NCBI RefSeq assembly: GCF_900104055.1
Contig: NZ_FNJQ01000003.1
Span: forward strand, 1 to 64,000
Length of the DNA stretch: 64,000 bases
Reading direction: 5' to 3'
Source of the DNA: Pseudoselenomonas ruminantium
GTDB taxonomy: Bacteria > Bacillota > Negativicutes > Selenomonadales > Selenomonadaceae
The notes under the pieces are model-generated. The model was not told the DNA's origin. It was given only the letters and a program-made list of their open reading frames with translations, and ran no database searches. This document shows, one piece after another, positions 1 through 64,000 of this stretch (position 1 is the stretch's first letter; every line of letters begins with the position of its first letter). Both the position numbers and the translations under genes were made by a program.

Positions 1-239
1 AAAAACAGGGCATGACACAAAGTATGTCCCGTGTAGCCCACTGCATTGACAATGGGCCTATGGAAGGATTTTGGGGTATTCTCAAGCGTGAAATGTACTA
101 TGGCAGGCGTTTTACCAGCAAAAGTAGCCTCATGAATTCAATTAAAGCCTACATCCATTATTACAACAACAGGCGTGTGCAACGTAATCTCGGAATCCTA
201 ACGCCGATAGAGAAACACAGCTTGTATTTAGCCGCATAA
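1..239 (+). CDS. IS3-family transposase OrfB, C-terminal end (cut by window edge)
   Basis: The reading frame is already open at base 3 and ends with TAA at 237-239. The visible part is the last stretch of an rve-type integrase core: it includes the segment CIDNGPMEGFWGILKRE, in which E is the third residue of the DDE triad, followed by the typical IS3/IS150 ending with YIHYYNNRRVQ and a proline shortly before the stop. The first two catalytic Asp residues lie upstream of the window. It differs clearly from the IS3 transposase at 60080-60772, so it is a separate element. Whether the element is intact cannot be judged. Confidence 0.85.
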   Translation, partial: KQGMTQSMSRVAHCIDNGPMEGFWGILKREMYYGRRFTSKSSLMNSIKAYIHYYNNRRVQRNLGILTPIEKHSLYLAA

Positions 240-242
240 AAA

Positions 243-290
243 GACCGGCAGACGAATCTGCCGGCCAAAGAAATTTTATATTTTTTTATT
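243..290 (+). terminator. Terminator after the IS3 transposase
   Basis: Perfect 8-bp stem CCGGCAGA (245-252) / TCTGCCGG (257-264) with a CGAA tetraloop, four bases after the transposase stop, followed after a short gap by a T-rich run (about 273-290). Confidence 0.6.
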
Positions 291-370
291 GTCCTCTTGA
301 CGGGTAGCAGTTCATTTTTTGACCGGTCAGCACTGCTTTTTTTGGTGCATGGTTTCTGTAAATAAAAAAT

Positions 371-411
371 ACTAAAATTATAATTGACAAAATTGAATTT
401 TAGTATATAAT
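371..411 (+). promoter_or_regulatory. Promoter with flanking inverted repeat, thiol-peroxidase operon
   Basis: TTGACA (384-389), 16-bp spacer and TATAAT (406-411) make a near-perfect sigma-A promoter. A perfect 9-bp inverted repeat ACTAAAATT (371-379) / AATTTTAGT (396-404) brackets the -35 box, so a dimeric repressor bound there would block RNA polymerase. The regulator is unknown. The left arm partly resembles a PerR box but the right arm does not. Confidence 0.7.
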
Positions 412-456
412 AAAACCATAAGCAAAACAGAGCAAGGTGTTGAAGGAGTTGATGAT

Positions 457-1404
457 ATGGAAAAAAAGCATATCCACAAGGATATTGTCATTATTGGTGC
501 CGGCATGGCGGGGCTGACCGCAGCGCTCTATGCAGGCCGCATGAACCTTGATGTACTGGTGCTGGAAAACGGCATTATCGGCGGTCAGATTGCCAATGCC
601 ATCGGCATTGAGAATTATCCGGGCTTTGCCAAGGTTTCCGGCAAGGAGCTGATCGGCACATTGCAGCAACAGGCGGAGAGCTTTGGCGCGGTCATTGACG
701 AATTTGACTCCATTGTGAAGGTATCCCTCAAGGAAAATCCCAAACTGGTGGAGACCGAGGAATACATCTACGAAGCCGATGCGCTGATTATCACTTCGGG
801 CATGAACCGCCGCAAGCTGCCTCTGCCGGAGGAGAGCAAATATGCGGGCAAAGGCGTGCATTACTGTGAGCTTTGTGATGGCCATATGTATCAGGACAAG
901 GTCATCGCGGTCATGGGCGGCGGCAATGCGGCGGTGGATGCGGCGAACTTCCTCTCGAAGTATGCCAAGAAGCTCTATCTCATCCATCGCTCGGAAATAC
1001 GGGCGGATGAAGTTTCCTGGAAGCGCCTGCAGGATAATCCCAAGGCGGAGGTCTTCCTACAGACAGAAGTCAAAAGCCTTCATGGTGAAGGACGGCTGGA
1101 GTCCATCGAGGTATTGGACAAGGCAGCGGGGGAGACTCGCCAGCTGCCGGTGGACGGCATCTTCGTCAATATCGGCGTGGTGCCCAATACAGAGCTTTTT
1201 GCGGAGGAACTGCCCCTGGCTCCCAGCGGCCGCATTGCGGCAGGTGAGGATTGCCGCACGTCCATTCCCGGTGTGTTTGCCGCCGGTGATGTGCGGGAAA
1301 AGGAAATACGTCAGCTGACCACGGCCGCTGCGGATGGTACGACGGCAGCCCTGCTGGCTGAGAAATATCTGGTGAAATTGAAAGAGGGTAATGTAGTATG
1401 GTAA
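457..1404 (+). CDS. trxB: Thioredoxin-reductase-like FAD/NAD(P)H disulfide oxidoreductase
   Basis: 315 aa, the usual length for low-Mr thioredoxin reductases. The FAD-binding GAGMAG motif is at residues 14-19, the redox centre CELC at 137-140 followed by DG, the second dinucleotide fold with GGGNAAVD near 155, and the C-terminal FAD motif GVFAAGDV. The HRSEIR stretch corresponds to the NADPH-phosphate region. The active site is CELC where classical TrxR has CATC, and no thioredoxin gene follows. A glutaredoxin-like protein overlaps the 3' end by 7 bp and a GPx comes next. I infer that it passes NAD(P)H electrons to that small protein and so to peroxide reduction. A GGAG ribosome-binding site precedes ATG 457. 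Cytosolic. Confidence 0.85.
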   Translation: MEKKHIHKDIVIIGAGMAGLTAALYAGRMNLDVLVLENGIIGGQIANAIGIENYPGFAKVSGKELIGTLQQQAESFGAVIDEFDSIVKVSLKENPKLVETEEYIYEADALIITSGMNRRKLPLPEESKYAGKGVHYCELCDGHMYQDKVIAVMGGGNAAVDAANFLSKYAKKLYLIHRSEIRADEVSWKRLQDNPKAEVFLQTEVKSLHGEGRLESIEVLDKAAGETRQLPVDGIFVNIGVVPNTELFAEELPLAPSGRIAAGEDCRTSIPGVFAAGDVREKEIRQLTTAAADGTTAALLAEKYLVKLKEGNVVW

Positions 1405-1628
1405 AGGTATATTCAATCAATGATTGTCCCTGGTGTGACAAGGTCAAAAAGTACTTGAAGAGCAAAAACGTGGAATTTGAGGAACACAATATCGAGATGA
1501 ATGATGCAGACCGCGATGCCTGCTATGCTCTCACGGGGGATCTGGTGGTTCCCATCACCACGGCCAATGATAAGGATTATGTGCTCAGCTTTGACAAAGC
1601 CAAGCTGGATGAGCTGCTGGGACTTTAA
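1398..1628 (+). CDS. Glutaredoxin-like small redox protein
   Basis: 76 aa, a single thioredoxin-fold domain with CPWC at residues 10-13 near the N terminus, a cis-proline segment VVPIT around residue 52, and a C-terminal helix. The size and the motif fit the NrdH/glutaredoxin-like group usually reduced by thioredoxin reductase rather than glutathione. Its start overlaps the end of the reductase gene (ATG at 1398), suggesting translational coupling, and the GPx gene follows 24 bp later. Inferred role: electron carrier between the reductase and the peroxidase. Confidence 0.8.
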   Translation: MVKVYSINDCPWCDKVKKYLKSKNVEFEEHNIEMNDADRDACYALTGDLVVPITTANDKDYVLSFDKAKLDELLGL

Positions 1629-1652
1629 GCGATAGACGAGGAGGAAAATAAA

Positions 1653-2201
1653 ATGGGGATCTATGATTTTCCGGTAAGAACGAATAAAGGTGAGGAAAAA
1701 TCCCTGGCGGATTATAAGGGCAAGGTGCTGATCATCGTCAACACGGCCTCCAAGTGCGGCTTTACTCCGCAGTTCAAGGAATTGCAGGACCTCTATATGA
1801 AGTACAAGGGGCAGGGGCTGGAAATTCTGGGCTTCCCCTGCAACCAGTTTGCCGGTCAGGAGCCAGGTTCCAACCGTGAAGTGCAGGAATTCTGCCGCCT
1901 GAATTATGGCGTGACCTTCCAGATCTTTGAGAAAGGCGATGTGCGCGGCGAAACGGCCCAGCCTTTGTTCAAGTATCTGGTAGAGCAGCAGGGCTTCAAG
2001 GGCTTTGATAAGGACCATCCCATTGCGGCCAAATTGGAAGAAGCTTTGCAGCAGAATTTCCCCGAGTATCTGGAAGGGGATTCCATCAAGTGGAACTTCA
2101 CCAAGTTCCTGGTAGACCGGGCAGGAAACGTCGTGGCCCGCTTTGAGCCCACGGCCTCTCCAGCAAAGATGGCAGCGGATATCGAAAAACTGTTGGCATG
2201 A
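1653..2201 (+). CDS. gpx: Cysteine-type glutathione peroxidase family protein
   Basis: 182 aa. The peroxidatic residue is Cys35 in the [11 protein letters not shown] motif, where the selenoenzymes have Sec. Gln65 (FPCNQF), Trp147 and Asn148 (WNFTKF) complete the catalytic tetrad. Cys81 sits in the helix where thioredoxin-dependent GPx proteins carry the resolving cysteine. The family with this arrangement normally reduces hydroperoxides with thioredoxin-like donors rather than glutathione, which fits the two preceding redox genes. AGGAGG precedes ATG 1653. Last gene of the operon, with a strong terminator 20 bp after the stop. Confidence 0.9.
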
Positions 2202-2220
2202 AGGATTAGACGGAAAAAGA

Positions 2221-2266
2221 AATCCGGGACGGTAAGCTGTATGAGGCTGCCGTCCCGGATTTTTTT
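2221..2266 (+). terminator. Strong rho-independent terminator after gpx
   Basis: Perfect 12-bp stem AATCCGGGACGG (2221-2232) / CCGTCCCGGATT (2250-2261), then a run of T. Positions 2225-2262 match 10145-10182, inside the LysR gene at 10037-10906, at 35 of 38 bases (see findings). Confidence 0.9.
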
Positions 2267-2293
2267 GCAGACATAAAAATACCTTGACGTCAG

Positions 2294-2339
2294 TTGACAA
2301 AAAGGAAAAAATCCTTATAATAAATAGTTAGCAAGCTAA
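2294..2339 (+). promoter_or_regulatory. Promoter and MarR-type operator
   Basis: TTGACA (2294-2299), 16-bp spacer, TATAAT (2316-2321). Immediately downstream lies the perfect inverted repeat TTAGCAAGCTAA (2328-2339), well placed for autorepression by the MarR protein encoded next. A related half-site pair recurs before the HlyD gene. Confidence 0.7.
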
Positions 2340-2360
2340 TTATTATTGGTGAGGAAGATC

Positions 2361-2846
2361 ATGAAGCGAGAAATGGTGCCTACTTTTGAGGAATTGGAGC
2401 GGCATAAGAAAATGGTGCCGGAGATCAATCCGGCGGCGGTCATTGCCATGTTGGGCATTAAGATGGCCAGTGAGGAGATTCAGCAGTCCATACTGGATGT
2501 GCTGCAGAAGGATTATCAGTTGTCGGAAGGGAAATTCTGCACATTGGTGGTGCTCCATCAGCATGTGGAACAGGGAATTGCCCCTTCGGAGCTGGCGGCC
2601 AAAGTCGGTGTAACCCGGGCCACCATCAGCAATATGTTGCGGCGCATGGAGCGTGACGGGCTGGTGGATATCCGCCCCGCGGAGCAGGATGGCCGGGGCA
2701 AGGTGGTAAGCCTGACGAAAGCAGGCCGCGACTTTATGGAGGAGATCCTGCCGCCACATTATCTGCGCGTCAGCAAGCTGATGGAAAAGCTGAGCGAGGC
2801 AGAGCAGAAAGAACTCATTATGCTTTTGGAAAAATTGAGTGCCTGA
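2361..2846 (+). CDS. MarR-family transcriptional regulator
   Basis: 161 aa from ATG 2361, chosen because GAGGAAG lies at good spacing; an in-frame TTG at 2346 has none. The centre carries a winged helix: the recognition helix with VTRATISNMLRRMERDGLV and the wing ending in KVVSLTKAG. The first 60 residues and the C terminus are helical, for dimerisation. It probably represses itself and the HlyD/permease/Usp genes 56 bp downstream, because TTAG...CTAA inverted repeats occur both in its own promoter and just before the HlyD start. The ligand is unknown; MarR proteins of this kind usually sense phenolics, oxidants or drugs. Confidence 0.85.
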   Translation: MKREMVPTFEELERHKKMVPEINPAAVIAMLGIKMASEEIQQSILDVLQKDYQLSEGKFCTLVVLHQHVEQGIAPSELAAKVGVTRATISNMLRRMERDGLVDIRPAEQDGRGKVVSLTKAGRDFMEEILPPHYLRVSKLMEKLSEAEQKELIMLLEKLSA

Positions 2847-2890
2847 GGCACTTGATTTTTGTCCATATAGTTAGCTAGTAAACTAATTAA
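2842..2890 (+). promoter_or_regulatory. Small hairpin and second MarR-type operator before the HlyD gene
   Basis: A 6-bp stem AGTGCC/GGCACT overlaps the marR stop and is followed by a short T run, possibly a weak attenuator. Then TTAGCTAGTAAACTAA (2871-2886, TTAG-N8-CTAA) resembles the repeat in the marR promoter and lies against the ribosome-binding site AAGGAG. Confidence 0.45.
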
Positions 2891-2902
2891 GGAGATCAGA
2901 GA

Positions 2903-4006
2903 ATGAACACAAAAGAAAAAGCCAAGCGTACCGGTATAATATTCATCGCCCTGCTGATTATCGGCGGGCTGGTCCTGATGTACACGGGCAACGATGCCCT
3001 GGTGCTGGCCACGGAGAAGAAGGAAGGCATCCTCACGGCCGAACAGGTCAAGATGTCCTTTGATTCGGTCAGCGGACGGCTGGTGAAAGAGGCAGTCAAG
3101 GAAGGGGATTTCGTCAAGAAGGGCGATGTGATCATGGAGCTGGACTCCACGGACACAGACCTTTCCATTGCCAAGCTCAAGACGCAGATTGCCCAGATGG
3201 AAGCCCAGATTGCCTCCACGAGCGGCACGCAGGGGATCAACTATCTCAAAGCCGATACGGATGAGAGCCAGAATTATCGCGGCATCGACCAGCAGCAGGC
3301 TGCGATACAGTCCGCCAACGTTACGCTGAAGAACGCTCAGCTTGACTATAACCGCAAGGTTTCTTTGGTACAGGCTGGAGCCATTGCCCAGTCCCAGCTC
3401 GATGATGCGGAAATGACACTCAATGTGGCGCGGGCCAATCTGGAACAGCAGAAGCAATTATTGAATAAACTGACTGCCGTCACCAATGGCAGCGGCACGG
3501 ACTCCATTGCCCAGGCCCGGATGGCCGCCGCCAATATGGCCAATATGGCCAATGATGTGGAAGCCCTGCGCCAGCAGAAAGCTGCTTTGGAAGTGCAGCT
3601 CAAGGAACTGGAAGTCGCCAAAGAGCGTCTGACTTTGCGCGCCCCCGAGGATGGCAAGATCTTGAAGGTGCTGGCCAAGGAAGGGGAGATGATTTCTCCT
3701 TCTACACCCGTGGTGCTGCTCGAGAGCAACCGCAGCTATTACGATATCTATGTCAGCGAAAAGCAGGCGGCCCAGCTGGCCGAAGGCAAGGCAATTACAG
3801 GGACTACGGTAGCCGGGGATCGGGAAGTTACCGGTACGGTACATCTGCTGACGCAGGCGCCGGGCTTTGCTGATTTGAAGAACTCCCGGGAAAAGGGGCA
3901 GTCGGACCTGTCGGCCTTCCAGGTGCGCATTTACATCGATAAGCAGGATGGAATCATCCCGGGCATGACGATTGAGGTGAAAGACAGTGAATTCGCTAAG
4001 AGATGA
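2903..4006 (+). CDS. HlyD-family periplasmic adaptor (membrane fusion protein)
   Basis: 367 aa. One N-terminal membrane anchor (about residues 10-30), then a lipoyl/barrel-sandwich half motif (DSVSGRLVKEAVKEGD, KKGDVIMELD), a long alpha-hairpin coiled coil (about residues 85-240, rich in Gln/Ala/Leu with QAQLDDAEMTL-like heptads), the second lipoyl half (LRAPEDGKIL) and a beta-barrel domain. These adaptors link an inner-membrane exporter to an outer-membrane channel, which fits a diderm. The next gene overlaps by 20 bp and encodes an ABC-2 type permease. No ATPase or TolC-like gene is in the operon. Confidence 0.85.
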   Translation: MNTKEKAKRTGIIFIALLIIGGLVLMYTGNDALVLATEKKEGILTAEQVKMSFDSVSGRLVKEAVKEGDFVKKGDVIMELDSTDTDLSIAKLKTQIAQMEAQIASTSGTQGINYLKADTDESQNYRGIDQQQAAIQSANVTLKNAQLDYNRKVSLVQAGAIAQSQLDDAEMTLNVARANLEQQKQLLNKLTAVTNGSGTDSIAQARMAAANMANMANDVEALRQQKAALEVQLKELEVAKERLTLRAPEDGKILKVLAKEGEMISPSTPVVLLESNRSYYDIYVSEKQAAQLAEGKAITGTTVAGDREVTGTVHLLTQAPGFADLKNSREKGQSDLSAFQVRIYIDKQDGIIPGMTIEVKDSEFAKR

Positions 4007-5171
4007 GTTAAATTTCCTGTTTTCCGGTCAGGGGATGCCCTATGAAAAAGTCTGTCTTATGGTGGCCATGGTCATCACGGTCATCATGTCCGTGATCCTC
4101 AGTGGCAATATTGCCAAGGATGCTAAAGTCGCTGTTATCGATCTGGATAACTCGGCTTATTCGCGCGAATTGATCAACCATATCGAGGCCTCTGAATTCA
4201 TGAAGGTCACAGCGGTGCTCAACACGCCACAGGATCCGAAAGATTTGTTCTATCAGGACAGGGCGTCGGCGGTCGTGTATTTCCCGCAGGGACTGGAAAA
4301 AGCCCGTTATACGGGCGTGGCGGCCAATATCGGTGTATTCTACGATAACACCAGCTCTGCCGCAACCAGCAATATCAAGGAGGCCCTCAATGAAATCGTG
4401 GGGCTCGATAATGCTGCGGCAAACGGCGATGTGGGCAGCAGCAATGACAGCCTGCAGGGCCAGCTCAGTCTGGCGGCACGTAACCTCTTCAATCCGCAGG
4501 ATTCCAAGGACAATGGGGAAACGTTGGGCTTCCTGTTGTTCTTTGGGGCGATGTTCTTCACCTTTGCCACCATCGGCATGATTCCCCGGCTGCGGCTGAG
4601 CCATCAGCTCGATGAAGTGCTGCTCAATGGTACGCCCTGGGATTTACTCGTCCGTCTTCTGCCTTATGGATTCTGTCTGCTGGTATCCTGGGTGGTCGGG
4701 TTGGCAGTCCTGCGCGTCTGGGGTGACCTGACGTTTTCGGGAAGCCTTTTGACCTTTATCTTCGTGCAGCTCTTTATGATTCCCACCATCGGAGCGCTGT
4801 CCCTGTTCTTTGGCTGGACGGCGGCCAATCCCGGCATTGCTTCGAGCCGCATGATCCTCTTCATCCCCGGAGGCTTTATCCTAGGCGGCATGACGGCGCC
4901 CACAACCTTCTTTGCGGACTGGGTGGTAAAGCTCAGTCATGTGTTCCCGCTGACCTGGGAATTCCATTTCCAGCGGGATATTATCGCCCGGGGCGCGGGT
5001 TTTGGAGATATCGCCCAGACCTTTGGTGCCTTCCTGATTTATATGGGCATCGTGGGCATCCTGTTCTGCCTGCGGTTCAATGCTTCCCGCAAGGAACTGT
5101 TGGCTAAGCAGGCAGATGAGGCGCGCCAGCATAAACAGATGGACAGACTCGCCAAAGAGTTGGCAGAATAG
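3987..5171 (+). CDS. ABC-2 type transporter permease
   Basis: 394 aa. One N-terminal membrane helix (about 20-42), a large extracytoplasmic domain of some 130 residues, then a cluster of five C-terminal membrane helices (about 180-370), ending in a charged basic/acidic tail. This is the layout of YhgE/YbhS-type ABC-2 permeases. It starts inside the HlyD gene, a sign of tight coupling. An ATP-binding subunit would be expected but none is encoded nearby, so the pair either borrows an ATPase or works without one. The substrate is unknown; MarR control suggests toxic small molecules. Confidence 0.8.
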   Translation: MNSLRDELNFLFSGQGMPYEKVCLMVAMVITVIMSVILSGNIAKDAKVAVIDLDNSAYSRELINHIEASEFMKVTAVLNTPQDPKDLFYQDRASAVVYFPQGLEKARYTGVAANIGVFYDNTSSAATSNIKEALNEIVGLDNAAANGDVGSSNDSLQGQLSLAARNLFNPQDSKDNGETLGFLLFFGAMFFTFATIGMIPRLRLSHQLDEVLLNGTPWDLLVRLLPYGFCLLVSWVVGLAVLRVWGDLTFSGSLLTFIFVQLFMIPTIGALSLFFGWTAANPGIASSRMILFIPGGFILGGMTAPTTFFADWVVKLSHVFPLTWEFHFQRDIIARGAGFGDIAQTFGAFLIYMGIVGILFCLRFNASRKELLAKQADEARQHKQMDRLAKELAE

Positions 5172-5182
5172 GGGATGGTGTT

Positions 5183-5737
5183 GTGGAGAAATTCGAAGTG
5201 ACCGGTCAGATGGATACGGACACGCTGATTGAGGAGATCAAAAAGCGCCCGCAGCAGGCGATAAAGTGTGACCGTATCCTGCTGCCTACGGACGGTTCCG
5301 GTCAGGCGTTCAAGGCGGTAAAGGAAGCCGTTCAGCTGGCGGCCGTGACCAATGCAGAAATCACGCTGCTGATGGTGGTGGACTACAATCAGAACGTGGC
5401 GGCCTTTGAGCAGGTCAGCCTCAGCGGCTATGTGCCGGCAGAACTGAAAATCGCCGCCTATAAGTTTTTGGCAGACCTCATGCATGTGATTCCCAGTGAA
5501 ATCCACGCCCATACCCGAGTGGAGGTCGGCAGCCCCGGCGAAGTCATCCTGAATGTGGCCGAGGAAGAGGAAAGTGATATGATCGTCATGGGCACGCACG
5601 GCTTTGGCACCTTCCGCACGCTGCTGATGGGCAGTGTCTCCAGCTTCGTCACCCAGCATGCGGCTTGCCCCGTGCTGCTGTGCAAGGGTATGCCGGATGA
5701 TTGGGATGACGAGGAACATTATATAGCGGACAAGTAA
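5183..5737 (+). CDS. Universal stress protein (UspA family)
   Basis: 184 aa starting at GTG 5183, after an AGGGGATGG ribosome-binding region. The core domain begins near residue 30 (CDRILLPTDGSGQA) and carries the ATP-binding signature G-2X-G-9X-G-(S/T) as GTHGFGTFRTLLMGSVSS. About 28 extra residues precede the domain. It follows the ABC-2 permease by 11 bp and so belongs to the MarR-controlled operon. Predicted cytosolic nucleotide-binding stress protein; the partner is unknown. Confidence 0.85.
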   Translation: MEKFEVTGQMDTDTLIEEIKKRPQQAIKCDRILLPTDGSGQAFKAVKEAVQLAAVTNAEITLLMVVDYNQNVAAFEQVSLSGYVPAELKIAAYKFLADLMHVIPSEIHAHTRVEVGSPGEVILNVAEEEESDMIVMGTHGFGTFRTLLMGSVSSFVTQHAACPVLLCKGMPDDWDDEEHYIADK

Positions 5738-5739
5738 CA

Positions 5740-5908
5740 GCGCTGGTCAACACTGTTGGCAGACGTAAAAAAGACCAGACACCACGCACAGAACTGGAAA
5801 TGGCCCAGATTGAAATCGAAACTGAGAAACCAACTGTATATGGATGAGAAGGAGCGTGACCTGCTAAAAAGCTTCGGATATTATTTCGATATTCTTGTAT
5901 GCGCATAG
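5740..5908 (+). pseudogene. Decayed IS3-family OrfA remnant
   Basis: Two adjoining frames give GRRKKDQTPRTELEMAQIEIE and then KLRNQLYMDEKERDLLKS; joined across a frameshift near 5818 they resemble the C-terminal coiled coil of IS3 OrfA proteins (basic stretch, then a leucine-rich ERDLLKS ending). There is no start and no intact frame. The last 45 bases are shared with the antisense IS200 remnant. Confidence 0.45.
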
Positions 5909-6034
5909 CTTTGTTATTACTTCTTTTAGGTCACTCCGTATTTTCCCATATAACATCTTGCGTCGATACTTTGGGATAAACATTATGTGATACTGGCACT
6001 TCCACTTTGCCTGTGCTAAACTTAAACTGTCCAT
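5864..6034 (-). pseudogene. IS200/IS605 TnpA remnant (N-terminal part)
   Basis: 56 codons starting at ATG 6034 and reading MDSLSLAQAKWKCQYHIMFI, followed by PKYRRKMLYGKI. This is the unmistakable N terminus of Y1 (IS200) transposases. It stops at 5864, before the HUH motif and the catalytic Tyr, so it is inactive. Upstream it has the GGGGG ribosome-binding region typical of these elements. Confidence 0.8.
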
Positions 6035-6041
6035 TTAGGCA

Positions 6042-6094
6042 CCCCCATGTTAATGATTTGGCTTGCGATACCATAATCATTCTATCATGGGGGG
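6042..6094. repeat. Imperfect palindrome at the IS200 remnant end
   Basis: CCCCCATG (6042-6049) pairs with CATGGGGG (6086-6093), and AATGATT (52-58) with AATCATT (75-81), giving a long hairpin at the 5' side of the tnpA remnant. Subterminal hairpins recognised as single strands are characteristic of IS200/IS605 elements, so this is probably the element's left end. Confidence 0.6.
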
Positions 6095-6097
6095 TAA

Positions 6098-6574
6098 ATG
6101 TTTGCCGAAGAATTTGTCCATATGACGCTGCCGACAGAGTCGCCCATCTGGAAACTTTTGGGCTTGATGGTGGTGGTGTATGTCCATCGGACGGAGTTTA
6201 CGCAGCAAATCATCAAGCCGCTGACCATTGCGCTGTCCATGTATCTGTCAGCGGAATACAAGCGGCAGAGCCGGCAGACTTATTAAAGCAAACCCGTGTG
6301 GACTATGCACAACTTTTCATGGGGCCGCCACGTCCTTTGGCTGCTCCGTGGGAAACGGTCTACGTGCTGGACTGGTATCTGGCATTTGTCGAAGCGGTAA
6401 CAGAGAAAACTGCACATAGCTTCTATGGTTATCTGGTACAGATTATCGCTGGCTGTCTGCAGTGGAGCGCAAAAAATATAATAATGGACGTTTAGTCAAT
6501 TAAAACAGCAGTTTGACGGGGCAATGACCGGTCAAACTCTTGGACGTTACCTTGTTGAGCTGCTTTTCCATTAA
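6098..6574 (+). pseudogene. TorD-like molybdoenzyme chaperone remnant, internally deleted
   Basis: From about 6274 one frame reads LLKQTRVDYAQLFMGPPRPL followed by AAPWETVY, the hallmark of TorD/DmsD chaperones that guard molybdopterin enzymes before Tat export. It then runs straight into LDWYLAFVEAVTEKTAHSFY and GYLVQIIAGCL, which resembles the C-terminal helices of the family, so the middle (about 80 residues) appears to be lost. The 5' part is in other frames. A further remnant ending FSQLKQQFDGAMTGQTL...LLFH stops at 6574. No molybdoenzyme gene is nearby. Confidence 0.55.
6510..6538 (-). terminator. Weak terminator-like hairpin after the lipoprotein gene
   Basis: AGTTTGAC (6510-6517) / GTCAAACT (6531-6538), an 8-bp perfect stem. 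On the minus strand it is followed by GCTGTTTTAATTG. It lies 60 bp after the stop of the minus-strand gene at 6599. Confidence 0.35.
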
Positions 6575-6598
6575 CCTTCCAGGCGTCCACATCAACCT

Positions 6599-7597
6599 TC
6601 ACTTTATCCGCATGGTCAGCGCGCGTCTTAATTCCGCAAAAACTTCCTCATACTCAGGAGGCAGCTCCTGATTGCTGTCCAGGCAGATGTTGCCTCCGCC
6701 GCTGTAATTGAAGACGATGGAAATGAAATCCTGGTCATCCACGTCATCGTCCCGGCTGGGTAAATCCTTCCATTTCCAGAGCTGGTATTTGGCGGCAATC
6801 TCTTCGAGGGCTTCCAGTTTCTCGCGGGGTACGTAGATGGTTTTGGTGGTCTGTTCACTGTCAGGCTGGCCGGCATTTTGGGTGGGACGGGTTTCTTTGA
6901 AGATGGCTCGTTTGCTGTCCTGATAGGGTTCGGAATTCAGTTCCAGACAATAGACAAGGCCTTTGCTATTGCTCAGGGCATAGCTGCAGGAGCGCAGGGG
7001 CGGGATGAGACGATTTCCTGCGTCCAGCTTGGCCGTGAAAAATTCCAGAAAGACCGTCGTGCCGCACCAGCCGGGTGGCAGAGTTGAGGCGCCGCCTTCG
7101 GCGTAAACGGAAAGCGTTTCGTCTGTGTCGTAGTCCACATGGAAGCTGAGCGCTGTGCCTAGGGCGCTGTTTCGCAGGCTGCTGCCGTTGATGGCAGCAA
7201 GTTTATGCTTTTGGATGATGGCCTGCAGTTCATCAAGCGCACTTGCCGGCAGGTCTTTGGCAAAGCGGAGCGGTGTGACCGTGCCATAGCGGTCGCATAC
7301 GAGCAGGAAATGTGCCTGGGCTCCATGCCGTTCGGCACTCAGCGTGTATCTTCCAGCAGGGAAGGGAGGCTGTGAATCTTTGGGCTCGGACGCGGGCACG
7401 CCGATATTGCCATCTTCGGCAAAATGCAGGGAAAACTTTGTGATGGTGTTGGAATGGATGACTTTGGGGGCTTGCGGATTGGAACGATCTTCAAGCCCTC
7501 CGTCCATGGGCACTTCCGAATACGAGCCGCAGGCGCCAAAGCCCGGCAGACTAATGAGCATCATGCCGAGAAACAGGCATGCATGAGTTATTTTCAT
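6599..7597 (-). CDS. Putative secreted lipoprotein of unknown function
   Basis: 332 aa from ATG 7597, chosen because GGGAGGG sits 7 bases upstream; a longer frame to 7705 lacks such a site. The N terminus is a signal peptide of about 22 residues ending in the lipobox-like GFGAC, so the protein is likely lipid-anchored in the envelope. The mature part is a hydrophilic alpha/beta protein with two similar-looking halves, each containing a segment on a Leu/Ala helix with KLAAI or YQLWKW. I do not recognise a family. A deleted second copy lies at 9546-9732, so it belongs to a duplicated family in this genome. Confidence 0.7.
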   Translation of the reverse strand: MKITHACLFLGMMLISLPGFGACGSYSEVPMDGGLEDRSNPQAPKVIHSNTITKFSLHFAEDGNIGVPASEPKDSQPPFPAGRYTLSAERHGAQAHFLLVCDRYGTVTPLRFAKDLPASALDELQAIIQKHKLAAINGSSLRNSALGTALSFHVDYDTDETLSVYAEGGASTLPPGWCGTTVFLEFFTAKLDAGNRLIPPLRSCSYALSNSKGLVYCLELNSEPYQDSKRAIFKETRPTQNAGQPDSEQTTKTIYVPREKLEALEEIAAKYQLWKWKDLPSRDDDVDDQDFISIVFNYSGGGNICLDSNQELPPEYEEVFAELRRALTMRIK

Positions 7598-7768
7598 CCG
7601 ATATCCCTCCCATTGTAATTCGTGTTGTTTTCTTATGGTGAGATTCGCTAAGCAGCGGGAAAATCCTGTCTGGATTCTCAAAAGGATTTTCCGCACATAC
7701 AGCATGGGCCGAAAATAAAGGAAATCACAAAGAGGATAGCGAATAAATTACTTTGAGGTGATAGGATA

Positions 7769-8803
7769 ATGCAAAATCGAAAATTAGTGATTGGCTATAT
7801 TGGCAATGGCAAGAGCACGAACCGCTATCATTTGCCCTTTGTGCTGAACCGCCCCGATACAATCCTGGTAAAGATGATTTACCAGCGGAATTTGGCCAAG
7901 CAGGATTGGGCGCGGATTGCGGGGGTGGAATATACGGATGACCTGGAAAAGATTCTGCATGACCCGGAAATCGATGTGCTGGTGGTGACGACGGCCACGG
8001 CAGCCCATTATCTGCTGGCCAAGAAAGTGTTGGAGGCCGGGAAAAACTGCGTGGTGGAAAAGCCCTTTGCCACAAGTGCAGAGGAAGCAGCAGATCTGTT
8101 CCAACTGGCAAGGGAAAAGGGCGTAATGGTGCAGTGCTATCAGAACCGCCGCTTTGACAGCGATTTCCTGACGGCGCAGAAGGTATTGGCCTCCGGCAAA
8201 TTGGGCGAGCTCTTTGAAGTCAATATGAACTATGACTATTACCGGGCTTATGTGCCGGAAGGGGCAGAGGGCTTCCGGAAGGAAGATGCCTTCCTCTATA
8301 CCCATGCTTGCCATACCGTCGATCAGGTGCTTTCCTGGTTTGGCAAGCCTTTGGAGGTTCGCTCGGATGTGCGGCAGCTTCTGGGCCAGGGCCGCATGAA
8401 CGATTACTTTGATTTGGATCTGTTCTATGAGGGCTTTAAGGTATCCGTGAAGTCTAGTTATTTCCGGGCTAAATCCCGCCCCAGCTTCGAGCTTTACGGA
8501 CGGCGGGGCTGTTTTGTCAAGGAGACCGAAGACCGGCAGGAAGCAGATTTAAAGAAATTTTACCTGCCTGCAGGCCATCCGGACTTTGGCCTCGATTTGC
8601 CAGAGCATTACGGTACGTCGATCTACTACGACGAAGCAGGAAATTACCACGAAGAGAAAGTTCCCAGTGAAAAAGGGGACTATGCAAGATACTATGATGC
8701 CCTATATGAAACGCTAATCCATGGTGCGGCACCGCTGGTAACAGAGGATGAAACCATGGAGCAGATGCGGATTCTGGCTGAGGCAGGGAAAGTGCTTAGG
8801 TGA
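7769..8803 (+). CDS. Gfo/Idh/MocA-family oxidoreductase
   Basis: 344 aa. The N-terminal Rossmann fold begins KLVIGYIGNGKSTNRYH and the family signature EKPFA is near residue 95. The C-terminal alpha/beta domain contains THACHTVDQVLSWFG, with the catalytic-region His. These NAD(P)-dependent enzymes oxidise or reduce sugars, inositols or related cyclic polyols; the substrate cannot be read from the sequence. AGGTGATAGGATA precedes the ATG. Its upstream 55 bp, start and 3' end are duplicated at 12181-12594 in an internally deleted copy. It is divergent from the lipoprotein gene. Confidence 0.85.
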   Translation: MQNRKLVIGYIGNGKSTNRYHLPFVLNRPDTILVKMIYQRNLAKQDWARIAGVEYTDDLEKILHDPEIDVLVVTTATAAHYLLAKKVLEAGKNCVVEKPFATSAEEAADLFQLAREKGVMVQCYQNRRFDSDFLTAQKVLASGKLGELFEVNMNYDYYRAYVPEGAEGFRKEDAFLYTHACHTVDQVLSWFGKPLEVRSDVRQLLGQGRMNDYFDLDLFYEGFKVSVKSSYFRAKSRPSFELYGRRGCFVKETEDRQEADLKKFYLPAGHPDFGLDLPEHYGTSIYYDEAGNYHEEKVPSEKGDYARYYDALYETLIHGAAPLVTEDETMEQMRILAEAGKVLR

Positions 8804-8837
8804 AAGTCAGAATACTTGAACTAAGAGGATATTTATT

Positions 8838-8882
8838 ATGACAAGAATTGTTGAAGTTGTAAAGTGCTGTAACTTTAATTAA
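8838..8882 (+). CDS. Possible 14-residue ORF ending in CCNFN
   Basis: ATG 8838, preceded by AAGAGG, encodes MTRIVEVVKCCNFN and ends with TAA. It lies between the oxidoreductase and a strong terminator, so it would be on the same transcript. It may be a genuine micro-ORF, a leader peptide, or the surviving start of a lost gene. No maturation or transport gene is beside it. Confidence 0.25.
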   Translation: MTRIVEVVKCCNFN

Positions 8883-8908
8883 AATCTAATGATTGTTTTA
8901 TATACTTG

Positions 8909-8938
8909 GAAGCGGCTATACAAGTCGCTTCTTTTTTT
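8909..8938 (+). terminator. Rho-independent terminator after the oxidoreductase
   Basis: GAAGCGGCT/AGTCGCTTC stem of 9 bp (one G-T pair; 8909-8931) with a 5-base loop, followed by seven T (8932-8938). Confidence 0.9.
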
Positions 8939-8967
8939 ATGAAGCAACAAAAGAAGGTGTCTTATAA

Positions 8968-9516
8968 ATGATTGATTTTTCTTGGCTGGAAGAGATTTCG
9001 AGTATTGATGATAACAAAGAATGGGAAAATGATGAAAAAATTATGCATCGTTTTTTCTCTTTGAAAAGAGAAGAAATTAAAAAGCAGGAAAAACGACTAG
9101 GGTGCTCCTTTCCTCCAGAACTGAGAGCATTATATATGCAAATCGGTTGGGGCGGGCTTTGTGCCAAAAAGCATGATTCAATTGATGAAATTATACATCC
9201 GGAGGAATTAACAGATATTATTCTAAAAGAAGGATGTTATGAAGGCGAGCAGGACGATAATATAGAATCAAGAGACAGAAAAATTATGTTTCCATTTTTC
9301 TACATAGGAGATCAGCTGTATTTTTGCCTGGATTTGACTAAAAAAGATAATGAGGGACGCAGCCCTGTGGTGGATCCTAGCGAGGCGGATGATGGTTATA
9401 CTCTTATTGCCGATTCACTTGATGATTTCATAAGGAAAATGAGCGTTAAAGTAGATTTTTATGAGGATATTTTCGAAGAAGAATGGCAAAAGCTAACTTC
9501 AAAGCGGCTAGTGTGA
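8968..9516 (+). CDS. SMI1/KNR4 (SUKH) family protein, orphan immunity gene
   Basis: 182 aa, acidic. Residues around 30-60 read KREEIKKQEKRLGCSFPPEL followed by RALYMQIGWGG, the SUKH superfamily core motif (helix, Pro, Leu-x-x-hydrophobic, Gly-rich turn), and the C-terminal helix ends in a DSLDDFI segment. SUKH proteins are best known as immunity proteins to secreted nuclease and deaminase toxins. No toxin gene adjoins this one. It is more AT-rich than its neighbours and sits among decayed genes, so it is likely acquired. It is flanked upstream by a terminator, so it needs its own promoter, not clearly visible. Confidence 0.75.
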   Translation: MIDFSWLEEISSIDDNKEWENDEKIMHRFFSLKREEIKKQEKRLGCSFPPELRALYMQIGWGGLCAKKHDSIDEIIHPEELTDIILKEGCYEGEQDDNIESRDRKIMFPFFYIGDQLYFCLDLTKKDNEGRSPVVDPSEADDGYTLIADSLDDFIRKMSVKVDFYEDIFEEEWQKLTSKRLV

Positions 9517-9545
9517 TTTTTATTGATTTTGTCTGACATCTTCCT

Positions 9546-9732
9546 CTATCACGGTCAGTGCGCGTCTTAGTTCAGCAAAAATTTCCTTATACGCAGGAGG
9601 CAGCTGCTGATCACTGTTCAGGCAGATGTTGCCTCCGTCTATGGGCACTTCCGAATATGAGCCACAGGCGCTAAAGCTTGGTATGCTAAAGAGTACTAGA
9701 CCGAGAAACAGTCATGCATGAGTCATTTTCAT
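9546..9732 (-). pseudogene. Internally deleted copy of the lipoprotein gene
   Basis: Reading on the minus strand, the start region (start codon complement at 9730-9732) matches the first 30 or so codons of the gene at 6599-7597, and it joins directly to the last 25 or so codons. The roughly 800 bp between are gone. The junction falls on CCTCCG, a 6-bp sequence present at both break points in the intact gene, so a deletion between short direct repeats is likely. Confidence 0.8.
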
Positions 9733-9821
9733 CTTTTATCCGTCCCGCATTTTTTTTCAAAAGTCAGCCTATGAAAATATGGATTGACTTTTGGACTGCA
9801 TATATGGGGAGGTTTTGAAGT

Positions 9822-9962
9822 ATGACAAAGCGAACTAACTTACAGGAGAAGTGTCTCGCTGGACACGGGAGATGGGTTATGAGGTTTCGTATATTTGATG
9901 ATTTGGAAAACTTAAGCAGGGACCAAATAGAATACGAGCTGTGTTATTATCCGGCTACATAG
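9822..9962 (+). CDS. Short hypothetical ORF, possibly a remnant
   Basis: 46 aa from ATG 9822 with GGGGAGG upstream. The protein starts MTKRTNLQEKCLAGHGRW and ends ELCYYPAT. I recognise no family. It lies in a 520-bp stretch (9517-10036) that otherwise holds only the deleted lipoprotein copy, so it may be a leftover of a longer gene. Nothing else is supported in 9963-10036. Confidence 0.25.
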   Translation: MTKRTNLQEKCLAGHGRWVMRFRIFDDLENLSRDQIEYELCYYPAT

Positions 9963-10036
9963 GTACTATATCCTGATTGGATGATGACGGAAGTACTACT
10001 TTTATGGACAACTGCCAGATAGAGTGGCTGGTGGAA

Positions 10037-10906
10037 TTAAAAGTCATCGTCGTTTTGGCATAAGTCGATGAATAGCTGCAGCGTGGGCGTGATATATTTG
10101 TTGACATGATGAACTAGGCGGAAATTGCGCTTAAAGCGGATATTCGGGACGGTAAGCTCGATAAGGCTGCCGTCCCGGATTTCTGTTTCCACCAGCTGGC
10201 GGGACAGGGCCGTTATGCCCAGGCCGGCTATGACGGCCTGTTTGATGCTGGCGGAGTTATTGTAGACGCCGACGATATGCGGCGTGATTCCCTGCTCATG
10301 CATGACCTGTTCAAAAAGGTTACGGGTGCCGCTGCCTTCCTCTCGCATGATGAAATCGCAGGTGGCCAGGTCGTCCAATGTGAGTCTGGCAGCAATGCCG
10401 GGTGCCGCTACGAGGAGCAGTTCGTCATCCATAAAGGGGATTTCCTGCAGGTATTCGGAGGTGATGGTTCCTTCCACCAACGCGATATCCAGTTCGTCCT
10501 GCAAGAGGTACTGTTCCAGTGTTGCAGTGTTGTGGATGCGGGAAAAAATGGGCTGCTGGGGGAGTTTTTCTTTGAGGCGGGAAAGCAGCGGGATGAATAC
10601 GCTTTCGCCGATGGACAGGGTGGCACCGATGCGCAGAGGAGAGAGGGCAGAGAAGCCCCGCAGGGCGAATTCGGCCTGTGTGGTCAGGCTGATCACATGA
10701 CGGGCATAATGCATGAGCTCCTGGCCGGCGGCGGTGAGAAACAGCCGCTTGCCCAGGCGTTCAAACAGTCGTACCTGATAGTGTTCTTCTAATTCCTTGA
10801 TGGCCTGACTGACAGAGGGCTGGGAAATGTGCATTTTCTCAGCAGCTCGTGTCATGCCGTCTTCGTCGCAGACATGGAGAAAAATTTGGAAATGCCGCAG
10901 TGTCAT
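10037..10906 (-). CDS. LysR-family regulator, divergent from the YeiH transporter gene
   Basis: 289 aa. The N-terminal winged helix (MTLRHFQIFLHVCDEDGMTR, recognition helix with SQPSVSQAIKELEE) is followed by a substrate-binding domain of the type-2 periplasmic fold. The motif REEGSGTRNLFEQ is typical of the CysB/CbbR/YeiE subgroup. Divergent lysR-yeiH pairs are conserved in many bacteria (E. coli yeiE-yeiH), so this probably controls the adjacent transporter gene. Its coding sequence contains the segment 10145-10182 that reappears as the gpx terminator. Confidence 0.85.
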   Translation of the reverse strand: MTLRHFQIFLHVCDEDGMTRAAEKMHISQPSVSQAIKELEEHYQVRLFERLGKRLFLTAAGQELMHYARHVISLTTQAEFALRGFSALSPLRIGATLSIGESVFIPLLSRLKEKLPQQPIFSRIHNTATLEQYLLQDELDIALVEGTITSEYLQEIPFMDDELLLVAAPGIAARLTLDDLATCDFIMREEGSGTRNLFEQVMHEQGITPHIVGVYNNSASIKQAVIAGLGITALSRQLVETEIRDGSLIELTVPNIRFKRNFRLVHHVNKYITPTLQLFIDLCQNDDDF

Positions 10907-10924
10907 GAAAGCTTCCTCCTGTTA

Positions 10925-10948
10925 TATAACTGTATACCTATGGTTATA
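10925..10948. promoter_or_regulatory. LysR-type operator between lysR and yeiH
   Basis: Perfect inverted repeat TATAAC-N12-GTTATA in the 123-bp divergent intergenic region, with an inner GTATAC. The arms and the T-N11-A-like spacing suit a LysR dimer site controlling both directions. Confidence 0.55.
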
Positions 10949-11029
10949 ATCAAATTATAGTATTTTACATATTCTAATCTAAGTGTTAACATACCTTCTG
11001 TCAATGATGAATTGCAGGAGGTATATATC

Positions 11030-12013
11030 ATGAAGAAAGAATATATCCGGGGCATTTTGTTTGCCCTGGTCTTTGCTGTGCCGGCGTGGTTTTTGGGGCA
11101 GCAATTTCCCATTGTGGGCGGGCCGGTGTTCGGGATTTTGCTCGGGATGCTCTTTGCGGGGCTGCATCGTCCTCAGGCTTTTGAAGCGGGTATTTCCTTT
11201 ACGGGGAAGAAAATCCTGCAGTATGCCATTATCCTGCTGGGCTTTGAGATGAACCTTTTCCATGTGCTGGAAGTCGGTGCCCGGTCCTTTTCGGTGATGA
11301 TTTTTACGCTGCTCACGGCATTCTTTGTGGCGCTTACGGTGGGCAGGCTGCTGAAGCTGGAACGCAGCACCACGACGCTTATCGGAGCAGGAACGGCTAT
11401 CTGCGGCGGCTCGGCCATTGCGGCAGTGGCACCGGTTATCGGGGCAAAGGATAAGGACATCGCCTTTTCTATTTCCACGATTTTCCTGTTCAATGTGCTG
11501 GCGGTTTTCATCTTTCCTTTTCTGGGACATTTGATGAACATGTCGGATTTTGGCTTCGGCATGTGGGCCGGTACGGCGGTAAACGATACGTCTTCCGTGG
11601 TGGCGGCAGGGTATTCCTACAGTGAGGAAGCAGGCGGCTTTGCCACCATTGTAAAGCTGACCCGGGCGCTGATGATTGTGCCGGTGTGCCTGTTCTTTGC
11701 CTTCCTCACGGCGCGGGAAAAATCTGGGCAGGGTGGAGGTTTCAGCCTGGGCAGAATCTTTCCCTGGTTTATCCTTTGGTTTGTAGTGGCATCTATTGTC
11801 AATACCACGGGTTTCCTGCCTGCAGCGCTTTCCCATATGTTGGGCAGCCTCGGCAAGTTTGCTATCGTGCTGGCCATGTGCGCCATCGGCCTGAATACCC
11901 GGCTGATGGAATTGGTAAAGCATGGTCTTGCACCCATCGCGCTAGGGTTCTGTTGCTGGGCAGCCGTAGCCTGCATGTCGCTTTTTGTACAGTATGTGAC
12001 GGGGATTCTGTAA
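11030..12013 (+). CDS. YeiH/UPF0324-family membrane protein
   Basis: 327 aa from ATG 11030 (AGGAGG upstream). A polytopic inner-membrane protein with about ten predicted helices. The family signature segments are present: SGAGTAICGGSAIAAVAP-like text near residue 125 (GAGTAICGGSAIAA) and GTAVNDTSSVVAAG around 190. UPF0324 members are transporters of the PSE superfamily type; a role in sulfonate, sulfite or taurine-related transport has been proposed for relatives, and the linked YeiE-type regulator fits that, but the substrate here is not known. Confidence 0.85.
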   Translation: MKKEYIRGILFALVFAVPAWFLGQQFPIVGGPVFGILLGMLFAGLHRPQAFEAGISFTGKKILQYAIILLGFEMNLFHVLEVGARSFSVMIFTLLTAFFVALTVGRLLKLERSTTTLIGAGTAICGGSAIAAVAPVIGAKDKDIAFSISTIFLFNVLAVFIFPFLGHLMNMSDFGFGMWAGTAVNDTSSVVAAGYSYSEEAGGFATIVKLTRALMIVPVCLFFAFLTAREKSGQGGGFSLGRIFPWFILWFVVASIVNTTGFLPAALSHMLGSLGKFAIVLAMCAIGLNTRLMELVKHGLAPIALGFCCWAAVACMSLFVQYVTGIL

Positions 12014-12089
12014 AATCTTTTTAGCTTACATCCTCTTAGAAATTGCCACGATATCCATTAGAAAATGCTAGTGTAGCAAGGGCAGGTGG

Positions 12090-12185
12090 GCAGTGGTGAC
12101 GAAAGATGTGCCAGACAATACTTTGGTGGGAGGAGTGCCGGCAAGAGCCATCAGGTCATTGGAAAATGACATTGCGGATAAATAA
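12090..12185 (+). pseudogene. 3' fragment of a hexapeptide-repeat acetyltransferase gene
   Basis: One frame reads AVVTKDVPDNTLVGGVPARA then IRSLENDIADK and stops. This is the C-terminal turn of maltose/galactoside-type O-acetyltransferases (left-handed beta-helix end, with the VTKDVP...G.PAR signature). In-frame stops lie just upstream and the rest of the gene is absent. Confidence 0.75.
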
Positions 12186-12235
12186 AGGAAATGATAAGAG
12201 GGATAACGAATAGATTGCTTTGAGGTGATAGGATA

Positions 12236-12594
12236 ATGCAAAATCGTAAATTAGTGATTGGCTATATCGGCAATGGCAAGAGCACGAACCGCTATCATTT
12301 GCCCTTTGCGCTGAACCGACCCGATAAGATCCGCGTGAAGATGATCTACCAGCGGAACCTGGCCAAGCAAGACTGGGCGTGGGTTGCAGGCGTGGAATTT
12401 ACGGCACGTTAATCTACTATGATGAAGCGGGAAATTACCACGAAGAAAAAGTCCCCAGTGAAAAAGGGGACTATGCAAGATACTATGATGCCCTATATGA
12501 AACGGCAATCAATGGTGCGGCGCCGCTGGTGACGGAAGCACAGACCATGGAGCAGATGCGGATTCTGGCAGAGGCAGGGAATGCGCTTAGTTAA
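12236..12594 (+). pseudogene. Internally deleted copy of the Gfo/Idh/MocA oxidoreductase gene
   Basis: ATG 12236 and the 55 bp before it match 7714-7771. The first 55 or so codons follow the intact gene, then the sequence jumps to its last 60 codons (YYDEAGNYHEEKVPSEKGDY onward), but in another frame, so the N-terminal frame stops at TAA 12410-12412. The junction is TACGG, which occurs at both break points in the intact gene. About 670 bp are missing. Confidence 0.85.
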
Positions 12595-12626
12595 AACGTA
12601 AAGCGGAAATCCGTCGTATATAAAAA

Positions 12627-13523
12627 TCACAGGGCATTTTGGGGGAGCCAGTTTAGCAGAAAATCACGGAACTTTTGGCTGGCCTTGGTGAGGACAGTGG
12701 TTTTATCCCAGGCAAGGTATATGGTCTGCCCTTGCTCGTCTTCCGTGCCCAGGAGTCTCACGACAATATCCGGATGTGGCTTCAACATAGCGGCATAATC
12801 ATAACCAATGTTTACAACCTGGTGCTGGAGAATCAGGTCGGCAATAAGCATCTCATCGGCTGTTTCGGCTACAAGGTCTACTTTCAGTCCGGGTAGCAGG
12901 ATGTATTTGTCCATATTGTGCCGGAAGCACTGATAAGCGCGCCCTTTACTGACGATTTTTGTGCCATCAAGGTCTTTATACGTGAGTTTATCCTTTTTCG
13001 CCAAAGGGTGACTGGAATGAAGGCGGGCACAGTAACGGGAAAAGAACAGCGGTTCGCCGCAAAAGCGGGTTTTGTCAAGTTCTCCCGTTACAATGGCAAA
13101 ATTGCAACTCTTCTCTAGAACGCCTTTTAAGGCTGCGTCATCTGTGGTGTCCACTGTGCTAAGAATTATATCTGGAAAAGTGCGATGAAAGTCCAAAAGA
13201 AATTTTGCGCCCAGAAAGGCAAAGACATGGTCGAGTGCAAAGACGGTAACCACACTTTTTGATTGTGAGGCCAGTGTACGCATGCTTTCAATAGTGCGGT
13301 ATTCTTCCAGCAGTCTCTGAACATGGGGAAGAAGTGCCGTAGCGTAGTCTGTGGGGACAAGGCCGTGGGGATTGCGGATAAAAAGTAGCTGCCCCAGCTC
13401 ATCTTCTAATGTCTTTATTATTTTGCTGACTCCCTGTCGTGATACATAAAGGTTGTTGGCCGCATTTTGGATATTGCCCTGCCGGTATACTTCCAGGAAA
13501 TATTCCATTTGTTTTTGATTCAA
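12627..13523 (-). CDS. LysR-family regulator
   Basis: 298 aa. N-terminal winged helix (MNQKQMEYFLEVYRQGNIQN, recognition helix VSRQGVSKIIKTLEDELG) and a type-2 periplasmic-fold sensor domain. It is transcribed divergently from the UlaG-like hydrolase at 13681 with a 157-bp gap, so it most likely regulates that gene. The effector is unknown. The ribosome-binding region is AAGGGAGC. Confidence 0.85.
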   Translation of the reverse strand: MNQKQMEYFLEVYRQGNIQNAANNLYVSRQGVSKIIKTLEDELGQLLFIRNPHGLVPTDYATALLPHVQRLLEEYRTIESMRTLASQSKSVVTVFALDHVFAFLGAKFLLDFHRTFPDIILSTVDTTDDAALKGVLEKSCNFAIVTGELDKTRFCGEPLFFSRYCARLHSSHPLAKKDKLTYKDLDGTKIVSKGRAYQCFRHNMDKYILLPGLKVDLVAETADEMLIADLILQHQVVNIGYDYAAMLKPHPDIVVRLLGTEDEQGQTIYLAWDKTTVLTKASQKFRDFLLNWLPQNAL

Positions 13524-13680
13524 AATAGACAGCTCCCTTCGTTTTTGTTTTCATTTTACAGCAATATTTTAGTTGCGGCAATGGAAAACATATTTGCTTG
13601 TTGTGACGTAATATGGGATTTATACTAGACTTATCACAATGAGAAAGCAATTAAGTGTTGACGAAAAGGAGAGTATGACC

Positions 13681-14472
13681 ATGAATCTGACACAAATCCG
13701 CAATGCTACTAACCGCCTCGAATACGCAGACAAGGTTTTTCTTATAGACCCTTGGCTAATGCCGAAACACCAGTTTTCTTTTATTGATGTGCCAGGCAGG
13801 CCTTATCATGTGCCGGATGAGATGAAGGAGCATCTTCTCATGCCCTTTTATGATTTGCCTATGTCGATGGAAGAGATTCTGACGGGCGTGGATTACTATC
13901 TGGTAACGCATTTGCATCCTGACCATATCGACATGGGAATGGACGGTACTGTTGGTGCGCCGCTTGATAAGAATGTTCCGGTAATCTGCCAAAATCAACA
14001 AGATGCGGAAGTTTTTCAGAAGTCAGGCTTCCGGGAGGTAATGGTGCTTTCTGAAGATGGCATGATGTGTGGGAAGGCAAAGTTGATAAAACTTCCAGCG
14101 CTCCATGGAACTGTGGTTCCTTGTGGCGATGCGATGGGGGTAATGTTTGCTGCTGAAGGAGAAAAGACTTTCTATCTGGCGGGTGATACAGTTTGGTATC
14201 CAGCCGTGGCTGATACATTAAAGCGATATCAGCCGGAGGTAGTGGCGCTTAACTGCTGTGCTGCCGAGACCGTGGAAAATGGCAGGCTCATCATGAATGC
14301 TGAAGATGTCCAATGTGTAGCCAAAACTTCTCCAGAAGCCAGACTCTATCTGACGCACTTGGATAATGTGGCCCATGCTGCGCTTACCCGCCATACACTG
14401 AAAGGTAGTTTGGCAGAGCGCGGCGTGACCAATTATGATATGCCACTGGATGGGCAGACGGTAACTTTATAA
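13681..14472 (+). CDS. MBL-fold metal-dependent hydrolase, UlaG-like
   Basis: 263 aa from ATG 13681, where AAGGAG has 9-bp spacing and the protein begins MNLTQIRNATNRLEYADKVF as relatives do; ATG 13675 and ATG 13639 are also in frame. The metal-binding motif is THLHPDHID near residue 80, and a later GDTVWYP supplies a bridging Asp. The TH late in the protein (YLTHLDN) suits the third metal ligand region. UlaG-like proteins hydrolyse lactones or related esters; the actual substrate is unknown. The divergent LysR gene is its likely regulator. Confidence 0.8.
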   Translation: MNLTQIRNATNRLEYADKVFLIDPWLMPKHQFSFIDVPGRPYHVPDEMKEHLLMPFYDLPMSMEEILTGVDYYLVTHLHPDHIDMGMDGTVGAPLDKNVPVICQNQQDAEVFQKSGFREVMVLSEDGMMCGKAKLIKLPALHGTVVPCGDAMGVMFAAEGEKTFYLAGDTVWYPAVADTLKRYQPEVVALNCCAAETVENGRLIMNAEDVQCVAKTSPEARLYLTHLDNVAHAALTRHTLKGSLAERGVTNYDMPLDGQTVTL

Positions 14473-14529
14473 ATTCTTCAAGAGTTACTATGGGCATACG
14501 CCCAGAAAAAAGTAGTAAGTGGCGCGGGG

Positions 14530-14691
14530 TTAAAGGGCATCATTGATATCCAGCAGATATTTCCCATAGAGCATATTCCTTTGCGCCAGTGGCAGTTCCT
14601 GTTTCTTAGCCAGATCCTGCTGGTAAATCATCACGGCTTTATGGGTTCTTTTCATCAGTTTTTCCGCGTAGGTTTTCATTGCCTGTTTCAT
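14530..14691 (-). CDS. Small conserved-looking protein, 53 aa
   Basis: ATG 14691 is preceded by AGGAGG at 8-bp spacing, a very good site. The protein starts MKQAMKTYAEKLMKRTHKAV and ends LLDINDAL; it is helical and basic at the N terminus. I do not recognise it. It is divergent from the LysR gene at 14843, with a shared 150-bp regulatory gap, so the two may be functionally linked. The rest of 14473-14529 holds only a short GGGC/GCCC hairpin (about 14502-14516) without a T run. Confidence 0.55.
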   Translation of the reverse strand: MKQAMKTYAEKLMKRTHKAVMIYQQDLAKKQELPLAQRNMLYGKYLLDINDAL

Positions 14692-14842
14692 GATCATTGC
14701 CTCCTGTTTTGAGTTGTGATGTTCTTTCTGACTTAATCATAGCCCATCCAAACGGAAAATAAAAACACATATAATCAATTTATATATTGAGAAAATCGAT
14801 GGATTTGGTTATGATAAAGCTAAAGAAAACGGAGGTGACGCC

Positions 14843-15715
14843 ATGAATATCCAGCAAATGCAATACTATGCCGAGGTCTGCCGTCAGGAGAATGTGACCA
14901 AGGCGGCAGCGACATTGCATATGTCCCAGTCAACCCTGAGCCTGGCCATGAAGAATATCGAAGAGGACACGGGACTCAACCTGTTCCGTCATGTGGGGCG
15001 CAATATCCAGCTTACGGAAGACGGGCAGGCGCTGTTTCACGAAGTGGAAAAGATGCTCAAGCAGGTTAAGCGCTTTGAGTCAAGCGTCAAGGAGATTGCC
15101 AAACGGCACAACCGCCTGCAGCTGGCGGTTCCTTCCCAGATTGCCACGGTTATCCTGCCTCTGCTCCTTGGGGAATTTCGTCAGTTCCATCCGGAAATTC
15201 AGCTGGAAATCATCGAGCCCGCCGGTGGGGCGGCACTGGATATGGTGGAACGGGAAGAGGTTGACCTGGCCTTTGTCCACGATGCGGAAGGCCGTCCTAA
15301 TCTGAGCTTGCGCAAGCTGTCCACTTGGCCCATCTGTCTCTGCGTTCCCCGGGAGCATCCGTTGACCAATCAAAAAAGCATCCCCCTGGCGAAGGCCGCT
15401 GTCTATCCTTTGGTACTGCTGAGTCGTAATTTCATTTTGACTCGTCAGGTCTTGGCTGAGTTCGCCAAACAAAAGCTCCAGCCACAGGTGTTGCATTATT
15501 CGCCCAATCTTTCCAGTGTCTGGAATATCGTTCAGCAGGGCATTGCGCTGTCCATTTTGACCGGCAATGGCATCCTGCCGGAAAGCGGCCTTACGGCCAT
15601 TCCTATCGAAGGGCTCCAGCAGAAAGGCTTTATCGTCACGAAAAAAGGCCGGCAAATCTATGCCGATGAACGATGTCTTATCGACTTCGTCCGGCATAAA
15701 TTTGCCGCATTATGA
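14843..15715 (+). CDS. LysR-family regulator
   Basis: 290 aa with AGGTGACGCC before ATG 14843. Winged helix (MNIQQMQYYAEVCRQENVTK, recognition helix MSQSTLSLAMKNIEED) and a sensor domain like that of CynR/CidR-type regulators. It is divergent from the 53-aa gene and convergent with the MBL gene that ends 9 bp after it. The effector is unknown. Confidence 0.85.
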   Translation: MNIQQMQYYAEVCRQENVTKAAATLHMSQSTLSLAMKNIEEDTGLNLFRHVGRNIQLTEDGQALFHEVEKMLKQVKRFESSVKEIAKRHNRLQLAVPSQIATVILPLLLGEFRQFHPEIQLEIIEPAGGAALDMVEREEVDLAFVHDAEGRPNLSLRKLSTWPICLCVPREHPLTNQKSIPLAKAAVYPLVLLSRNFILTRQVLAEFAKQKLQPQVLHYSPNLSSVWNIVQQGIALSILTGNGILPESGLTAIPIEGLQQKGFIVTKKGRQIYADERCLIDFVRHKFAAL

Positions 15716-15724
15716 TAAGGATAT

Positions 15725-16249
15725 TTACTTTTGGTATTTTCCAATGGCATCCTGGGCCATTTTCCGGAAGACATCTTCGTACTGGCGATACTTTTCCTGC
15801 CCGATAACAAAGGGATGGGGCTGGCCGGGGCGGCGGTCATTGAGTTCGATGTCAATCTGGGGACGCATGTCGGCAAAAGCGTTTTCCGCAGGAATCACCG
15901 AATACCAGTTGCTGTCAATGATATTGATGCCGACTTTGGCCTGGGGTGCATATTTATCCTTGAAGAACTGGGCTCCGCCATAGTGGTCGCTGTGACCGTG
16001 GGTAAGGAGAATGTAGCGGGTATCGGCAGGGGAGAGCCCCAGCTTCTTCATGCTGGCGGCAGCATAGTCCGCATCCTGCTCATCCCAGCCCGAGTCAATC
16101 ATGATCAGGCCTTCGCTGGTGCGCACAATGAACTGCGCCACGGATATGGTACCAATATAGAAAAGGTTGTCAAAGACTTGCACAGGTTCGATGGGCGTGC
16201 GGTCAAATAAATAGTGCATGGCCGTTTCGCCCGTGGCTTCCTGTAGCAT
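15725..16249 (-). CDS. MBL-fold protein, apparently shortened by an internal deletion
   Basis: 174 aa from ATG 16249 (AAGGAG, 7-bp spacing). Residues 25-105 follow the start of subclass-B3-like MBL hydrolases, including TVS-type strand SVAQFIVRTSEGLIMIDSG and metal motif THGHSDHYGG. The expected second half, with the PGHTPGS metal-binding loop and the third His, is missing; instead the chain passes at NDRRPGQPHPFVIGQEKY directly to what looks like the family C terminus. Relatives are about 280-310 aa. Two of the metal ligands are therefore absent and activity is doubtful, although the frame is intact. Confidence 0.7.
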   Translation of the reverse strand: MLQEATGETAMHYLFDRTPIEPVQVFDNLFYIGTISVAQFIVRTSEGLIMIDSGWDEQDADYAAASMKKLGLSPADTRYILLTHGHSDHYGGAQFFKDKYAPQAKVGINIIDSNWYSVIPAENAFADMRPQIDIELNDRRPGQPHPFVIGQEKYRQYEDVFRKMAQDAIGKYQK

Positions 16250-16281
16250 AAATTTCTCCTTATTGCGTAACTGAAATCATT

Positions 16282-16303
16282 ATAGCATAGTTTGACAAGT
16301 CAA
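16282..16303 (-). promoter_or_regulatory. Promoter region with TTGAC-N2-GTCAA palindrome
   Basis: The palindrome TTGACAAGTCAA (16292-16303 on the plus strand) lies upstream of a minus-strand TATAAT at about 16279-16284 in front of the shortened MBL gene. It sits in the spacer rather than on the -35 box here. The same palindrome recurs at 21983, 25526 and 29874. Confidence 0.5.
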
Positions 16304-16355
16304 TATCGTAAGGTCGAGGAAAAATTATTTCGTTTGTGAACCCGCGGCAGCGCCC

Positions 16356-16796
16356 ATTAGTATCATCGAGCGTACTAGGTTAGAAAAAACTGCGTACGAA
16401 AAAGCGGCGCTGGATAAATGGTTTAAGGGAGATACTTCTGGTTACAGGAATTTGTGGTCGAAAAAGAATTTTTCCTACTTTGACGGAGCAAAGGAACATC
16501 GTGTGGACAGCTACGAGGAAATTTGCAAGGCGTTGGAACTAGTGGAAGGGCAGCTTTTTGCAGAAAAATATGATTTCTGCTGTCCCAGAGTCCAATTGGG
16601 CAAGGACATGGCGGTTTTGACCTATCAGCTTTTTGCCGATACGAAGTTATTTGGCAAGCCTTTTTCAATGCAGTATAACTGCATTGAAATATTTCAGCAG
16701 GAAGAAGCTGGCTGGCAGGTCATTCACTCCACCTGGTCCTTTATCCTGCCGATGACGATGGATTTCAGTGCTTTTGCCAAAGAAGAGATTTTATAA
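16356..16796 (+). pseudogene. SnoaL/NTF2-like protein gene, 5' end damaged
   Basis: The frame is homologous-looking from about 16356 (ISIIERTRLEKTAYEKAALD, then KWFKGDTSGYRNLWSKKNFS), and runs to IHSTWSFILPM near the C terminus, a typical SnoaL-like cone-fold domain of about 140 aa. The open frame back to a stop at 16293-16295 has no ATG or GTG; the first usable start is TTG 16452, without a ribosome-binding site and inside the domain. So the 5' end is probably lost or frameshifted. It is 14 bp before the HxlR gene. Confidence 0.55.
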
Positions 16797-16810
16797 GGTG
16801 GTGGGCTCTT

Positions 16811-17215
16811 ATGGGCAAACAGGATAAAACATATATGAGCTATGAAGAATATCTAGTCAGGGTCAAGGAGGGGATTGTCACCGAGGCAGGACACTGTCCG
16901 GTGACGCCTTTGCTGCAAATGCTGCAGGGACGGTGGAAATCCCAGCTGATGTATGAGCTGTGCATTTATGACAGCGTGCGTTTTGGCCAGCTCAAGAAAG
17001 ATTTACCGGGCATTACCAACACCATGCTGACCAAGAGCTTGCAGGAATTGGAAGAAGATGGCTTGATCATTCGGGAACAGTTCAACGAGATGCCGCCTCA
17101 TGTGGAATACTCCTTGTCCGAGATGGGGCGGGATTTGCAACCAGTGTTTTATGCCATCATGAACTGGGGCTTCAAATACGAAAAGGAAATCTACGAGGCC
17201 CGGGAGGATAAGTGA
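16811..17215 (+). CDS. HxlR-family transcriptional regulator
   Basis: 134 aa. The family hallmark is GHCPVTPLLQMLQGRWKSQL with a single Cys near residue 29, followed by the winged helix (FGQLKKDLPGITNTMLTKSL, wing EQFNEMPPHVEYSLSEMG). HxlR proteins often sense electrophiles or oxidants through this Cys. GGTGGTGGGC precedes ATG 16811. It shares direction with rarA 15 bp downstream. Its target is not evident. Confidence 0.85.
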   Translation: MGKQDKTYMSYEEYLVRVKEGIVTEAGHCPVTPLLQMLQGRWKSQLMYELCIYDSVRFGQLKKDLPGITNTMLTKSLQELEEDGLIIREQFNEMPPHVEYSLSEMGRDLQPVFYAIMNWGFKYEKEIYEAREDK

Positions 17216-17230
17216 CAGCAGGGGGAAAAG

Positions 17231-18550
17231 ATGGAGCAGGAATCTCTTTTCAGCAAGGCCGTGCCGGAGCCACTGGCGGCACGCATACGGCCCAGAACGC
17301 TGGCAGAAATCGTTGGGCAGCAGCATTTGCTGGGGCAAGGAAAGGTCCTGCGGCGGCTCATTGAACAGGACTGCGTTTCTTCCATGATTTTCTGGGGACC
17401 GCCGGGGGTGGGCAAAACCACGTTGGCTGGTGTCATTGCCCAGATGACTAAGGCCAAATTCATCAATTTTTCGGCAGTGACCAGTGGGATAAAGGAAATC
17501 CGGGAAGTGATGAAAAAAGCTGAGAGCAACCGGCTTTATGGAGAACAGACCATCGTGTTTGTGGATGAAATTCACCGGTTTAACAAAGCCCAGCAGGATG
17601 CGTTCCTGCCTTTTGTGGAAAAAGGCAGCATTATCCTCATTGGCGCTACGACGGAAAATCCTTCCTTTGAAGTCAATGGGGCGCTATTGTCCCGCTGCAA
17701 GGTCTTTGTTCTGAAATCTCTTAGCGAAGAGGATATTGCCACCCTTTTACGGCGGGCCATGGCGGATGAGCGGGGCTTTGGCGGTCAGCAGATAAAAATT
17801 GCGGACTCCCTGCTGGCAAAGCTGGCGGCTTTTGCCAACGGGGATGCCCGCAAAGCGTTATCGATATTGGAAATGGCAGTGCTGAATGCCGAAGCTTCAG
17901 CAGATGGCTTGACAGTCACGGAGGAGAATGTAGAGCAATGCACTTCACGCAAGCTCTTGCTCTATGATAAGGGCGGGGAAGAGCATTATAACATCATTTC
18001 AGCCTTGCATAAAGCCATGCGCAATTCCAACCCGGATGCGGCAGTGTACTGGCTGGCCCGTATGTTGGAAGGGGGCGAAGACCCGCTTTATGTGGCAAGG
18101 CGTATCATCCGCTTTGCCAGTGAGGATATTGGCCTTGCTGACCCCAGAGCTTTGGAGATTGCTGTGGCAGTCTATCAGGCCTGCCATTTTATTGGCATGC
18201 CGGAATGTACCGTGCATCTGACGGAAGCTGTGGTCTATATGTCACTGGCCCCCAAGTCCAATGCTCTCTATGTGGCCTATGGCATGGCTAGAAAAGATGC
18301 CCAGGAGCGCATGGCTGAGCCCGTGCCGCTGCACCTGCGCAATGCCCCCACCAAGTTGATGAAAGAACTGGAATATGGCAAGGGCTATCAGTATGCGCAT
18401 GATGCGGAAGAAAAGCTCACCAATATGGCATGCCTGCCGGAGTCCCTGCAGGGGAGAAGCTATTACCATCCCACCAATGAAGGCTTGGAGGGGCGCTTTG
18501 CCCAGCGTCTGCGGGATATCAAGAATTGGAAGCGGGAACACGATAAGTAA
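17231..18550 (+). CDS. rarA: Replication-associated recombination protein A (AAA+ ATPase)
   Basis: 439 aa, the usual length. Walker A GPPGVGKTT near residue 59, Walker B FVDEIHRFNKAQQDAFLP, sensor 1 GATTENPSFEVN and Arg finger region LLSRC. The C-terminal tetramerisation part carries KGGEEHYNIISALHKAMRNS and LPESLQGRSYYHPTNEG. RarA/MgsA/WRNIP1 proteins act at stalled replication forks with SSB. Core chromosomal gene, which anchors this stretch as chromosomal rather than mobile. Confidence 0.95.
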   Translation: MEQESLFSKAVPEPLAARIRPRTLAEIVGQQHLLGQGKVLRRLIEQDCVSSMIFWGPPGVGKTTLAGVIAQMTKAKFINFSAVTSGIKEIREVMKKAESNRLYGEQTIVFVDEIHRFNKAQQDAFLPFVEKGSIILIGATTENPSFEVNGALLSRCKVFVLKSLSEEDIATLLRRAMADERGFGGQQIKIADSLLAKLAAFANGDARKALSILEMAVLNAEASADGLTVTEENVEQCTSRKLLLYDKGGEEHYNIISALHKAMRNSNPDAAVYWLARMLEGGEDPLYVARRIIRFASEDIGLADPRALEIAVAVYQACHFIGMPECTVHLTEAVVYMSLAPKSNALYVAYGMARKDAQERMAEPVPLHLRNAPTKLMKELEYGKGYQYAHDAEEKLTNMACLPESLQGRSYYHPTNEGLEGRFAQRLRDIKNWKREHDK

Positions 18551-18568
18551 AAGGAATGGAAAGGTCCA

Positions 18569-19120
18569 TTACTTTGTTGGGGAAATGTTTTTCAGTTCCT
18601 GATGCAGCCATTCCAAGCGCTGTTTTTCGCGCAGGATGGCCTGCTGCAGGATGCAGCGGTGGCCGAAGTGTTTGTGCTGCTCGCTTTCATCGGCAAACAG
18701 CAGTTGCCAGCGGGCCTGCAGGTATTGGTATTTTTCCTCGTGCCGGGCGATTTCTTCCTGGAAGAGCCGGCCAACCAGCGGATGATCCGCAGAATCAATC
18801 AGATAGAGTTTCATGGTGAACTCATCCCGGGTGGGCACCGGGGGATTCAAGGGTTCAGCCATCCAGGCGGACAGAAGCTTCTGTCCGTCTTTTGTGATCT
18901 GGTAGAATTTCTTTTCGAGCTTCTTGCCCACCAGTTCCGTGCGCGAGGAAATCAAGCCGTCTTCTTCCATGCGCCGCAGCTCCGGGTAAATCTGGCTGTG
19001 GTTGGAGTACCAGAAGTCGCCGAGTTCTTCTTCAAACAGTTTCTTGATATCGTAGCCGGCCAGTTCCTCCCGGTTCAGCAGGCCCAGGATAATATATTTC
19101 AGGACATTTTTTTGTGCCAT
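18569..19120 (-). CDS. padR: PadR-family transcriptional regulator
   Basis: 183 aa. PF03551-type winged helix at residues 5-80 (YIILGLLNREELAGYDIKKL, then HSQIYPELRRMEEDGLI) and the Vir-C-like helical C-terminal domain of about 95 residues that PadR proteins use for dimerisation (EEIARHEEKYQYLQARW). The neighbourhood contains a phenolic acid decarboxylase gene, the classical PadR target, and the promoters there carry ATGTA-N6-TACAT repeats matching the known PadR operator pattern (ATGT-N8-ACAT). I infer that phenolic acids such as p-coumarate relieve repression. The gene is divergent from the esterase gene. Confidence 0.9.
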   Translation of the reverse strand: MAQKNVLKYIILGLLNREELAGYDIKKLFEEELGDFWYSNHSQIYPELRRMEEDGLISSRTELVGKKLEKKFYQITKDGQKLLSAWMAEPLNPPVPTRDEFTMKLYLIDSADHPLVGRLFQEEIARHEEKYQYLQARWQLLFADESEQHKHFGHRCILQQAILREKQRLEWLHQELKNISPTK

Positions 19121-19142
19121 ATTCGTTCACAGCTCCTCATTG

Positions 19143-19181
19143 TTTATCTGCCCTTAGTATAACATAGTTTCGACAGATAAA
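19143..19181. promoter_or_regulatory. 8-bp inverted repeat in the padR promoter region
   Basis: TTTATCTG (19143-19150) and CAGATAAA (19174-19181) bracket the likely minus-strand -10 region of padR (TATACT, about 19156-19161). It could be a second operator; it differs from the ATGTA-type sites. Confidence 0.4.
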
Positions 19182-19182
19182 C

Positions 19183-19251
19183 ATGTATCTTATTACACAA
19201 TATTGACAAGTAAGGGAAAAGAGTTTATGATGATTGTGTAAATAAATACAT
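19183..19251 (+). promoter_or_regulatory. PadR-controlled promoter of the esterase gene
   Basis: TTGACA (19203-19208), 17-bp spacer, TATGAT (19226-19231). It is flanked by two inverted repeats of the same type: ATGTA-N6-TACAC (19183-19198) upstream and GTGTA-N6-TACAT (19236-19251) downstream. The upstream one also lies towards padR, allowing autoregulation. Centre-to-centre distance is 53 bp. Confidence 0.8.
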
Positions 19252-19284
19252 GATATATAGTCTGAATAACGGGAGGTTATCTAG

Positions 19285-20394
19285 ATGAAAGCAGGTAAAT
19301 TACGGAAACTGTCTGTGGCGGCGTTGTTGTCTTTGGCTTTGGCAGTGCCGATGGCTGGCGGCAGCTGCGAGGCGGCGAAGACGCCGGAAAATCTTGTCCA
19401 TATGCAGCCGACTTATCGGGATGTAGTAGTGGCCAATGTGCAGAATGATAACGGTGCACCGCGTCAGCTGCGCATGAATGTCTTTGTGCCGCCAAAGGCA
19501 AAGGATGAAAAGGTTCCTGTGCTGGTGTTCGTCCATGGCGGTGGCTGGGCCAAGGGCACCTATGAAGGCGATGATGCCGTAAAGAAAGAGGCTGCTTCGG
19601 CTCAGATCGGCACAAATGCTCTGATGGCGCGGGATAATAACTCGGCCTATCGGATTTTCAAGGATGTGCTGAACCATGGCATTGCCTTTGTTTCCGTGGA
19701 TTACCGGCTGAACAGCGAAGCGGCTTTTCCGGCCCAGATTTATGATGTAAAGGCGGCGGTGCGCTTCGTCCGCGCCCATGCTGCTGAATACGGCCTGGAT
19801 GCAGACCGCATTGCCATTGCCGGCAGCTCGGCCGGCGCCCATCTGGCCACGGAACTTGCCGTGACCAGCGGCAACAAAGCGCTGGAAGGGGACGAAGGCG
19901 GTAATCTGGAGTACAGCAGCAGCGTCAAAGCCTGCGTGGATTATTATGGGCCGACGAACCTTTTGACCATGGCGCCGGAGATGAACCCGGCGCTGGAGGC
20001 CCCGGACAAGGCGGCAGAAACTCATGACTCCGTCCGGGCCAATGAGTCCATCCTGCTGGGCTTTACCGGCGAAGGGCAGGGCGTAGGTACCCTGCGCAAG
20101 ATCGATGAAGCCGGGGATACGACTTCGCCTTACTGGAGCATGGTGGAAATGGCCAAACTGGCCAGCCCCGTGTATCAGGTGACGAAAGATGCGCCACCTT
20201 TCTTTATCGCTCATGGCGGCCATGATTCCCTCGTGCCCATCCAGCAGAGCATCAGCCTGCAGAAGGCTTTGACCGATGCCGGCGTGGAAAATATCTTCAT
20301 GTGCAATTCCAAGGCACCCCATGGCTATCAGGGCGAAGATACCAACCAGGCCATGATGCGCTGGCTCTGCCGTCAGCTCGGCGTTAAATACTGA
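19285..20394 (+). CDS. Secreted alpha/beta-hydrolase, candidate hydroxycinnamate esterase
   Basis: 369 aa. Sec signal peptide (basic start, hydrophobic 11-25, SCEA/AK cleavage region). HGGGW oxyanion motif at residues 84-88, nucleophile elbow GSSAG with Ser182, acid Asp in GGHDSLVP and His in KAPHGYQ, the layout of hormone-sensitive-lipase/carboxylesterase proteins (BD-FAE-like). GGGAGG precedes ATG 19285. Its PadR-type operators and position next to padR and padC suggest that it releases hydroxycinnamic acids (for example from chlorogenate or feruloyl esters) in the periplasm or outside. The substrate is inferred from context only. Confidence 0.8.
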   Translation: MKAGKLRKLSVAALLSLALAVPMAGGSCEAAKTPENLVHMQPTYRDVVVANVQNDNGAPRQLRMNVFVPPKAKDEKVPVLVFVHGGGWAKGTYEGDDAVKKEAASAQIGTNALMARDNNSAYRIFKDVLNHGIAFVSVDYRLNSEAAFPAQIYDVKAAVRFVRAHAAEYGLDADRIAIAGSSAGAHLATELAVTSGNKALEGDEGGNLEYSSSVKACVDYYGPTNLLTMAPEMNPALEAPDKAAETHDSVRANESILLGFTGEGQGVGTLRKIDEAGDTTSPYWSMVEMAKLASPVYQVTKDAPPFFIAHGGHDSLVPIQQSISLQKALTDAGVENIFMCNSKAPHGYQGEDTNQAMMRWLCRQLGVKY

Positions 20395-20424
20395 CTCCCC
20401 ACATTTCCATAATATACACTTATG

Positions 20425-20470
20425 AAGCAACCGCTCGGCAAGGCTATCTGCTTATGCCGGGCGGTTGCTT
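20425..20470 (+). terminator. Long hairpin after the esterase gene
   Basis: AAGCAACCGC (20425-20434) / GCGGTTGCTT (20461-20470), extended inside by CGGCA/TGCCG, making about 16 bp. The T run is short (TTTC). It separates the esterase from the regulator gene, whose real start is probably downstream of it. Confidence 0.65.
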
Positions 20471-20551
20471 TCGTACAGGAGCGTTGGGACAGAAAATCTT
20501 GTGGATCTGTACGAATATTTACAAGGACAAAGACGAAAGGTGATACAGGTT

Positions 20552-21820
20552 ATGGAGGAAAAGAATATTGCTTTGGACTGGCTGGAACTGGCAGCCAGTA
20601 AGGGTATAAAGGCTTTGGGGCAGAAGCTGCAGAGTAAGTGCGGCAGGAAGCTGGTTATTACGGGCAGGCAGGGCATCGCCCATTATCCCGAAGCAGGCAT
20701 TATGGCGCCGTATGAAGTACAGGCGTTGCTGGCAAGTATGCCGGCATTTGAGGAAAATCAATATTATTATGCCAAAAATCAGCAGATGCTGGTGTTCAAG
20801 GTAATGCTGGCGGATATCCCGGACAGCATGCTGTTGCTCTTTTTCGCGCACGTGGGCACAGAGGATATCAGCAGGATCGGCAGTATTGTGGAGAGCAGCC
20901 AATTAGCTTTGAAGTGGTATCTGCGGGGGCATAAAGAGTTTGCCCGCCGGCTCCACGAACAGCGCACAGCCTTTTTTGAAGGTGTTTTCATTAAACATAA
21001 TATCGGTGTGGAGGAGCTGCTACGGGAACAGGGAATCGTCATTCATCGTGACAGTAAATATGCGGTCATGTTGATGGATATGGGGCAGGATCAGCCGCTG
21101 ATTCCACCGGCGGATTTTCGGGCGAAACTTTTGCAGTTCCGTCAGCGTCATCAAACGGAACTCATCTATCCCTTGGAATGGAATGGTCTGTATCTGGTGA
21201 TTCTCTCGGGGATTTACAGTCAACCGGAGTTCGACTTCCTGTCCGAAGCCAAGCGGCAGGAGATGTTTGCCTGCTGGCAGCAGCTTTTCTCCGAAGTTTA
21301 TAAGGCGGAGGTTTCCATTGGTGTGGGCACAAGCTATTCGCTGCCGGAATTGCATCGCAGTTATCATGAAGCTCGCATTGCCCTGATGTTTCGGCAGATA
21401 AAGGGGGAACAGGGCTTTGTGCAGGAGTTTGCCGATTTAGGCATCTTCCGGGAACTCTTTGGCTGTGAGCAGGAGCGGATTATCCGTTTCTGCCGCCAGA
21501 CTTTGGATAAATTATTGGCTTATGACCACAACTGTGATGCGGGCCTGCAGATAACCCTGCGGACCCTTATGGATACCAATTTCAACTACAAGCTGACGGC
21601 GGAAAAGCTCTTTGTCCATGTCAATACCGTGCGTTACCGCTGCGATAAGATTTCCCAGCTGCTGGGGATTGACCTCAATCACCCGGATACCCGCTTCAAT
21701 CTCTATGCGGCCTTGCGGGTGGGGGATGTGCTTAAAGCGCTGAACATGCTGCAGCCTGGTTATGTGGGAAGTATAGGAAATCATAAAAACAGCGGCACAG
21801 AGACGCAGACGCTGTTCTAA
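20552..21820 (+). CDS. CdaR/PucR-type transcriptional regulator
   Basis: 422 aa from ATG 20552, preceded by AAAGGTG; in-frame TTG 20465 and GTG 20501 would give longer forms, but the former lies in the terminator hairpin. The middle is a GGDEF-like CdaR domain (IGVGTSYSLPELHRSYHEAR). The C-terminal HTH_30 reads KLTAEKLFVHVNTVRYRCDK. The N-terminal 150 residues form a sensor. CdaR-like activators respond to small organic acids. It stands between two PadR-controlled genes, so it may sense a product of the pathway, but its own target is not visible. Confidence 0.8.
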   Translation: MEEKNIALDWLELAASKGIKALGQKLQSKCGRKLVITGRQGIAHYPEAGIMAPYEVQALLASMPAFEENQYYYAKNQQMLVFKVMLADIPDSMLLLFFAHVGTEDISRIGSIVESSQLALKWYLRGHKEFARRLHEQRTAFFEGVFIKHNIGVEELLREQGIVIHRDSKYAVMLMDMGQDQPLIPPADFRAKLLQFRQRHQTELIYPLEWNGLYLVILSGIYSQPEFDFLSEAKRQEMFACWQQLFSEVYKAEVSIGVGTSYSLPELHRSYHEARIALMFRQIKGEQGFVQEFADLGIFRELFGCEQERIIRFCRQTLDKLLAYDHNCDAGLQITLRTLMDTNFNYKLTAEKLFVHVNTVRYRCDKISQLLGIDLNHPDTRFNLYAALRVGDVLKALNMLQPGYVGSIGNHKNSGTETQTLF

Positions 21821-21834
21821 AAAATACAACAAGA

Positions 21835-21864
21835 AATGCACGACCTTGGGGCAGCTCGTGCATT
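21835..21864. terminator. Bidirectional-looking hairpin after the regulator gene
   Basis: AATGCACGA (21835-21843) / TCGTGCATT (21856-21864), 9 bp perfect, 12-base loop. T run weak on both strands. Confidence 0.5.
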
Positions 21865-21962
21865 CCTTTGCTGTGCATGATTATGGAAGGGAAGCCAGTA
21901 TGATAAATGTCAGACCGTTTCCTTGGCAGCATTCTTGCCTGCTTATTTTTTTAAAGAAAAAT

Positions 21963-22042
21963 ATGTATTTTATTACATGATATTGACAAGTCAAACGAAG
22001 AAGAGTATGATACATATATCAGATACATGTAAATAAATACAT
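21963..22042 (+). promoter_or_regulatory. PadR-controlled promoter of padC
   Basis: TTGACA (21983-21988), 17-bp spacer, TATGAT (22006-22011). Two perfect inverted repeats ATGTA-N6-TACAT flank it, at 21963-21978 and 22027-22042, centre-to-centre 64 bp. The -35 box is also the left half of the palindrome TTGACAAGTCAA. Confidence 0.85.
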
Positions 22043-22064
22043 AATTACAAGGAGGAAATCAACA

Positions 22065-22595
22065 ATGGAATTTAAGGAACTGGATGACTTTTTGGGCACG
22101 CATTTTATCTACACCTATGACAACGGTTGGGAATATGAATGGTACGCCAAGAATGACCATACGGTGGATTACCGCATTCATGGCGGTATGGTGGCTGGCC
22201 GTTGGGTGAAGGATCAAGAAGCCAATATCGTCAAGCTTACAGATGGCGTATTCAAGGTGACCTGGACAGAGCCTACGGGCACGGATGTGGCGTTGGATTT
22301 CATGCCGAACGAAAACATCATGCATGGCACGATTTTCTTCCCGAAATGGGTGCAGGATCATCCGTCCATCACGGTTTGCTTCCAGAATGAGCACATTGAC
22401 CTGATGGAAGAGTCTCGGGAAAAATACGAGACTTATCCGAAATATCTGGTACCCGAGTTTGCCAAGATTACCTATATGGGCAAGGCCGGACAGAACAATG
22501 AGGAAGTCATTGCCGAAGCTCCTTATGTGGGCATGACGGATGATATCCGGGCTGGCAAATACTTTGACGCTGACTATAAGCGCCTGAAAAAATAA
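22065..22595 (+). CDS. padC: Phenolic acid decarboxylase
   Basis: 176 aa, the typical length. The family core is fully recognisable: [34 protein letters not shown], and FPKWVQDHP with the Tyr/Glu pair and Arg expected in the lipocalin-like barrel. The enzyme converts p-coumaric, ferulic and caffeic acids to their 4-vinyl phenols plus CO2 without a cofactor, in the cytosol. AAGGAGG precedes ATG 22065. It has its own PadR-type promoter and a terminator 12 bp after the stop. Confidence 0.95.
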
Positions 22596-22606
22596 TAGGG
22601 AAAACT

Positions 22607-22642
22607 GCGGAAGCGTATTGGTAAAAATGCCTTCCGCTTTTT
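22607..22642 (+). terminator. Terminator after padC
   Basis: GCGGAAG (22607-22613) / CTTCCGC (22631-22637), followed by TTTTTC. Read-through would be needed for the next two genes to share the padC promoter; no other strong promoter is visible in the remaining 40 bp. Confidence 0.75.
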
Positions 22643-22681
22643 CTGCACGTAAGGTGCAACTATATTTAAGGGGGAGTTTTT

Positions 22682-23251
22682 ATGGGATGGAAAGAACGGC
22701 TAAGAAATGCGGCCCGGCTGCTCGGCAGACATCCGCTCATGGCGATAGCCGGATTGGTTCTGCTGGGTATCCTGGGCAATCTTGCCATGCAGCAGGCAGA
22801 AAGGTTTCCCAAGCTGGCCTGTTCGCCCTGTCATGTGATGGGGTCTTATGTGGAGGGCTATGACCATGGTGAATTGCTCGCAAACAAGCATAAGGATGCC
22901 CATGTGGATTGTATTGACTGCCATGAAAACGGAATTGAAGACAAGGTACAGGAAACCATCTGGTATGTGACGGATGATTTTGATGACCCGCCGGCCAAAC
23001 GTCATTTTGACAACAAGATGTGCACGAAATGCCATAGCGATATGGATGCCTTGGTTGCCAAGACCGATAAGGGCAATGGCGTCAATCCGCATAATTCCCA
23101 TCTGGAGGATCTGACCTGCTCGGATTGCCATAAGATGCACAAGCAGTCAAAGGCAGCCTGCCAGAACTGTCATGATTTTGAGTTCCTGCATAATCTGCCG
23201 CCGGAATGGGAAAAAGTACAGGACCCGCATGCAGGGGAGGGAGCATTATGA
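22682..23251 (+). CDS. NapC/NirT-type membrane-anchored multihaem cytochrome c
   Basis: 189 aa. One N-terminal membrane helix (about 18-36) and five CXXCH haem motifs: CSPCH (47-51), CIDCH, CTKCH, CSDCH and CQNCH. NapC/NrfH-type proteins usually have four, so one extra is present. They take electrons from menaquinol and hand them to a periplasmic reductase. The stop overlaps the start of the flavoprotein gene by 4 bp (ATGA), so this is its redox partner. GGGGGAG ribosome-binding site. Confidence 0.9.
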   Translation: MGWKERLRNAARLLGRHPLMAIAGLVLLGILGNLAMQQAERFPKLACSPCHVMGSYVEGYDHGELLANKHKDAHVDCIDCHENGIEDKVQETIWYVTDDFDDPPAKRHFDNKMCTKCHSDMDALVAKTDKGNGVNPHNSHLEDLTCSDCHKMHKQSKAACQNCHDFEFLHNLPPEWEKVQDPHAGEGAL

Positions 23252-24933
23252 AAGCAAGTGATTTGAGCCGCCGTAATTTTTTGAAGGGCGGTGCGCTGGC
23301 CCTGGCTGGTGCAGCTGTAGCGCCATTTATGGCTGGCTGCGGCAATGGCCGCAAACATGAGATGGATGATGAGGGCAATTTCAAGCAGGAAGATCCGCAG
23401 CCGGATTTCATGAAGCCGCCGGCACCCATTGCGGACAGTCAGATTGTCAGCACGGAAAAGGCGGATGTCGTCATCGTCGGGGCTGGCATGAGCGGCCTCT
23501 GTGCAGCCATTTCAGCGGCGGAGGAAGGCGGCAAGGTCATCGTGCTGGAAAAGACCAATACGGTGAATTTCCGGGGCTATGACTATGCAGCGGTCAATTC
23601 GCGGGTGCAGCAGCAGGTGGGCAATCATTTGGATCCCGTAGATGTTACCCGGGAAATCATGCGTTTTGGTGCCTACAAGCCCAATCAGAAAGTGGTTATG
23701 CAGTGGGTGAAGCACAGCGGCCATGTCAATGACTGGCTGTTGGATATGGCGCTGAAAAAGGGCTGCAAGGTGCAGCATATCTGGACTTATGATGAAATGG
23801 TGGCCGAAGGTGCCACCCTGCCTACCCGTCCCTCCATGACCTTTGTGCTGGAACCGACGCAGGAAGCCATCGAAAAAGCGCCCAAAGGCATGATTGGCGG
23901 CAAGCCGGTTATCGCCATGGCTTATACCCTGTTGTCCACGGCGCAGGATAAAGGCGTAGATCTGCGGTTTAAGCTGCCCGCAGTGCAGTTAGTCCGTGAG
24001 GATGACAACAAGGGCCGGGTGACCGCGGTTATCGCCCAGGATAAAGAGGGCAAATACCATAAGTTCATAGGGGAAAAGGGTATCATTCTCTGTGCCGGGG
24101 ACTACGGCCATGACAAGGAAATGCTCCATTATTACATTCCAAGTGCCGATACGGTCAAGATCAATCTTTATCCCAGTAAGGCCAATACCGGTGACGGACA
24201 TAAGATGGGCATGTGGGTAGGGGCTGCCATAGATGAAGGACCGCATGCGCCCATGTATTTTGACTTTGGCATGGTCAATGCGCCGGGACTGGCGGATTCG
24301 GTCATGCGCCAGCCCTGGCTATCCCTGAACAATTATGGGGAGCGCTTTGCCAATGAGGATGTGCCCTATCCCTTCATTGCCAATGGTGTGCGGCAGGAGC
24401 CGGATTACAGTAAGTGGAATATCTGGGATTCCAAGTGGCCGACCGAGGCTCCGGCCATGCATCAGACGGCCTGCAAGTCGCTCAAGAGCGTTTACCATGA
24501 CCCCAAGCGGCTGCAAAAGCTGATTGATGATGGCGTGGTCAAGTCTGCCAATTCACTAAAGGAACTGGCGCGGCAGATGAACCTGCCCTATGAAAAGGTC
24601 AAGGTGGAGGTGGAGCGCTACAATGAAATGGCGCGCAAGGGCTTTGACGATGATTTCTACAAGCGTAAGGAGTGCCTGACTACGATTGAAAAGCCACCCT
24701 TCTATGCGGCGCATATCTCCATTGCCCTGCTGGTAACCTTGGGCGGTTTGAAGATCAATGAAAACATGCAGGTGCTGGATAAGGAAAAGCATGTGATCCC
24801 CGGCCTTTATGCCGCAGGGAATAATTCCGGCAGTTTCTACGCCAATGACTACTGCATGACCATTATGGGCAACAGCCATGGCCGGGCCTATACCTTCGGG
24901 TATCTGGCGGGCAAGCAGGTTATGAAAGAGTAA
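23248..24933 (+). CDS. Tat-exported flavoprotein reductase (fumarate-reductase-like), candidate hydroxycinnamate reductase
   Basis: 561 aa from ATG 23248. N terminus SRRNFLKGG is a Tat motif and AGC at the end of the hydrophobic part is a possible lipobox, so it is an envelope lipoprotein. FAD-binding GAGMSGLCAAISAAEEG is near residue 80. The fold follows fumarate reductase/urocanate reductase flavoproteins, ending with GLYAAGNNSG and GNSHGRAYTFGYLAG, which replaces the usual GEVTGG-HG-NRLGGN text, so the substrate is not fumarate. With the coupled NapC-type cytochrome it should form a menaquinol-linked respiratory reductase. PadR/padC context suggests reduction of the hydroxycinnamate side-chain double bond. 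Confidence 0.85.
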   Translation: MKASDLSRRNFLKGGALALAGAAVAPFMAGCGNGRKHEMDDEGNFKQEDPQPDFMKPPAPIADSQIVSTEKADVVIVGAGMSGLCAAISAAEEGGKVIVLEKTNTVNFRGYDYAAVNSRVQQQVGNHLDPVDVTREIMRFGAYKPNQKVVMQWVKHSGHVNDWLLDMALKKGCKVQHIWTYDEMVAEGATLPTRPSMTFVLEPTQEAIEKAPKGMIGGKPVIAMAYTLLSTAQDKGVDLRFKLPAVQLVREDDNKGRVTAVIAQDKEGKYHKFIGEKGIILCAGDYGHDKEMLHYYIPSADTVKINLYPSKANTGDGHKMGMWVGAAIDEGPHAPMYFDFGMVNAPGLADSVMRQPWLSLNNYGERFANEDVPYPFIANGVRQEPDYSKWNIWDSKWPTEAPAMHQTACKSLKSVYHDPKRLQKLIDDGVVKSANSLKELARQMNLPYEKVKVEVERYNEMARKGFDDDFYKRKECLTTIEKPPFYAAHISIALLVTLGGLKINENMQVLDKEKHVIPGLYAAGNNSGSFYANDYCMTIMGNSHGRAYTFGYLAGKQVMKE

Positions 24934-25045
24934 GCGTTTATGGGGAAAAGATAAGACATAGACAGAAAAGATAGAGGATTTTACTCCATTCTGTCGAAGT
25001 CAATAGAGGAATATTTTTGTGAGATACTGACAGGAGGTTATGATC

Positions 25046-25447
25046 ATGTCCAATATTGAAAAAGTAAGCGAGTTTCTGGATCAGGCCAAGACCTTTTATT
25101 TCCTGACCACTGACGGCAATCAGCCCAAGGGGCGCCCCTTCGGCTTCCATATGCTGGTGGATGGCAAGCTTTATTTTGGCTGCGGCACGTTCAAGAATGT
25201 GTTCAAACAGCTGACCGCCAATCCCCAGGTGGAGGTGCTGGCGCTTAATGGCGATGAGTTCATGCGCTATGACGGCAGGGCCAAGGTGGTCAAGGATGAC
25301 AAACTGCTGGCCAAGGTGCGGGAGCTCATGCCGCAGATCATGGATATCTATGATAAGAATGGCTGGGAAATGGGGCTGTTCTATCTGGAAGATGGACATG
25401 TGGAAATCCGCGGCATGCTGGATCTGAAGGAAGAATTTGCCGTATAA
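25046..25447 (+). CDS. Pyridoxamine-5'-phosphate-oxidase-like FMN-binding protein
   Basis: 133 aa from ATG 25046 (AGGAGG, 9-bp spacing; ATG 25040 is also in frame). The split-barrel fold is indicated by TFYFLTTDGNQPKGRPFGFH and MLVDGKLYFGCGTFKNVFKQ. Small members of this family bind FMN or F420-like flavins and reduce small molecules or bind nitro compounds. It follows the flavoprotein gene by 112 bp and precedes a terminator. Possible accessory reductase of the phenolic block; inferred from position only. Confidence 0.8.
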   Translation: MSNIEKVSEFLDQAKTFYFLTTDGNQPKGRPFGFHMLVDGKLYFGCGTFKNVFKQLTANPQVEVLALNGDEFMRYDGRAKVVKDDKLLAKVRELMPQIMDIYDKNGWEMGLFYLEDGHVEIRGMLDLKEEFAV

Positions 25448-25460
25448 AGCAACGAGTGGT

Positions 25461-25495
25461 CTGACCGGTCAATTGACTGGTCAGGCTGTTTTTGT
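25461..25495 (+). terminator. Terminator after the FMN-binding protein gene
   Basis: CTGACCGGTCA pairs with TGACTGGTCAG (25461-25484, one G-T pair, tight turn), followed by GCTGTTTTTGTTTT. Confidence 0.75.
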
Positions 25496-25525
25496 TTTGG
25501 CAGGTTATAAAGTTTCATGTCATAA

Positions 25526-25583
25526 TTGACAGGTCAATAGTGTAGTGATATAGTAGGTATGTTTAATATGTAAATAATTACTC
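25526..25583 (+). promoter_or_regulatory. Promoter of the MFS gene with the same architecture as padC
   Basis: TTGACA (25526-25531), 17-bp spacer, TATAGT (25549-25554). The -35 box is the left half of TTGACAGGTCAA. Downstream ATGTAAATAATTAC (25568-25581) repeats the start of the downstream padC and esterase operators (ATGTAAATAA), but the right arm is imperfect. Confidence 0.65.
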
Positions 25584-25603
25584 ATATGGGAAGGATTGAC
25601 TCG

Positions 25604-26791
25604 ATGACTTGTCAAAAACTATGGACACGGAATTTTATCGCGCTGATTGCGGCGAATGGTTTTCTGTTTGCCAGCTTTCACTTTTTGCTGCCGACCATTA
25701 CGGTGTATGCGGCCAGCCTCGGGGCTACGGGAGCGCAGATTGGCCTGATTGGCGGCATTTTCGGTTATTCGGCGATTTTTATCCGCCTGTTTACAGATAC
25801 GGGAGTGAGGGCCTTCGGCAAGAAGAAATGCCTGTATGCGGGACTGCTGCTCTGTGTGGCTTCTGTGCTCGGTTATATGCTGTTTCCCAGCGCTGATGCC
25901 ATTATCTTTGCCCGGGTGATCCATGGTCTGGGCTTTGGGCTTTCCACCACCTTTGCGGCGGCTATTGCGGCGGATGTGATTCCGGCGGCGCGCCGGGGGG
26001 AGGGGATTGGCTACTTTGGCATGGGCAGTACCGTGGCCATGGCGCTGGCACCGGCCTTCGGCCTGTATCTGCTGGCAGAAAGTGCCATCTGGTTGTTCAC
26101 GGCTTCCATTGCCGTCAGCTTGCTGGCGCTGATGATGGCCTATGCCTGCAAGACCAAGGAGGCCGTGACGGAACTGCCCCCGACGCCGCCTCTGCGTTCC
26201 TCCATCCGCAACCGCCTCTGCGAGCACGGCACGGCGGGGCCGTCGCTTTTGACTATTCTCTTTGGTGCAGGCTATGGCAGTGTGAACACCTTTATCGCCA
26301 TGCTGGCAGCGGAGAAATCTGTGGAAAATGCGGGGCTGTTCTTCGTAATTGGCACCTTGTTCGTCTTTATTTCCCGCCCCTTTGGCGGACGGCTACTGGA
26401 TAGGTACGGCGCCTTTGCGGTAGTCCTGCCCGGTGCGGTTTCCTATCTGCTGGCTTTGGGCATCATGATCATGGCCGATTCCCTGACCGGCCTGCTTGTT
26501 GCTTCCGTATTCTATGGCCTGGGTGCCGGAGCGCTTTTGCCGGCACTTTTGACCTGGATGCTCAATATGGTGCGTTCTGACCGCCATAGTGCCGCGAGCG
26601 CCACCTTCTACAATATGCTGGATATCGGCACAAGCACCGGCCTGATCGTTCTGGGGACTTTGGCAGGCAGTGTGGGCTATACCCATATGTTCATGTATGT
26701 GATGGGCATCATGGCCCTGTTCCTGCTGCTGGCTGTTTTCCAATACTATCACCGCTCGGAACAGGTGCTGGCTGAAGCAGAAGAACTGTAA
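25604..26791 (+). CDS. Major facilitator superfamily transporter
   Basis: 395 aa from ATG 25604, preceded by AAGGA at 8 bp; ATG 25586 is in frame but poorly spaced. About twelve membrane helices in two halves with a cytoplasmic loop rich in Pro/Arg around residues 190-210. A motif-A-like GVRAFGKKKCLY follows helix 2 and RPFGGRLLDRYG its counterpart in the second half. The promoter resembles those of padC and the esterase gene, so uptake of phenolic acids or export of vinyl phenols is a reasonable guess. No close functional relative is recognised. Confidence 0.8.
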   Translation: MTCQKLWTRNFIALIAANGFLFASFHFLLPTITVYAASLGATGAQIGLIGGIFGYSAIFIRLFTDTGVRAFGKKKCLYAGLLLCVASVLGYMLFPSADAIIFARVIHGLGFGLSTTFAAAIAADVIPAARRGEGIGYFGMGSTVAMALAPAFGLYLLAESAIWLFTASIAVSLLALMMAYACKTKEAVTELPPTPPLRSSIRNRLCEHGTAGPSLLTILFGAGYGSVNTFIAMLAAEKSVENAGLFFVIGTLFVFISRPFGGRLLDRYGAFAVVLPGAVSYLLALGIMIMADSLTGLLVASVFYGLGAGALLPALLTWMLNMVRSDRHSAASATFYNMLDIGTSTGLIVLGTLAGSVGYTHMFMYVMGIMALFLLLAVFQYYHRSEQVLAEAEEL

Positions 26792-26802
26792 CAATAGCAT
26801 AA

Positions 26803-26852
26803 TGACATCACGCCCCAGAAGCTGTTCGGGAGAAAGCTTCTGGGGCGTGTCA
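26803..26852. terminator. Convergent terminator hairpin
   Basis: ACGCCCCAGAAGCT (26810-26823) / AGCTTCTGGGGCGT (26835-26848), 14 bp perfect, between convergent genes; GTCA/TGAC flanks extend it. No clear T run. Confidence 0.6.
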
Positions 26853-26880
26853 TATCAGGGTGCAGGTCGCAATATGCTTT

Positions 26881-27486
26881 TTAGACTTCGCCATCCTCCA
26901 GAAGCTGCAGTTTCTTTTTCCAGTATCTGGAGTAGATGGCCCCCAGGGGATTGTGGGCGAGCAGGCGGTCTTTTACCACCAGAGTGGTCACAGGGCCGGG
27001 GCAGGCGGCATTGAAGAGGGCATCGTGGCCGACGCAGAGGCCGCAGGAGATAAAAAGCTCCGTGCCTTTGTCGGCCAGAAGCTTAGCCTGGATCTTGGGG
27101 TTGCACATGGCTTCATGGGCAGCTTCGGGCTTGACCTGTTTGAGGTCAAGCTCTTTTTTGTTGAAGCTGCAGGCCTTGCAGCAGACGCTGTAGAATGTAA
27201 ATCCCTGCTGCCGGTAGTAGCGGGCGATGGTTTTCGCTTCGGCATTGAGGCCGATGCAGAAGGCCATGCCCAGTTTCTGATACCCCATGGCTTTGGCAAA
27301 TTCTGCTGTTTCCTGTAAGCGGGTGATATTGCTGTAAAAAGTGCCTTCCACATAGGCAGCGGCCTTCATGATCTGCCTGTCTTCCTCGCTGTAGGCAGAC
27401 AGGATTTCTTCCCGGTCAAGGCCGGTGCAGTTTACGCCCTTGGTATAACAGGCGTGAGTTTGGCAATTCGCACAATCAGCTTTCAT
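26881..27486 (-). CDS. DUF1847-family cysteine-rich protein
   Basis: 201 aa from ATG 27486, with GGAGG 8 bases upstream. Many cysteines: CANCQTHAC near the N terminus, VCCKACSF in the middle, SCGLCVGHD and ACPGPVTTLVVKDR late. This matches the DUF1847 pattern, thought to bind metal or an iron-sulfur cluster. The C-terminal KDRLLAHNPLGAIYSRYWKK segment is also characteristic. It follows the small cytochrome-b-like membrane gene by 63 bp and shares its promoter. Role unknown. Confidence 0.8.
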   Translation of the reverse strand: MKADCANCQTHACYTKGVNCTGLDREEILSAYSEEDRQIMKAAAYVEGTFYSNITRLQETAEFAKAMGYQKLGMAFCIGLNAEAKTIARYYRQQGFTFYSVCCKACSFNKKELDLKQVKPEAAHEAMCNPKIQAKLLADKGTELFISCGLCVGHDALFNAACPGPVTTLVVKDRLLAHNPLGAIYSRYWKKKLQLLEDGEV

Positions 27487-27549
27487 CGATGCAGCCTCCG
27501 TTTTATATATACAAATATTCGACTTCCGGTAAACGGATGTCAATGCGGT

Positions 27550-27795
27550 TCAATCATCCTCGTTTTTGGACTTGAATATGTAACGAGTGGTCATGGCAAT
27601 CCATGCTCTGTGCCAGAGGAGGTGCAAAAGGATGGCCACGGCCATGAGGTAGCCGCTATAGCGATGGATATTGCGAAATGGTGCCCGCCCTTCCCGGCCG
27701 CCTGGGATCAGGTGGAAATCAAGCAGGATGCCGGTAACTAAGCAGGCCAATATGCATAGAAAAAGCAGCCAATCCAAAAAATAATTCTTTTTCAT
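27550..27795 (-). CDS. Small membrane protein, DUF4405/cytochrome b561-like
   Basis: 81 aa with AGGAGG before ATG 27795. Two membrane helices (about 8-27 and 45-65). His residues in FHLIPGG, NIHRYSGY and LLHLLWHRAW lie at helix ends, as in DUF4405 proteins that may bind haem b. It could pass electrons between quinol and a partner, but no partner enzyme is adjacent other than the DUF1847 gene. Confidence 0.7.
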   Translation of the reverse strand: MKKNYFLDWLLFLCILACLVTGILLDFHLIPGGREGRAPFRNIHRYSGYLMAVAILLHLLWHRAWIAMTTRYIFKSKNEDD

Positions 27796-27850
27796 GATAA
27801 ATCCCTCCTGATATAATCATTCCATAGATCTTGCGATAAGTTCTACTCAT

Positions 27851-27882
27851 ATTATCGTTGTAAAAATGAGTTTTGACAAGTT
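27851..27882 (-). promoter_or_regulatory. Promoter of the DUF4405-DUF1847 pair
   Basis: On the minus strand TTGTCA (complement of 27874-27879), 17-bp spacer and GATAAT (complement of 27851-27856). On the plus strand the -35 region reads TTGACAAGTTAT, a partial copy of the TTGACAAGTCAA element. Confidence 0.6.
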
Positions 27883-27914
27883 ATATCGTGTAATTTGGGA
27901 TGGATTCGTGGCAA

Positions 27915-27958
27915 AAAAATCCCCTGCAAAGCTATGTCATAGCTGATGCAGGGGATCT
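27915..27958 (-). terminator. Terminator after the Pro/Gln-rich protein gene
   Basis: On the minus strand ATCCCCTGCA pairs with TGCAGGGGAT, extended by AGCTAT/ATAGCT, then a run of T (complement of 27911-27917). Very stable. Confidence 0.85.
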
Positions 27959-27961
27959 TGC

Positions 27962-28231
27962 TCAGCGCGCCTTAGGCGGCTGCGGTTTTACCGGATTGTT
28001 TTGGCTGGGCTGCGGTTTTTCTGCCTGTGGCTGCTTTACATTCTGCTGCTGTTTGGCCGGTTTCTTCACCTCTTTGTCCGCATTCTGCTGTGGCTGAGCC
28101 TGAGGTGCGTTTACCTGCTGCTGATACTGGATCTGGGCCGGTGCCGGATTGGCATTGGCAACATTGCCGGCAAGGCCTGCGGAGAACGTCGTTGCTGCCA
28201 GTGCGGCAGCAAGCATAAATTTCTTATTCAT
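27962..28231 (-). CDS. Small secreted Pro/Gln/Lys-rich protein
   Basis: 89 aa. A clear Sec signal peptide (MNKKFMLAAALAATTFSAGL, cleaved near NANANP). The mature 60 residues have no predicted globular fold: repeated Q, P, K and N in low-complexity order (QQNVKQPQAEKPQPSQ). GGGGATT... upstream gives a plausible ribosome-binding site. Such peptides may bind the cell envelope or serve as spacers; no function can be named. Confidence 0.7.
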   Translation of the reverse strand: MNKKFMLAAALAATTFSAGLAGNVANANPAPAQIQYQQQVNAPQAQPQQNADKEVKKPAKQQQNVKQPQAEKPQPSQNNPVKPQPPKAR

Positions 28232-28353
28232 GGAGATAATCCCCTTTCCAAAAAGTAATTCGTCCCTGTGCGATTTCCATGTGCTCTATCTTAACGGGGG
28301 AGTATTAGAATCACTTGAAAAAAACATTATATTTTCATTAAAAAATACAGGGC

Positions 28354-29760
28354 TTAATGCATGGGTTTTAACTTGCCGCCGCCGGGCAGGCGGATGGTCT
28401 TGCCGTTCAGGGCGGGATTGCTGCTCTTGTCATAGTAGATGTTGTGCTTGTTGCTGTTGATGTTTTCAAAGTCCGCAGCTTCATCGCTGATGGTCGTCAC
28501 ATAGGCATCGGCTGTGAGTTCCCAGGTGGCATCTTTACTGAGGGTGATGCCGGCAGCTTCCGCCTGATTGTCTGCATTGATGGTGCCTTTGAAGTCAGCT
28601 GCTTCACCCAAGTTCAGCTTTACCTTGCTGATATTATTGGCCAGGATCTGACCGTTCAAGATCTGCTGTTTGGCATTCAGGGTGAAATCGCCGCCATTCT
28701 TGCCCTCGGCCCCCCAACGGTCACTGGTGACTTTGACCAGCACATCGCCCTGTTGATTGAGGATTGTATTTTCCAAATCAGCTTCAGCCGTGGTATTGGT
28801 GATATAGAACATGGGGCCGTCTGATTGGTTGTTGAGAGTAGAATCCTTGGCCGTGAATTTCGCAATGCCCACATTGGCGTCCCCGGAAAAGCTCTGATAG
28901 AGCATGACACCGTGTTTTACATGACCGGTCAGCACAGCATGGTCGAGGGTAATGGAGTTCTTGCCTTCCACGACGGCAATCTCACTGCCGGTAGCCTCGC
29001 CGACACCATTGGTCAATTGGATATTACCCGTGGAATAGATGCAGGGGCTGCCTTCCCCGGAGGTTTTGATCTTGGCGCCATTGACCAGCACATTGCCCTC
29101 GCCCCGGTCCGTGGCCAAAGCACCGCAGTGTGCTCCTTCGGTCGTGATGTCCACATCCGAAGCCTTGATGGTGCCGCCGTAGGTGGCGTCGAGGCCGCGG
29201 GAGGAGTTGTTTTTGGTATGGATCTTGATGTGCTTGGCCGTAATCTGCGCCTTTTCTCCCGTGGCAAAGATTGCATTGGCGCCGTCAGCGTCTGAGGAAA
29301 GGTTCAGATTCTCGAGTGCAGCCGTGCTGTTGTTGACCAGGATGATGCCGTTCTGGCCCGTGAAATTACTGGCATCCGCACTGGAACTGTCGCCGGTCTT
29401 CGTGAAGTCACCACCGGTCAAAGTCAGATTCGCCCCCTTGCGGACCAGCAGGACGTTTTCATCGGTGTTGGCATTGGTGAGGTTTTGACCGGTCAGATTC
29501 TGATCAGAACCATCTATGATTTTTGTTGCGTTCAATGTGCCGGCATCATTGCTGGCTTCCTGCATCCCACCAAATTTGCCGTCAGGAGGCGGGCCCGGCG
29601 GGAATTGTCCTTCCGGCGGAGCCGGTGGCTGCTGAGAATGGACGGCGGCAGGCTGGCTTACGGCAGCGGCGCTGGCCATAGCCCCTGCGGTTCCCAGACA
29701 GGCAAGGGCCAGACTGGCCGCAATCAGGCATTGCAGATGTTTTCTCTTTATCAATGACAT
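28354..29760 (-). CDS. Secreted beta-helix (adhesin-like) protein
   Basis: 468 aa from ATG 29760, with AGGAG at 8-bp spacing. Signal peptide to about residue 30, then a Pro-rich linker (QQPPAPPEGQFPPGPPPDG), then some 380 residues of short, repeated beta-rich units with patterns like NLTLTGGDFTKTG, ITAKHIKIHTKNNSSRG and TIKASDVDITTEGAHCGAL, as in right-handed parallel beta-helix proteins. No pectinase-type catalytic residues are evident. Probably a cell-surface or secreted protein, maybe carbohydrate-binding. Upstream 150 bp is AT-rich and holds promoters in both directions. Confidence 0.75.
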   Translation of the reverse strand: MSLIKRKHLQCLIAASLALACLGTAGAMASAAAVSQPAAVHSQQPPAPPEGQFPPGPPPDGKFGGMQEASNDAGTLNATKIIDGSDQNLTGQNLTNANTDENVLLVRKGANLTLTGGDFTKTGDSSSADASNFTGQNGIILVNNSTAALENLNLSSDADGANAIFATGEKAQITAKHIKIHTKNNSSRGLDATYGGTIKASDVDITTEGAHCGALATDRGEGNVLVNGAKIKTSGEGSPCIYSTGNIQLTNGVGEATGSEIAVVEGKNSITLDHAVLTGHVKHGVMLYQSFSGDANVGIAKFTAKDSTLNNQSDGPMFYITNTTAEADLENTILNQQGDVLVKVTSDRWGAEGKNGGDFTLNAKQQILNGQILANNISKVKLNLGEAADFKGTINADNQAEAAGITLSKDATWELTADAYVTTISDEAADFENINSNKHNIYYDKSSNPALNGKTIRLPGGGKLKPMH

Positions 29761-29873
29761 GGTAATCACTCCTAATCCAATATGGGTATTATCATAAAGG
29801 ATTAATATTATAGGAGCTTGTGAGTATAGTTAAAATTTAATTAAAAATTTTTTAGGTAAATTTTCTGCCTGCG

Positions 29874-29902
29874 TTGACAAGTCAATAACACCATGTTAAA
29901 GT
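29874..29902 (+). promoter_or_regulatory. Promoter of the ROK regulator gene with TTGACAAGTCAA
   Basis: TTGACA (29874-29879), 17-bp spacer, TAAAGT (29897-29902). The palindrome TTGACAAGTCAA (29874-29885) covers the -35 box exactly as in the padC promoter. A second copy, TTGACTTGTCAA, lies inside the gene at 30449-30460. Confidence 0.65.
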
Positions 29903-29946
29903 ATCTTTATAAAGTTACTTTACAAACATACTTTTCGAGGTTTGAA

Positions 29947-30936
29947 ATGGACAAAAAAGATATACGCAGGGCCAATCTGCAAATACTGCGGCAGGCGCTG
30001 ATGGACTTGGGACAGGCCACGAAGCCGCAGCTGGCTGAGGCTGCAGACTTCAGTGTGGTGACGGTTAATGCTCTGTTGAAAGATCTGGTGAAAACAGGCG
30101 AAGCGGAAGCCGTGGAGGCTGCCGCAGTTCCCGGAGAGGCCGGCGGCCGTCCGGCGCAGCAGTTTGCTTACTGCCGGAACCGGAAACTATTGCTGCTGCT
30201 CTATATGTTTGAGGAGCAGGGGCGGGATAAGCTGGTGCTCGCCGTGGAAAACCTGCTGGGGGAAATCATCTGGCAGAAGGACATGTTCCCCAACGAGATT
30301 ACGGAAGCTGTCCTGTTGACGGAACTGCAGGCCGCTTTAGAGGAATTTCCTAAGGTCAGTCAGGTGCTGTTGGGCATGCCCGGTGTGGAAGCAGCAGGCA
30401 GGATGCTGGTTATTGATTATCCGCAGCTGCGGGATTTGACGTTGACATTTGACTTGTCAAAAAAACTCGGCCTGCCGGTGTATTTTTGCAATGATATCAA
30501 TGCGGCGGTGAGCGGCTACGGCAGGACTTGTGAAAAAGCTGGGCAGGAAACCATCGTGGGGCTGTACTGGCCGCACGGCTATCCGCCGGGAGCGGGGATT
30601 TTGCTGAACGGCAGGCTTTATACCGGCCGGGACGGAATTGCCGGGGAAGTGGGATGCCGCTTTTCCGCAGTTGAGTCTTATCGGGAAGAAAATTTCCCTC
30701 GGTTGGCGGCCGCAGAGATCATCCGGCAGGTGCGGTATTGGAATCCTCATCGTCTAATCATTTACCGGGAGGGAATGACAGAAGACGAACTGGCTGGAAT
30801 CCTGTCGGCCTGTCAAGAGGAATTGCCTCAGGCGCTGCTGCCGCAGGTAGAAATTGGAGTCTCTTTTGCGCAGGATTATGTGCAGGGACTGCAGCAGATT
30901 GGAAGAGAATTGCTTTGCAATGAGGGAGGACGTTAA
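29947..30936 (+). CDS. ROK-family transcriptional regulator
   Basis: 329 aa from ATG 29947 (GAGG at 6 bp; the longer frame from 29893 would overlap the promoter). N-terminal winged helix MDKKDIRRANLQILRQALMD with the recognition part SVVTVNALLKDLVKTG, then a ROK actin-like ATPase fold with NDINAAVSGYG and DGIAGEVGC. The usual glucokinase Zn-motif (HxCxCGxxGC) is not seen. It ends 1 bp before the next gene, so the two are co-transcribed. Ligand probably a sugar or sugar phosphate. Confidence 0.8.
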   Translation: MDKKDIRRANLQILRQALMDLGQATKPQLAEAADFSVVTVNALLKDLVKTGEAEAVEAAAVPGEAGGRPAQQFAYCRNRKLLLLLYMFEEQGRDKLVLAVENLLGEIIWQKDMFPNEITEAVLLTELQAALEEFPKVSQVLLGMPGVEAAGRMLVIDYPQLRDLTLTFDLSKKLGLPVYFCNDINAAVSGYGRTCEKAGQETIVGLYWPHGYPPGAGILLNGRLYTGRDGIAGEVGCRFSAVESYREENFPRLAAAEIIRQVRYWNPHRLIIYREGMTEDELAGILSACQEELPQALLPQVEIGVSFAQDYVQGLQQIGRELLCNEGGR

Positions 30937-30937
30937 G

Positions 30938-31804
30938 ATGCTGGCAGATTATCATGTGCATACAGAATTCAGCGATGATTCCCGGGAACCCATGGAAGAA
31001 CAGGTCAAAAAAGCCGTCAGCCTGGGACTTACGGAGCTTTGCTTTACCGACCATGTGGACTATGGCATCAAGAAGGATTGGTCAGAGGGGAATATCGAAT
31101 ATCGGGGCGGTGACGGTATCGGTTTGGCCGCAGAAGATCGGCAGCCATTGGCCAATGTGGATTATCCGGCGTATTTTGCCAAGTTCCGCCGTTTGCGGGA
31201 TGAATACCGCCGGGAGATTGCCCTGCGCTGCGGCTTGGAATTTGGCGTGCAGGTGGGGACGATTCCACGCTATGAGGAACTCTTTGCCCGTTATGAGCAG
31301 GAGCTGGATTTTGTTTTGCTCTCCATCCATCAGGTGGAAAACAAGGAGTTCTGGAATCAGGCATTTCAGGAAGGGCGGACGCAGCAGGAATACAACGAGC
31401 GCTATTATCAGGAAATGTACGATGTGATCAAGGCCTTCAAGCATTATTCCGTGCTGGCCCATCTGAACCTGATCAGCCGCTATGATAAGCAAGGAAAGTA
31501 TCCTTTTGCTACGGTCCGGGATATGGTGGCCGAAATCCTGAAGGTGGCCATTGCGGACGGCAAGGGCATTGAGCTTAATACTTCGTCCTGGCATTACGGC
31601 CTTGACGATACCATGCCTTCCCGCGATATTCTGCGCTTGTACAAGGATTTGGGTGGCAAGATCATCACCATTGGCTCCGACGCCCATTCTACGAAATATC
31701 TGGCTGACCATATGCGTGATGCCCGGGAAATCCTGGCCAACGAAATCGGCTTTGCCCAGATCTATACCTTTGAGCACGGCGAGCCGATCGCCCATGATTT
31801 TTGA
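30938..31804 (+). CDS. PHP-domain phosphatase, histidinol-phosphatase HisJ-like
   Basis: 288 aa with GGGAGGA before ATG 30938. The PHP metal motifs are present: DYHVHTEFSDD at the start, TDHVDYG near 38, GLEFGVQ around 105, VLLSIHQVE, LAHLNLISRYD and GSDAHSTKYLA. The architecture fits the HisK/HisJ histidinol-phosphate phosphatases. It is not in a his operon but behind a ROK regulator and before an MFS transporter, so another phosphate ester is possible. Confidence 0.85.
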   Translation: MLADYHVHTEFSDDSREPMEEQVKKAVSLGLTELCFTDHVDYGIKKDWSEGNIEYRGGDGIGLAAEDRQPLANVDYPAYFAKFRRLRDEYRREIALRCGLEFGVQVGTIPRYEELFARYEQELDFVLLSIHQVENKEFWNQAFQEGRTQQEYNERYYQEMYDVIKAFKHYSVLAHLNLISRYDKQGKYPFATVRDMVAEILKVAIADGKGIELNTSSWHYGLDDTMPSRDILRLYKDLGGKIITIGSDAHSTKYLADHMRDAREILANEIGFAQIYTFEHGEPIAHDF

Positions 31805-31823
31805 TTTTTGACGAGAGGATTTT

Positions 31824-32996
31824 ATGGAAATGACACAATCACTCCGGGACGTGGAATTTGATCCGGCAGACATTTGGACACAGCATGCCACAAGGGCGGT
31901 TTTCTTTATCGGTGGCTTTGGCGCGGCTTCCTGGGCGCCTTTGGTGCCGCTGCTGCGCCAAAGACTGGCCATTGGCGAGGATGTTTTGGGCCTTCTGTTG
32001 CTCTGCATCGGCATTGGTTCTTTGCTGACCATGCCGCTCTCCGGCGCGGCGGCCGTAAGACTGGGCTGCCGAAAGGTACTGACCTTTGCGAGCCTTGCCT
32101 TTGCCCTGCTGCTGTTCCTGTTGAGCCAGGTCAGCGATATCCTGCTGGCTGTTCCGGTGCTGCTATTCTTTGGCGCCATCATGGGCTGTATTGATGTGGT
32201 GGCCAATGTGCAGGCCGTAATCGTGGAAAAAGCTGCGGGCAAGCGGCTGATGTCCGGCATGCATGGCCTTTGGAGCGTCGGCGGTTTTGCCGGGGCTGGC
32301 CTATTTGGCGTCTGGGTAGGCGGATTGGGGCTTACGCCCACGGTTTCCACGCTGATTGCTGTTGGCATCATGACAGCAGCGATTTTGTTCTTTGCCCGCT
32401 TCCTGCTGCCCTATGGCGGTGATGCCGGTGGCAAGATGCTGGCCATTCCGAAAGGCATTGTAGCCTTTGTGGGTATTATCGCCTGCATTGCCTTCCTGGT
32501 GGAAGGGGCCATTATGGACTGGAGCGGCGTGTTCCTGACAACTGTGCGCGGCTTTGACATGTCGCTGGCAGGCACGGGCTTTACGGTCTTTTCTGCCGCC
32601 ATGCTGACGATGCGGCTGGTGGGGGACAGGCTGGTACAGAAAATGGGACAGAAAATCGTTATCCTGGGCGGCAGTGTCTTAGCCTTTGCCGGTTTCCTGG
32701 CCGTAATCTTTGCGCCGCAGGCTTGGCTGCTCTACGCAGGCTTCTTCGCCATCGGCGTGGGCAGTGCCAATATCGTGCCGGTGTTCTTCTCCCTGCTGGG
32801 CAAGCAGCAGGATATGCCCATCGGCCTTGCGGTGCCAGCGGTAAGCACCCTTGGATATCTGGGCATCCTCATGGGCCCCGCGGCCATTGGCGCCCTGGCC
32901 CATGCCACGAGCCTTTACGCCGCCTTCGGCCTGCTGGCCGGACTCGTGGCCCTGCAGTTTATTATTGCCCGGTATGTTTATCGGAAAGTTTTATAA
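31824..32996 (+). CDS. MFS transporter, FucP/YbjJ-like
   Basis: 390 aa. About twelve membrane helices in two six-helix halves; the first half has GGFGAASWAPLVPLLRQRLA, resembling YbjJ-type MFS members, and the HGLWSVGGFAGAGLFG stretch is also typical of that group. GAGAGGATTTT precedes ATG 31824, which lies 20 bp after the PHP gene, so the ROK-PHP-MFS genes form one operon. The substrate is unknown; sugars or sugar alcohols are likely. Confidence 0.8.
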   Translation: MEMTQSLRDVEFDPADIWTQHATRAVFFIGGFGAASWAPLVPLLRQRLAIGEDVLGLLLLCIGIGSLLTMPLSGAAAVRLGCRKVLTFASLAFALLLFLLSQVSDILLAVPVLLFFGAIMGCIDVVANVQAVIVEKAAGKRLMSGMHGLWSVGGFAGAGLFGVWVGGLGLTPTVSTLIAVGIMTAAILFFARFLLPYGGDAGGKMLAIPKGIVAFVGIIACIAFLVEGAIMDWSGVFLTTVRGFDMSLAGTGFTVFSAAMLTMRLVGDRLVQKMGQKIVILGGSVLAFAGFLAVIFAPQAWLLYAGFFAIGVGSANIVPVFFSLLGKQQDMPIGLAVPAVSTLGYLGILMGPAAIGALAHATSLYAAFGLLAGLVALQFIIARYVYRKVL

Positions 32997-33037
32997 CGCC
33001 AAGAGGAAGCTGATACAGAAGTATTTGGGGTAAAATT

Positions 33038-33068
33038 TATAGCATTTTTTTACTATTTATGCTATAAT
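33038..33068 (+). promoter_or_regulatory. Hairpin and promoter in front of the candidate small RNA
   Basis: TATAGCAT (33038-33045) / ATGCTATA (about 33059-33066) can end the MFS transcript; the same bases contain TATAAT (33063-33068), a -10 box for the RNA that follows. The -35 is weak (TTTACT region). Confidence 0.45.
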
Positions 33069-33074
33069 GACTCT

Positions 33075-33190
33075 AGTAGAGAAATTCTCATGTGTGGGCA
33101 GCGATGCGGAGTGACTAACCGTATCGCAAAGAGTCCGCCTTTGAGGGAATCAAGAAGCCGCTTCCTGTTTTGGGGGCGGCTTTTGTCTTG
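33075..33190 (+). ncRNA. Candidate structured small RNA with its own terminator
   Basis: No coding frame. A 9-bp hairpin GCGATGCGG / CCGTATCGC (33099-33129, one G-T pair, 9-base loop) is followed by an unpaired purine-rich stretch and an intrinsic terminator AAGCCGC (33155-33161) / GCGGCTT (33176-33182) with TTTT. A TATAAT box lies 7-12 bases upstream of the assumed start. It matches no riboswitch or housekeeping RNA that I recognise (not SRP, 6S or tmRNA). No gene on this strand follows directly, so a trans-acting RNA is more likely than a leader. Confidence 0.5.
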
Positions 33191-33246
33191 TGAGTTTCTT
33201 GCTGAAAGTAATAGATGAGGATGCAGAGAAATTTTGAAATAAACAA

Positions 33247-33279
33247 GCTCCAGACTGGCTTATTACAGTCTGGAGCTTA
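33247..33279. terminator. Bidirectional terminator hairpin
   Basis: AAGCTCCAGACTG / CAGTCTGGAGCTT, 13 bp perfect with a 7-base loop. It closes the minus-strand gene at 33306 and insulates the small RNA. Confidence 0.75.
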
Positions 33280-33305
33280 TCTTTATATATTTGGTTAGGA
33301 AAACA

Positions 33306-33695
33306 TTACAGATGGGAGTGCGTCTCCAGCTCGGGGATGGCCGAGGTCAGCGTCTTACCGGATTGGAGGCTGGAAATTTCCACGCTGTAGGCGCTGCCGA
33401 AACGGCGGTTCATTTCCTCATCGGTGGGAGGAGGAGTCTGTACCTTTTGGTAGGCACCAACCGCAGAGGGTTTTGGCTGGGCGCTGATCTGGGCCAGCTT
33501 GGATTCAACCTTGGAAAGCTTTTGATAGTCTTCTTTCAGCTGTGCCTGGCTCTCTTCATCATCAGCAGAGGAAAGCGAAGCAATCTCCTCGCGATAATCA
33601 CCGCGTTCCTGCATGAGTTTCTGCGGCAGGTCATCATGGCGGGGAACTGGCGGCTGCTGCCAGGAATGTCCGGCAGGATTGATGCTCATCGACAT
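33306..33695 (-). CDS. Hypothetical coiled-coil protein
   Basis: 129 aa from ATG 33695 (AGGAAG upstream; ATG 33689 also possible). It starts MSMSINPAGHSWQQPP, followed by a hydrophilic helical region (about 20-75) rich in Glu, Gln and Lys with heptad leucines (QLKEDYQKLSKVESKLAQIS), then a Pro-rich linker and a short C terminus with EISSLQSGK. There is no signal peptide. It faintly resembles FlxA-like proteins but I cannot name the family. Confidence 0.6.
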   Translation of the reverse strand: MSMSINPAGHSWQQPPVPRHDDLPQKLMQERGDYREEIASLSSADDEESQAQLKEDYQKLSKVESKLAQISAQPKPSAVGAYQKVQTPPPTDEEMNRRFGSAYSVEISSLQSGKTLTSAIPELETHSHL

Positions 33696-33849
33696 GGGAT
33701 GAATCTTCCTTTCTATAGTAGCAAAGGTAATCTCCTGAAATATGATTGCTCGTATCTTAGCATAGGCAGAAAGCTGTGTCAAGCTCCTGTTGCAGGAAAG
33801 CTTCGTCCTAGGAAAAAATTTCTGCGCAGCATATTCAGATAAATTTCGC

Positions 33850-33899
33850 TTGACATAAGTGGTAATATGTACTACACTTTAAGTAGTAAAAGATACCAC
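33850..33899 (+). promoter_or_regulatory. Promoter and candidate NrtR operator
   Basis: TTGACA (33850-33855), 17-bp spacer, TACACT (33873-33878). Nested inverted repeats overlap it: TACTAC-N7-GTAGTA (33870-33888), covering the -10 box, inside GTGGTA (33859-33864) / TACCAC (33894-33899). Placement is ideal for repression of the NAD operon by the NrtR protein encoded first. Confidence 0.7.
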
Positions 33900-33933
33900 A
33901 TGTAATCAAACAAGCAAATTGGGGATGATGATG

Positions 33934-34731
33934 ATGACCGAGAGCAGAAGTCAGGAAGAACAGGAATTCCTGAAGAACTATGATCCGGCTCGATATGAAC
34001 GGCCGTCGGTGACGGCCGATGTGGTGATTTTCACCATGGATGAGGACAATGAACTGAATGTGCTCCTGATCAAACGCGGGGGACATCCGTTCAAGGATTA
34101 CTGGGCCATACCCGGGGGATTCCTGGAAGCTGGCAAAGAGTCCGTGGATGAGGCCGCGGCCCGGGAACTTTACGAGGAAACAGGTGTGAAGGTGTCGGAT
34201 GGGATTGAGCTGCGCCAGCTCATCACCGTGGGAGCGCCGGACCGGGATCCCCGAACCCATGTGGTGAGCGTGGTCTATACGGCGCTGGTGCCCAGAGGGC
34301 TTTTGGCAATCAAAGCCGGGGACGATGCGTCGGATGCCCGCTTGTTCAAGGTTCGGCGTGGCTATGATGAGCATGGGGAGCTGTCCACGTATTTCGTCAG
34401 CAGCGAGTGCTCCATCACCATGAAGCACCTTGCCTTTGACCATGGGTTCCTCATCAGCACGGCCATCAAGCGCTTGCAGGGCAGGCTGAGTTATACGGAT
34501 GATGCGTTTGCGCTGCTACAGGACAAGTCCAGGTTTGAGATTTATGAGCTGATGAAGATCCATGAGGCGATTCTCTTTCAGAAGCTGGACCGCTCGAATT
34601 TCCGCAAGATGTTCCTGCGCAGCCTGGTGGACCGCCAGCGGGTGAAGGAAATTGGAAAGTATGATGCAGCCGGCAAGCCCAAGACCGCTTTGTATTGCTA
34701 TCTGGAAAGGAAGGATTACGATGAAAACTAA
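33934..34731 (+). CDS. nrtR: NrtR-type regulator of NAD metabolism (Nudix domain plus winged helix)
   Basis: 265 aa from ATG 33934 (one of four successive ATGs; GGGG upstream). The N-terminal Nudix domain has IPGGFLEAGKESVDEAAARE and LYEETG; the Nudix box carries one extra residue between the Gly and the Glu, as in NrtR proteins that bind ADP-ribose derivatives without necessarily hydrolysing them. The C-terminal 110 residues are a winged-helix-like domain (SRFEIYELMKIHEAILFQK, NFRKMFLRSLVDRQRVKEIG). It leads an operon of three NAD salvage genes, confirming the assignment. The next gene overlaps by 11 bp. Confidence 0.85.
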   Translation: MTESRSQEEQEFLKNYDPARYERPSVTADVVIFTMDEDNELNVLLIKRGGHPFKDYWAIPGGFLEAGKESVDEAAARELYEETGVKVSDGIELRQLITVGAPDRDPRTHVVSVVYTALVPRGLLAIKAGDDASDARLFKVRRGYDEHGELSTYFVSSECSITMKHLAFDHGFLISTAIKRLQGRLSYTDDAFALLQDKSRFEIYELMKIHEAILFQKLDRSNFRKMFLRSLVDRQRVKEIGKYDAAGKPKTALYCYLERKDYDEN

Positions 34732-35272
34732 GAAGGTACTGATTGTCGTGGATATGCAGAATGATTTCATCGATGGGACATTGGGTTCCAAAGAAGCCCA
34801 AGCCATTGTCGGCAATGTGGCGGATAAAGTCAGGAAAGCTCAGCAGGAAGGCAGCCTCGTGATCTTTACCCGGGATACCCATGGCGAAGATTATTTGGCG
34901 ACGGAGGAAGGAAAGCATCTGCCTGTGCCGCACTGCCTGGAACGCACGGCAGGCTGGCAGTTGAGTGAGCAGATTCCCTGCCCCGAGAAGGCTCCGATTT
35001 TCGACAAGTACACCTTCGGTTCCCTGGATTTGGGCAATTTCCTCAAGGAACTGGCGTTTCCGCCAGAAAATATTGAGCTCGTGGGACTTTGCACCGATAT
35101 CTGCGTGCTGGCCAATGCAGTAATGGCCAAGGCTGCGCTGCCCAATGCCCATATCGTGGTGGATGCCGCCTGCTGTGCAGGAGTGACGCCGGCCTCTCAT
35201 GATACGGCACTGGCTGCCATGAAGGTCATTCAGGTTGAGGTGCTGAATCAGGGCAATGAGCCCTGGCGCTGA
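34721..35272 (+). CDS. pncA: Nicotinamidase (isochorismatase family)
   Basis: 183 aa from ATG 34721, with AAGGAAGG upstream. Catalytic triad by motif: Asp in VVDMQNDF (residue 11), Lys in DKYTFGSLD, Cys in GLCTDICV with the preceding cis-peptide. A metal-binding Asp/His set appears as FTRDTHGEDY. It converts nicotinamide to nicotinate, the substrate of the following PncB. Small for the family but complete. Operon nrtR-pncA-pncB-nadE. Confidence 0.9.
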   Translation: MKTKKVLIVVDMQNDFIDGTLGSKEAQAIVGNVADKVRKAQQEGSLVIFTRDTHGEDYLATEEGKHLPVPHCLERTAGWQLSEQIPCPEKAPIFDKYTFGSLDLGNFLKELAFPPENIELVGLCTDICVLANAVMAKAALPNAHIVVDAACCAGVTPASHDTALAAMKVIQVEVLNQGNEPWR

Positions 35273-35296
35273 CATATCGATGAGGGGGGAACGAAA

Positions 35297-36514
35297 ATGA
35301 GATTCAAGCAGATCATCAATTCCTTGCTGGAAACAGATCTCTATAAATTCAGCATGGGCCAGGCAATCTTCCATCAGGCCAGTGAGTATGAAACCACCTG
35401 GAGCTTCAAATGCAGGAACGAAAATGTTTATTTCACGCCGGAAATGGTGGAGGAAATCAAGGAGCAGGTCAAGGCCTTTTGTTCCCTGCGCTTCACCGAA
35501 GAGGAACTGGCGTATCTTTCCGGCATCAGCTGGCTGCAGAAGTCCTATATCAACCATCTGCGCCTTTGGCAGCCGGATTATGCGGATTTCACGATTCAGG
35601 CCGGCGGTGAGAAGGGGCTGATCCTCGAGGCCGGCGGCACCCTTTTGGATACGTCCATGTATGAGATTCCGACGTTGGCAATTGTCAACGAAGTCTATTA
35701 CCGTTTCCGTGATGACTATGAGGCCCTGGTGGAAGATGCCAAACGCCGTACCGAAGCCAAGGCGGAAATGATTCAGATGGGGCAGTATTGGCTGCCGGCA
35801 TTCTCCGAGTTCGGCCTGCGCAGACGGCTCTGTGCCGAGGTGCAGGAATATGCCGTGGAACGTTTCTCCCGTCTGGATGATTTCGATGTGCTGCGTTCCA
35901 ACTTTGTCGGCACGTCCAATGTCTTCCTGGCAAAAAAGTACGGCGTGAAACCTGTGGGCACCATGGCCCATGAGTGGATCATGTGCATGGGGCAGGGCAA
36001 TCACCTCTACAATCCGGCGTATTCCAACAAAGTGGCGCTGACGGCTTGGGTGAAGGAGTATGGCGTGGAGAACGGCATTGCACTGACCGATACGATCACG
36101 ACAGACTGCTTCCTGCGGGATTTTGACAAGACGCTGGCGACCTTGTTCAGCGGTGTCCGCCATGATTCCGGTGATCCCTTTGTCTGGGGCGATAAGATGA
36201 TTGACCATTATATCCGTTTGGGAATTGATCCCAGAACGAAGACGCTGCTGTTCTCGGATTCCCTCAACTTTGAGAAGGCTGACAAGATTGCCCATTACTT
36301 TGCGGGCAAGGCCAAGGTGGCCTTCGGGATTGGCACCTATATTTCCAATGACACCTATGTGGAACCGCTCAATATTGTCATGAAGGTGACCGCATGCAAT
36401 GGCCAGCATGTAGCCAAGATTTCGGATACCCCGGGCAAAGGCATGTGCAAGAGTCAGGAATATGTGGACTATCTGCAGCGAGCCATTGATTATCGGCTGG
36501 CCAATGATGATTGA
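35297..36514 (+). CDS. pncB: Nicotinate phosphoribosyltransferase
   Basis: 405 aa. Starts with the family segment LLETDLYKFSMGQAIFHQ. Other recognisable parts are GTSNVFLAKKYGVKPVGTMA with the HEW motif, GVRHDSGDPFVWGDK (phosphate and PRPP binding) and LFSDSLNFEKADKI. It forms nicotinate mononucleotide from nicotinate and PRPP. GAGGGGGG precedes ATG 35297. It is 24 bp after pncA. Confidence 0.95.
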   Translation: MRFKQIINSLLETDLYKFSMGQAIFHQASEYETTWSFKCRNENVYFTPEMVEEIKEQVKAFCSLRFTEEELAYLSGISWLQKSYINHLRLWQPDYADFTIQAGGEKGLILEAGGTLLDTSMYEIPTLAIVNEVYYRFRDDYEALVEDAKRRTEAKAEMIQMGQYWLPAFSEFGLRRRLCAEVQEYAVERFSRLDDFDVLRSNFVGTSNVFLAKKYGVKPVGTMAHEWIMCMGQGNHLYNPAYSNKVALTAWVKEYGVENGIALTDTITTDCFLRDFDKTLATLFSGVRHDSGDPFVWGDKMIDHYIRLGIDPRTKTLLFSDSLNFEKADKIAHYFAGKAKVAFGIGTYISNDTYVEPLNIVMKVTACNGQHVAKISDTPGKGMCKSQEYVDYLQRAIDYRLANDD

Positions 36515-36549
36515 CGCTTGACAATGGAATGCGGGAAAGGAGCATCCTC

Positions 36550-37329
36550 ATGAATACGCAAAAATACCCGGCTTTTGCTGCCGGGCATGATTTAGAGAAA
36601 ATCGTTGGTTTCCTGAAAGACTGGTTTGCCCAGAATGGCCCTGCAGCCAAGGCCGTGGTCGGCCTTTCCGGCGGCAAGGATTCCACGGTTGCTGCAGCCC
36701 TCTGCGTGCAGGCATTGGGCAAGGAGCGGGTGGTTGGCGTACTGATGCCCAATGGGGTGCAGGCAGAGATTGCTGATGCCCAGGCTGCTGCCCGGCATTT
36801 GGGCATTGCCTATCGCACGGTGAATATCGGCAAGCCCTATCAGGAAATGCTGCAGGCGCTGACCAATGCAACTGGTGATGACGGTCAGGACTTTGCTGTG
36901 AATCTTACGCCTGCCCTGCAGCAGAATCTTGCCCCGCGCCTGCGCATGGCTGTGCTTTACGCGGCAGCCCAGGGAATCGCGGAAGGGGGACGGGTTATCA
37001 ACACCTGCAACCGCTCGGAAGATTATGTGGGGTATAGCACCAAATACGGTGACAGCGCAGGTGATGTGGCCCCACTGGCCGCCTATACCGTGGATGAGGT
37101 GATTGCCATCGGCGATGCGCTGGGGCTGCCGCATGAACTCGTGCATAAGACGCCTGCCGATGGCCTTTGCGGCAAGAGCGATGAGGATAATCTGGGCTTT
37201 ACCTACGCCGTTTTGGACCGTTATATCAAGACCGGACATTGTGATGACGAAGCGGTCCAGTCCAGGATCGAGCATCTGCACAGGTGTAACCTCCACAAGC
37301 TTCGCCCCCTGCCAATGGTAGAGCGATGA
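36550..37329 (+). CDS. nadE: NAD+ synthase, ammonia-dependent
   Basis: 259 aa from ATG 36550 (AAAGGAG, 7-bp spacing). PP-loop SGGKDST near residue 42 for adenylation, and the family segments NTCNRSEDYVGYSTKYGD and KTPADGLCGKSDEDNLGF. There is no N-terminal nitrilase domain, so it uses free ammonia. It finishes the salvage route nicotinamide - nicotinate - NaMN - (NadD elsewhere) - NaAD - NAD. A terminator follows. Confidence 0.95.
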   Translation: MNTQKYPAFAAGHDLEKIVGFLKDWFAQNGPAAKAVVGLSGGKDSTVAAALCVQALGKERVVGVLMPNGVQAEIADAQAAARHLGIAYRTVNIGKPYQEMLQALTNATGDDGQDFAVNLTPALQQNLAPRLRMAVLYAAAQGIAEGGRVINTCNRSEDYVGYSTKYGDSAGDVAPLAAYTVDEVIAIGDALGLPHELVHKTPADGLCGKSDEDNLGFTYAVLDRYIKTGHCDDEAVQSRIEHLHRCNLHKLRPLPMVER

Positions 37330-37358
37330 TCCCGAAAACGGCGGTATTTCCCACCGAC

Positions 37359-37395
37359 AAAGAACCGGACGCATGAGCAGTACGTCCGGTTCTTT
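37359..37395 (+). terminator. Terminator of the NAD salvage operon
   Basis: AAAGAACCGGACG (37359-37371) / CGTCCGGTTCTTT (37383-37395), 13 bp perfect, T residues included in the right arm. Confidence 0.85.
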
Positions 37396-37489
37396 GCTGT
37401 GTATTATATTTTAGGAGAGCTTTAACGAAAGCCTGTATATAATATAGCACCATTGAGAATGAAAATCAATAGATAAATGAAAATAATTT

Positions 37490-38500
37490 TCATAACGTAT
37501 CTTCCGGAACCAGAGATGCTGTAATCCGATGGGACAGCCTTCGGTTGACATGCGCATAACGGGCGGTGACCTTCGGATCTTTTTGCCGCAGTGTTTCCTG
37601 CACCATGCGCAAATCCTTGGTTTGGGCATAGAGATTGGTGCCGCAGCTATGTCTGAGGATATGGCAGGAATAGCCGGGATGTTTCAGGTTGCAGGCAGTC
37701 AGCGCTTGATTCATGACAAAGCGGATACCATTACGGGAAACACGCCCCAGATAATTCTGGTTGGAAGAGGATAGGATCAGCGGCGTGAGCGCGCCATCTT
37801 TCTTGACGGGATGCTTGTCGTCCGCAGGGATGGCCGTCAGGTATTGTTTCAATAAAGCAAAGGTGCGCTCGCAAGGATAGATTGGATCGCGGCGGCCGCG
37901 CGTGCCCTTGCCCCGGATCATGATGGCCTGGGCTTCCCAGTTGATATCTTCCAGGCAGGCCCGGTAAACCTCTACATTGCGGAGCCCCTCGACGCCCATC
38001 AGATAGACGATCAGTTTATTCCTATATTTAATGAAGGGATCTGATTCGTTATCGAATACCTTCAGGATCTCTGCCAGCTGTTCCGTACTATAGAAGGAAA
38101 GCAGCGCTTCCTGATTGGCGACCGGCGGGGCGAAGATATCCGCCATCGGATTGCTCTTGATCAGGCCCATCTTGAACGCTGTGTGATAGAACGCCCGCAC
38201 TGCCGCCAGCATGATCTGAATGCTCTCGTTTTTATAATTTTGCTGCAGCAGGAACTCCCGGTAGATGCGGAGCTGGTATTCATGCATATTCAAGGGATGA
38301 CGTTTCCTGCTGATGCACCATTTGATGAACTGATTGATCTTATGGCAATACTGATACATGGTATCCTGAGACGGATTGCCATTGGCAATGAAACGCGGCA
38401 GGAATTCCGCATAATGCTGGACAAAGGAATCCGGCGTGATGATCTCCGTATCCAAAGAACCAGCAAGTTCTTGGTTTAATTCAACTAACGCATCTGGCAT
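37490..38500 (-). CDS. Tyrosine recombinase, XerC/D-like
   Basis: 336 aa from ATG 38500, with GGAGGAGGG at 7 bp. The N-terminal SAM-like core-binding domain (about 25-125) contains YQYCHKINQFIKWC. The catalytic domain has Arg in VEGLRNVEV, HILRHSCGTN with the H-x-x-R pair, and the nucleophile Tyr in TARYAHVNRR. The length is slightly above XerC/XerD (about 300). It stands alone without an excisionase or phage genes. It may be a housekeeping Xer or an orphan site-specific recombinase; the palindromes upstream could be its site. Confidence 0.8.
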   Translation of the reverse strand: MPDALVELNQELAGSLDTEIITPDSFVQHYAEFLPRFIANGNPSQDTMYQYCHKINQFIKWCISRKRHPLNMHEYQLRIYREFLLQQNYKNESIQIMLAAVRAFYHTAFKMGLIKSNPMADIFAPPVANQEALLSFYSTEQLAEILKVFDNESDPFIKYRNKLIVYLMGVEGLRNVEVYRACLEDINWEAQAIMIRGKGTRGRRDPIYPCERTFALLKQYLTAIPADDKHPVKKDGALTPLILSSSNQNYLGRVSRNGIRFVMNQALTACNLKHPGYSCHILRHSCGTNLYAQTKDLRMVQETLRQKDPKVTARYAHVNRRLSHRITASLVPEDTL

Positions 38501-38522
38501 AAAGAATCCCTCCTCCAAAGTC

Positions 38523-38539
38523 TGTATCAATATGATACA
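38523..38539. promoter_or_regulatory. Inverted repeat in the recombinase promoter
   Basis: TGTATCA-ATA-TGATACA, a perfect 7-bp inverted repeat 23 bp upstream of the start codon, suited to an operator or a recombinase binding site. Confidence 0.5.
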
Positions 38540-38575
38540 CCTAAATTACATAGGATGTAAACAGATTCAGAAATT

Positions 38576-38613
38576 TTACTGTATATAATTCCCCTTATAC
38601 ACAGTAAACTGTG
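38576..38613. repeat. Overlapping inverted repeats, possible dif/attachment-like site
   Basis: TTACTGTATA (38576-38585) faces TATACACAGTAA (38596-38607), an inverted repeat with two extra bases in the right arm, and CACAG-TAAA-CTGTG (38600-38613) overlaps it. The roughly 32-bp overall size with short central spacer is reminiscent of Xer sites. Confidence 0.35.
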
Positions 38614-38907
38614 GAAAAATTTTTTTCTCGGCAACTACGTCCATCTAATGATAAAGATTTTCATACTACTAAGAAGAGGTGCACCTCTTCATCCAGATCT
38701 GCAGGATATTTTCTCGAAAAATTTGATTTTGCCTTCACACCATCTGAGAGCCATTTTAAGCGCATCTAAAATTTTTGCAATAGTTTATATGCATTTCTTT
38801 TTTCACGGTGCTTACAGGCGTTTCTGCGCGGTCATCTTTTTTGCCGGTTGATAAATTATCTCATTTATATTTAGATTACATAAGCCCAGCTTTTAAGGCA
38901 AAAAAAC
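38614..38907. other. Intergenic stretch without a recognisable gene; 18-bp perfect palindrome
   Basis: No convincing coding frame on either strand. The only strong structure is GAAGAGGTGCACCTCTTC (38673-38690), a perfect 18-bp palindrome. The rest is AT-rich and may be a degraded region or hold an unrecognised regulatory RNA. Confidence 0.5.
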
Positions 38908-38947
38908 AACCTTCAAGATATAGCGTAAGCTTGTACCTTAAAGGTTG
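38898..38947 (-). terminator. Terminator of the phytase gene
   Basis: On the minus strand CAACCTT pairs with AAGGTTG (38907-38913 / 38941-38947) with a long loop that can pair further (AAGGTACAAGC/GCTT), followed by seven T (complement of 38900-38906). Confidence 0.7.
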
Positions 38948-38981
38948 AAATTCTTTTCCAGAGAATATTAACGATTTCCTG

Positions 38982-39953
38982 TCAGTTCGTTCCCTTTACC
39001 TCATGTTTCCACTGCGAGTAGGTTTTAACAAATCCCTTCTGGCGGTTAGCCTGCACATATCCATAAAAATCCCGAATCTTTTGAGCACGTTTGCGCGTCT
39101 CCTCGGCTTTCCAGCCATTGCCGTCTCTTACGGCCAAAAGGTTTGTTCCCCCCAGGAGATATTGTCGTGCAGCCACATCGTCCAAGGCAACATCCGGATT
39201 GCGCAAGATGTCATAGAATATGGCAAAAGTGGTGGTGCGCCCGTGCCCGGCATGACAGTGGAAGTGAAGCCAGGCATTTTTCGGCAGCTTTTTATAGAAG
39301 TCCATGAACGCATCAATATTATCATCCGTAGGGGCGGCCTGATCTACGACAGGAATTCGCTTATAGTGCATGCCGAATCGTGCCGCAACGGCTTCTTCCG
39401 TCTCCACGGATTCGACTTTGACCGTACTGGCCGGAAACAGCTTCGTATCCGTTTTGCCCAGCGGAACAAAAGTTATTTCCTTCCCGACTATGGACTGCAA
39501 AAGTTCTTTCTCCACCTGTGAAACGGCAGCACTGCTAAGATTGCGATTGCCATGATTTCCCTTCATATAAAGACTCACGGGGATTTCTCCATTGACAAAA
39601 CCATGAGACTCCTTGCGCAGATCCACCACGTAAATATCTGCGTTCTTTCCAGCATGTTTACGAATCTTTTCCCCAATCAAGGAGAGACCGGAAGCAGAAA
39701 ACTCGGCACTGGCGGAGCATCTCAACCTATCCAGCCCCTGACGGCTGGGCGCAGGATTGACGGATTGAGCGAAGTCATCGCTCATAAAGCGCAGGCTGCG
39801 CGGCAATACGGCTCCATACTTTGCATCCAGCCGCCACTGAACCTCCGGCTTTTTTGCCCCAGCCTGAGCCGTTGCCATAAGGAAAAGCAGCAGACAGCAA
39901 AGGGGCACCAGAACATAGCCGCCATATTTTTTCATATTCCTATTTCCCAACAT
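38982..39953 (-). CDS. phyA: Cysteine phytase (protein-tyrosine-phosphatase-like inositol polyphosphatase)
   Basis: 323 aa from ATG 39953, where GAGGGGGGG gives a good site. Signal peptide to about residue 33. The P-loop HCHAGHGRTTT has nucleophile Cys233 and Arg239; Asp204 in PVVDQAAPTDDNID is in the place of the general acid loop. Length and layout match the Selenomonas ruminantium PhyA-type enzymes, in which the loop reads HCEAGVGRTT. It removes phosphates from phytate in the periplasm or outside. The two changed loop residues (His for Glu and His for Val) may shift activity. Strong terminator downstream. Confidence 0.9.
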   Translation of the reverse strand: MLGNRNMKKYGGYVLVPLCCLLLFLMATAQAGAKKPEVQWRLDAKYGAVLPRSLRFMSDDFAQSVNPAPSRQGLDRLRCSASAEFSASGLSLIGEKIRKHAGKNADIYVVDLRKESHGFVNGEIPVSLYMKGNHGNRNLSSAAVSQVEKELLQSIVGKEITFVPLGKTDTKLFPASTVKVESVETEEAVAARFGMHYKRIPVVDQAAPTDDNIDAFMDFYKKLPKNAWLHFHCHAGHGRTTTFAIFYDILRNPDVALDDVAARQYLLGGTNLLAVRDGNGWKAEETRKRAQKIRDFYGYVQANRQKGFVKTYSQWKHEVKGTN

Positions 39954-40086
39954 ACCAAATCCCCCCCTCATCACATTTATGTATGCACTAGCGAGAAATG
40001 TATTACAGCGGAACACGTATTTCTATCTTCATTATTATACCATAATTATCCTTCTTTTTCACAATCATATAATACGGATACCGGCA

Positions 40087-41391
40087 TCAAGAAATCCTTT
40101 GTTCTTTTATGTTCTTGTCTGCATAATTCAGCAGCCCATTATTCTGGGCAATGCTTCCCAGATAACGGCAGCTGGGCTTTACGGTGCGGCGCATGTTCTC
40201 CCGGTCCACGGCAATCAGGCCGAAGTGTTTGTCAAAGCCCATGGCCCATTCCAGATTGTCCAAGCTACTCCAGTAGATATAGCCCAACAGGGGCACGCCG
40301 TCCTTGATGGCGCTATGCAGGCCAGCAATTGCTTCGCGGATAAAGTCAATACGGCGGTCATCGTCCTGCGTTGCGATGCCGTTTTCCGTCACCATCACGG
40401 GCAGGCCCGTTTCCTTATATACGCGGCGCACCACGGAGCTGACGGCTTCGGGGCAATAGGGGTAACCGCATTCGGTGAGTTCTTCTTTCTCGCCATGGGG
40501 CACGCGGCCTTTGGCGTCGTAGATTTCCCGCTCATAGTTCTGCACGGCAGCAAAGTCGGCATTCATATAGATATCCTTGTACTGGCCGAAATAGCTCTGC
40601 CAGACTTTGTCTGCCACCTTCTCCCCACCACGCACAGCACAGACATCGGAGAGAGCAAGGCTCACGCCGACCTTGGCCTGCGGAGCATATTCCCGGGCCG
40701 CCTTCACGGCTTCGTTATGGGCCTGCCGGATGATTTCGATATGCTCCGGCTCAGAGGCCATATGGATGGTGAAATAATGGTCCAAATCCGTGCCGCAGGC
40801 CTTAGCAGCCTGTTCACGCCATTCGGGCGCCGTCCAGCCTTCGGCAGCCATGCCGATGGGCGGCACGAAATTCCACTCGGCAAAGAGCTGTTTGAGCATG
40901 GTGGCGATATTGATCTCATTCATGGTGATGATATAGGGGATGTGCTTACCTAAAGCCTTGAGCACATAACGGGCATAGCGGCCAAAGTAATAAGGCGTCT
41001 TCTCTCCCTTCCAGCCGCCGTATTTCATCAGCCACTGCGGGCTCGTGAAATGATGGAGCGTTACCACCGGCGTCAGGCCATGTTCCTCACAGGCGGCAAG
41101 CACATCGGCATAGTGGGCAATAGCTTCGGCAGGAAATTCGCCTTCGCGCGGCTCGATGCGCGCCCACTCAATCGAGAATCGGTAAGCTTTGAGCCCGGCA
41201 CCGGCCATCAGCGCAATATCCTCGCGATAATGCCGATAATGGTCGCAGGTCCTGTCGGATTTATCCTTGTAGATGGAGCCTTCCACATGCTCCTCAGCCC
41301 AGATATCGGCGTGCGTGTTCATGCTCTCCACCTGATGGGCCGCCGTAGCGCTGCCCCAAATAAAGTTTTCCGGAAAAATCAAGTCCTTCAT
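40087..41391 (-). CDS. GH1 family beta-glucosidase
   Basis: 434 aa. GH1 signatures: N-terminal FPENFIWGSATAAHQVES, acid/base Glu159 in TMNEIN and nucleophile Glu336 in VTENG, with the aglycone-site Trp in YIYWSSLDNLEWAMG. The acid/base motif is NEI rather than the usual NEP. No signal peptide, so it acts on imported disaccharides or glycosides in the cytosol. It is the last gene of the MFS-porin-GH3-pgmB-GH1 series, 51 bp after pgmB. Confidence 0.9.
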   Translation of the reverse strand: MKDLIFPENFIWGSATAAHQVESMNTHADIWAEEHVEGSIYKDKSDRTCDHYRHYREDIALMAGAGLKAYRFSIEWARIEPREGEFPAEAIAHYADVLAACEEHGLTPVVTLHHFTSPQWLMKYGGWKGEKTPYYFGRYARYVLKALGKHIPYIITMNEINIATMLKQLFAEWNFVPPIGMAAEGWTAPEWREQAAKACGTDLDHYFTIHMASEPEHIEIIRQAHNEAVKAAREYAPQAKVGVSLALSDVCAVRGGEKVADKVWQSYFGQYKDIYMNADFAAVQNYEREIYDAKGRVPHGEKEELTECGYPYCPEAVSSVVRRVYKETGLPVMVTENGIATQDDDRRIDFIREAIAGLHSAIKDGVPLLGYIYWSSLDNLEWAMGFDKHFGLIAVDRENMRRTVKPSCRYLGSIAQNNGLLNYADKNIKEQRIS

Positions 41392-41442
41392 CTTCTATCA
41401 TCCTTTCTGTTATCATTCAAAAGCTTCAATATATTATATTCG

Positions 41443-42084
41443 TCAGGCAATAATCCGCAGTAAATCGCTGATTTCGGCTATGGCATAGGTAATCCGAGGG
41501 GATTTGGCGGCCTCACCGATGCCGGCCACGGGCATGCCGGCGTTGCAGCCGGCGTTTACGCCCGCTGCGGCGTCTTCTACGACCAGGCATGTTTCCGGTT
41601 TGGCACCTAACTTCTGCGCAGCCAGCAGGAAAACTTCGGGATCCGGTTTGCTTTTGGTGATTTCCGTACCGTCGGCAATGGCATCGAACGCGTTTTCCAA
41701 ACCAACCTGCTTTAAGATGCGCATGGTATTCTTGCTCGAAGAACCCACGGCGATATGCACGTCTTTCTGTCGCAGATCCAGTAGGGTTTCCCGCACGCCC
41801 TTCAGCGTGTCGGCACTTGTCAGCTGCCCCAAAAGCTGCTGATAGTACGTATTCTTGCGCTGGGCTAGCGCTTCTTTTTCGGCCTGCGTATATTTTTTCC
41901 CAGCCCGCTCCAGGATGATGTCAAGGCTCTCCATACGGGAAACGCCCCGCAGGCGGTTGTTGATGGCGCGGTCAAAATAGATGCCTTCTTCATCGGCAAT
42001 CTTCTGCCAAGCCTGATAGTGGTATTCGTCAGTGGACACCAGCACACCGTCCAGATCAAAGATTATATTTTCGTAACGCATCAT
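41443..42084 (-). CDS. pgmB: Beta-phosphoglucomutase
   Basis: 213 aa HAD-superfamily protein. Nucleophile motif FDLDGVLVSTDEYHYQAW with the second Asp and the following His/Trp typical of PgmB, cap segment NNRLRGVSRMESLDIIL, GSSSKN, and metal motif VEDAAAGVNAG. It converts beta-glucose 1-phosphate to glucose 6-phosphate. The gene begins 6 bp after the GH3 stop; GAGGTGAA precedes ATG 42084 and ATG 42081. Its presence requires a source of beta-glucose 1-phosphate (see finding on the GH3). Confidence 0.9.
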   Translation of the reverse strand: MMRYENIIFDLDGVLVSTDEYHYQAWQKIADEEGIYFDRAINNRLRGVSRMESLDIILERAGKKYTQAEKEALAQRKNTYYQQLLGQLTSADTLKGVRETLLDLRQKDVHIAVGSSSKNTMRILKQVGLENAFDAIADGTEITKSKPDPEVFLLAAQKLGAKPETCLVVEDAAAGVNAGCNAGMPVAGIGEAAKSPRITYAIAEISDLLRIIA

Positions 42085-42090
42085 TTCACC

Positions 42091-43800
42091 TCAAAATTTT
42101 GTCTGCCACATGCCACAGAAAGGATCGATGGGGCTATGCCCCTTGAACTCGCTTTGACCGGTCAATTTCTTGACAATTGCCTGCAGCATCGAAGGGGAGG
42201 CCGTATAGCCGTTGACCAAGGTCTTCAGCGCCGGAATATCCTGCAGGATGTAGGGAGAACCGACAGCTACGCCAATCACAGGCAAGTCATAGATAAACCA
42301 GGGCATATTGGAAGCCATGGGCCAGTTCCATTCCATGCGCAGGGTGCTCTTGTTGCTGGCCGGTTCGATATTGGCATAGTAGATTATCGCATCATACTGC
42401 TTGATGATATCTTCCCGCTTGATATCGATATAGGCAAAGCGCAGGGCTTCCTTGTCAAAAACATCCACGCTGAATCCGGCTTCTTCCAGCAGCTTCCGGA
42501 ACAGCTTGGCACTGCCATTGCCAAAGTAACCCCATTCATCGCCGAAAACATAGAGCAGCAGGCGTTTTTGTTTGGCGGGATTCAGCGGCAGGGCCTGCTG
42601 GGTATCCTTGACCAAAGTCACGGCCTTGTCGGCAGCCTCGTCAACCCAGGCCTTGAACTCCTGCCGGGACAAAACTTCGGCAATCGCCTCCTTGCCCGCA
42701 ACCAATGTGCCTGCCTGCTGTTTAGCGGGCAATTGCAGATGGGCTTTGAGCGCCAGGATGCGAGTGACGGCTTCATCGAGCCGCGCTTCGGTCAGGATAC
42801 CATTTTCCAGCCCCGCCTCCATAAACTTAAAGTCTTCTTCCATATTGCGGTTGAAGAGGAACATATCACAGCCGGCGGCAATGGCCCGGGGCACGGCCTC
42901 CCGGCGGCTCATGGCATTGGTGAAACCGCCCATAGGCGTTGCGTCCGTGATGATCAGGCCGTTGAAGCCCAAGTGCTCACGCAGAAGTCCCTGCAAAAGT
43001 TCCGGGGAAAGCGTAGCGGGCAGCAAGTCCGCCAATTCCAGCTCAGGATTCAGCGCCATCTGCCAGGCCGGCTGCAGGATATGGCCGACCATGACTGACT
43101 CGGCCCCCTCGGCAATCAGCTGACGGTAGATTTCGCCGTAGGTTGCATCCCATTCCTCCACCGAACAGGAATTGATGGTGGGATGCAGATGCTGGTCGCG
43201 GTAATCCATGCCGTCGCCAGGGAAGTGCTTGATGGCCACAGCCATGCCTTCCTCCTGCACGCCGCGGGTAAAGGCTTTGCTCATGCGGATAACGGTATCC
43301 GTATCGTCCCCATAGGTGCGCACATTGGTGATGGGATTGAGGTAATTGACATTCCGGTCCACGATCGGGGAAAACGCCCAGTTACAGCCTGTCACCTTCC
43401 CTTCAGCCGCAGAGACCTTGCCCAGATGATAGGCATGCACATCCTCCCCCGTGGCTGCCATGGCCATAGGATAACCAAAGTAAGTGCCCTCGGTCATCAC
43501 GCCATTACCGCCAGCCTCGAGATTAGCCGCCAGCAGCAGCGGTACCGGCGATTTTTCCTGCAGGAAGCGCTGGGCTTCCTGGATTTCCTCGCCGGGCAGG
43601 GCGCGGAACATCATGCCGCCGGGCTGCAGGGTATCGAGCACCTCCTGCAGGGCCTCTTTATCGGGACCGGGCGCAATCGGACAAAAGAGCTGACCGATCT
43701 TTTCTTTTACGGTCATTTGGGCTAAAGTCTCCTCCACCCAGCGGACATCCTCATCCGTCAGATTGAAGGGTTTTGCTTTCAGGTTGATTTTCTGGGTCAT
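42091..43800 (-). CDS. GH3 family glycosidase, NagZ-like, possible phosphorylase
   Basis: 569 aa, no signal peptide. (alpha/beta)8 domain with KHFPGDG followed by DYRDQHLHP, which carries the Asp-His dyad of NagZ-type GH3 enzymes, and nucleophile region LIITDATPMGG. A second alpha/beta domain follows (about 370-569), as in longer NagZ relatives. Enzymes with this His dyad can use phosphate instead of water. The gene sits directly before pgmB in the same operon. Substrate: beta-glucosides or beta-N-acetylhexosaminides; the pgmB context favours glucosides. Confidence 0.8.
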   Translation of the reverse strand: MTQKINLKAKPFNLTDEDVRWVEETLAQMTVKEKIGQLFCPIAPGPDKEALQEVLDTLQPGGMMFRALPGEEIQEAQRFLQEKSPVPLLLAANLEAGGNGVMTEGTYFGYPMAMAATGEDVHAYHLGKVSAAEGKVTGCNWAFSPIVDRNVNYLNPITNVRTYGDDTDTVIRMSKAFTRGVQEEGMAVAIKHFPGDGMDYRDQHLHPTINSCSVEEWDATYGEIYRQLIAEGAESVMVGHILQPAWQMALNPELELADLLPATLSPELLQGLLREHLGFNGLIITDATPMGGFTNAMSRREAVPRAIAAGCDMFLFNRNMEEDFKFMEAGLENGILTEARLDEAVTRILALKAHLQLPAKQQAGTLVAGKEAIAEVLSRQEFKAWVDEAADKAVTLVKDTQQALPLNPAKQKRLLLYVFGDEWGYFGNGSAKLFRKLLEEAGFSVDVFDKEALRFAYIDIKREDIIKQYDAIIYYANIEPASNKSTLRMEWNWPMASNMPWFIYDLPVIGVAVGSPYILQDIPALKTLVNGYTASPSMLQAIVKKLTGQSEFKGHSPIDPFCGMWQTKF

Positions 43801-43825
43801 CGTAATTCCATCTTTCTACGTTTAA

Positions 43826-45256
43826 TCAAAATAACAGGGCAAAGTCCAAACGGAAGATCTTCTTCCGTACGCCGCCGGGAATCGTGTAACCATAGGGTGC
43901 AGAAGCATCTACGGTGCGGCCATACATATAGAACACATCAAAGATCGTATTGTTGACAGGCGACCACTGATAGCCGGCTACCCAGCCACGGAAGCCCTCG
44001 CCCAGGGTGCTGATATAGTCACCAATCATACCGCCGGAGCCACCGATAATCATGGCATCGGCCGGTGCATTGTACCAGGCTACAGTGTGTGCATGCTTGC
44101 CCTTGATGGGCGGCCAGGGATTGCCAAACTGCATCTGGACCTTATAGGCATTTCGGCTCACATCGGAGTTCGCATGCACCCAGTCGGCAATCAGGGTGTT
44201 ATCCTTCCAAAGCTGATGGTCAAAACCGAGTTCCACGAATCTTGTCCCCGTGCTCTCCCAGTTCCTATAGGGGAAAGCCTTGTCCCGGGTATTGGGCTTG
44301 GTCTGGAAAACACCCTTCACATTGGTTTTCGGCGTTAATTTATAATCGAGTTCCAAAGACCAGAAATCCTCATTGAACAGTGCCGGGTGCAGATTGTGGG
44401 AACTCAGGTTATTGGTGAATTCATTATCCGTATCGGCTTCAATGGAAGTAACCGGCTTGTACTGAGCCAAGGTCACCCGGCCGCTCAGACGCTTGCCCTT
44501 GCCAAAGCCCACTTCCACGCCCTGGATCTTCTCATCGTTGAACATCAGGCCATAGCCCATCGTCGTCGCATAGCGGCCCACTTTGAGGCTGTAGCCCCGA
44601 TTGTTATAATCCACCCACTGCAGGGCACCCAGGTTGGTATAGTCCGCCTGCTCGGCCTTGAAGCTGCGGTTATAGGTGGTGCTCAGGGTAATCATCGTGT
44701 GCTTGTCAAAATGATACTGGGTATCCACGGACAGCTGAGTGGTTTTCTTCATCACCGGATCGCTGGATACCGCCATGCCCTTGACATGGTCATAACGGGT
44801 GCCGAAATAGCCGTGGAACTGTACTTTATCCACCTTTTTCTTGAGTTCCTCAATCTGGGCGCCGATATTTTTGAGTTCCTTCGTGTATTCATCCTGCAAA
44901 GCCTGGATGATGATCTTCTGCTGCGCATCGACAGTTTCCATTTTGTCCATGGCGCGGGAGATGATCACGGCCATCTCATAGCGGGTAAGGTTCCTGTCCC
45001 CCTCGAACATGCCATTGTCAAAACCTTCCACGAGCCCGGCCTCTGTCAGCTGCTTCACCGCCTGATAGGACCAATGTCCTGCCTTGACATCGGCGGGAGC
45101 CTTTTTCTGCTTCTTCCCGTTAAGTTCCGCCTCAACCTTGGCATTGTTCTCCGCCGCCAGCTGCAGGGCTTTATCGTTTAAAACTTCGGCATTTGCCGTG
45201 CCGTTCACACCGGATAATAATAGTAAAGAGATACCGAAAAGTGCCGCCTTCTTCAT
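43826..45256 (-). CDS. SLH-domain outer-membrane porin (OmpM-like)
   Basis: 476 aa from ATG 45256. Signal peptide ending ANA, then an SLH domain (about residues 45-100; VKAGHWSYQAVKQLTEAGLV, TRYEMAVIISRAMDKM), a coiled coil (about 105-140; IGAQIEELKKKVDKVQ) and a beta-barrel of roughly 330 residues ending in phenylalanine (DFALLF). This arrangement is specific to Negativicutes, where the SLH domain tethers the outer membrane to polyamine-modified peptidoglycan. Placed in a sugar operon, it probably admits the glycosides. Confidence 0.9.
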   Translation of the reverse strand: MKKAALFGISLLLLSGVNGTANAEVLNDKALQLAAENNAKVEAELNGKKQKKAPADVKAGHWSYQAVKQLTEAGLVEGFDNGMFEGDRNLTRYEMAVIISRAMDKMETVDAQQKIIIQALQDEYTKELKNIGAQIEELKKKVDKVQFHGYFGTRYDHVKGMAVSSDPVMKKTTQLSVDTQYHFDKHTMITLSTTYNRSFKAEQADYTNLGALQWVDYNNRGYSLKVGRYATTMGYGLMFNDEKIQGVEVGFGKGKRLSGRVTLAQYKPVTSIEADTDNEFTNNLSSHNLHPALFNEDFWSLELDYKLTPKTNVKGVFQTKPNTRDKAFPYRNWESTGTRFVELGFDHQLWKDNTLIADWVHANSDVSRNAYKVQMQFGNPWPPIKGKHAHTVAWYNAPADAMIIGGSGGMIGDYISTLGEGFRGWVAGYQWSPVNNTIFDVFYMYGRTVDASAPYGYTIPGGVRKKIFRLDFALLF

Positions 45257-45299
45257 AACTCTCACCCTCATATATATTCATATATTGATATTTCTGCCG

Positions 45300-45321
45300 A
45301 GCCTTCCCCCAAGGGAAGGCT
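45300..45321. repeat. Intercistronic hairpin between MFS and porin genes
   Basis: AGCCTTCCC (45300-45308) / GGGAAGGCT (45313-45321), 9 bp perfect with a CCAA loop, no T run. Such stem-loops often protect upstream mRNA or set different expression of neighbours. Confidence 0.6.
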
Positions 45322-45326
45322 TCTGC

Positions 45327-46640
45327 TTATGCTTTGGCTAGTTCAGCGTCTGACTCCGCAGCAGGCTTTTTTCCTGCATCGACTTCCGGTATCGGAATCA
45401 CAGCCAGGAAGGAAATGATTGAGCAGACCGACAAGAGGATAAAGAAGAAGGTATAACCGTCATCCCCGAGCAGGCTGACACCAAGGGCAATCAGCATAGG
45501 AGCGACGAAGTTGACCAGCGAAGAGGCCAGATTGGTGGTGATATTCATAATGGCAATATCCTTGCCCGCATTTTCCTTGCTGGGCAGGATGCGGTTGACC
45601 AGTGCGTTGTCCACAGCGTTATAGAGGCCGAAACCGAAATTGAAGACGAAGTAGCCAGCAATCACGGTCCAAAGATCCGTGGCAAAGGCGAAGAGTATCA
45701 GGCAGACGCCGGTAATCAGGGATGCACCCATCACAAAAGGCTTCTGCTTGCGGAATTTATCCGAGAGCCAGCCGCCGGCCATGCCCGCAATTACCATCAG
45801 CATGATAGAAGCGCCCGTATAGGAGCCGATTTCAAAGACCTCTGCTTCGGACAGATGGAAGCGCGCCACATAGAAGAGCGTCAGCATGGTCAGGCCGGCA
45901 TTGGAGAAGTTGATGAATAATTTTGTCAGCATGGCCCAGGTATACTCAGGATATTTCTTGAAGGACGGATAGACATTCTTGAGACCGCCTTTGAAGGGAT
46001 TCATTGCCCCGGATTTTTCCTGCATATGGGCAGCCGGAATATAGGTATCCTTGACGAGCAGCGCTACCAAGAGGCCAGCCAACAGCTGCACGCCGGAAAC
46101 CACGGCAATCTTAAGTGCCACCGGTGTAGCCGCATAGATGCCGATGATGATGGAACCGCTCATGACAAAGATCGGAGCGGCCGAACTCATGATGCCCGAA
46201 GCTCGGCCGAAGCGAGCTTCTTCCACCTGCTCCGGAATCATGGCAAAGCAGGACAGGGAAACCATGCCATAGAAGAACTGGGCAATGCACCAGGAGGCTA
46301 CGAGCTGTGCCATGGTCTCCGCATAGGACAGCCCCATCATGCTGATAAAGGCACCGATGGAACCAACGACAATCCAGAAACGGCGGCGTCCCATCTTCAC
46401 ATGGGTCTTATCGGCAATCATGCCCCCCAACGGCGTCAGTACCACAATGGCCAGACTGGCAATCCCGGAAGCAACCCCGAAGGCACTGGTCGTGGCCTCC
46501 GGCCCCACGATGCTCATGATCTTGAACTGTATGAGACCAAACATCAACAGCACCAGCGGTGCAATGGCCGTGCCAACCCCTAAAACCATGGCTGCCATCA
46601 GCCGGTAAAACGGCGTTTTATTCCATTTGATCGTATCCAT
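45327..46640 (-). CDS. MFS transporter, GPH-like sugar symporter
   Basis: 437 aa. About twelve membrane helices with short loops; PLGGMIADKTHVKMGRRRFW is the GPH/MFS motif-A equivalent (loop 2-3), with GGWLSDKFRKQKPF its counterpart. It ends with a hydrophilic tail. First gene of the series reading to GH1, immediately downstream of an AraC-type promoter. Predicted uptake of a disaccharide or glycoside. Confidence 0.85.
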   Translation of the reverse strand: MDTIKWNKTPFYRLMAAMVLGVGTAIAPLVLLMFGLIQFKIMSIVGPEATTSAFGVASGIASLAIVVLTPLGGMIADKTHVKMGRRRFWIVVGSIGAFISMMGLSYAETMAQLVASWCIAQFFYGMVSLSCFAMIPEQVEEARFGRASGIMSSAAPIFVMSGSIIIGIYAATPVALKIAVVSGVQLLAGLLVALLVKDTYIPAAHMQEKSGAMNPFKGGLKNVYPSFKKYPEYTWAMLTKLFINFSNAGLTMLTLFYVARFHLSEAEVFEIGSYTGASIMLMVIAGMAGGWLSDKFRKQKPFVMGASLITGVCLILFAFATDLWTVIAGYFVFNFGFGLYNAVDNALVNRILPSKENAGKDIAIMNITTNLASSLVNFVAPMLIALGVSLLGDDGYTFFFILLSVCSIISFLAVIPIPEVDAGKKPAAESDAELAKA

Positions 46641-46781
46641 AAAGCTTTCTCCCCCTAAGATAGGCTGTTCTTTTGCAGAATTTGCCCATCACCGCGGATA
46701 ATGGGCGCTAATCCTTTAAATCAGAATCGATTGTAACTCTTTCAAATTATCTGTCGATTCTTCCTCTACCTCACAGTCTAC

Positions 46782-46847
46782 ATTATAGCAAGGGATGAAG
46801 CCTTATACCATGTAGAGGTCTTATATAAATCCGACATATTTTTATAT
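46782..46847 (-). promoter_or_regulatory. AraC-dependent promoter of the glycoside operon
   Basis: Minus-strand -10 TATAAT (complement of 46782-46787) with a poor -35 (TGGTAT, complement of 46805-46810), typical of activated promoters. Directly upstream (46821-46847) lies TATAAAAATATGTCGG..., whose first 15 bases recur exactly at 50344-50358. The region 46641-46949 is otherwise only this divergent regulatory space. Confidence 0.65.
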
Positions 46848-46949
46848 CTGACGTTTTCAGGCGTTATTTTTTCTGTTATAATTGAATTGCTTATTTTTTT
46901 GTGCGTTTCTCTTTGTTTTTACCACTTTCTCGGGAGGTTTTATCCTGTT

Positions 46950-48080
46950 ATGATGCGTTATTTTACCACTGTGGCCAAAGTTCAAGCCGAAATCAGCCGT
47001 ATCTTTCATGAAACGGGCCGGCGCGCCAGCGTCCCTGAGGCGCTCTTGAACATCTATAATTCCGGCAAATATTTGGAACAGTTTCCGCCCCTGTCCGTGG
47101 ACAAGCTCTGGGACAGTCTCGATGACGAGGAATTCCTGCGCCACATAAACCAGCTGCCCATCGGCCTTGATCTCATCATCCAGAATGAAGCCGAAAACAA
47201 GAGCAACAAAGGCAATCCCGTCGGCGAAGACCTGATGTTCTCGCTGGGCAATGACCTGATTGTCTTCAAAGCCTTCAACTATATCAATATCGATACGCAT
47301 AAACACAACTTCTTTGAGATGGGCTATATTATGCGCGGGCATTGCCTGCTGACCGTGGAGCAGGAAACGCTCGATCTGCAGCCGGGGCAGTTCTACATCA
47401 TCGGCCCCAATGCCCGCCACTCCATCCAGATGGATGATGATGAATCCGTGCTCATCTGCATTGACATCCGCAAGAGCACCTTTGAGAACGCCTTCTTCAA
47501 TCTGATGGCCGGCGAGGACCTGCTCTCCTATTTCTTCCAGTCCATCCTCGCCCGCCCCGATTACCCGAACTACATCATCTTCACGAGCCAGAATGAGGAA
47601 AATATCCGCCGCCTGCTCAAGACCTTGATGATGGAAAGCTACTTGGGCGACAGCTATCACAATCTCTGCGGCATCAGTCTCGTCAACATCCTCATGTGTT
47701 ATATGCTGCGCCATTACAGCGATACCATCCAGTTCTACAGCTACGACTTCCTCTCCACCCGGGCACCGCTCATCATGCGCTATATCCAGACGCACTATCA
47801 GACCGTGTCCCTGCATGAGCTCTCCCAGGTCTTCCACTACAACGAAGCCTATCTTTCCACGCTGATCAGCAAAAATGCCGGCATGAACTTCTCCACCCTC
47901 TTGAACAAGCTCAAAACCGGCCGCGCCAAAAGCTATCTGGAAACCAGCAATATGAGCATACAAGAAATCAGCGAAGCTGTAGGCTACAGCTCCGCTGACC
48001 ACTTCTCCCGCACCTTCAAGCAATACTATGACTGCTCACCGCAAAAATACCGCACCAAATTCCGGACAGAAAAAGAATGA
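46950..48080 (+). CDS. AraC-family transcriptional activator
   Basis: 376 aa from ATG 46950 (GGGAGG rather far upstream). The N-terminal cupin sensor (about 90-200) has FNYINIDTHKHNFFEMGYIM and LDLQPGQFYIIGPNARHSI. The C-terminal double HTH reads LHELSQVFHYNEAYLSTLIS and SIQEISEAVGYSSADHFSRT followed by FKQYYDCSPQKYR, the AraC signature. Divergent from the glycoside operon, so it is its likely activator, responding to an imported sugar. Confidence 0.9.
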   Translation: MMRYFTTVAKVQAEISRIFHETGRRASVPEALLNIYNSGKYLEQFPPLSVDKLWDSLDDEEFLRHINQLPIGLDLIIQNEAENKSNKGNPVGEDLMFSLGNDLIVFKAFNYINIDTHKHNFFEMGYIMRGHCLLTVEQETLDLQPGQFYIIGPNARHSIQMDDDESVLICIDIRKSTFENAFFNLMAGEDLLSYFFQSILARPDYPNYIIFTSQNEENIRRLLKTLMMESYLGDSYHNLCGISLVNILMCYMLRHYSDTIQFYSYDFLSTRAPLIMRYIQTHYQTVSLHELSQVFHYNEAYLSTLISKNAGMNFSTLLNKLKTGRAKSYLETSNMSIQEISEAVGYSSADHFSRTFKQYYDCSPQKYRTKFRTEKE

Positions 48081-48084
48081 ATAA

Positions 48085-48849
48085 TCATTTGCACACTCTG
48101 GCCAACAGCCAATGCGGCAGGATGGAAGCCACAATGCGGTGCAGGCTGCTGACCATATCCGGGGTACAGACCACGGCACCGGCTTTGGCGGCCCGCAGGG
48201 ATTTTTCTGCCACGCTCCTGACATTCGTCGCGCCAGGCATATCCCGATATACATGATGTTTATCGGTTTCTTTGGCCTTGTCTACAAATTCCGTATCCTT
48301 TATCCAGAAAGGACATACTGCCGTAATCTTTATGCCGAGGTCTGCCAGCTCTACGCTCATGGCCCGGCTATACGACAACAGAAAAGCCTTACTGGCTGCA
48401 TACACAGCCAAATTGGGGATGGGATGGAAAGCCGAGCAGGATACGATTTCCATAATGATGCTGCCTTTAGTCATAAAGGGAATGCACATTTCCGTAATGT
48501 CCAGCACCGCCATATCGTTGAGCTTCACCATCTGCTGCAATTTTTTTCGCGGACATTCCCGGCTCAGCCCAATACAGCCAAAGCCTGCAGCATTTACCAG
48601 ATAGCGCACCCGCGGCCCTTGCGATGATAATTCCTGTTCCAATTCATCCAGCTTACTCTCGTCAGTTAAATCCATGTTCAAACACCGACAGGGCGTATGG
48701 AGCTTTTCTGCCAAGTTTGCCAGTTTCCCGCCGCGTCTGGCAATAAGCCATAATTCATCCAAACCTTCCTGATCCAACAATTTCGCATATTCTGCCCCCA
48801 ATCCACTGGAAGCACCTGTAATGATTGCAATATTATTCAACTTATCCAT
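48085..48849 (-). CDS. Short-chain dehydrogenase/reductase
   Basis: 254 aa from ATG 48849. Cofactor motif TGASSGLGAEYA at residue 11, NAAGFG near 87, catalytic YAASKAF with Ser upstream (VSCSAF). The IARRGGKLANLAEKL segment suggests NADP(H) preference. Substrate unknown. Its start overlaps the end of the YjbR-family gene, so the two are translationally coupled. It converges with the AraC gene 4 bp away without a visible terminator. Confidence 0.85.
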   Translation of the reverse strand: MDKLNNIAIITGASSGLGAEYAKLLDQEGLDELWLIARRGGKLANLAEKLHTPCRCLNMDLTDESKLDELEQELSSQGPRVRYLVNAAGFGCIGLSRECPRKKLQQMVKLNDMAVLDITEMCIPFMTKGSIIMEIVSCSAFHPIPNLAVYAASKAFLLSYSRAMSVELADLGIKITAVCPFWIKDTEFVDKAKETDKHHVYRDMPGATNVRSVAEKSLRAAKAGAVVCTPDMVSSLHRIVASILPHWLLARVCK

Positions 48850-49555
48850 TTTCGTCAACCACACCTGCCTTTTTCTTCTTTGGCTGGGACAAGCGAAAAC
48901 TTTCCGCAATCCTCTGCCGCAATTCCTCCATGGGGACAGAACCATCCAGACAAAGGGTATACCAATACTTCCGATTCATGTGATAGCCCGGAAAGTACTT
49001 CCGACCATCCACCAGTGCCGCTACTTGTTCTGCTGTACCGTGCAGGTTCATAACCCGAATAGGCTTCTGGCCGCCCAGACCGATTTTCTCCGGCAGGATT
49101 TCCATGAACAGCACATACCATTTGCGGGAAAGATGGGAACGGATAACCGCCGCCGTATCATCCTTCCAGGGATATTCGATTTCATCCCCATAGGTATCAC
49201 GGATATAGTCCAAAATCTGCTGGATATAGCCGCCGCTGAAAGTCCCATGTTCACCACAGGATTCTCCCAGCCTGTTCAAAGCCTTTCGATAGGCATCCTT
49301 GACACTCCCCACAAAGGCGCCTTCCGCCGACTCGATCAAGTGCAGCACATAAGGCTCCTGACTCTCGCGGTCCAACAGGCGTGTGGCTGCCTTGCCCGAG
49401 GCCGCGACCTTTATCTGCAAAAGGAACGCTCCATCCAGTAATACTTCTTCATAAAGATAACTTTCGCCTTCATGCTGGAAGCCGTAAGCCGGCAATCTTT
49501 CCAACTGCAGTCTTGGCAATTCTCCCGCTGCTAATTCATGCCATTCATCTGTCAT
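48842..49555 (-). CDS. MmcQ/YjbR-family protein
   Basis: 237 aa. The C-terminal 115 residues are the YjbR/MmcQ double-wing domain (SRKWYVLFMEILPEKIGLGG, then MNRKYWYTLCLDGSVPMEEL). The N-terminal half (ELPRLQLERLPAYGFQHEGE) is an additional domain seen in longer relatives of Firmicutes. Function unknown; a DNA-binding role was suggested from structure only. Coupled with the SDR gene. Confidence 0.75.
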   Translation of the reverse strand: MTDEWHELAAGELPRLQLERLPAYGFQHEGESYLYEEVLLDGAFLLQIKVAASGKAATRLLDRESQEPYVLHLIESAEGAFVGSVKDAYRKALNRLGESCGEHGTFSGGYIQQILDYIRDTYGDEIEYPWKDDTAAVIRSHLSRKWYVLFMEILPEKIGLGGQKPIRVMNLHGTAEQVAALVDGRKYFPGYHMNRKYWYTLCLDGSVPMEELRQRIAESFRLSQPKKKKAGVVDENG

Positions 49556-49711
49556 CGCGCGTATCCCCCATGCACTGATTGGTCACTTCCCCCATCCGAA
49601 AGTTTGACCTCTGCTTAATGCAATCATAACAGATGGCATCACATCCAGCAAGTCAGAAACCTCCCACAGATACGTTCTCCTGCCGGCAATGTCCACCATA
49701 AGGATTTTTAC

Positions 49712-49752
49712 CAAAAACAAGACTGCTGCACGTTTGCGTACATGCAGCAGTC
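49712..49752 (-). terminator. Terminator of the secreted-protein gene
   Basis: GACTGCTGCA (49721-49730) / TGCAGCAGTC (49743-49752), 10 bp perfect; on the minus strand it is followed by TTGTTTTTGG. Confidence 0.8.
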
Positions 49753-49761
49753 CCTTCTCGT

Positions 49762-50211
49762 TTATGGGGCTAAATTCAATTCAAGGGCACCGCTTTGCGT
49801 ATCAAAGCTGCCTGTATATCCCGTGCGGCCATCCCAGATAAGTTTATCTCCCTCGCTATGGCTTGGCCGGCCGTAGCTGGTGCTGAGTTTATGAATCAAT
49901 TCGGCGGTCTCTTCTGTGGTCAGACTCACCTGCTGCCGGGGTGCGATGCGCAGGCTGGCGATGCGGCCATAATGATCCATCTGTTCCTGATAAGCTGCCG
50001 CACCGATCTTGCCATGGAATTCCGAGAATTCATAGCCCTTCCGCTGCAGCAGGCAGGTGTAGCCCGGCATATCAGAGACATAGGAACCTACCCGGGGCAG
50101 GGAATCCAGCACGCGCAGATAATCGTGACCTGCACTTGCCGCCAGCGCCGAGCCAGCCCCCAAAACCATAACCATGGCCATCCCCAATACAATCCGCCAT
50201 AATTTCCGCAT
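49762..50211 (-). CDS. Secreted hypothetical protein, 149 aa
   Basis: 149 aa from ATG 50211, with GGGAGGAAG upstream. Signal peptide to the ALA/AS junction near residue 26. The mature domain of about 120 residues is alpha/beta with LIHKLSTSYGRPSHSEGDKL, a pattern also seen in small secreted proteins of Negativicutes, but I cannot name the family. Two copies of the AraC-type motif lie 100-155 bp upstream, so it may belong to the same regulon as the glycoside operon. Confidence 0.65.
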   Translation of the reverse strand: MRKLWRIVLGMAMVMVLGAGSALAASAGHDYLRVLDSLPRVGSYVSDMPGYTCLLQRKGYEFSEFHGKIGAAAYQEQMDHYGRIASLRIAPRQQVSLTTEETAELIHKLSTSYGRPSHSEGDKLIWDGRTGYTGSFDTQSGALELNLAP

Positions 50212-50315
50212 AATGCTTCCTCCCATCCTTTAAACAATCACTTTTTTATACCATATTCTTTGACTATCTATTACAATCATAAAAGATTCTTTAGGAAAAG
50301 GCAAGAACTTTTTCT

Positions 50316-50366
50316 AAATATATGTCGGATTTCGTCCAGCATATATAAAAATATGTCGTATATATA
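50316..50366. promoter_or_regulatory. Two AraC-type motifs upstream of the secreted-protein gene
   Basis: AAATATATGTCGGATTT (50316-50332) and TATAAAAATATGTCGTAT (50344-50361). The first 15 bases of the latter are identical to the motif at 46832-46846; the former shares ATATGTCGGATTT with it. Spacing about 28 bp, so two subsites. Confidence 0.6.
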
Positions 50367-50381
50367 CTCTGCGAAACGCAA

Positions 50382-50422
50382 AGGGACTGTTGCACAAGCG
50401 ATAGACTCGTGCAACAGTCCCT
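50382..50422 (-). terminator. Terminator of the rhamnosidase gene
   Basis: AGGGACTGTTGCAC (50382-50395) / GTGCAACAGTCCCT (50409-50422), 14 bp perfect; short T run on the minus strand. Confidence 0.75.
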
Positions 50423-50429
50423 CCATTAT

Positions 50430-53057
50430 TCATGCCGGCAGGAAGCTTACTTCCCACTGACCGGAACCGAATTTCCTGCTGGTCAGGCCCTTGAAATTCA
50501 GGCCACCGGTCTGGCGCAGCTCGGCACCAGCTGGCAATGTCAGCTGGCCGCTGCTGTTCGGCGGTACGGTCATTTTGACAACGATTTCTGTACCCTGCTT
50601 TTCCCAGCGGATGGCCGCCTGCCCATAGGGGGTTTCATGGGAAGCGGCCGCAAAGTCCAGATTGCCGCCGGGCTGGGGATGGAAGTTGATCTGCTTATAA
50701 CCAGGCTCGCCGCCATCGTAGTCCAGGCCGGCAGCATAGCGGTAGAGCCAGTCACCGATGGCCCCATAAGCATAGTGGTTGAAGGAATTCATATCGGGGC
50801 TGCAGAAACTGCCATCGGGCCGTTTACCGTCCCAATGCTCCCAAATGGTGGTTGCGCCCTGCTTGACCGGATAGAGCCAGCCGGGGAATTCCTCCCGGCG
50901 CAAAAGCCTCCAGGCCGCCTCAGCCTGGCCATTTTCCGACAAAGCAGTACACAGGCAAGGGGTACCCATGAAGCCCGTCATCAGATGGCCGTCCTTTTCC
51001 AGAAGCTCTGCCAGTTCTGCCGCCAGCTGCTCCCGGTATTCGACCGGTGCCAGCTTATAGGCCAGCACCATGGCATAGGCGGACTGCGTCTGCACCTGCA
51101 TCTTCCCGGCCGGCAGATAATTTTCCAGGAAACGCTGACGCAATTTAGTAAATTTGCCGCTATAGATTTGGGCATCCTGATTATGCTTCAGGATTTTTGC
51201 CGTGCAGGCCATGATTTCCATGGATACCAGATGGTAGACCGAGCAAGTGAACGGCGTAGGGGTTGCGCCCAAGGGGGTCTTGCCATCACCATCCAGCGCC
51301 AGCCAGTCACCGAACTGCATCTTGTAACTGAACCGTCCGGCTTCATCAAGATGCGCATCCATAAAGGCCACCCATTTTTTCATGGATACATACTGCCTGC
51401 GCAGGATATCCAGATTGCCAGTAGCCAGATAGAGATTCCACGGCACGATGGTGGCGGCATCCGCCCAGCCGGAAGCGCCATCCATGCCCATATGGTCAAT
51501 CATATCCTGCGAAGCCACAGGCGTCAGCACATCCGGCACCACATGGGGGATCGCACCGTTTTCAGCCTGTTCCGCCTCCAAATCCATCAGCCATTTTTGG
51601 AAAAACGCATGGGTATTCATCAGGAAGTTTGCCGTCCCGCTGAAGATCTCCGCATCGCCCGTCCAGCCCAGTCGTTCATCTCGCTGCGGGCAATCCGTGG
51701 GCACATCGAGGAAATTGCCCTTGAGCCCCCAGAGGATATTATGCTGAAGCTGGTTGAGCAGCTTGTCCGAACACTTGAAAGTCCCGGCCTGCGGCATATC
51801 CGAATGGAGCACCTGCGCCGTGAAATCCTCGGCCCTTGCATCCGCGGGCCATGCTTCGAGCCAGGCATATTGGAAGCCCTGATAGGTGAAATGCGGGGTA
51901 AACACTTCCTCCTCATCCGTGCCCTTGGTATAGGTGATGGTTTCCTTTGCTTCCCGCAGGTTTTCCAGATAGACATTGCCGTCCCTATCCAGCACCTCGA
52001 AGCAATGTAGCTTTACCTGCGTTCCTTTTGGCCCTCTGACCTTGAACTGCACCCAGCCCGACATATTCTGGCCAAAGTCCAGCACCCGCTCGCCCTTGGG
52101 CGTGGTGAGGAAAGCCCTTACCGGCAAGTTTTCCTGCCTGCGGATGGGGGAAGCCGTCTGCGGGCACAGATTGCCCAGCGGATAAGGAATGGTCATGACC
52201 TTCTGCCAAGCCGCGGCATCAAAGCCCGGCTGATTCCATCCACACTGTTCATGGCGGGCATCATAATTTTCCCCGCCATAGATCTCCGCAAATTCCACGG
52301 GGCTGTCTGAACCCTGCCAGCTTTCATCCGTAGCAAAGACTTCCTCTGTGCCATCGGTGTAACGCACATGCAGTTCGCCGCAGAACGCGGTCTGCTCCCC
52401 ATAGAGATTGCGGACATGATGAAAGGTCAACATGCCCTTGTACCAGCCAGCCCCCAGATGAGCGCCGAGCACATTCTCACCGGAGCGCAAAAGTTCCGTC
52501 ACCTCATAAGTCTGATAGCTCAGGCGCTTCTGGTAAGCCGTCCAGCCTGGTGTGAGCTCATCCCGCCCCACCCGCTGGCCATTGATGAAGAACTGATAAA
52601 GGCCTAAAGCCGTGGTATAGACAACAGCATGAGCTACCTCTTTCGCCAGGCGGATTTCCTTGCGCAGGTATGTGCCTTTGGAATTTTCTTTATCCGCAGG
52701 CGTTTCCGCCGAAATGAATTTTCCCTGCCACTTTCCTTCGACATTACCGCTGAGAAAGCTTACCGGCGCCGACCAGTCACACCAGACATTCCCGGCTGCA
52801 GCCCGCACCCGCACATGATAACGCCGGGCCGTGACGAGCTTCACCTGTGGCCGGATACCGCTCGACTGCGTGCCCGCAGTCTCCCCGCTGTCATAGATCA
52901 AATCCGTGAACGCCGCATCTGCCGCTATCTGTATATGAAAGGCACTCTGCCGGAAATTCCGCTCTTCCGTCTCAAACTGCCAGCTCAGCACGGGGCAGCG
53001 CAAAACGCCATTTGCCTCTTCCATATAATCCAGCAAAATCTTCCTGATGGTAAACAT
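50430..53057 (-). CDS. GH78 alpha-L-rhamnosidase
   Basis: 875 aa from ATG 53057, where GGGGAGG gives a good site. Domain order is that of GH78: N-terminal Fn3-like and carbohydrate-binding beta domains (TALGLYQFFINGQRVGRDEL, GQNMSGWVQFKV), then the (alpha/alpha)6 catalytic domain with DVPTDCPQRDERLGWTGDA (general-acid region) and TTIWEHWDGKRPDG, and a C-terminal beta domain (NFHPQPGGNLDFAAASHETP). There is no signal peptide, so rhamnosides are cleaved inside the cell. It supplies L-rhamnose for the rhamnose genes at 61-64 kb. Confidence 0.95.
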   Translation of the reverse strand: MFTIRKILLDYMEEANGVLRCPVLSWQFETEERNFRQSAFHIQIAADAAFTDLIYDSGETAGTQSSGIRPQVKLVTARRYHVRVRAAAGNVWCDWSAPVSFLSGNVEGKWQGKFISAETPADKENSKGTYLRKEIRLAKEVAHAVVYTTALGLYQFFINGQRVGRDELTPGWTAYQKRLSYQTYEVTELLRSGENVLGAHLGAGWYKGMLTFHHVRNLYGEQTAFCGELHVRYTDGTEEVFATDESWQGSDSPVEFAEIYGGENYDARHEQCGWNQPGFDAAAWQKVMTIPYPLGNLCPQTASPIRRQENLPVRAFLTTPKGERVLDFGQNMSGWVQFKVRGPKGTQVKLHCFEVLDRDGNVYLENLREAKETITYTKGTDEEEVFTPHFTYQGFQYAWLEAWPADARAEDFTAQVLHSDMPQAGTFKCSDKLLNQLQHNILWGLKGNFLDVPTDCPQRDERLGWTGDAEIFSGTANFLMNTHAFFQKWLMDLEAEQAENGAIPHVVPDVLTPVASQDMIDHMGMDGASGWADAATIVPWNLYLATGNLDILRRQYVSMKKWVAFMDAHLDEAGRFSYKMQFGDWLALDGDGKTPLGATPTPFTCSVYHLVSMEIMACTAKILKHNQDAQIYSGKFTKLRQRFLENYLPAGKMQVQTQSAYAMVLAYKLAPVEYREQLAAELAELLEKDGHLMTGFMGTPCLCTALSENGQAEAAWRLLRREEFPGWLYPVKQGATTIWEHWDGKRPDGSFCSPDMNSFNHYAYGAIGDWLYRYAAGLDYDGGEPGYKQINFHPQPGGNLDFAAASHETPYGQAAIRWEKQGTEIVVKMTVPPNSSGQLTLPAGAELRQTGGLNFKGLTSRKFGSGQWEVSFLPA

Positions 53058-53077
53058 GATGTTTCCTCCCCGCATCG

Positions 53078-53239
53078 TTATTGTTCTTGCGTCATGGGTA
53101 TTGTAACACGAAAAAAGCCCCGTTTCACGGGGCTCAAGGCGGTTGCCAAAGAGATGTCGGAAGGAACTAAAAATATACCGGCATCTTTGCACGCCTGCTG
53201 TAATAACGCTTCCCAATTTCCCTGTTGTTTATGAAACAT
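53078..53239 (-). CDS. Possible small ORF upstream of the rhamnosidase
   Basis: 53 codons starting MFHKQQGNWEALLQQACKDA. It ends 20 bp before the GH78 start and contains the terminator hairpin at 53116-53134. It lacks a clear ribosome-binding site. Either a leader/attenuator ORF or chance. Confidence 0.25.
   Translation of the reverse strand: MFHKQQGNWEALLQQACKDAGIFLVPSDISLATALSPVKRGFFRVTIPMTQEQ
53111..53134 (-). terminator. Intrinsic terminator in the GH78 leader
   Basis: On the minus strand AGCCCCG-TGAAA-CGGGGCT followed by six T (complement of 53111-53116). It lies between the likely promoter (TATAAT at about 53283-53288) and the rhamnosidase start, so it may attenuate the gene or end a short RNA. 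Confidence 0.7.
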
Positions 53240-53278
53240 TGCTTCAAGATGATTTCCCTGTATTGTGGGAGAAAAACG

Positions 53279-53294
53279 GCTATGCTATATTATA
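53279..53294. promoter_or_regulatory. Divergent -10 region in palindrome
   Basis: GGCTATATTATAGCC-type palindrome giving TATAAT on the minus strand and TATTAT/TATATT on the plus strand. It can serve the leader of GH78 and the gene at 53383. No good -35 was found on either side. Confidence 0.4.
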
Positions 53295-53382
53295 GCCAAG
53301 GTAAGACGAGTAAAATACAATAGGGTGTAAACAATCGGCGGGTTATCCATAGGTGTAAGATGAAAGCTATGAGGTAAGTGAA

Positions 53383-53856
53383 ATGGAACATTTATTGGAA
53401 GCGCAAGTATTGGACTTGCAGGAACATGGTATTCGCTTATATGGCAATCTGGCAGAGTTTTATCACTGGCTTGGTTCCCAACGCATGTCACGCGTGCTGA
53501 AGGAGAAAATGCAGACGGCTGTGGATGACAATCTGACCACACGCAGTGATTTTGTGGATAAATTCGGTGTAATGGTTCATCATAAGCTTAATATCCGGGT
53601 TCCCCAGCCTTGGGATAAGCTGTTCATGATGAGGCTGACCGGTCAGGCACCTCAGGATGAACAGGAAAAAGACCGCCTGCATCATGCAGCCCTTGGCTAC
53701 TGGCTCAGCTATGAACAGATGGCTGCTGACCTCTACCGCAGCCTTTATGCCAGGAGCAAGAACAGCTGGCATAAAGAACTGATGCATCAGGCATTGCTGG
53801 AAGTGGAGCGCATCAAAAATTCCTTCCCCCAAAACAAATGCGCTATGGCCAGTTGA
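53383..53856 (+). CDS. Hypothetical helical protein, 157 aa
   Basis: 157 aa, mostly helical, with segments DLQEHGIRLYGNLAEFYHWL and LGYWLSYEQMAADLYRSLYA. The size, the paired His/Glu residues and four long helices recall ferritin-like bundles, but the metal-ligand pattern is not clear enough to assign. GAGGTAAGTGAA precedes ATG 53383. Single gene with a terminator pair after it. Confidence 0.6.
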   Translation: MEHLLEAQVLDLQEHGIRLYGNLAEFYHWLGSQRMSRVLKEKMQTAVDDNLTTRSDFVDKFGVMVHHKLNIRVPQPWDKLFMMRLTGQAPQDEQEKDRLHHAALGYWLSYEQMAADLYRSLYARSKNSWHKELMHQALLEVERIKNSFPQNKCAMAS

Positions 53857-53888
53857 TGATGCGGTAAAATTCATGATCATACATAAAG

Positions 53889-53920
53889 GGCCTGCCGCGC
53901 ACAACCGTGCGGCAGGCCTC
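53889..53920 (+). terminator. Terminator after the 157-aa gene
   Basis: GGCCTGCCGC (53889-53898) / GCGGCAGGCC (53909-53918), 10 bp perfect. Confidence 0.7.
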
Positions 53921-53936
53921 TATTGGAGTACGAACC

Positions 53937-53976
53937 ACAGGCGGCTTCATCGCTAAGATGAAGCCGCCTGTGTCTT
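53937..53976. terminator. Bidirectional terminator
   Basis: ACAGGCGGCTTCATC (53937-53951) / GATGAAGCCGCCTGT (53957-53971), 15 bp perfect, 5-base loop, then GTCTTCTCATTT. It also closes the macrodomain gene on the other strand. Confidence 0.8.
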
Positions 53977-53977
53977 C

Positions 53978-54490
53978 TCATTTCTGCAGCTCTCCATCGT
54001 ACACTAATTTTGTCCGCTCATCGAACAACACCCACAGGATTTCATCAAACGCCCCCGGGTATTGTTCAACCATCTTTCGAACCGTCTGTATGGCGGTCAT
54101 CGCCGCCTGTTGCACCGGGTAGGAATACACACCTGTGGAGATGGACGGAAAGGCCACCGTACGGATTCCATGCTCTATGGCCAGCTTTAAGGAATGCCTG
54201 TAGCATCCGGCAAGCAGGTCTTCCTCGCCCTGCCTGCCGCCATGCCATACCGGGCCCACCGTATGGATAACATAACGGCAAGGCAGTTTATAGGCCTTGG
54301 TGATCTTGGCCTGCCCCGTTTTGCAGCCATGCAGCGTCCGGCACTCTGCCAGGAGTTCCGGCCCTGCTGCCCGGTGAATGGCCCCGTCCACGCCACCGCC
54401 ACCTAGCAGGCTTTCATTGGCTGCATTTACAATGGCATCGGCATAATGTTTGGCAGTGATATCGCCTAACTCCGTTCTGATTATTGTCAT
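53978..54490 (-). CDS. ymdB: Macrodomain protein, O-acetyl-ADP-ribose deacetylase type
   Basis: 170 aa, a single MacroD-type domain. ADP-ribose loops: [34 protein letters not shown] and [11 protein letters not shown]. The IVNAAN and GGGVDGAIH motifs are those of hydrolases that remove ADP-ribose or deacetylate O-acetyl-ADP-ribose. Its start overlaps the sirtuin stop by 4 bp, so the pair is coupled: the sirtuin makes O-acetyl-ADP-ribose and this enzyme can recycle it. Confidence 0.9.
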
Positions 54491-55233
54491 CTTGCACCTC
54501 CGCTTTTCCTAACCGCCTCACTCAGCACCTTGCCTATCGGTTCCCGTATGACTAGATTTGCAGACCTATCTGCCTTGGTGGCAGTCTTATTGATGACCAC
54601 CAGATTGTCGCCACGAAAATAATCCAGTAATCCCGCCGCCGGATATACGGCCAGCGAAGTGCCACCCACAATCAGCGTATCGGCCTTACGAATGGCCTGC
54701 ACAGCTTTTTCGATTACCAGTTCGTTGAGTGCTTCTTCATATAGGACGACATCCGGCCGCACTATACCGCCGCATTCTTTGCAAACAGGTACAGGCTTAT
54801 TTTGCAGAGCATATTCCAATGTATATTGCCTGCCACATTCCATGCAATGCCAGCGCATGAGTGAACCATGCAATTCGCACACATTTTCGCTGCCGGCAGC
54901 TTGATGAAGGCCGTCTATGTTTTGGGTAACCACTGCCAGCAGTTTTCCGCTGTTTTCCAATTCAGCCAAAGCCAGATGCCCTGCGTTGGGTTTGGCCTCA
55001 AGGAATATCATCTTGGCAAAGAGGAACGCAAAGAACTCCTGCGGATGGTCAAGCAGGAAAGTATGGGACACCATCTCCTCCGGACTGAACTTCCGATCAA
55101 GTTTCTGATTGTATATACCGTCAGCACTGCGAAAATCTGGTATTCCTGACTCCGTAGACATTCCCGCACCGCCGAAGAATACGATAGCGGAACTGTCGGC
55201 AATAATTCCTGCCAACTCATCAATCCTGCTCAT
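54487..55233 (-). CDS. cobB: Sir2-family NAD-dependent protein deacylase
   Basis: 248 aa. NAD-binding [15 protein letters not shown], catalytic [12 protein letters not shown] and ELHGS with the active His, four zinc cysteines (CMEC ... CKEC), [17 protein letters not shown] and [10 protein letters not shown]. It follows the canonical bacterial sirtuin layout, so it is a lysine deacylase rather than an SirTM-type ADP-ribosyltransferase. Consumes NAD+, made by the salvage operon at 33.9-37.3 kb. Confidence 0.9.
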
Positions 55234-55432
55234 TGCCTGGCACCTCCATCCTCTTCCGGCTTTCGCCGGCCTTCGTTCTGAGAATTTTGCTACAATTATT
55301 ATACATCACTACATGACAATTCTCTACCACCAAAGAAAAGGACTGCCTAGCAAATAACCAAACAGCCCATACCTCTCCATTTATCACTCAGCACCAGTAT
55401 TTAGTCAACGCTGTAGGTAGTAAAGTTTTTCT

Positions 55433-55488
55433 TGCAAAAATGCTCAGTTTGCCTTAAAATTAAATAAAAAACAAGTGGGAAATCCCAC
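55433..55488 (+). promoter_or_regulatory. Promoter and operator of the toxin-antitoxin pair
   Basis: TTGCAA, 17-bp spacer, TAAAAT (about 55433-55461), followed by the perfect palindrome GTGGGA-AA-TCCCAC (55475-55488), suited to autorepression by the antitoxin. Confidence 0.6.
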
Positions 55489-55506
55489 ATCAAAGGAGGA
55501 ATCGTC

Positions 55507-55752
55507 ATGGACGCATCTGTAGTCGTAGACTATACTGCTCATCTTGATGCCAAGCATCGCTTAACGCTTCGCGGAGCCAGATATGCATATTACCAAGTAA
55601 GGGAATATGATAACGGTTGCATTGTCCTTGAACCACGTGAACTGGTAGTTCCAAAAGAAATCTCTAAAAAATCTCTTGCCATGATGGATGAATCCATCCG
55701 CAACTACAAAGCTGGCAAGGTTTCTGCGCCAATTGATTTAACGGGGTTCTGA
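55507..55752 (+). CDS. AbrB-like antitoxin
   Basis: 81 aa with AAAGGAGG before ATG 55507. The first 45 residues have the SpoVT/AbrB pattern (AHLDAKHRLTLRG, then GCIVLEPREL). The C-terminal 35 residues are hydrophilic and probably wrap the toxin. The next gene starts 2 bp after the stop. A palindrome sits in the promoter. Type II antitoxin by size, order and pairing. Confidence 0.65.
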   Translation: MDASVVVDYTAHLDAKHRLTLRGARYAYYQVREYDNGCIVLEPRELVVPKEISKKSLAMMDESIRNYKAGKVSAPIDLTGF

Positions 55753-55754
55753 CC

Positions 55755-56138
55755 ATGAATTTTGCTATTCGTATGGGAATCCCGGAAATGCTGGAGCTAT
55801 GGATGGACCTATCTCAAAAGAACGCTGCTGGCACCATATCCAAAAAAGAACTGACCCTCTACACAAAATGGGGAAAAGCCATGCGGCTTCTGTCCCAAGA
55901 TCCATCCTATCCCAGTCTGCATACACATGATATCGAACCACTCACCAAAAGATACGGTGTCAAGGTATGGCAGTCATATCTGGAAAACAATACCAGTCGC
56001 GCCATGCGTATGTATTGGGTATATGGGCCAGACAGGCAAGATATAACCATCATCGGCCTGGAGCCTCATCCAGAAGACAAGAAAAACGGTGCCTATGATA
56101 AGGTCACGTTATCCGATATGCCAGTCATGGATGTGTAA
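55755..56138 (+). CDS. RelE/ParE-like toxin candidate
   Basis: 127 aa. The C-terminal half (RYGVKVWQSYLENNTSRAMR, then MYWVYGPDRQDITIIGLEPH and PEDKKNGAYDKVTLSDMP) has the beta-strand pattern ending in an Arg/Asp-rich loop that is seen in RelE-superfamily mRNA interferases. The N-terminal half is helical. It directly follows the AbrB-like antitoxin, and a perfect terminator follows. The assignment rests on gene order and general resemblance. Confidence 0.55.
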   Translation: MNFAIRMGIPEMLELWMDLSQKNAAGTISKKELTLYTKWGKAMRLLSQDPSYPSLHTHDIEPLTKRYGVKVWQSYLENNTSRAMRMYWVYGPDRQDITIIGLEPHPEDKKNGAYDKVTLSDMPVMDV

Positions 56139-56168
56139 GAGGGCGTAAAATTGCATTTGATATACGAA

Positions 56169-56209
56169 AATCGGCGTAGAATGATAACAGTTCTCATTCT
56201 ACGCCGATT
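56169..56209 (+). terminator. Terminator of the toxin-antitoxin operon
   Basis: AATCGGCGTAGAATG (56169-56183) / CATTCTACGCCGATT (56195-56209), 15 bp perfect, then ATTTCTG. Confidence 0.8.
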
Positions 56210-56240
56210 ATTTCTGTGGATAAATTATTTAAATTCAAAG

Positions 56241-57195
56241 CTAAAATGGTAAATTTTTCAGTGGACTCTCCGAAGACAGCTGCTTGACGGCGGCCTTCTC
56301 ATCAGGGGCGGTATAGATGGTGCGGAGATCTTTGGCAAAATTTTTCATGTCTTTGTTGGCGACGTATTTCAGCGTATTGCGCACCATGTGGACAATGCAG
56401 CGCTGGTGCTCTGTTTTCGGAAATGCTGCAGAAATGGCCTCTTTCAGGCCGGTAAGCCCATCAGAGCAAAGAATAAGGATATCCCCTTACACCACGGTTC
56501 TTGAGGCTGTTCAGGACGCCCAGCCAGTATTTGCTGCTCTCATTTTCGCCCACTTCAATCGTAAGGACTTCCTTGCGGCCATCTTCATTTATTCCCATCA
56601 CGACATAGGCAGCCAATTTGGTAATCATATTGTCATGTCTTACAGAAAAATGGATGGCATCAATGAAAATTATGGGGTAGATACTGGAAAGCGGCCTGCT
56701 CTGCCATTCCTCAATCTGAGGCAGAATTTTATCGGTAACATCGGATATGAACCCTTCTGAAGCCTCGAAGCCGTAAATGTCTTCCAAAGTTTCAGAGATC
56801 TGTCTGGTGGTCATGCCTTTGGCATACATAGAGATAATTTTCTCGTCAATGGCGGAAATATCCTTCTGCCGCTTCTTGACGACCTGAGGCTGGAAGGATG
56901 ACTGACGATCCTGTGGGACATCAATCTGAAAGCTGCCATAGCTGCTATTGAGGCTCTTGGTTTTATACCCGTTGCGGGCATTCTCACTATCGGAGCGCTC
57001 AGACTTGCTGTAGCCTAGATGCTCATCCATTTCCGTTTCCATCATTTGCTTGATGGTGCCGCCCAGCAAGTCTTTCAGGGCGTCTTGGATATCAGTAGCG
57101 CTCTCGATGTTGTACTCTTGGAACAACTGCTGGATGATGGCACGCTTGCCATCGGTCATTTCTACTTTGTGAATCTCTTTTTTCTGTCTTGCCAT
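56241..57195 (-). pseudogene. IS256-family transposase, frameshifted and truncated
   Basis: From ATG 57195 the first 240 or so residues follow IS256/MULE transposases (TIKQMMETEMDEHLGYSKSE, FIDAIHFSVRHDNMI with the first catalytic Asp). At about 56480 a GGGG tract (complement of CCCC) shifts the frame; in the corrected frame it continues DILILCSDGLTGLKEAISAA and HQRCIVHMVRNTLKYVANKD, then stops at 56241-56243. The C-terminal 80-90 residues, including the catalytic Glu region (TTNAIE), are missing. Confidence 0.85.
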
Positions 57196-57286
57196 GATAA
57201 AAGGCCTCCTATGATTTGATTATAGTTTATCATAGAAGACCTTATGTTTTCGAGGAAAATTCATTTACAGAGATTTTTTCATACTC

Positions 57287-57697
57287 TCATCTAAGCATAC
57301 ACTCAGCAAGATATTCTTCTAAATTATCATATAGATTATATTTTTCGCCCATATTGTAGAGATAAACTTTTCCATAAAAGTTAGATATTACCATTCCTTT
57401 GTCTATACCCAAATTCTCTATCACATAACAATCTAATGGAAAATCAATGTCTAGTTCTCGCATAGTTAGGGTTATATTGACTACGTTAAGATATCCATGT
57501 AAGTGCTTTCCTAAACCAGTCCATTCTGTTCCTTTAAAACTTATTGCTCCATATTTTAACATATATAGCTTATATTCTGGTGAAAATAAAAGATTTAATT
57601 TGTTCTGTGCCTGGAAAATATCATCTTCTAAACAGCCACCTATTTGACAAAGGTTTTCTATGGACTCTATCTTATTTATTAAACCCTTCATATTCAT
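57287..57697 (-). CDS. SUKH-family immunity protein (SMI1/KNR4-like)
   Basis: 136 aa from ATG 57697, whose ATGA overlaps the stop of the toxin gene. GGAGGG lies upstream. The sequence begins MNMKGLINKIESIENLCQIG and includes LLFSPEYKLYMLKYGAISF, the SUKH core, and a C-terminal NLEEYLAECM helix. Such small acidic proteins neutralise the toxin encoded just upstream. The tight coupling supports a cognate pair. Confidence 0.75.
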   Translation of the reverse strand: MNMKGLINKIESIENLCQIGGCLEDDIFQAQNKLNLLFSPEYKLYMLKYGAISFKGTEWTGLGKHLHGYLNVVNITLTMRELDIDFPLDCYVIENLGIDKGMVISNFYGKVYLYNMGEKYNLYDNLEEYLAECMLR

Positions 57698-58833
57698 TTT
57701 CCCTCCATTGCTCTTGTTTCCCAATGTTTAATTCTCTCATTTGCAAATTTTATTCTATCTATTTCCGTTTCCTTTGTCTTATCGTGTAAAATAATATCAT
57801 TTCCCTTACCACGATGTTCTTTTATTGATAATTCTGCCAAAGGGCTATCGTCCTTTTGACCAATATGATGTAATTCAAGAGGCGTTCCATTATCATCTAA
57901 TGGTGCCAATCCTATCTTCCCTCTTTCGCGATTAGTTCGACCAAATTGATCAACTTTATTCCAATTAATTTTTTTTACTAAGCATTCTTTACTGTTTACA
58001 ATCTGTTCTCGTAATTTTGCCCCTTGGTAAATTTTATATTCCAATTCAGAACCTATACTATTTACTATTTTCGATGACCAGCCAGTTGAGGCAATCATAG
58101 AGGATTTTGCTTCTTTTGATAAGCCATTTTTAGGGGGCGATTTAATATCATTTGAACCTGTTTTTTTCCCTTCGCCCTTTAATTCCCCTTTACTTCCTCC
58201 CCTATTTATAATCTTATCCTCTACTTTTTCGGCGCTTTTGCCAATATCCTTTGTTAAAGTCTCTTCTGTTTTGACAAGAGCTTTTTTTTCACCTTTAGAA
58301 AAAATCTTTCCTGCGTTAGAAATTACTTTGCGTTCCAATCTGCTGACTGTCTTACCTACGTTGGATATCATACTGCCCTCAATGTTTAAGAATGGGATAA
58401 ACATTAAAACAGGCGATATTGCAATTAAGAACACAGTTAAGCCTGTAGATATTAAGATTCTTTTTACAATAGATTCATTACATAACGCTGTCCATATTAT
58501 GCTAAATATAAATATTATAATTAATATTGCGATGATGGTAATTATAATATCAATTATAACACCACCTAATCCCAATATGCAAATTCCTAAAAATACTATG
58601 CCTATTGCAAGTACTTTGAATACTTCATTATATGAAAAATCACAAATTCCCCACCTATATATCCACATATTTCTCTGTTTATATCTGTAATAAGCAGCAA
58701 TAATAAAAATTAACCCTAATCCGCCAATTAATGGTCCTGTTATTACTTTAATAATTTCTATGCCTGCATCAAATAATTCATCCCAAATTATACAAGAGAT
58801 AATTTCTCCTATTATTGCAAATATGATTTCCAT
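57694..58833 (-). CDS. Membrane-anchored LHH-nuclease toxin
   Basis: 379 aa. The N-terminal 160 residues hold about four to five hydrophobic helices; residues 170-290 are a hydrophilic, Lys-rich linker; the C-terminal 110 residues end in LELHHIGQKDDSPLAELSIK then EHRGKGNDIILHD, the LHH/HNH-type nuclease motif found as a toxin tip in polymorphic toxins. No signal or secretion-system marker (RHS, LXG, filamentous haemagglutinin) is present. The following overlapping gene is a SUKH protein. GC content is much lower than in the flanks, so it was acquired. Confidence 0.8.
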   Translation of the reverse strand: MEIIFAIIGEIISCIIWDELFDAGIEIIKVITGPLIGGLGLIFIIAAYYRYKQRNMWIYRWGICDFSYNEVFKVLAIGIVFLGICILGLGGVIIDIIITIIAILIIIFIFSIIWTALCNESIVKRILISTGLTVFLIAISPVLMFIPFLNIEGSMISNVGKTVSRLERKVISNAGKIFSKGEKKALVKTEETLTKDIGKSAEKVEDKIINRGGSKGELKGEGKKTGSNDIKSPPKNGLSKEAKSSMIASTGWSSKIVNSIGSELEYKIYQGAKLREQIVNSKECLVKKINWNKVDQFGRTNRERGKIGLAPLDDNGTPLELHHIGQKDDSPLAELSIKEHRGKGNDIILHDKTKETEIDRIKFANERIKHWETRAMEGK

Positions 58834-59310
58834 AAAATCACATCCTTGTAAAATATCTAATCATGATAAATCAAATGTATTTTTAAGCAAATTATCATAT
58901 AGAATAATTATCGGTTAATTTTATCTAATAAGTATCCTTACATGATAATTTCTATGTGTAGTATTAAGTTTCCTGCTATATAGTACTTTTTCGAGACTTT
59001 TACTCAAGATTTATTCCACAATGTTGAGAATGTGCTACTCATCACCTCTGTAAATTTATTACAGAGATTCCCCCCATAACATTACAAGAAATAAGGGCAC
59101 AAGCCACCTCCAAAGCGTAAAAGCTTGTGCCCTATTATTAAATATTTCTGCTTACATGAAGGATAATGTGAATAAAAAATCGTTAAATGGTGAGGAAAGC
59201 CTTTATCCAATGATTGAGCCACTATTAAAATAACTATCTGACTTGGCGGGAGCGTTGTTTTGTATATTTCCCGATAAATTCACTCGATATAATACATTCA
59301 ATCTATTTCA
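58834..59310. other. AT-rich intergenic stretch with hairpins and an ORF scrap
   Basis: Contains the perfect inverted repeat CTCTGTAA-ATTTA-TTACAGAG (59046-59066), a terminator (AGGGCACAAGC 59094-59104 / GCTTGTGCCCT 59123-59133) probably closing the PcfJ-like gene on the minus strand, and a 25-codon plus-strand frame (59156-59233, MKDNVNKKSLNGEESLYPMI...) that looks like the start of a lost gene. No other gene is seen. Confidence 0.55.
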
Positions 59311-60003
59311 TTATCGGACGATATAACTATAAATTATTTTATGCGTATTAGCCCATTCCTTAATTATATTTCGATATCTTATATCTAGCTTTTGATTGCA
59401 ATGTCCTAGCGCTTGTGTGATTCTACCCTGCCTTATCTCGATGCACGCAATATACTTATCTTGTTTTTTCATTGCAATTATTAATGATTCTTTTCTTATA
59501 ATTGCTGAATTATAGCTAGCAACGCAGTTATGAAAAATATTACCCCATTTTCTTAAATCTTTTGTTCCTTTAGGCAATATAAAAGAATAATTTTCCTCGA
59601 TGGTTTCCAATAATCTATCTTTTGCCCTATATTCATAGGAAACATTTTCGTATTTTACATCCACCCCCATATTAAATCGGTCTACAATATCTGGCCGATT
59701 AATAAATAGTTCTTCCACCATAGCATCATGTATTTCTTGTGTTAGTCCTTCGTTAAGAATTTGACGCTGCAATATAGGATTAACAAAATCTTCATTCTCA
59801 TCTATATGTACTGCTACAAACATTCTCAAAGTATCACTAGCCACATTTGTAAATCCTTCATTGCACCATCTTAATACGCGTGTAGCAATAGCCTTCTCCG
59901 AACGATAGCGCAAAAGCCAACGACAATAAATTTGAAAATTAGGCAAATCTTGTCTCCCAGCGCTTCTTACCCTAAACCTTCGTGAGCAACAATCATATTT
60001 CAT
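59311..60003 (-). CDS. PcfJ-like protein, probably N-terminally truncated
   Basis: 230 aa. The last 80 residues (FILPKGTKDLRKWGNIFHNC, VASYNSAIIRKESLIIAM, ACIEIRQGRITQALGHCNQK) match the PcfJ family, known from conjugative plasmids and other mobile elements. The N terminus begins abruptly, without a ribosome-binding site, and family members are usually around 400 aa or more, so the front is likely missing. Low GC like its neighbours. Confidence 0.65.
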   Translation of the reverse strand: MKYDCCSRRFRVRSAGRQDLPNFQIYCRWLLRYRSEKAIATRVLRWCNEGFTNVASDTLRMFVAVHIDENEDFVNPILQRQILNEGLTQEIHDAMVEELFINRPDIVDRFNMGVDVKYENVSYEYRAKDRLLETIEENYSFILPKGTKDLRKWGNIFHNCVASYNSAIIRKESLIIAMKKQDKYIACIEIRQGRITQALGHCNQKLDIRYRNIIKEWANTHKIIYSYIVR

Positions 60004-60079
60004 ATCTAGTAGTTTATAGGCAAATATTGGTCCTATGTCAAGATTTAGTACAACATAAAATGAGAAATTTTAATTATTT

Positions 60080-60772
60080 TCAACTTACCAATCGTGATTC
60101 TCTAGCAACGCTCGCCTGGTAAAGTTTTTCAAAGTCATCTGGCGAAAGATATCCACAATGGCTGTGAATCCGCTTTGTATTATAAAATGCTTCAATATAC
60201 TCAAAAATTAGGCTGTGAGCATGATTAAAATCCCTGATTCTAAAGCGGTTCAACCATTCACGCTTTATCAATGCGTGAAATGACTCGATACAGGCATTAT
60301 CCCATGGATAAGCTTTCTTGGAATAGCTCCGCTGCATTCGTGCGGTGGCCTTCTTATATTCTTTAGCTACGTATTGGCTGCCTCGGTCTGAGTGGATAAT
60401 CAGTGGTAAATCGAGGTTGCGGCGTAATTTCGATTTTTGAATTGTTTCCGTTACGCAGCTTACTTCTAAGCTGTCAGAAAGCGTCCATGCGATGATTTTG
60501 CGAGAGTACAAGTCCATAATGCTGGTCAAGTATACAAATCCGTCAATTGTCCATACATAAGTGATGTCTGAACACCAAACCGCATTAGGCCGTTCCGGAT
60601 TAAATTGTTCATCCAAGATGTTCTGCAGACTGTCACTGAAGTCTGGAAATCCTCCGTATATCTTGAATTTATGCATGATATAGTGGTAGGCAGAAAGGCC
60701 TCCTATAATTTCATAAGAAAGAGCTTGGCAATCGTGAGGCAATCCTTTTCTTATTGACTCTACCTTTTTCAA
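60080..60772 (-). CDS. IS3-family transposase OrfB, N-terminally shortened
   Basis: 230 aa. The rve integrase core is complete: VWCSDITYV (first Asp), LIIHSDRGSQYVAKEYK (second Asp) and ACIESFHALIKREWLN (Glu), ending with FYNTKRIHSHCGYLSPDDFE. The expected HTH_21 region before it (IMHKFKIYG) is only partly there and follows odd sequence, and OrfA is absent, so the element is probably defective. It lies 6 bp from the end of the next gene. Confidence 0.85.
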   Translation of the reverse strand: MKKVESIRKGLPHDCQALSYEIIGGLSAYHYIMHKFKIYGGFPDFSDSLQNILDEQFNPERPNAVWCSDITYVWTIDGFVYLTSIMDLYSRKIIAWTLSDSLEVSCVTETIQKSKLRRNLDLPLIIHSDRGSQYVAKEYKKATARMQRSYSKKAYPWDNACIESFHALIKREWLNRFRIRDFNHAHSLIFEYIEAFYNTKRIHSHCGYLSPDDFEKLYQASVARESRLVS

Positions 60773-60778
60773 TACGCC

Positions 60779-61171
60779 CTAATATACCCAATATTCACGA
60801 ATCTTATAAGGCCAGCCAATCTTATTCATGCCATAAGCAAATACCTTATCGCTCGGCGAAACGACGGTATCATGGCTTTGATCCATGGTATTGGTCTGAT
60901 AGCGCCACATGTCAGTCTGGAATTTACTGTAATTCCATGTGATGACTTCCTTTAACCGGCCATTTTTTACCATTTTGGTAGATATCGAGAACCAGCGTCC
61001 GGTCGAACTTGTGCCGTATGAGAGCGTATCATCCATAACATAGACATCGATACCTTCAGCATCCCAGTGAGCTACCCATACGTCTGCGGCTTCGGCCTGT
61101 TTTCCGTAGATTGCCGCTGTAATTCCTATCATCAATACGACTATGTAAACTGCGATTTTGAAGTTTTTCAC
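60779..61171 (-). CDS. Secreted hypothetical protein, 130 aa
   Basis: 130 aa from GTG 61171, where GGGAGG has 8-bp spacing; ATG 61189 lies inside that site. Signal peptide (KNFKIAVYIVVLMIGITAAI) cleaved near AEAADV. The mature domain is beta-rich with many aromatic residues (DVWVAHWDAEGIDVYVMDDT, WRYQTNTMDQ), as in small secreted proteins of Selenomonadales. No family is recognised. A terminator separates it from rhaM. Confidence 0.65.
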   Translation of the reverse strand: MKNFKIAVYIVVLMIGITAAIYGKQAEAADVWVAHWDAEGIDVYVMDDTLSYGTSSTGRWFSISTKMVKNGRLKEVITWNYSKFQTDMWRYQTNTMDQSHDTVVSPSDKVFAYGMNKIGWPYKIREYWVY

Positions 61172-61258
61172 ACTGAACGCCTCCCCCATATAATTCGTCT
61201 CATAGTTTTAGGTAGTAGTTCGTTGCGCCTGCTTGCTTTTCCTGCAGTCCAGCACCGA

Positions 61259-61290
61259 AAAACAGCAGCCATCCGAAGACAGCTGCTGTT
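61259..61290 (-). terminator. Terminator after rhaM
   Basis: AACAGCAGC / GCTGCTGTT (61261-61269 / 61282-61290), 9 bp; on the minus strand TTTTTCGG follows. Confidence 0.75.
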
Positions 61291-61318
61291 CATACCTATA
61301 TTCAGTTCAAAAACCACT

Positions 61319-61636
61319 TCATTCCAGGAAGAATACTTGCTGCATCTTTGGCTGGGCGCCGGTTTCCGGGTCCATTTCCATCACCATGACATCCTGCATG
61401 TATTCATTCCATTTGTCCACCACGGCACTTTGGGCCTGATACTGTTCGGCATAGCTTACGCCTTTGTCACATTCAAAGTAACCGAAGAGTTCGTTCCCCG
61501 TGTTCCAAATGGTGTAATTGCTTATACCAGCGTCTTTGAGCACCTGCTTCAGTTCCGGCCAGAGATTATCGTGGCGTTTTTTGTATTCGGCCAGCATCCC
61601 GTCCTTGACGGTTGCTTTCCAGGCAAAGCGTTCCAT
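61319..61636 (-). CDS. rhaM: L-rhamnose mutarotase
   Basis: 105 aa, the family length. MERFAWKATVKDGMLAEYKK, HDNLWPELKQVLKDAGISNY and FGYFECD with the conserved His, Tyr and Trp residues (DKWNEYMQDVM, MEMDPETG) are typical. It interconverts the anomers of L-rhamnose in the cytosol. AAAGGTGG ribosome-binding site. It is 17 bp after the transporter gene in the rha operon. Confidence 0.95.
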   Translation of the reverse strand: MERFAWKATVKDGMLAEYKKRHDNLWPELKQVLKDAGISNYTIWNTGNELFGYFECDKGVSYAEQYQAQSAVVDKWNEYMQDVMVMEMDPETGAQPKMQQVFFLE

Positions 61637-61653
61637 GAAACTGCCACCTTTCT

Positions 61654-62997
61654 TTATTTGTGCGCCATAACATGGTCAGCGGCTTCCGGCTCTACCAGCC
61701 AGCCATTTTCGTCGATTTCATCGCCATAGCGGTCGCGGGTGATTTCGTCGAGCGTCTTGCCCCGGTCATCGCCACCCCAGATGGTACCGGCCAGCCAGCT
61801 GACTACGCAGAAACCAATCATCAGCACGGCGGCAATCTGGAAGCCCAAGGCCTCCATGATCAGGGGAACGGCAAAGCCCCAGATTGCGGCAGAAAATCTT
61901 GTGACAAAGAAGGTAAAGCCCTGTGCCGTGGCGCGATAGCGCACGGGGAAGAGTTCGGAGCTCCAAAGCTGATAGAACTGCTGCTGCATGGAGAAGCCCC
62001 ATACGATGGTGAAGAAGAAGAGCATCCAGGTCTGGAGCATTTCACCGGGCAGCGCCCAGACGAACCAGCTGATAACACCCAGCCCGGAGAAGATGGCATA
62101 TACCTTGCGGCGGTTGAATTTATCCGCCGTGTACATAAAGATGATCGTCGTCACGATGCAGACGGCAAAGTTCAGCGCCGTCATGCCGAGGGCCATGGAG
62201 TTGCTGAGGTTGCCTACATGCTCATAGACATAAGGCATGAAGAAACCATTGGTGCTGGCGGCCAGATTCCAGAAGGCGTATACGCAGACACAGAGAGCGA
62301 CGGTCTTGAAGCTCGTGCCACGCAGGATATCAGCATAGCGGACTTTTTTCTGCTTGATGCCCTTGGCCGCCATCTCTTCTTCCTGCTTCTTGGCTGCGGC
62401 CCATTCCGTGGATTCCGGCATCTTAAGGCGCTGATACCAAATCCAGGCGGCTACTACAATGAGGTGGGCGAAAATCAGACGGTTGCCCAGCAGCCCAAAC
62501 ATCTCGTTCATGGGAATGGAAGCGGCAAACACTACCACAGGGCCAAGCATCCACGCAATCTGCGCCGAGCCGCAGTGTTTCGCCCGATTCCTTGAAGGCG
62601 CTTCTTCGGCGATAAAGGTCCAGGAAGCGACCACATCCGCGCCGACCATTAAGCCGACAATGACATAGCCTAAGAGGAACATGGGGTAGTTGGTAGCCAG
62701 ACAGATGATGGCCACACCGATCATGTAGATGAGCAGTGCCCAGTTATAAACGAATTTGCGGCCATACTTATCGCAGATTTTGCCGCCAATCAGTGCACCG
62801 ATAGCTGCACCGCCGGTATTGGAGGAGAGTGCGGCCAAAAGCCCCATCTGCACACTGCTCATGCCCAGATAATCCTGCCACATGGTCAGCCCCGAAGCCC
62901 CGGCCACAATGGATCCGGCATCAATGTAGCTGATAAGACCGGCAATCAAGGTCTTTTTCCAGGCAGACATGTTGTAATCGAGTTTTACGTCAAACAC
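61654..62997 (-). CDS. MFS sugar transporter, probable L-rhamnose importer
   Basis: 447 aa from GTG 62997 with AAGGAAGG upstream; ATG 62970 is possible. Twelve membrane helices. GGKICDKYGRKFVYNW is MFS motif A; ELFPVRYRATAQGFTFFVTR is the sugar-porter signature of helix 10. A hydrophilic central loop lies around residues 200-225. Its place between rhaD and rhaM makes L-rhamnose the likely substrate. Confidence 0.85.
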   Translation of the reverse strand: MFDVKLDYNMSAWKKTLIAGLISYIDAGSIVAGASGLTMWQDYLGMSSVQMGLLAALSSNTGGAAIGALIGGKICDKYGRKFVYNWALLIYMIGVAIICLATNYPMFLLGYVIVGLMVGADVVASWTFIAEEAPSRNRAKHCGSAQIAWMLGPVVVFAASIPMNEMFGLLGNRLIFAHLIVVAAWIWYQRLKMPESTEWAAAKKQEEEMAAKGIKQKKVRYADILRGTSFKTVALCVCVYAFWNLAASTNGFFMPYVYEHVGNLSNSMALGMTALNFAVCIVTTIIFMYTADKFNRRKVYAIFSGLGVISWFVWALPGEMLQTWMLFFFTIVWGFSMQQQFYQLWSSELFPVRYRATAQGFTFFVTRFSAAIWGFAVPLIMEALGFQIAAVLMIGFCVVSWLAGTIWGGDDRGKTLDEITRDRYGDEIDENGWLVEPEAADHVMAHK

Positions 62998-63103
62998 TTC
63001 TTACCCTTCCTTTCGCCGTTTGCTATGCAATTAGCAAACCTTTAAAAATTAAGATAATTTCATCTATTGTTATGGCAGAAGCATTGCTTCCGCCACGACA
63101 ACC

Positions 63104-63922
63104 TTAATCCAAAAGCGCCTCATTCAGGTCAATATGGAATTCCTTGGCCAAATCTAGGAAGTTCTCCCTGGTGATGGTTTGTTTCTTGCCCCCCATGGAG
63201 CGGACTTTGACGCAGATTTCGGCAGCTTTTTCCACCGTATCCATCAGGCCGAAGGCCTCGTCGAAATCATCGCCGCAGACAAAGAGTCCATGATGGGCCC
63301 AGACGACGACACGATATTTTTCCATGAGTTTCGTGGAGGCATCGGCAATGGCCTTGCCACCAGGTACCATCCAGGGGACTACGCCCAGCCCTTCGGGGAA
63401 GATAACGGGGTCTTCCGTCGCCATTTCCCAGAGCTCCCGAGTAAACTCCTTGTCATTTAAGGGCAGGACGAAGGTCAGGGCAATCAGATTGGTGGGATGG
63501 GCATGGTAAATCACCCGGTTCCTGCCTGCGGTAAGTCTTTTCTTCAGTTCGTGATTGCCCAGATGGGTGGGCAGTTCGCTGGTGGGACGGCCGCCATCGG
63601 TCAGGCCCCAGACGATGCCATAGTTTTCGCCCTTGTCGTCCACAAGAATGACCGCGATATTCTTCTCTGGGCACAGCTCTACATTGCGCATATACTTGCC
63701 GCTGCCCGTGACCAGGAAATATTCCCCGGCCAATTCCGGCACGCTATTGCCGATAGGCAGCCACTCATCCACCTGATGCAGCGAGTTCTTAACTTCAGCA
63801 ATCTCCTCTGCGGGGATGCGATAGGTGAGGTTTCCCCCATTGCGTTCATGCCAGCCTTTTCTGAATGCATCCGCGGTCAGACGGATAAAGCCCTCCATAA
63901 ATTTTGCGTCTTTGATATCCAT
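63104..63922 (-). CDS. rhaD: Rhamnulose-1-phosphate aldolase
   Basis: 272 aa from ATG 63922 (GGGAG, 9-bp spacing). Class II aldolase/adducin domain: GWHERNGGNLTYR, zinc ligands in YHAHPTN and WAHHGLF, catalytic Glu in the ELWEMATEDPVIFPEGLGVV region. It splits L-rhamnulose 1-phosphate into dihydroxyacetone phosphate and L-lactaldehyde. It is 17 bp after rhaA and heads the part of the operon visible here. Confidence 0.95.
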   Translation of the reverse strand: MDIKDAKFMEGFIRLTADAFRKGWHERNGGNLTYRIPAEEIAEVKNSLHQVDEWLPIGNSVPELAGEYFLVTGSGKYMRNVELCPEKNIAVILVDDKGENYGIVWGLTDGGRPTSELPTHLGNHELKKRLTAGRNRVIYHAHPTNLIALTFVLPLNDKEFTRELWEMATEDPVIFPEGLGVVPWMVPGGKAIADASTKLMEKYRVVVWAHHGLFVCGDDFDEAFGLMDTVEKAAEICVKVRSMGGKKQTITRENFLDLAKEFHIDLNEALLD

Positions 63923-63939
63923 GAAAAACAACTCCCTAT

Positions 63940-64000
63940 TCACACGCGCTTTGCCTGCACGTTTCGTTCATATTCTTCCACCTGACGGAACCACTCGCCA
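63940..64000 (-). CDS. rhaA: L-rhamnose isomerase, C-terminal end (cut by window edge)
   Basis: The frame entering the window ends EWFRQVEEYERNVQAKRV and stops at 63940-63942. The EWF...V..YE..V ending is that of RhaA proteins, and the order rhaA-rhaD is common. Only 19 codons are visible, so the call depends on context. Confidence 0.7.
   Translation of the reverse strand, partial: GEWFRQVEEYERNVQAKRV

What the first reader, a model, noticed from the sequence alone, without database searches (positions are those of the whole stretch)
18569..26791. PadR-centred hydroxycinnamate block joining esterase, decarboxylase and a respiratory reductase
padR, a secreted alpha/beta-hydrolase, a CdaR-like regulator, padC, a NapC-type cytochrome, a Tat/lipoprotein flavin reductase, an FMN protein and an MFS transporter are contiguous, and two or three of their promoters share PadR-type operators. 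PadC normally acts alone in detoxification. Here the cell seems able to free the acid outside, reduce it as an electron acceptor via menaquinol, or decarboxylate it inside. Gene identities are established family knowledge; the combined pathway is inference.
Basis: partly seen in the sequence, partly recalled or inferred. Interest (0 to 1): 0.8.

Follow-up and report, generated by a model that had tools for sequence, protein, structure and literature searches.

The report
PadR-controlled vinylphenol-making and -reducing gene cluster
A rumen Selenomonas carries one co-regulated gene cluster that seems to free plant phenolic acids, strip off their acid group to make vinylphenols, and then reduce those vinylphenols outside the cytoplasm, a possible bacterial source of ethylphenols in animals.

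Summary
PadR-type operators flank the padC promoter (two perfect) and the esterase promoter (two near-perfect); the MFS site is weak.

At the columns of FccA R402/H504/R544 the flavoprotein reads Y/V/Y. FccA, UrdA and two probable HcrB hydroxycinnamate reductases read R/H/R; ketosteroid dehydrogenase reads Y/G/Y, two VprA vinylphenol reductases Y/C/Y and L/C/Y. VprA is its best curated-family hit but far below cut-off: not a VprA orthologue. Menaquinone synthesis is not shown.

Seven of 189 family genomes carry close reductase copies. Five have it inside the padC cluster, in four gene orders; in one (L105) cytochrome-reductase is a separate unit with its own PadR operator pair. A sixth (split gene, no padC) has it beside a cinnamoyl esterase; the seventh is a remnant linked to neither.

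Most likely: cytoplasmic PadC makes vinylphenol, which crosses the membrane and is reduced to ethylphenol by a cytochrome-linked Tat lipoprotein. Substrate and electron donor are inferred. In L. plantarum, vprA and pad are reported distant and separately regulated, so this is a new variant.

The parts
18569..19120 (-). padR, PadR-family regulator (PF03551 plus PF10400 C-terminal domain)
   Evidence: Pfam 63.4 and 45.6 bits, both over cut-off; relatives 53-97% identical beside padC or est in other Selenomonadaceae loci
19183..19251 (+). esterase promoter TTGACA-17-TATGAT with two PadR operators, each with one arm mismatch (ATGTATCTTATTACAC at 19183, GTGTAAATAAATACAT at 19236)
19285..20394 (+). 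BD-FAE-family esterase with GSSAG motif, probably secreted
   Evidence: PF20434 190 bits, cut-off 26.8; motif; signal peptide judged by eye; BD-FAE is a feruloyl and acetyl xylan esterase (PMC8165983, passages)
20465..21820 (+). PucR/CdaR-type regulator; true start probably ATG at 20552
   Evidence: PF13556 76 bits; relatives also lie near B-type reductases
21963..22042 (+). padC promoter TTGACA-17-TATGAT flanked by two perfect PadR operators
   Evidence: two sites in 10 of 10 Selenomonas padC loci scanned (L104-L113)
22065..22595 (+). padC, phenolic acid decarboxylase, no signal peptide by eye
   Evidence: PF05870 250.9 bits
22607..22642 (+). hairpin GCGGAAG...CTTCCGC plus T-run between padC and the cytochrome gene, possible attenuator
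   Evidence: seen by eye in window, L106 and L110; not in the list, whose loop limit it exceeds
22682..23251 (+). cytochrome c with five CXXCH motifs and a hydrophobic N-terminus, Cgr1/NrfH-like
23248..24933 (+). Tat-exported lipoprotein FAD reductase, proposed vinylphenol reductase
   Evidence: PF00890 162 bits; TAT_signal PF10518 22.8 bits, cut-off 22.7; best NCBIfam VprA 210 bits, cut-off 600; active-site columns
25040..25447 (+). PNPOx-like FMN protein, role unknown
   Evidence: PF01243 50.9 bits
25526..25583 (+). MFS promoter TTGACA-17-TATAGT with a weak PadR-like site ATGTAAATAATTACTC
   Evidence: similar site before the MFS orthologue in L064
25586..26791 (+). MFS transporter, cargo unknown
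   Evidence: PF07690 126.8 bits; 92% orthologue near est in L064

Best explanation
The cluster is a PadR-controlled, two-compartment decarboxylation-reduction route. A secreted BD-FAE-type esterase frees p-coumarate or ferulate from plant cell-wall esters. The acid enters the cell; PadR, released by phenolic acids, derepresses est, padC and, by readthrough or (in L105) its own operators, cytochrome-reductase. Cytoplasmic PadC makes 4-vinylphenol or 4-vinylguaiacol, consuming a proton. The neutral product crosses the membrane and the Tat-exported flavoprotein reduces its vinyl group to the ethylphenol, with electrons passed from the membrane by the five-haem cytochrome. Shown by sequence: gene families, export signal, operator placement, linkage, and loss of the carboxylate-binding residues. 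Inferred: substrates, direction, electron donor, and any energy gain.
For: Of 7 genomes with close (A-type) reductase copies, 5 have it in the padC cluster, in four gene orders; a sixth, G168, has it beside a cinnamoyl esterase whose 83-86% relatives lie next to padC in two other genomes. In L105 cyt-red is a separate unit with its own operator pair around -35/-10. In 15 chosen sequences (295,053 bases) all 24 sites with exact arms and at most 2 core mismatches lie before padC (19), est (2), cdaR (1) or cyt-red (2). 6 of 7 A-type genomes carry padC against 25 of 189 overall; B-type paralogues show no tie in the genus (5 of 8, p 0.58). Columns of FccA R402/H504/R544: R/H/R in FccA, UrdA and two probable HcrB; Y/V/Y in 4 of 4 A-type; Y/C/Y and L/C/Y in two VprA; Y/G/Y in KSTD. 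Best NCBIfam hit VprA. TatC and cytochrome c assembly genes present.
Against: VprA score is 210 bits against a cut-off of 600, no better than three LAB paralogues of unknown role (224-241 bits); two of these (L187, L190) also lack the R/H/R and have the first Tyr (Y/G/S). The tree does not join it firmly to VprA (65/41). One of two VprA lacks the first Tyr, and the second Tyr is also in B- and C-types. Co-occurrence is modest within the genus (p 0.023; related genomes; a fragment counted). G168 has cyt-red beside a cinnamoyl esterase but no padC and no PadR site found, which would also suit an acid or ester substrate; its gene is split. G153's remnant has no padC, est or padR on its 18.8-kb contig. 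In L104 cyt-red has no PadR site at the threshold used. With looser criteria a few sites lie away from these promoters (e.g. L107 5883). Many padC genomes lack the reductase; it is interrupted in HD4, split in G168, a remnant in G153 and deleted in G160. No quinone pathway shown.
Confidence: 0.48

Rival explanations
1. The flavoprotein reduces the hydroxycinnamic acid itself as an electron acceptor, competing with PadC.
For: Same regulon as the acid-responsive PadR; in G168 the reductase lies beside a cinnamoyl esterase without padC; hydroxycinnamates are known electron acceptors (PMC13101492, abstract, by a different enzyme type acting on the CoA ester).
Against: Arg/His/Arg columns kept by FccA, UrdA and two probable HcrB are absent; not in their clade (HcrB+FccA+UrdA 99/97). 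Co-produced PadC would remove the substrate.
Confidence: 0.17
2. The flavoprotein reduces another plant-derived activated alkene released with the acids (hydroxycinnamoyl ester, hydroxycinnamaldehyde, monolignol or lignan); the padC link reflects shared induction only.
For: An active site without carboxylate-binding residues fits any neutral phenolic alkene, and paralogues of unknown substrate share the loss; Cgr2 shows such systems can have unexpected neutral substrates (PMC5953540, passages); cinnamoyl esterase neighbour in G168.
Against: The activated alkene that the cluster itself is predicted to make is vinylphenol, and the link is to padC in four arrangements.
Confidence: 0.23
3. Two independent modules (padR-est-padC and PucR-cyt-red) lie side by side by chance; the reductase uses an unrelated acceptor.
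For: PucR-type regulators also lie near B-type reductases without padC; the reductase is lost or broken in several strains.
Against: Own PadR operators before cyt-red in L105; four orders in the padC cluster plus a cinnamoyl-esterase neighbour in G168.
Confidence: 0.12

Closest known systems
VprA vinylphenol reductase of lactobacilli (NF053717)
   Same: FAD_binding_2 flavoprotein lacking the Arg/His/Arg of carboxylate reductases; best curated hit
   Different: Two VprA here (L184, L185) have no export signal by eye and L184 has a divergent LysR gene; in L. plantarum vprA is reported distant from pad and separately regulated (PMC10295242, passages). Here: Tat lipoprotein, cytochrome partner, PadR operators, beside padC; 210 of 600 bits
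PadR-PadC phenolic acid response of Bacillus and lactic acid bacteria
   Same: PadR, PadC and ATGT-N8-ACAT operators at the padC promoter (the operator rule itself is recalled)
   Different: Regulon extended to an esterase and an exported reductase; paired operators around -35/-10 in 10 of 10 Selenomonas loci scanned
Cgr1-Cgr2 digoxin reductase of Eggerthella lenta
   Same: Multihaem cytochrome plus Tat-exported flavoprotein acting on a neutral activated alkene (PMC5953540, passages)
   Different: Cgr1 model 45 of 340 bits; Cgr2 needs [4Fe-4S] by that paper; no PadC link
HcrAB hydroxycinnamate reductase
   Same: Flavin reductase in hydroxycinnamate metabolism
   Different: Probable HcrB (L225, L226) read R/H/R at the three columns and are 815-830 aa with an extra N-terminal domain; the window protein does neither
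BD-FAE feruloyl/acetyl xylan esterase
   Same: Pfam BD-FAE family with a GSSAG motif
   Different: Activity here untested; the original lies in a xylan utilisation locus (PMC8165983), this one in a PadR regulon

Membership tests
PadC phenolic acid decarboxylase (PF05870) | near full-length match above curated cut-off | tested here: met
   250.9 bits, residues 6-162 of 176
PadR-regulated promoter | ATGT-N8-ACAT operator at the padC promoter | tested here: met
   21963 and 22027, conserved in relatives
PadR-regulated promoter | PadR binding and release by phenolic acid | not testable with these tools
   needs gel shift or expression data
VprA vinylphenol reductase | score over NF053717 cut-off (600 bits) | tested here: not met
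   210.2 bits
VprA vinylphenol reductase | firm grouping with VprA in a tree | tested here: not met
   own clade with B and C types 98/99; VprA with other LAB paralogues 84/77; join of the two only 65/41
VprA vinylphenol reductase | active site without carboxylate-reductase Arg/His/Arg | tested here: met
   Y/V/Y against Y/C/Y and L/C/Y; not specific
VprA vinylphenol reductase | reduces vinylphenols | not testable with these tools
   enzyme assay needed
HcrB/FccA/UrdA carboxylate reductases | Arg, His and Arg at FccA 402, 504 and 544 (numbers recalled) | tested here: not met
   Y/V/Y
Cgr1/Cgr2-type exported reductase pair | multihaem cytochrome gene next to a Tat flavoprotein gene | tested here: met
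   five CXXCH; TAT_signal just over cut-off; overlapping genes
Cgr1/Cgr2-type exported reductase pair | Cgr1 equivalog score (NF051471, 340 bits) | tested here: not met
   45.1 bits
Menaquinol-dependent respiratory chain | menaquinone biosynthesis genes in the genome | tested here: inconclusive
   menA none; menD-like 161 bits below cut-off 244; one PF02621 hit alone; other genes not searched
BD-FAE esterase | score over PF20434 cut-off | tested here: met
   190.1 against 26.8 bits

The most novel reading that the evidence does not exclude
Vinylphenol respiration: a rumen bacterium turns a toxic plant acid into its own electron acceptor. PadC makes vinylphenol inside, using up a proton; an exported PadR-controlled cytochrome-flavoprotein pair reduces it outside. 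Both steps would serve the membrane gradient or redox balance, and the product would be a source of animal 4-ethylphenols.
Probability: 0.4. Interest if true: 0.75.

Novelty: new variant of a known kind. Interest (0 to 1): 0.58.

Why it matters
A review of lactobacilli says vinylphenol reductase has been characterised genetically and biochemically solely in L. plantarum, where it is not linked to the decarboxylase (PMC10295242, passages), and a 2019 paper knew of no earlier characterised bacterial enzyme (PMC7022639, passages). The enzyme is called rare, and the gut origin of 4-ethylphenol, described there as a neuromodulator, is still being worked out (PMC10602680, passages). A co-regulated, exported pathway in a common rumen genus would be a concrete candidate, testable with named strains that have, lack or have lost the reductase.

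Tried and rejected
Structure prediction of the flavoprotein with 5 sequences gave mean pLDDT 44.6; no fold search was run on it. Search of plasmids for the 3.5-kb core: no match. Plasmid tblastn of the reductase: 435 records, all under 60% identity. MenD as evidence for menaquinone: rejected, its best hit lies among polysaccharide genes. B-type paralogue as an equivalent vinylphenol enzyme: set aside, Phe in place of the first Tyr and only a poor PadR-like site between cyt and red in L112 (7403, one arm and four overall mismatches), though it lies beside padR in L112 and L239. An inverted repeat TTTGTTTAT...ATAAACAAA before cyt in L104 was sought as a PucR-type operator; found in 3 of 239 loci, all copies of the same place in one genome, so nothing follows. 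The 1-mismatch PadR site at G000:C48 lies inside an open frame. Rows left out: alignment A1 used 21 sequences, the window's and 20 of the loci, without the interrupted, split or partial ones (L077, L080/L102, L089, L090, L091, L096) and without L097 and L103, further copies from genome G168; L074 is the window gene itself; L099 holds a run of N. In some searches the HcrB-type rows and two LAB rows were trimmed of their N-terminal parts. The search scored at most 7 candidates in many genomes, so weak copies may be missed. Literature: searches were search listings; none of the papers listed announced a PadR-linked exported vinylphenol reductase (titles and abstract starts seen; 20 listed of 33, 48 and 25), and the library lacks most subscription papers. 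A 2024 study of gut respiratory reductases was recalled but is not held, so overlap with it is unchecked.
Full report
What is there. The window is G000:C44:1-64000 of a 3.2-Mb genome rated 99.98% complete. The closest named padC loci are Selenomonas ruminantium and relatives, so the organism belongs to that rumen group. PadC is a full phenolic acid decarboxylase without a signal peptide by eye. The esterase belongs to Pfam's BD-FAE family, named after a bifunctional feruloyl and acetyl xylan esterase (PMC8165983, passages). The cytochrome has a hydrophobic N-terminus (by eye) and five CXXCH motifs. The flavoprotein starts SRRNFLKGG...MAGC, a Tat signal and lipobox-like cysteine; close relatives have LAGC or LGGC.

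Operators. The padC promoter (TTGACA-17-TATGAT) lies between two perfect ATGT-N8-ACAT sites; the esterase promoter has the same layout with one arm mismatch in each site; the MFS site is weak. Of the 80 padC loci fetched I scanned the padC upstream region in 24: 10 of 10 Selenomonas loci (L104-L113) had two sites (one of L105's with an arm mismatch); of the other 14, 13 had at least one and one (L140) none. In 15 sequences totalling 295,053 bases, 24 of 24 sites with exact arms and at most two core mismatches lie before padC (19), est (2), cdaR (1) or cyt-red (2). Those sequences were picked because they carry these loci, paralogues or a near-site, so the padC sites are expected; the informative points are the absence of strict sites elsewhere and the two before cyt-red in L105. 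Looser sites do occur elsewhere, for example L107 5883.

The reductase and padC. A protein search of 189 family genomes found close (A-type, 84-100%) copies in seven: the window, G157, G156, G148 (HD4), G151, G168 and G153. In the first five the gene lies in the padC cluster, in four orders: est-cdaR-padC-cyt-red (window, HD4); cdaR-padC-cyt-red with padR and est 5 kb on (G157); padC-est-cdaR-cyt-red (G156); cyt-red-padC-est (G151). In G151 (L105) the cyt-red unit has its own promoter with ATGTTTTTATTGACAT overlapping -35 and ATGTTAATTAATACAT after -10. The other two are damaged and differ. G168's gene is split, its genome has no padC match, and the gene directly upstream of cyt is a cinnamoyl esterase (192 bits to solved cinnamoyl and chlorogenic acid esterases); 83-86% relatives of that esterase lie directly beside padC in two other genomes, G158 (L119) and G144 (L053). 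No PadR site was found in G168's 3.3-kb contig. G153 keeps only a fused cyt-red remnant with no padC, est or padR on its 18.8-kb contig. padC is over cut-off in 25 of 189 genomes and in 6 of the 7 A-type genomes, fragments counted (hypergeometric 1.9e-5 in the family, 0.023 among 22 genomes of the genus; relatives are not independent). The B-type paralogue (53-61%) has no such tie in the genus: 5 of 8, p 0.58. Among the 80 named padC loci, a flavoprotein over 200 bits with the A1 profile is present in 5, all Selenomonas (four A-type, one B-type); one Lactobacillus locus has a 92-bit hit about 8 kb away, the rest have hits under 40 bits or none at E 1e-5; many loci are cut by contig ends.

What it acts on. 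Controls came from the same data. L225 (Lactiplantibacillus plantarum) has a divergent LysR gene, an FMN-reductase-like gene, an 830-aa two-domain reductase and a 202-aa gene. This matches the locus numbering hcrR to hcrC given in PMC10295242, but that review's text places hcrR downstream of hcrB and mentions further hcrB-like genes, so I call L225 and its relative L226 probable HcrB. L184 and L185 exceed the VprA cut-off (833 and 743 bits), and L184's locus has a divergent LysR gene as for VprR. At the columns of FccA R402/H504/R544 (numbering recalled), the alignment of 18 rows reads: R/H/R in FccA, UrdA and both HcrB-type rows; Y/V/Y in 4 of 4 A-type; F/V/Y in 3 of 3 B-type; G/V/Y in 2 of 2 C-type; Y/C/Y and L/C/Y in VprA; Y/G/Y in KSTD; Y/G/S in two LAB paralogues of unknown role. 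So the window protein has lost what this family uses to hold a carboxylate, which speaks against p-coumarate and for a neutral phenolic alkene; PadC's own product is the obvious one. The limits: the LAB paralogues have lost it too and score 224-236 bits with VprA, so the resemblance is not specific; and G168 shows the reductase can sit with an esterase without padC. The tree: HcrB, FccA and UrdA group (99/97); A, B and C types form their own clade (98/99) with a long A stem; the link to the VprA side is weak (65/41), and the program warned of long branches.

Electron source. TatC and cytochrome c assembly genes are present. Menaquinone synthesis is doubtful: no menA match, a menD-like gene below cut-off among polysaccharide genes, and one PF02621 gene next to a gene without family match and transport genes. 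The cytochrome may use an imported quinone or another donor; this stays open, as does energy conservation.

Wear and tear. HD4 has an in-frame stop at codon 357 of the reductase. G160 lost most of padC, cyt and red and the start of the FMN gene in what looks like one deletion but keeps padR, est and MFS. With G168 split and G153 a remnant, the reductase is an optional trait.

Verdict. Shown: gene families, export signal, operators, linkage, residue loss. Inferred: esterase substrate, vinylphenol as acceptor, electron path, MFS and FMN protein roles. The review seen states that pad and vprA in L. plantarum are distant, separately regulated and need not form one pathway (PMC10295242). Here the two steps appear to share a regulon and to sit either side of the membrane. 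That is a new variant of two known kinds (PadR-PadC and exported flavin reductases of the Cgr type), not a new kind of system. The library searches that could have shown it in print did not list it, but most subscription papers are absent.

Noticed in passing
L106 (S. ruminantium HD4), about 12246: The reductase orthologue has an in-frame stop at codon 357 while the neighbouring cluster genes match at near full length; it could be a real loss or an assembly error.
   Followed up: partly
L064 8700-9120 (G160): An apparent single deletion joins the first part of padC to the end of the FMN protein gene, removing cyt and red, with a similar TGGGAA stretch at the joint; padR, est and MFS remain.
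   Followed up: partly
L102 8-643; L119 10773-11396; L053 8032-8655: A cinnamoyl-esterase gene lies directly before the split cyt-red of G168 and directly beside padC in two other genomes, a second esterase type tied to this system.
   Followed up: partly
L112 7571-9280 and L239 5154-7078: B-type cytochrome-reductase genes lie beside padR relatives (85-87%) in two other genomes, truncated in ATCC 12561, suggesting repeated meeting of the two modules.
   Followed up: partly
L070 7206-11925 (G000:C50): The window genome's B-type paralogue (58%) sits with a cytochrome, an SLH-type porin-like gene and a PucR-like regulator (by eye and 33% match), with no padC in the 18 kb read; its best VprA piece (167 bits) scores higher than the window protein's (149).
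   Followed up: partly
window 22607-22642: Hairpin plus T-run between padC and cyt, also in L106 and L110, which could set a high padC to low reductase ratio.
   Followed up: no
L114, L116, L118 (Veillonella): padR-padC-esterase neighbourhoods (esterase 51-62%) without a flavoprotein hit in the loci read, so the esterase link looks older and wider than the reductase link.
   Followed up: no
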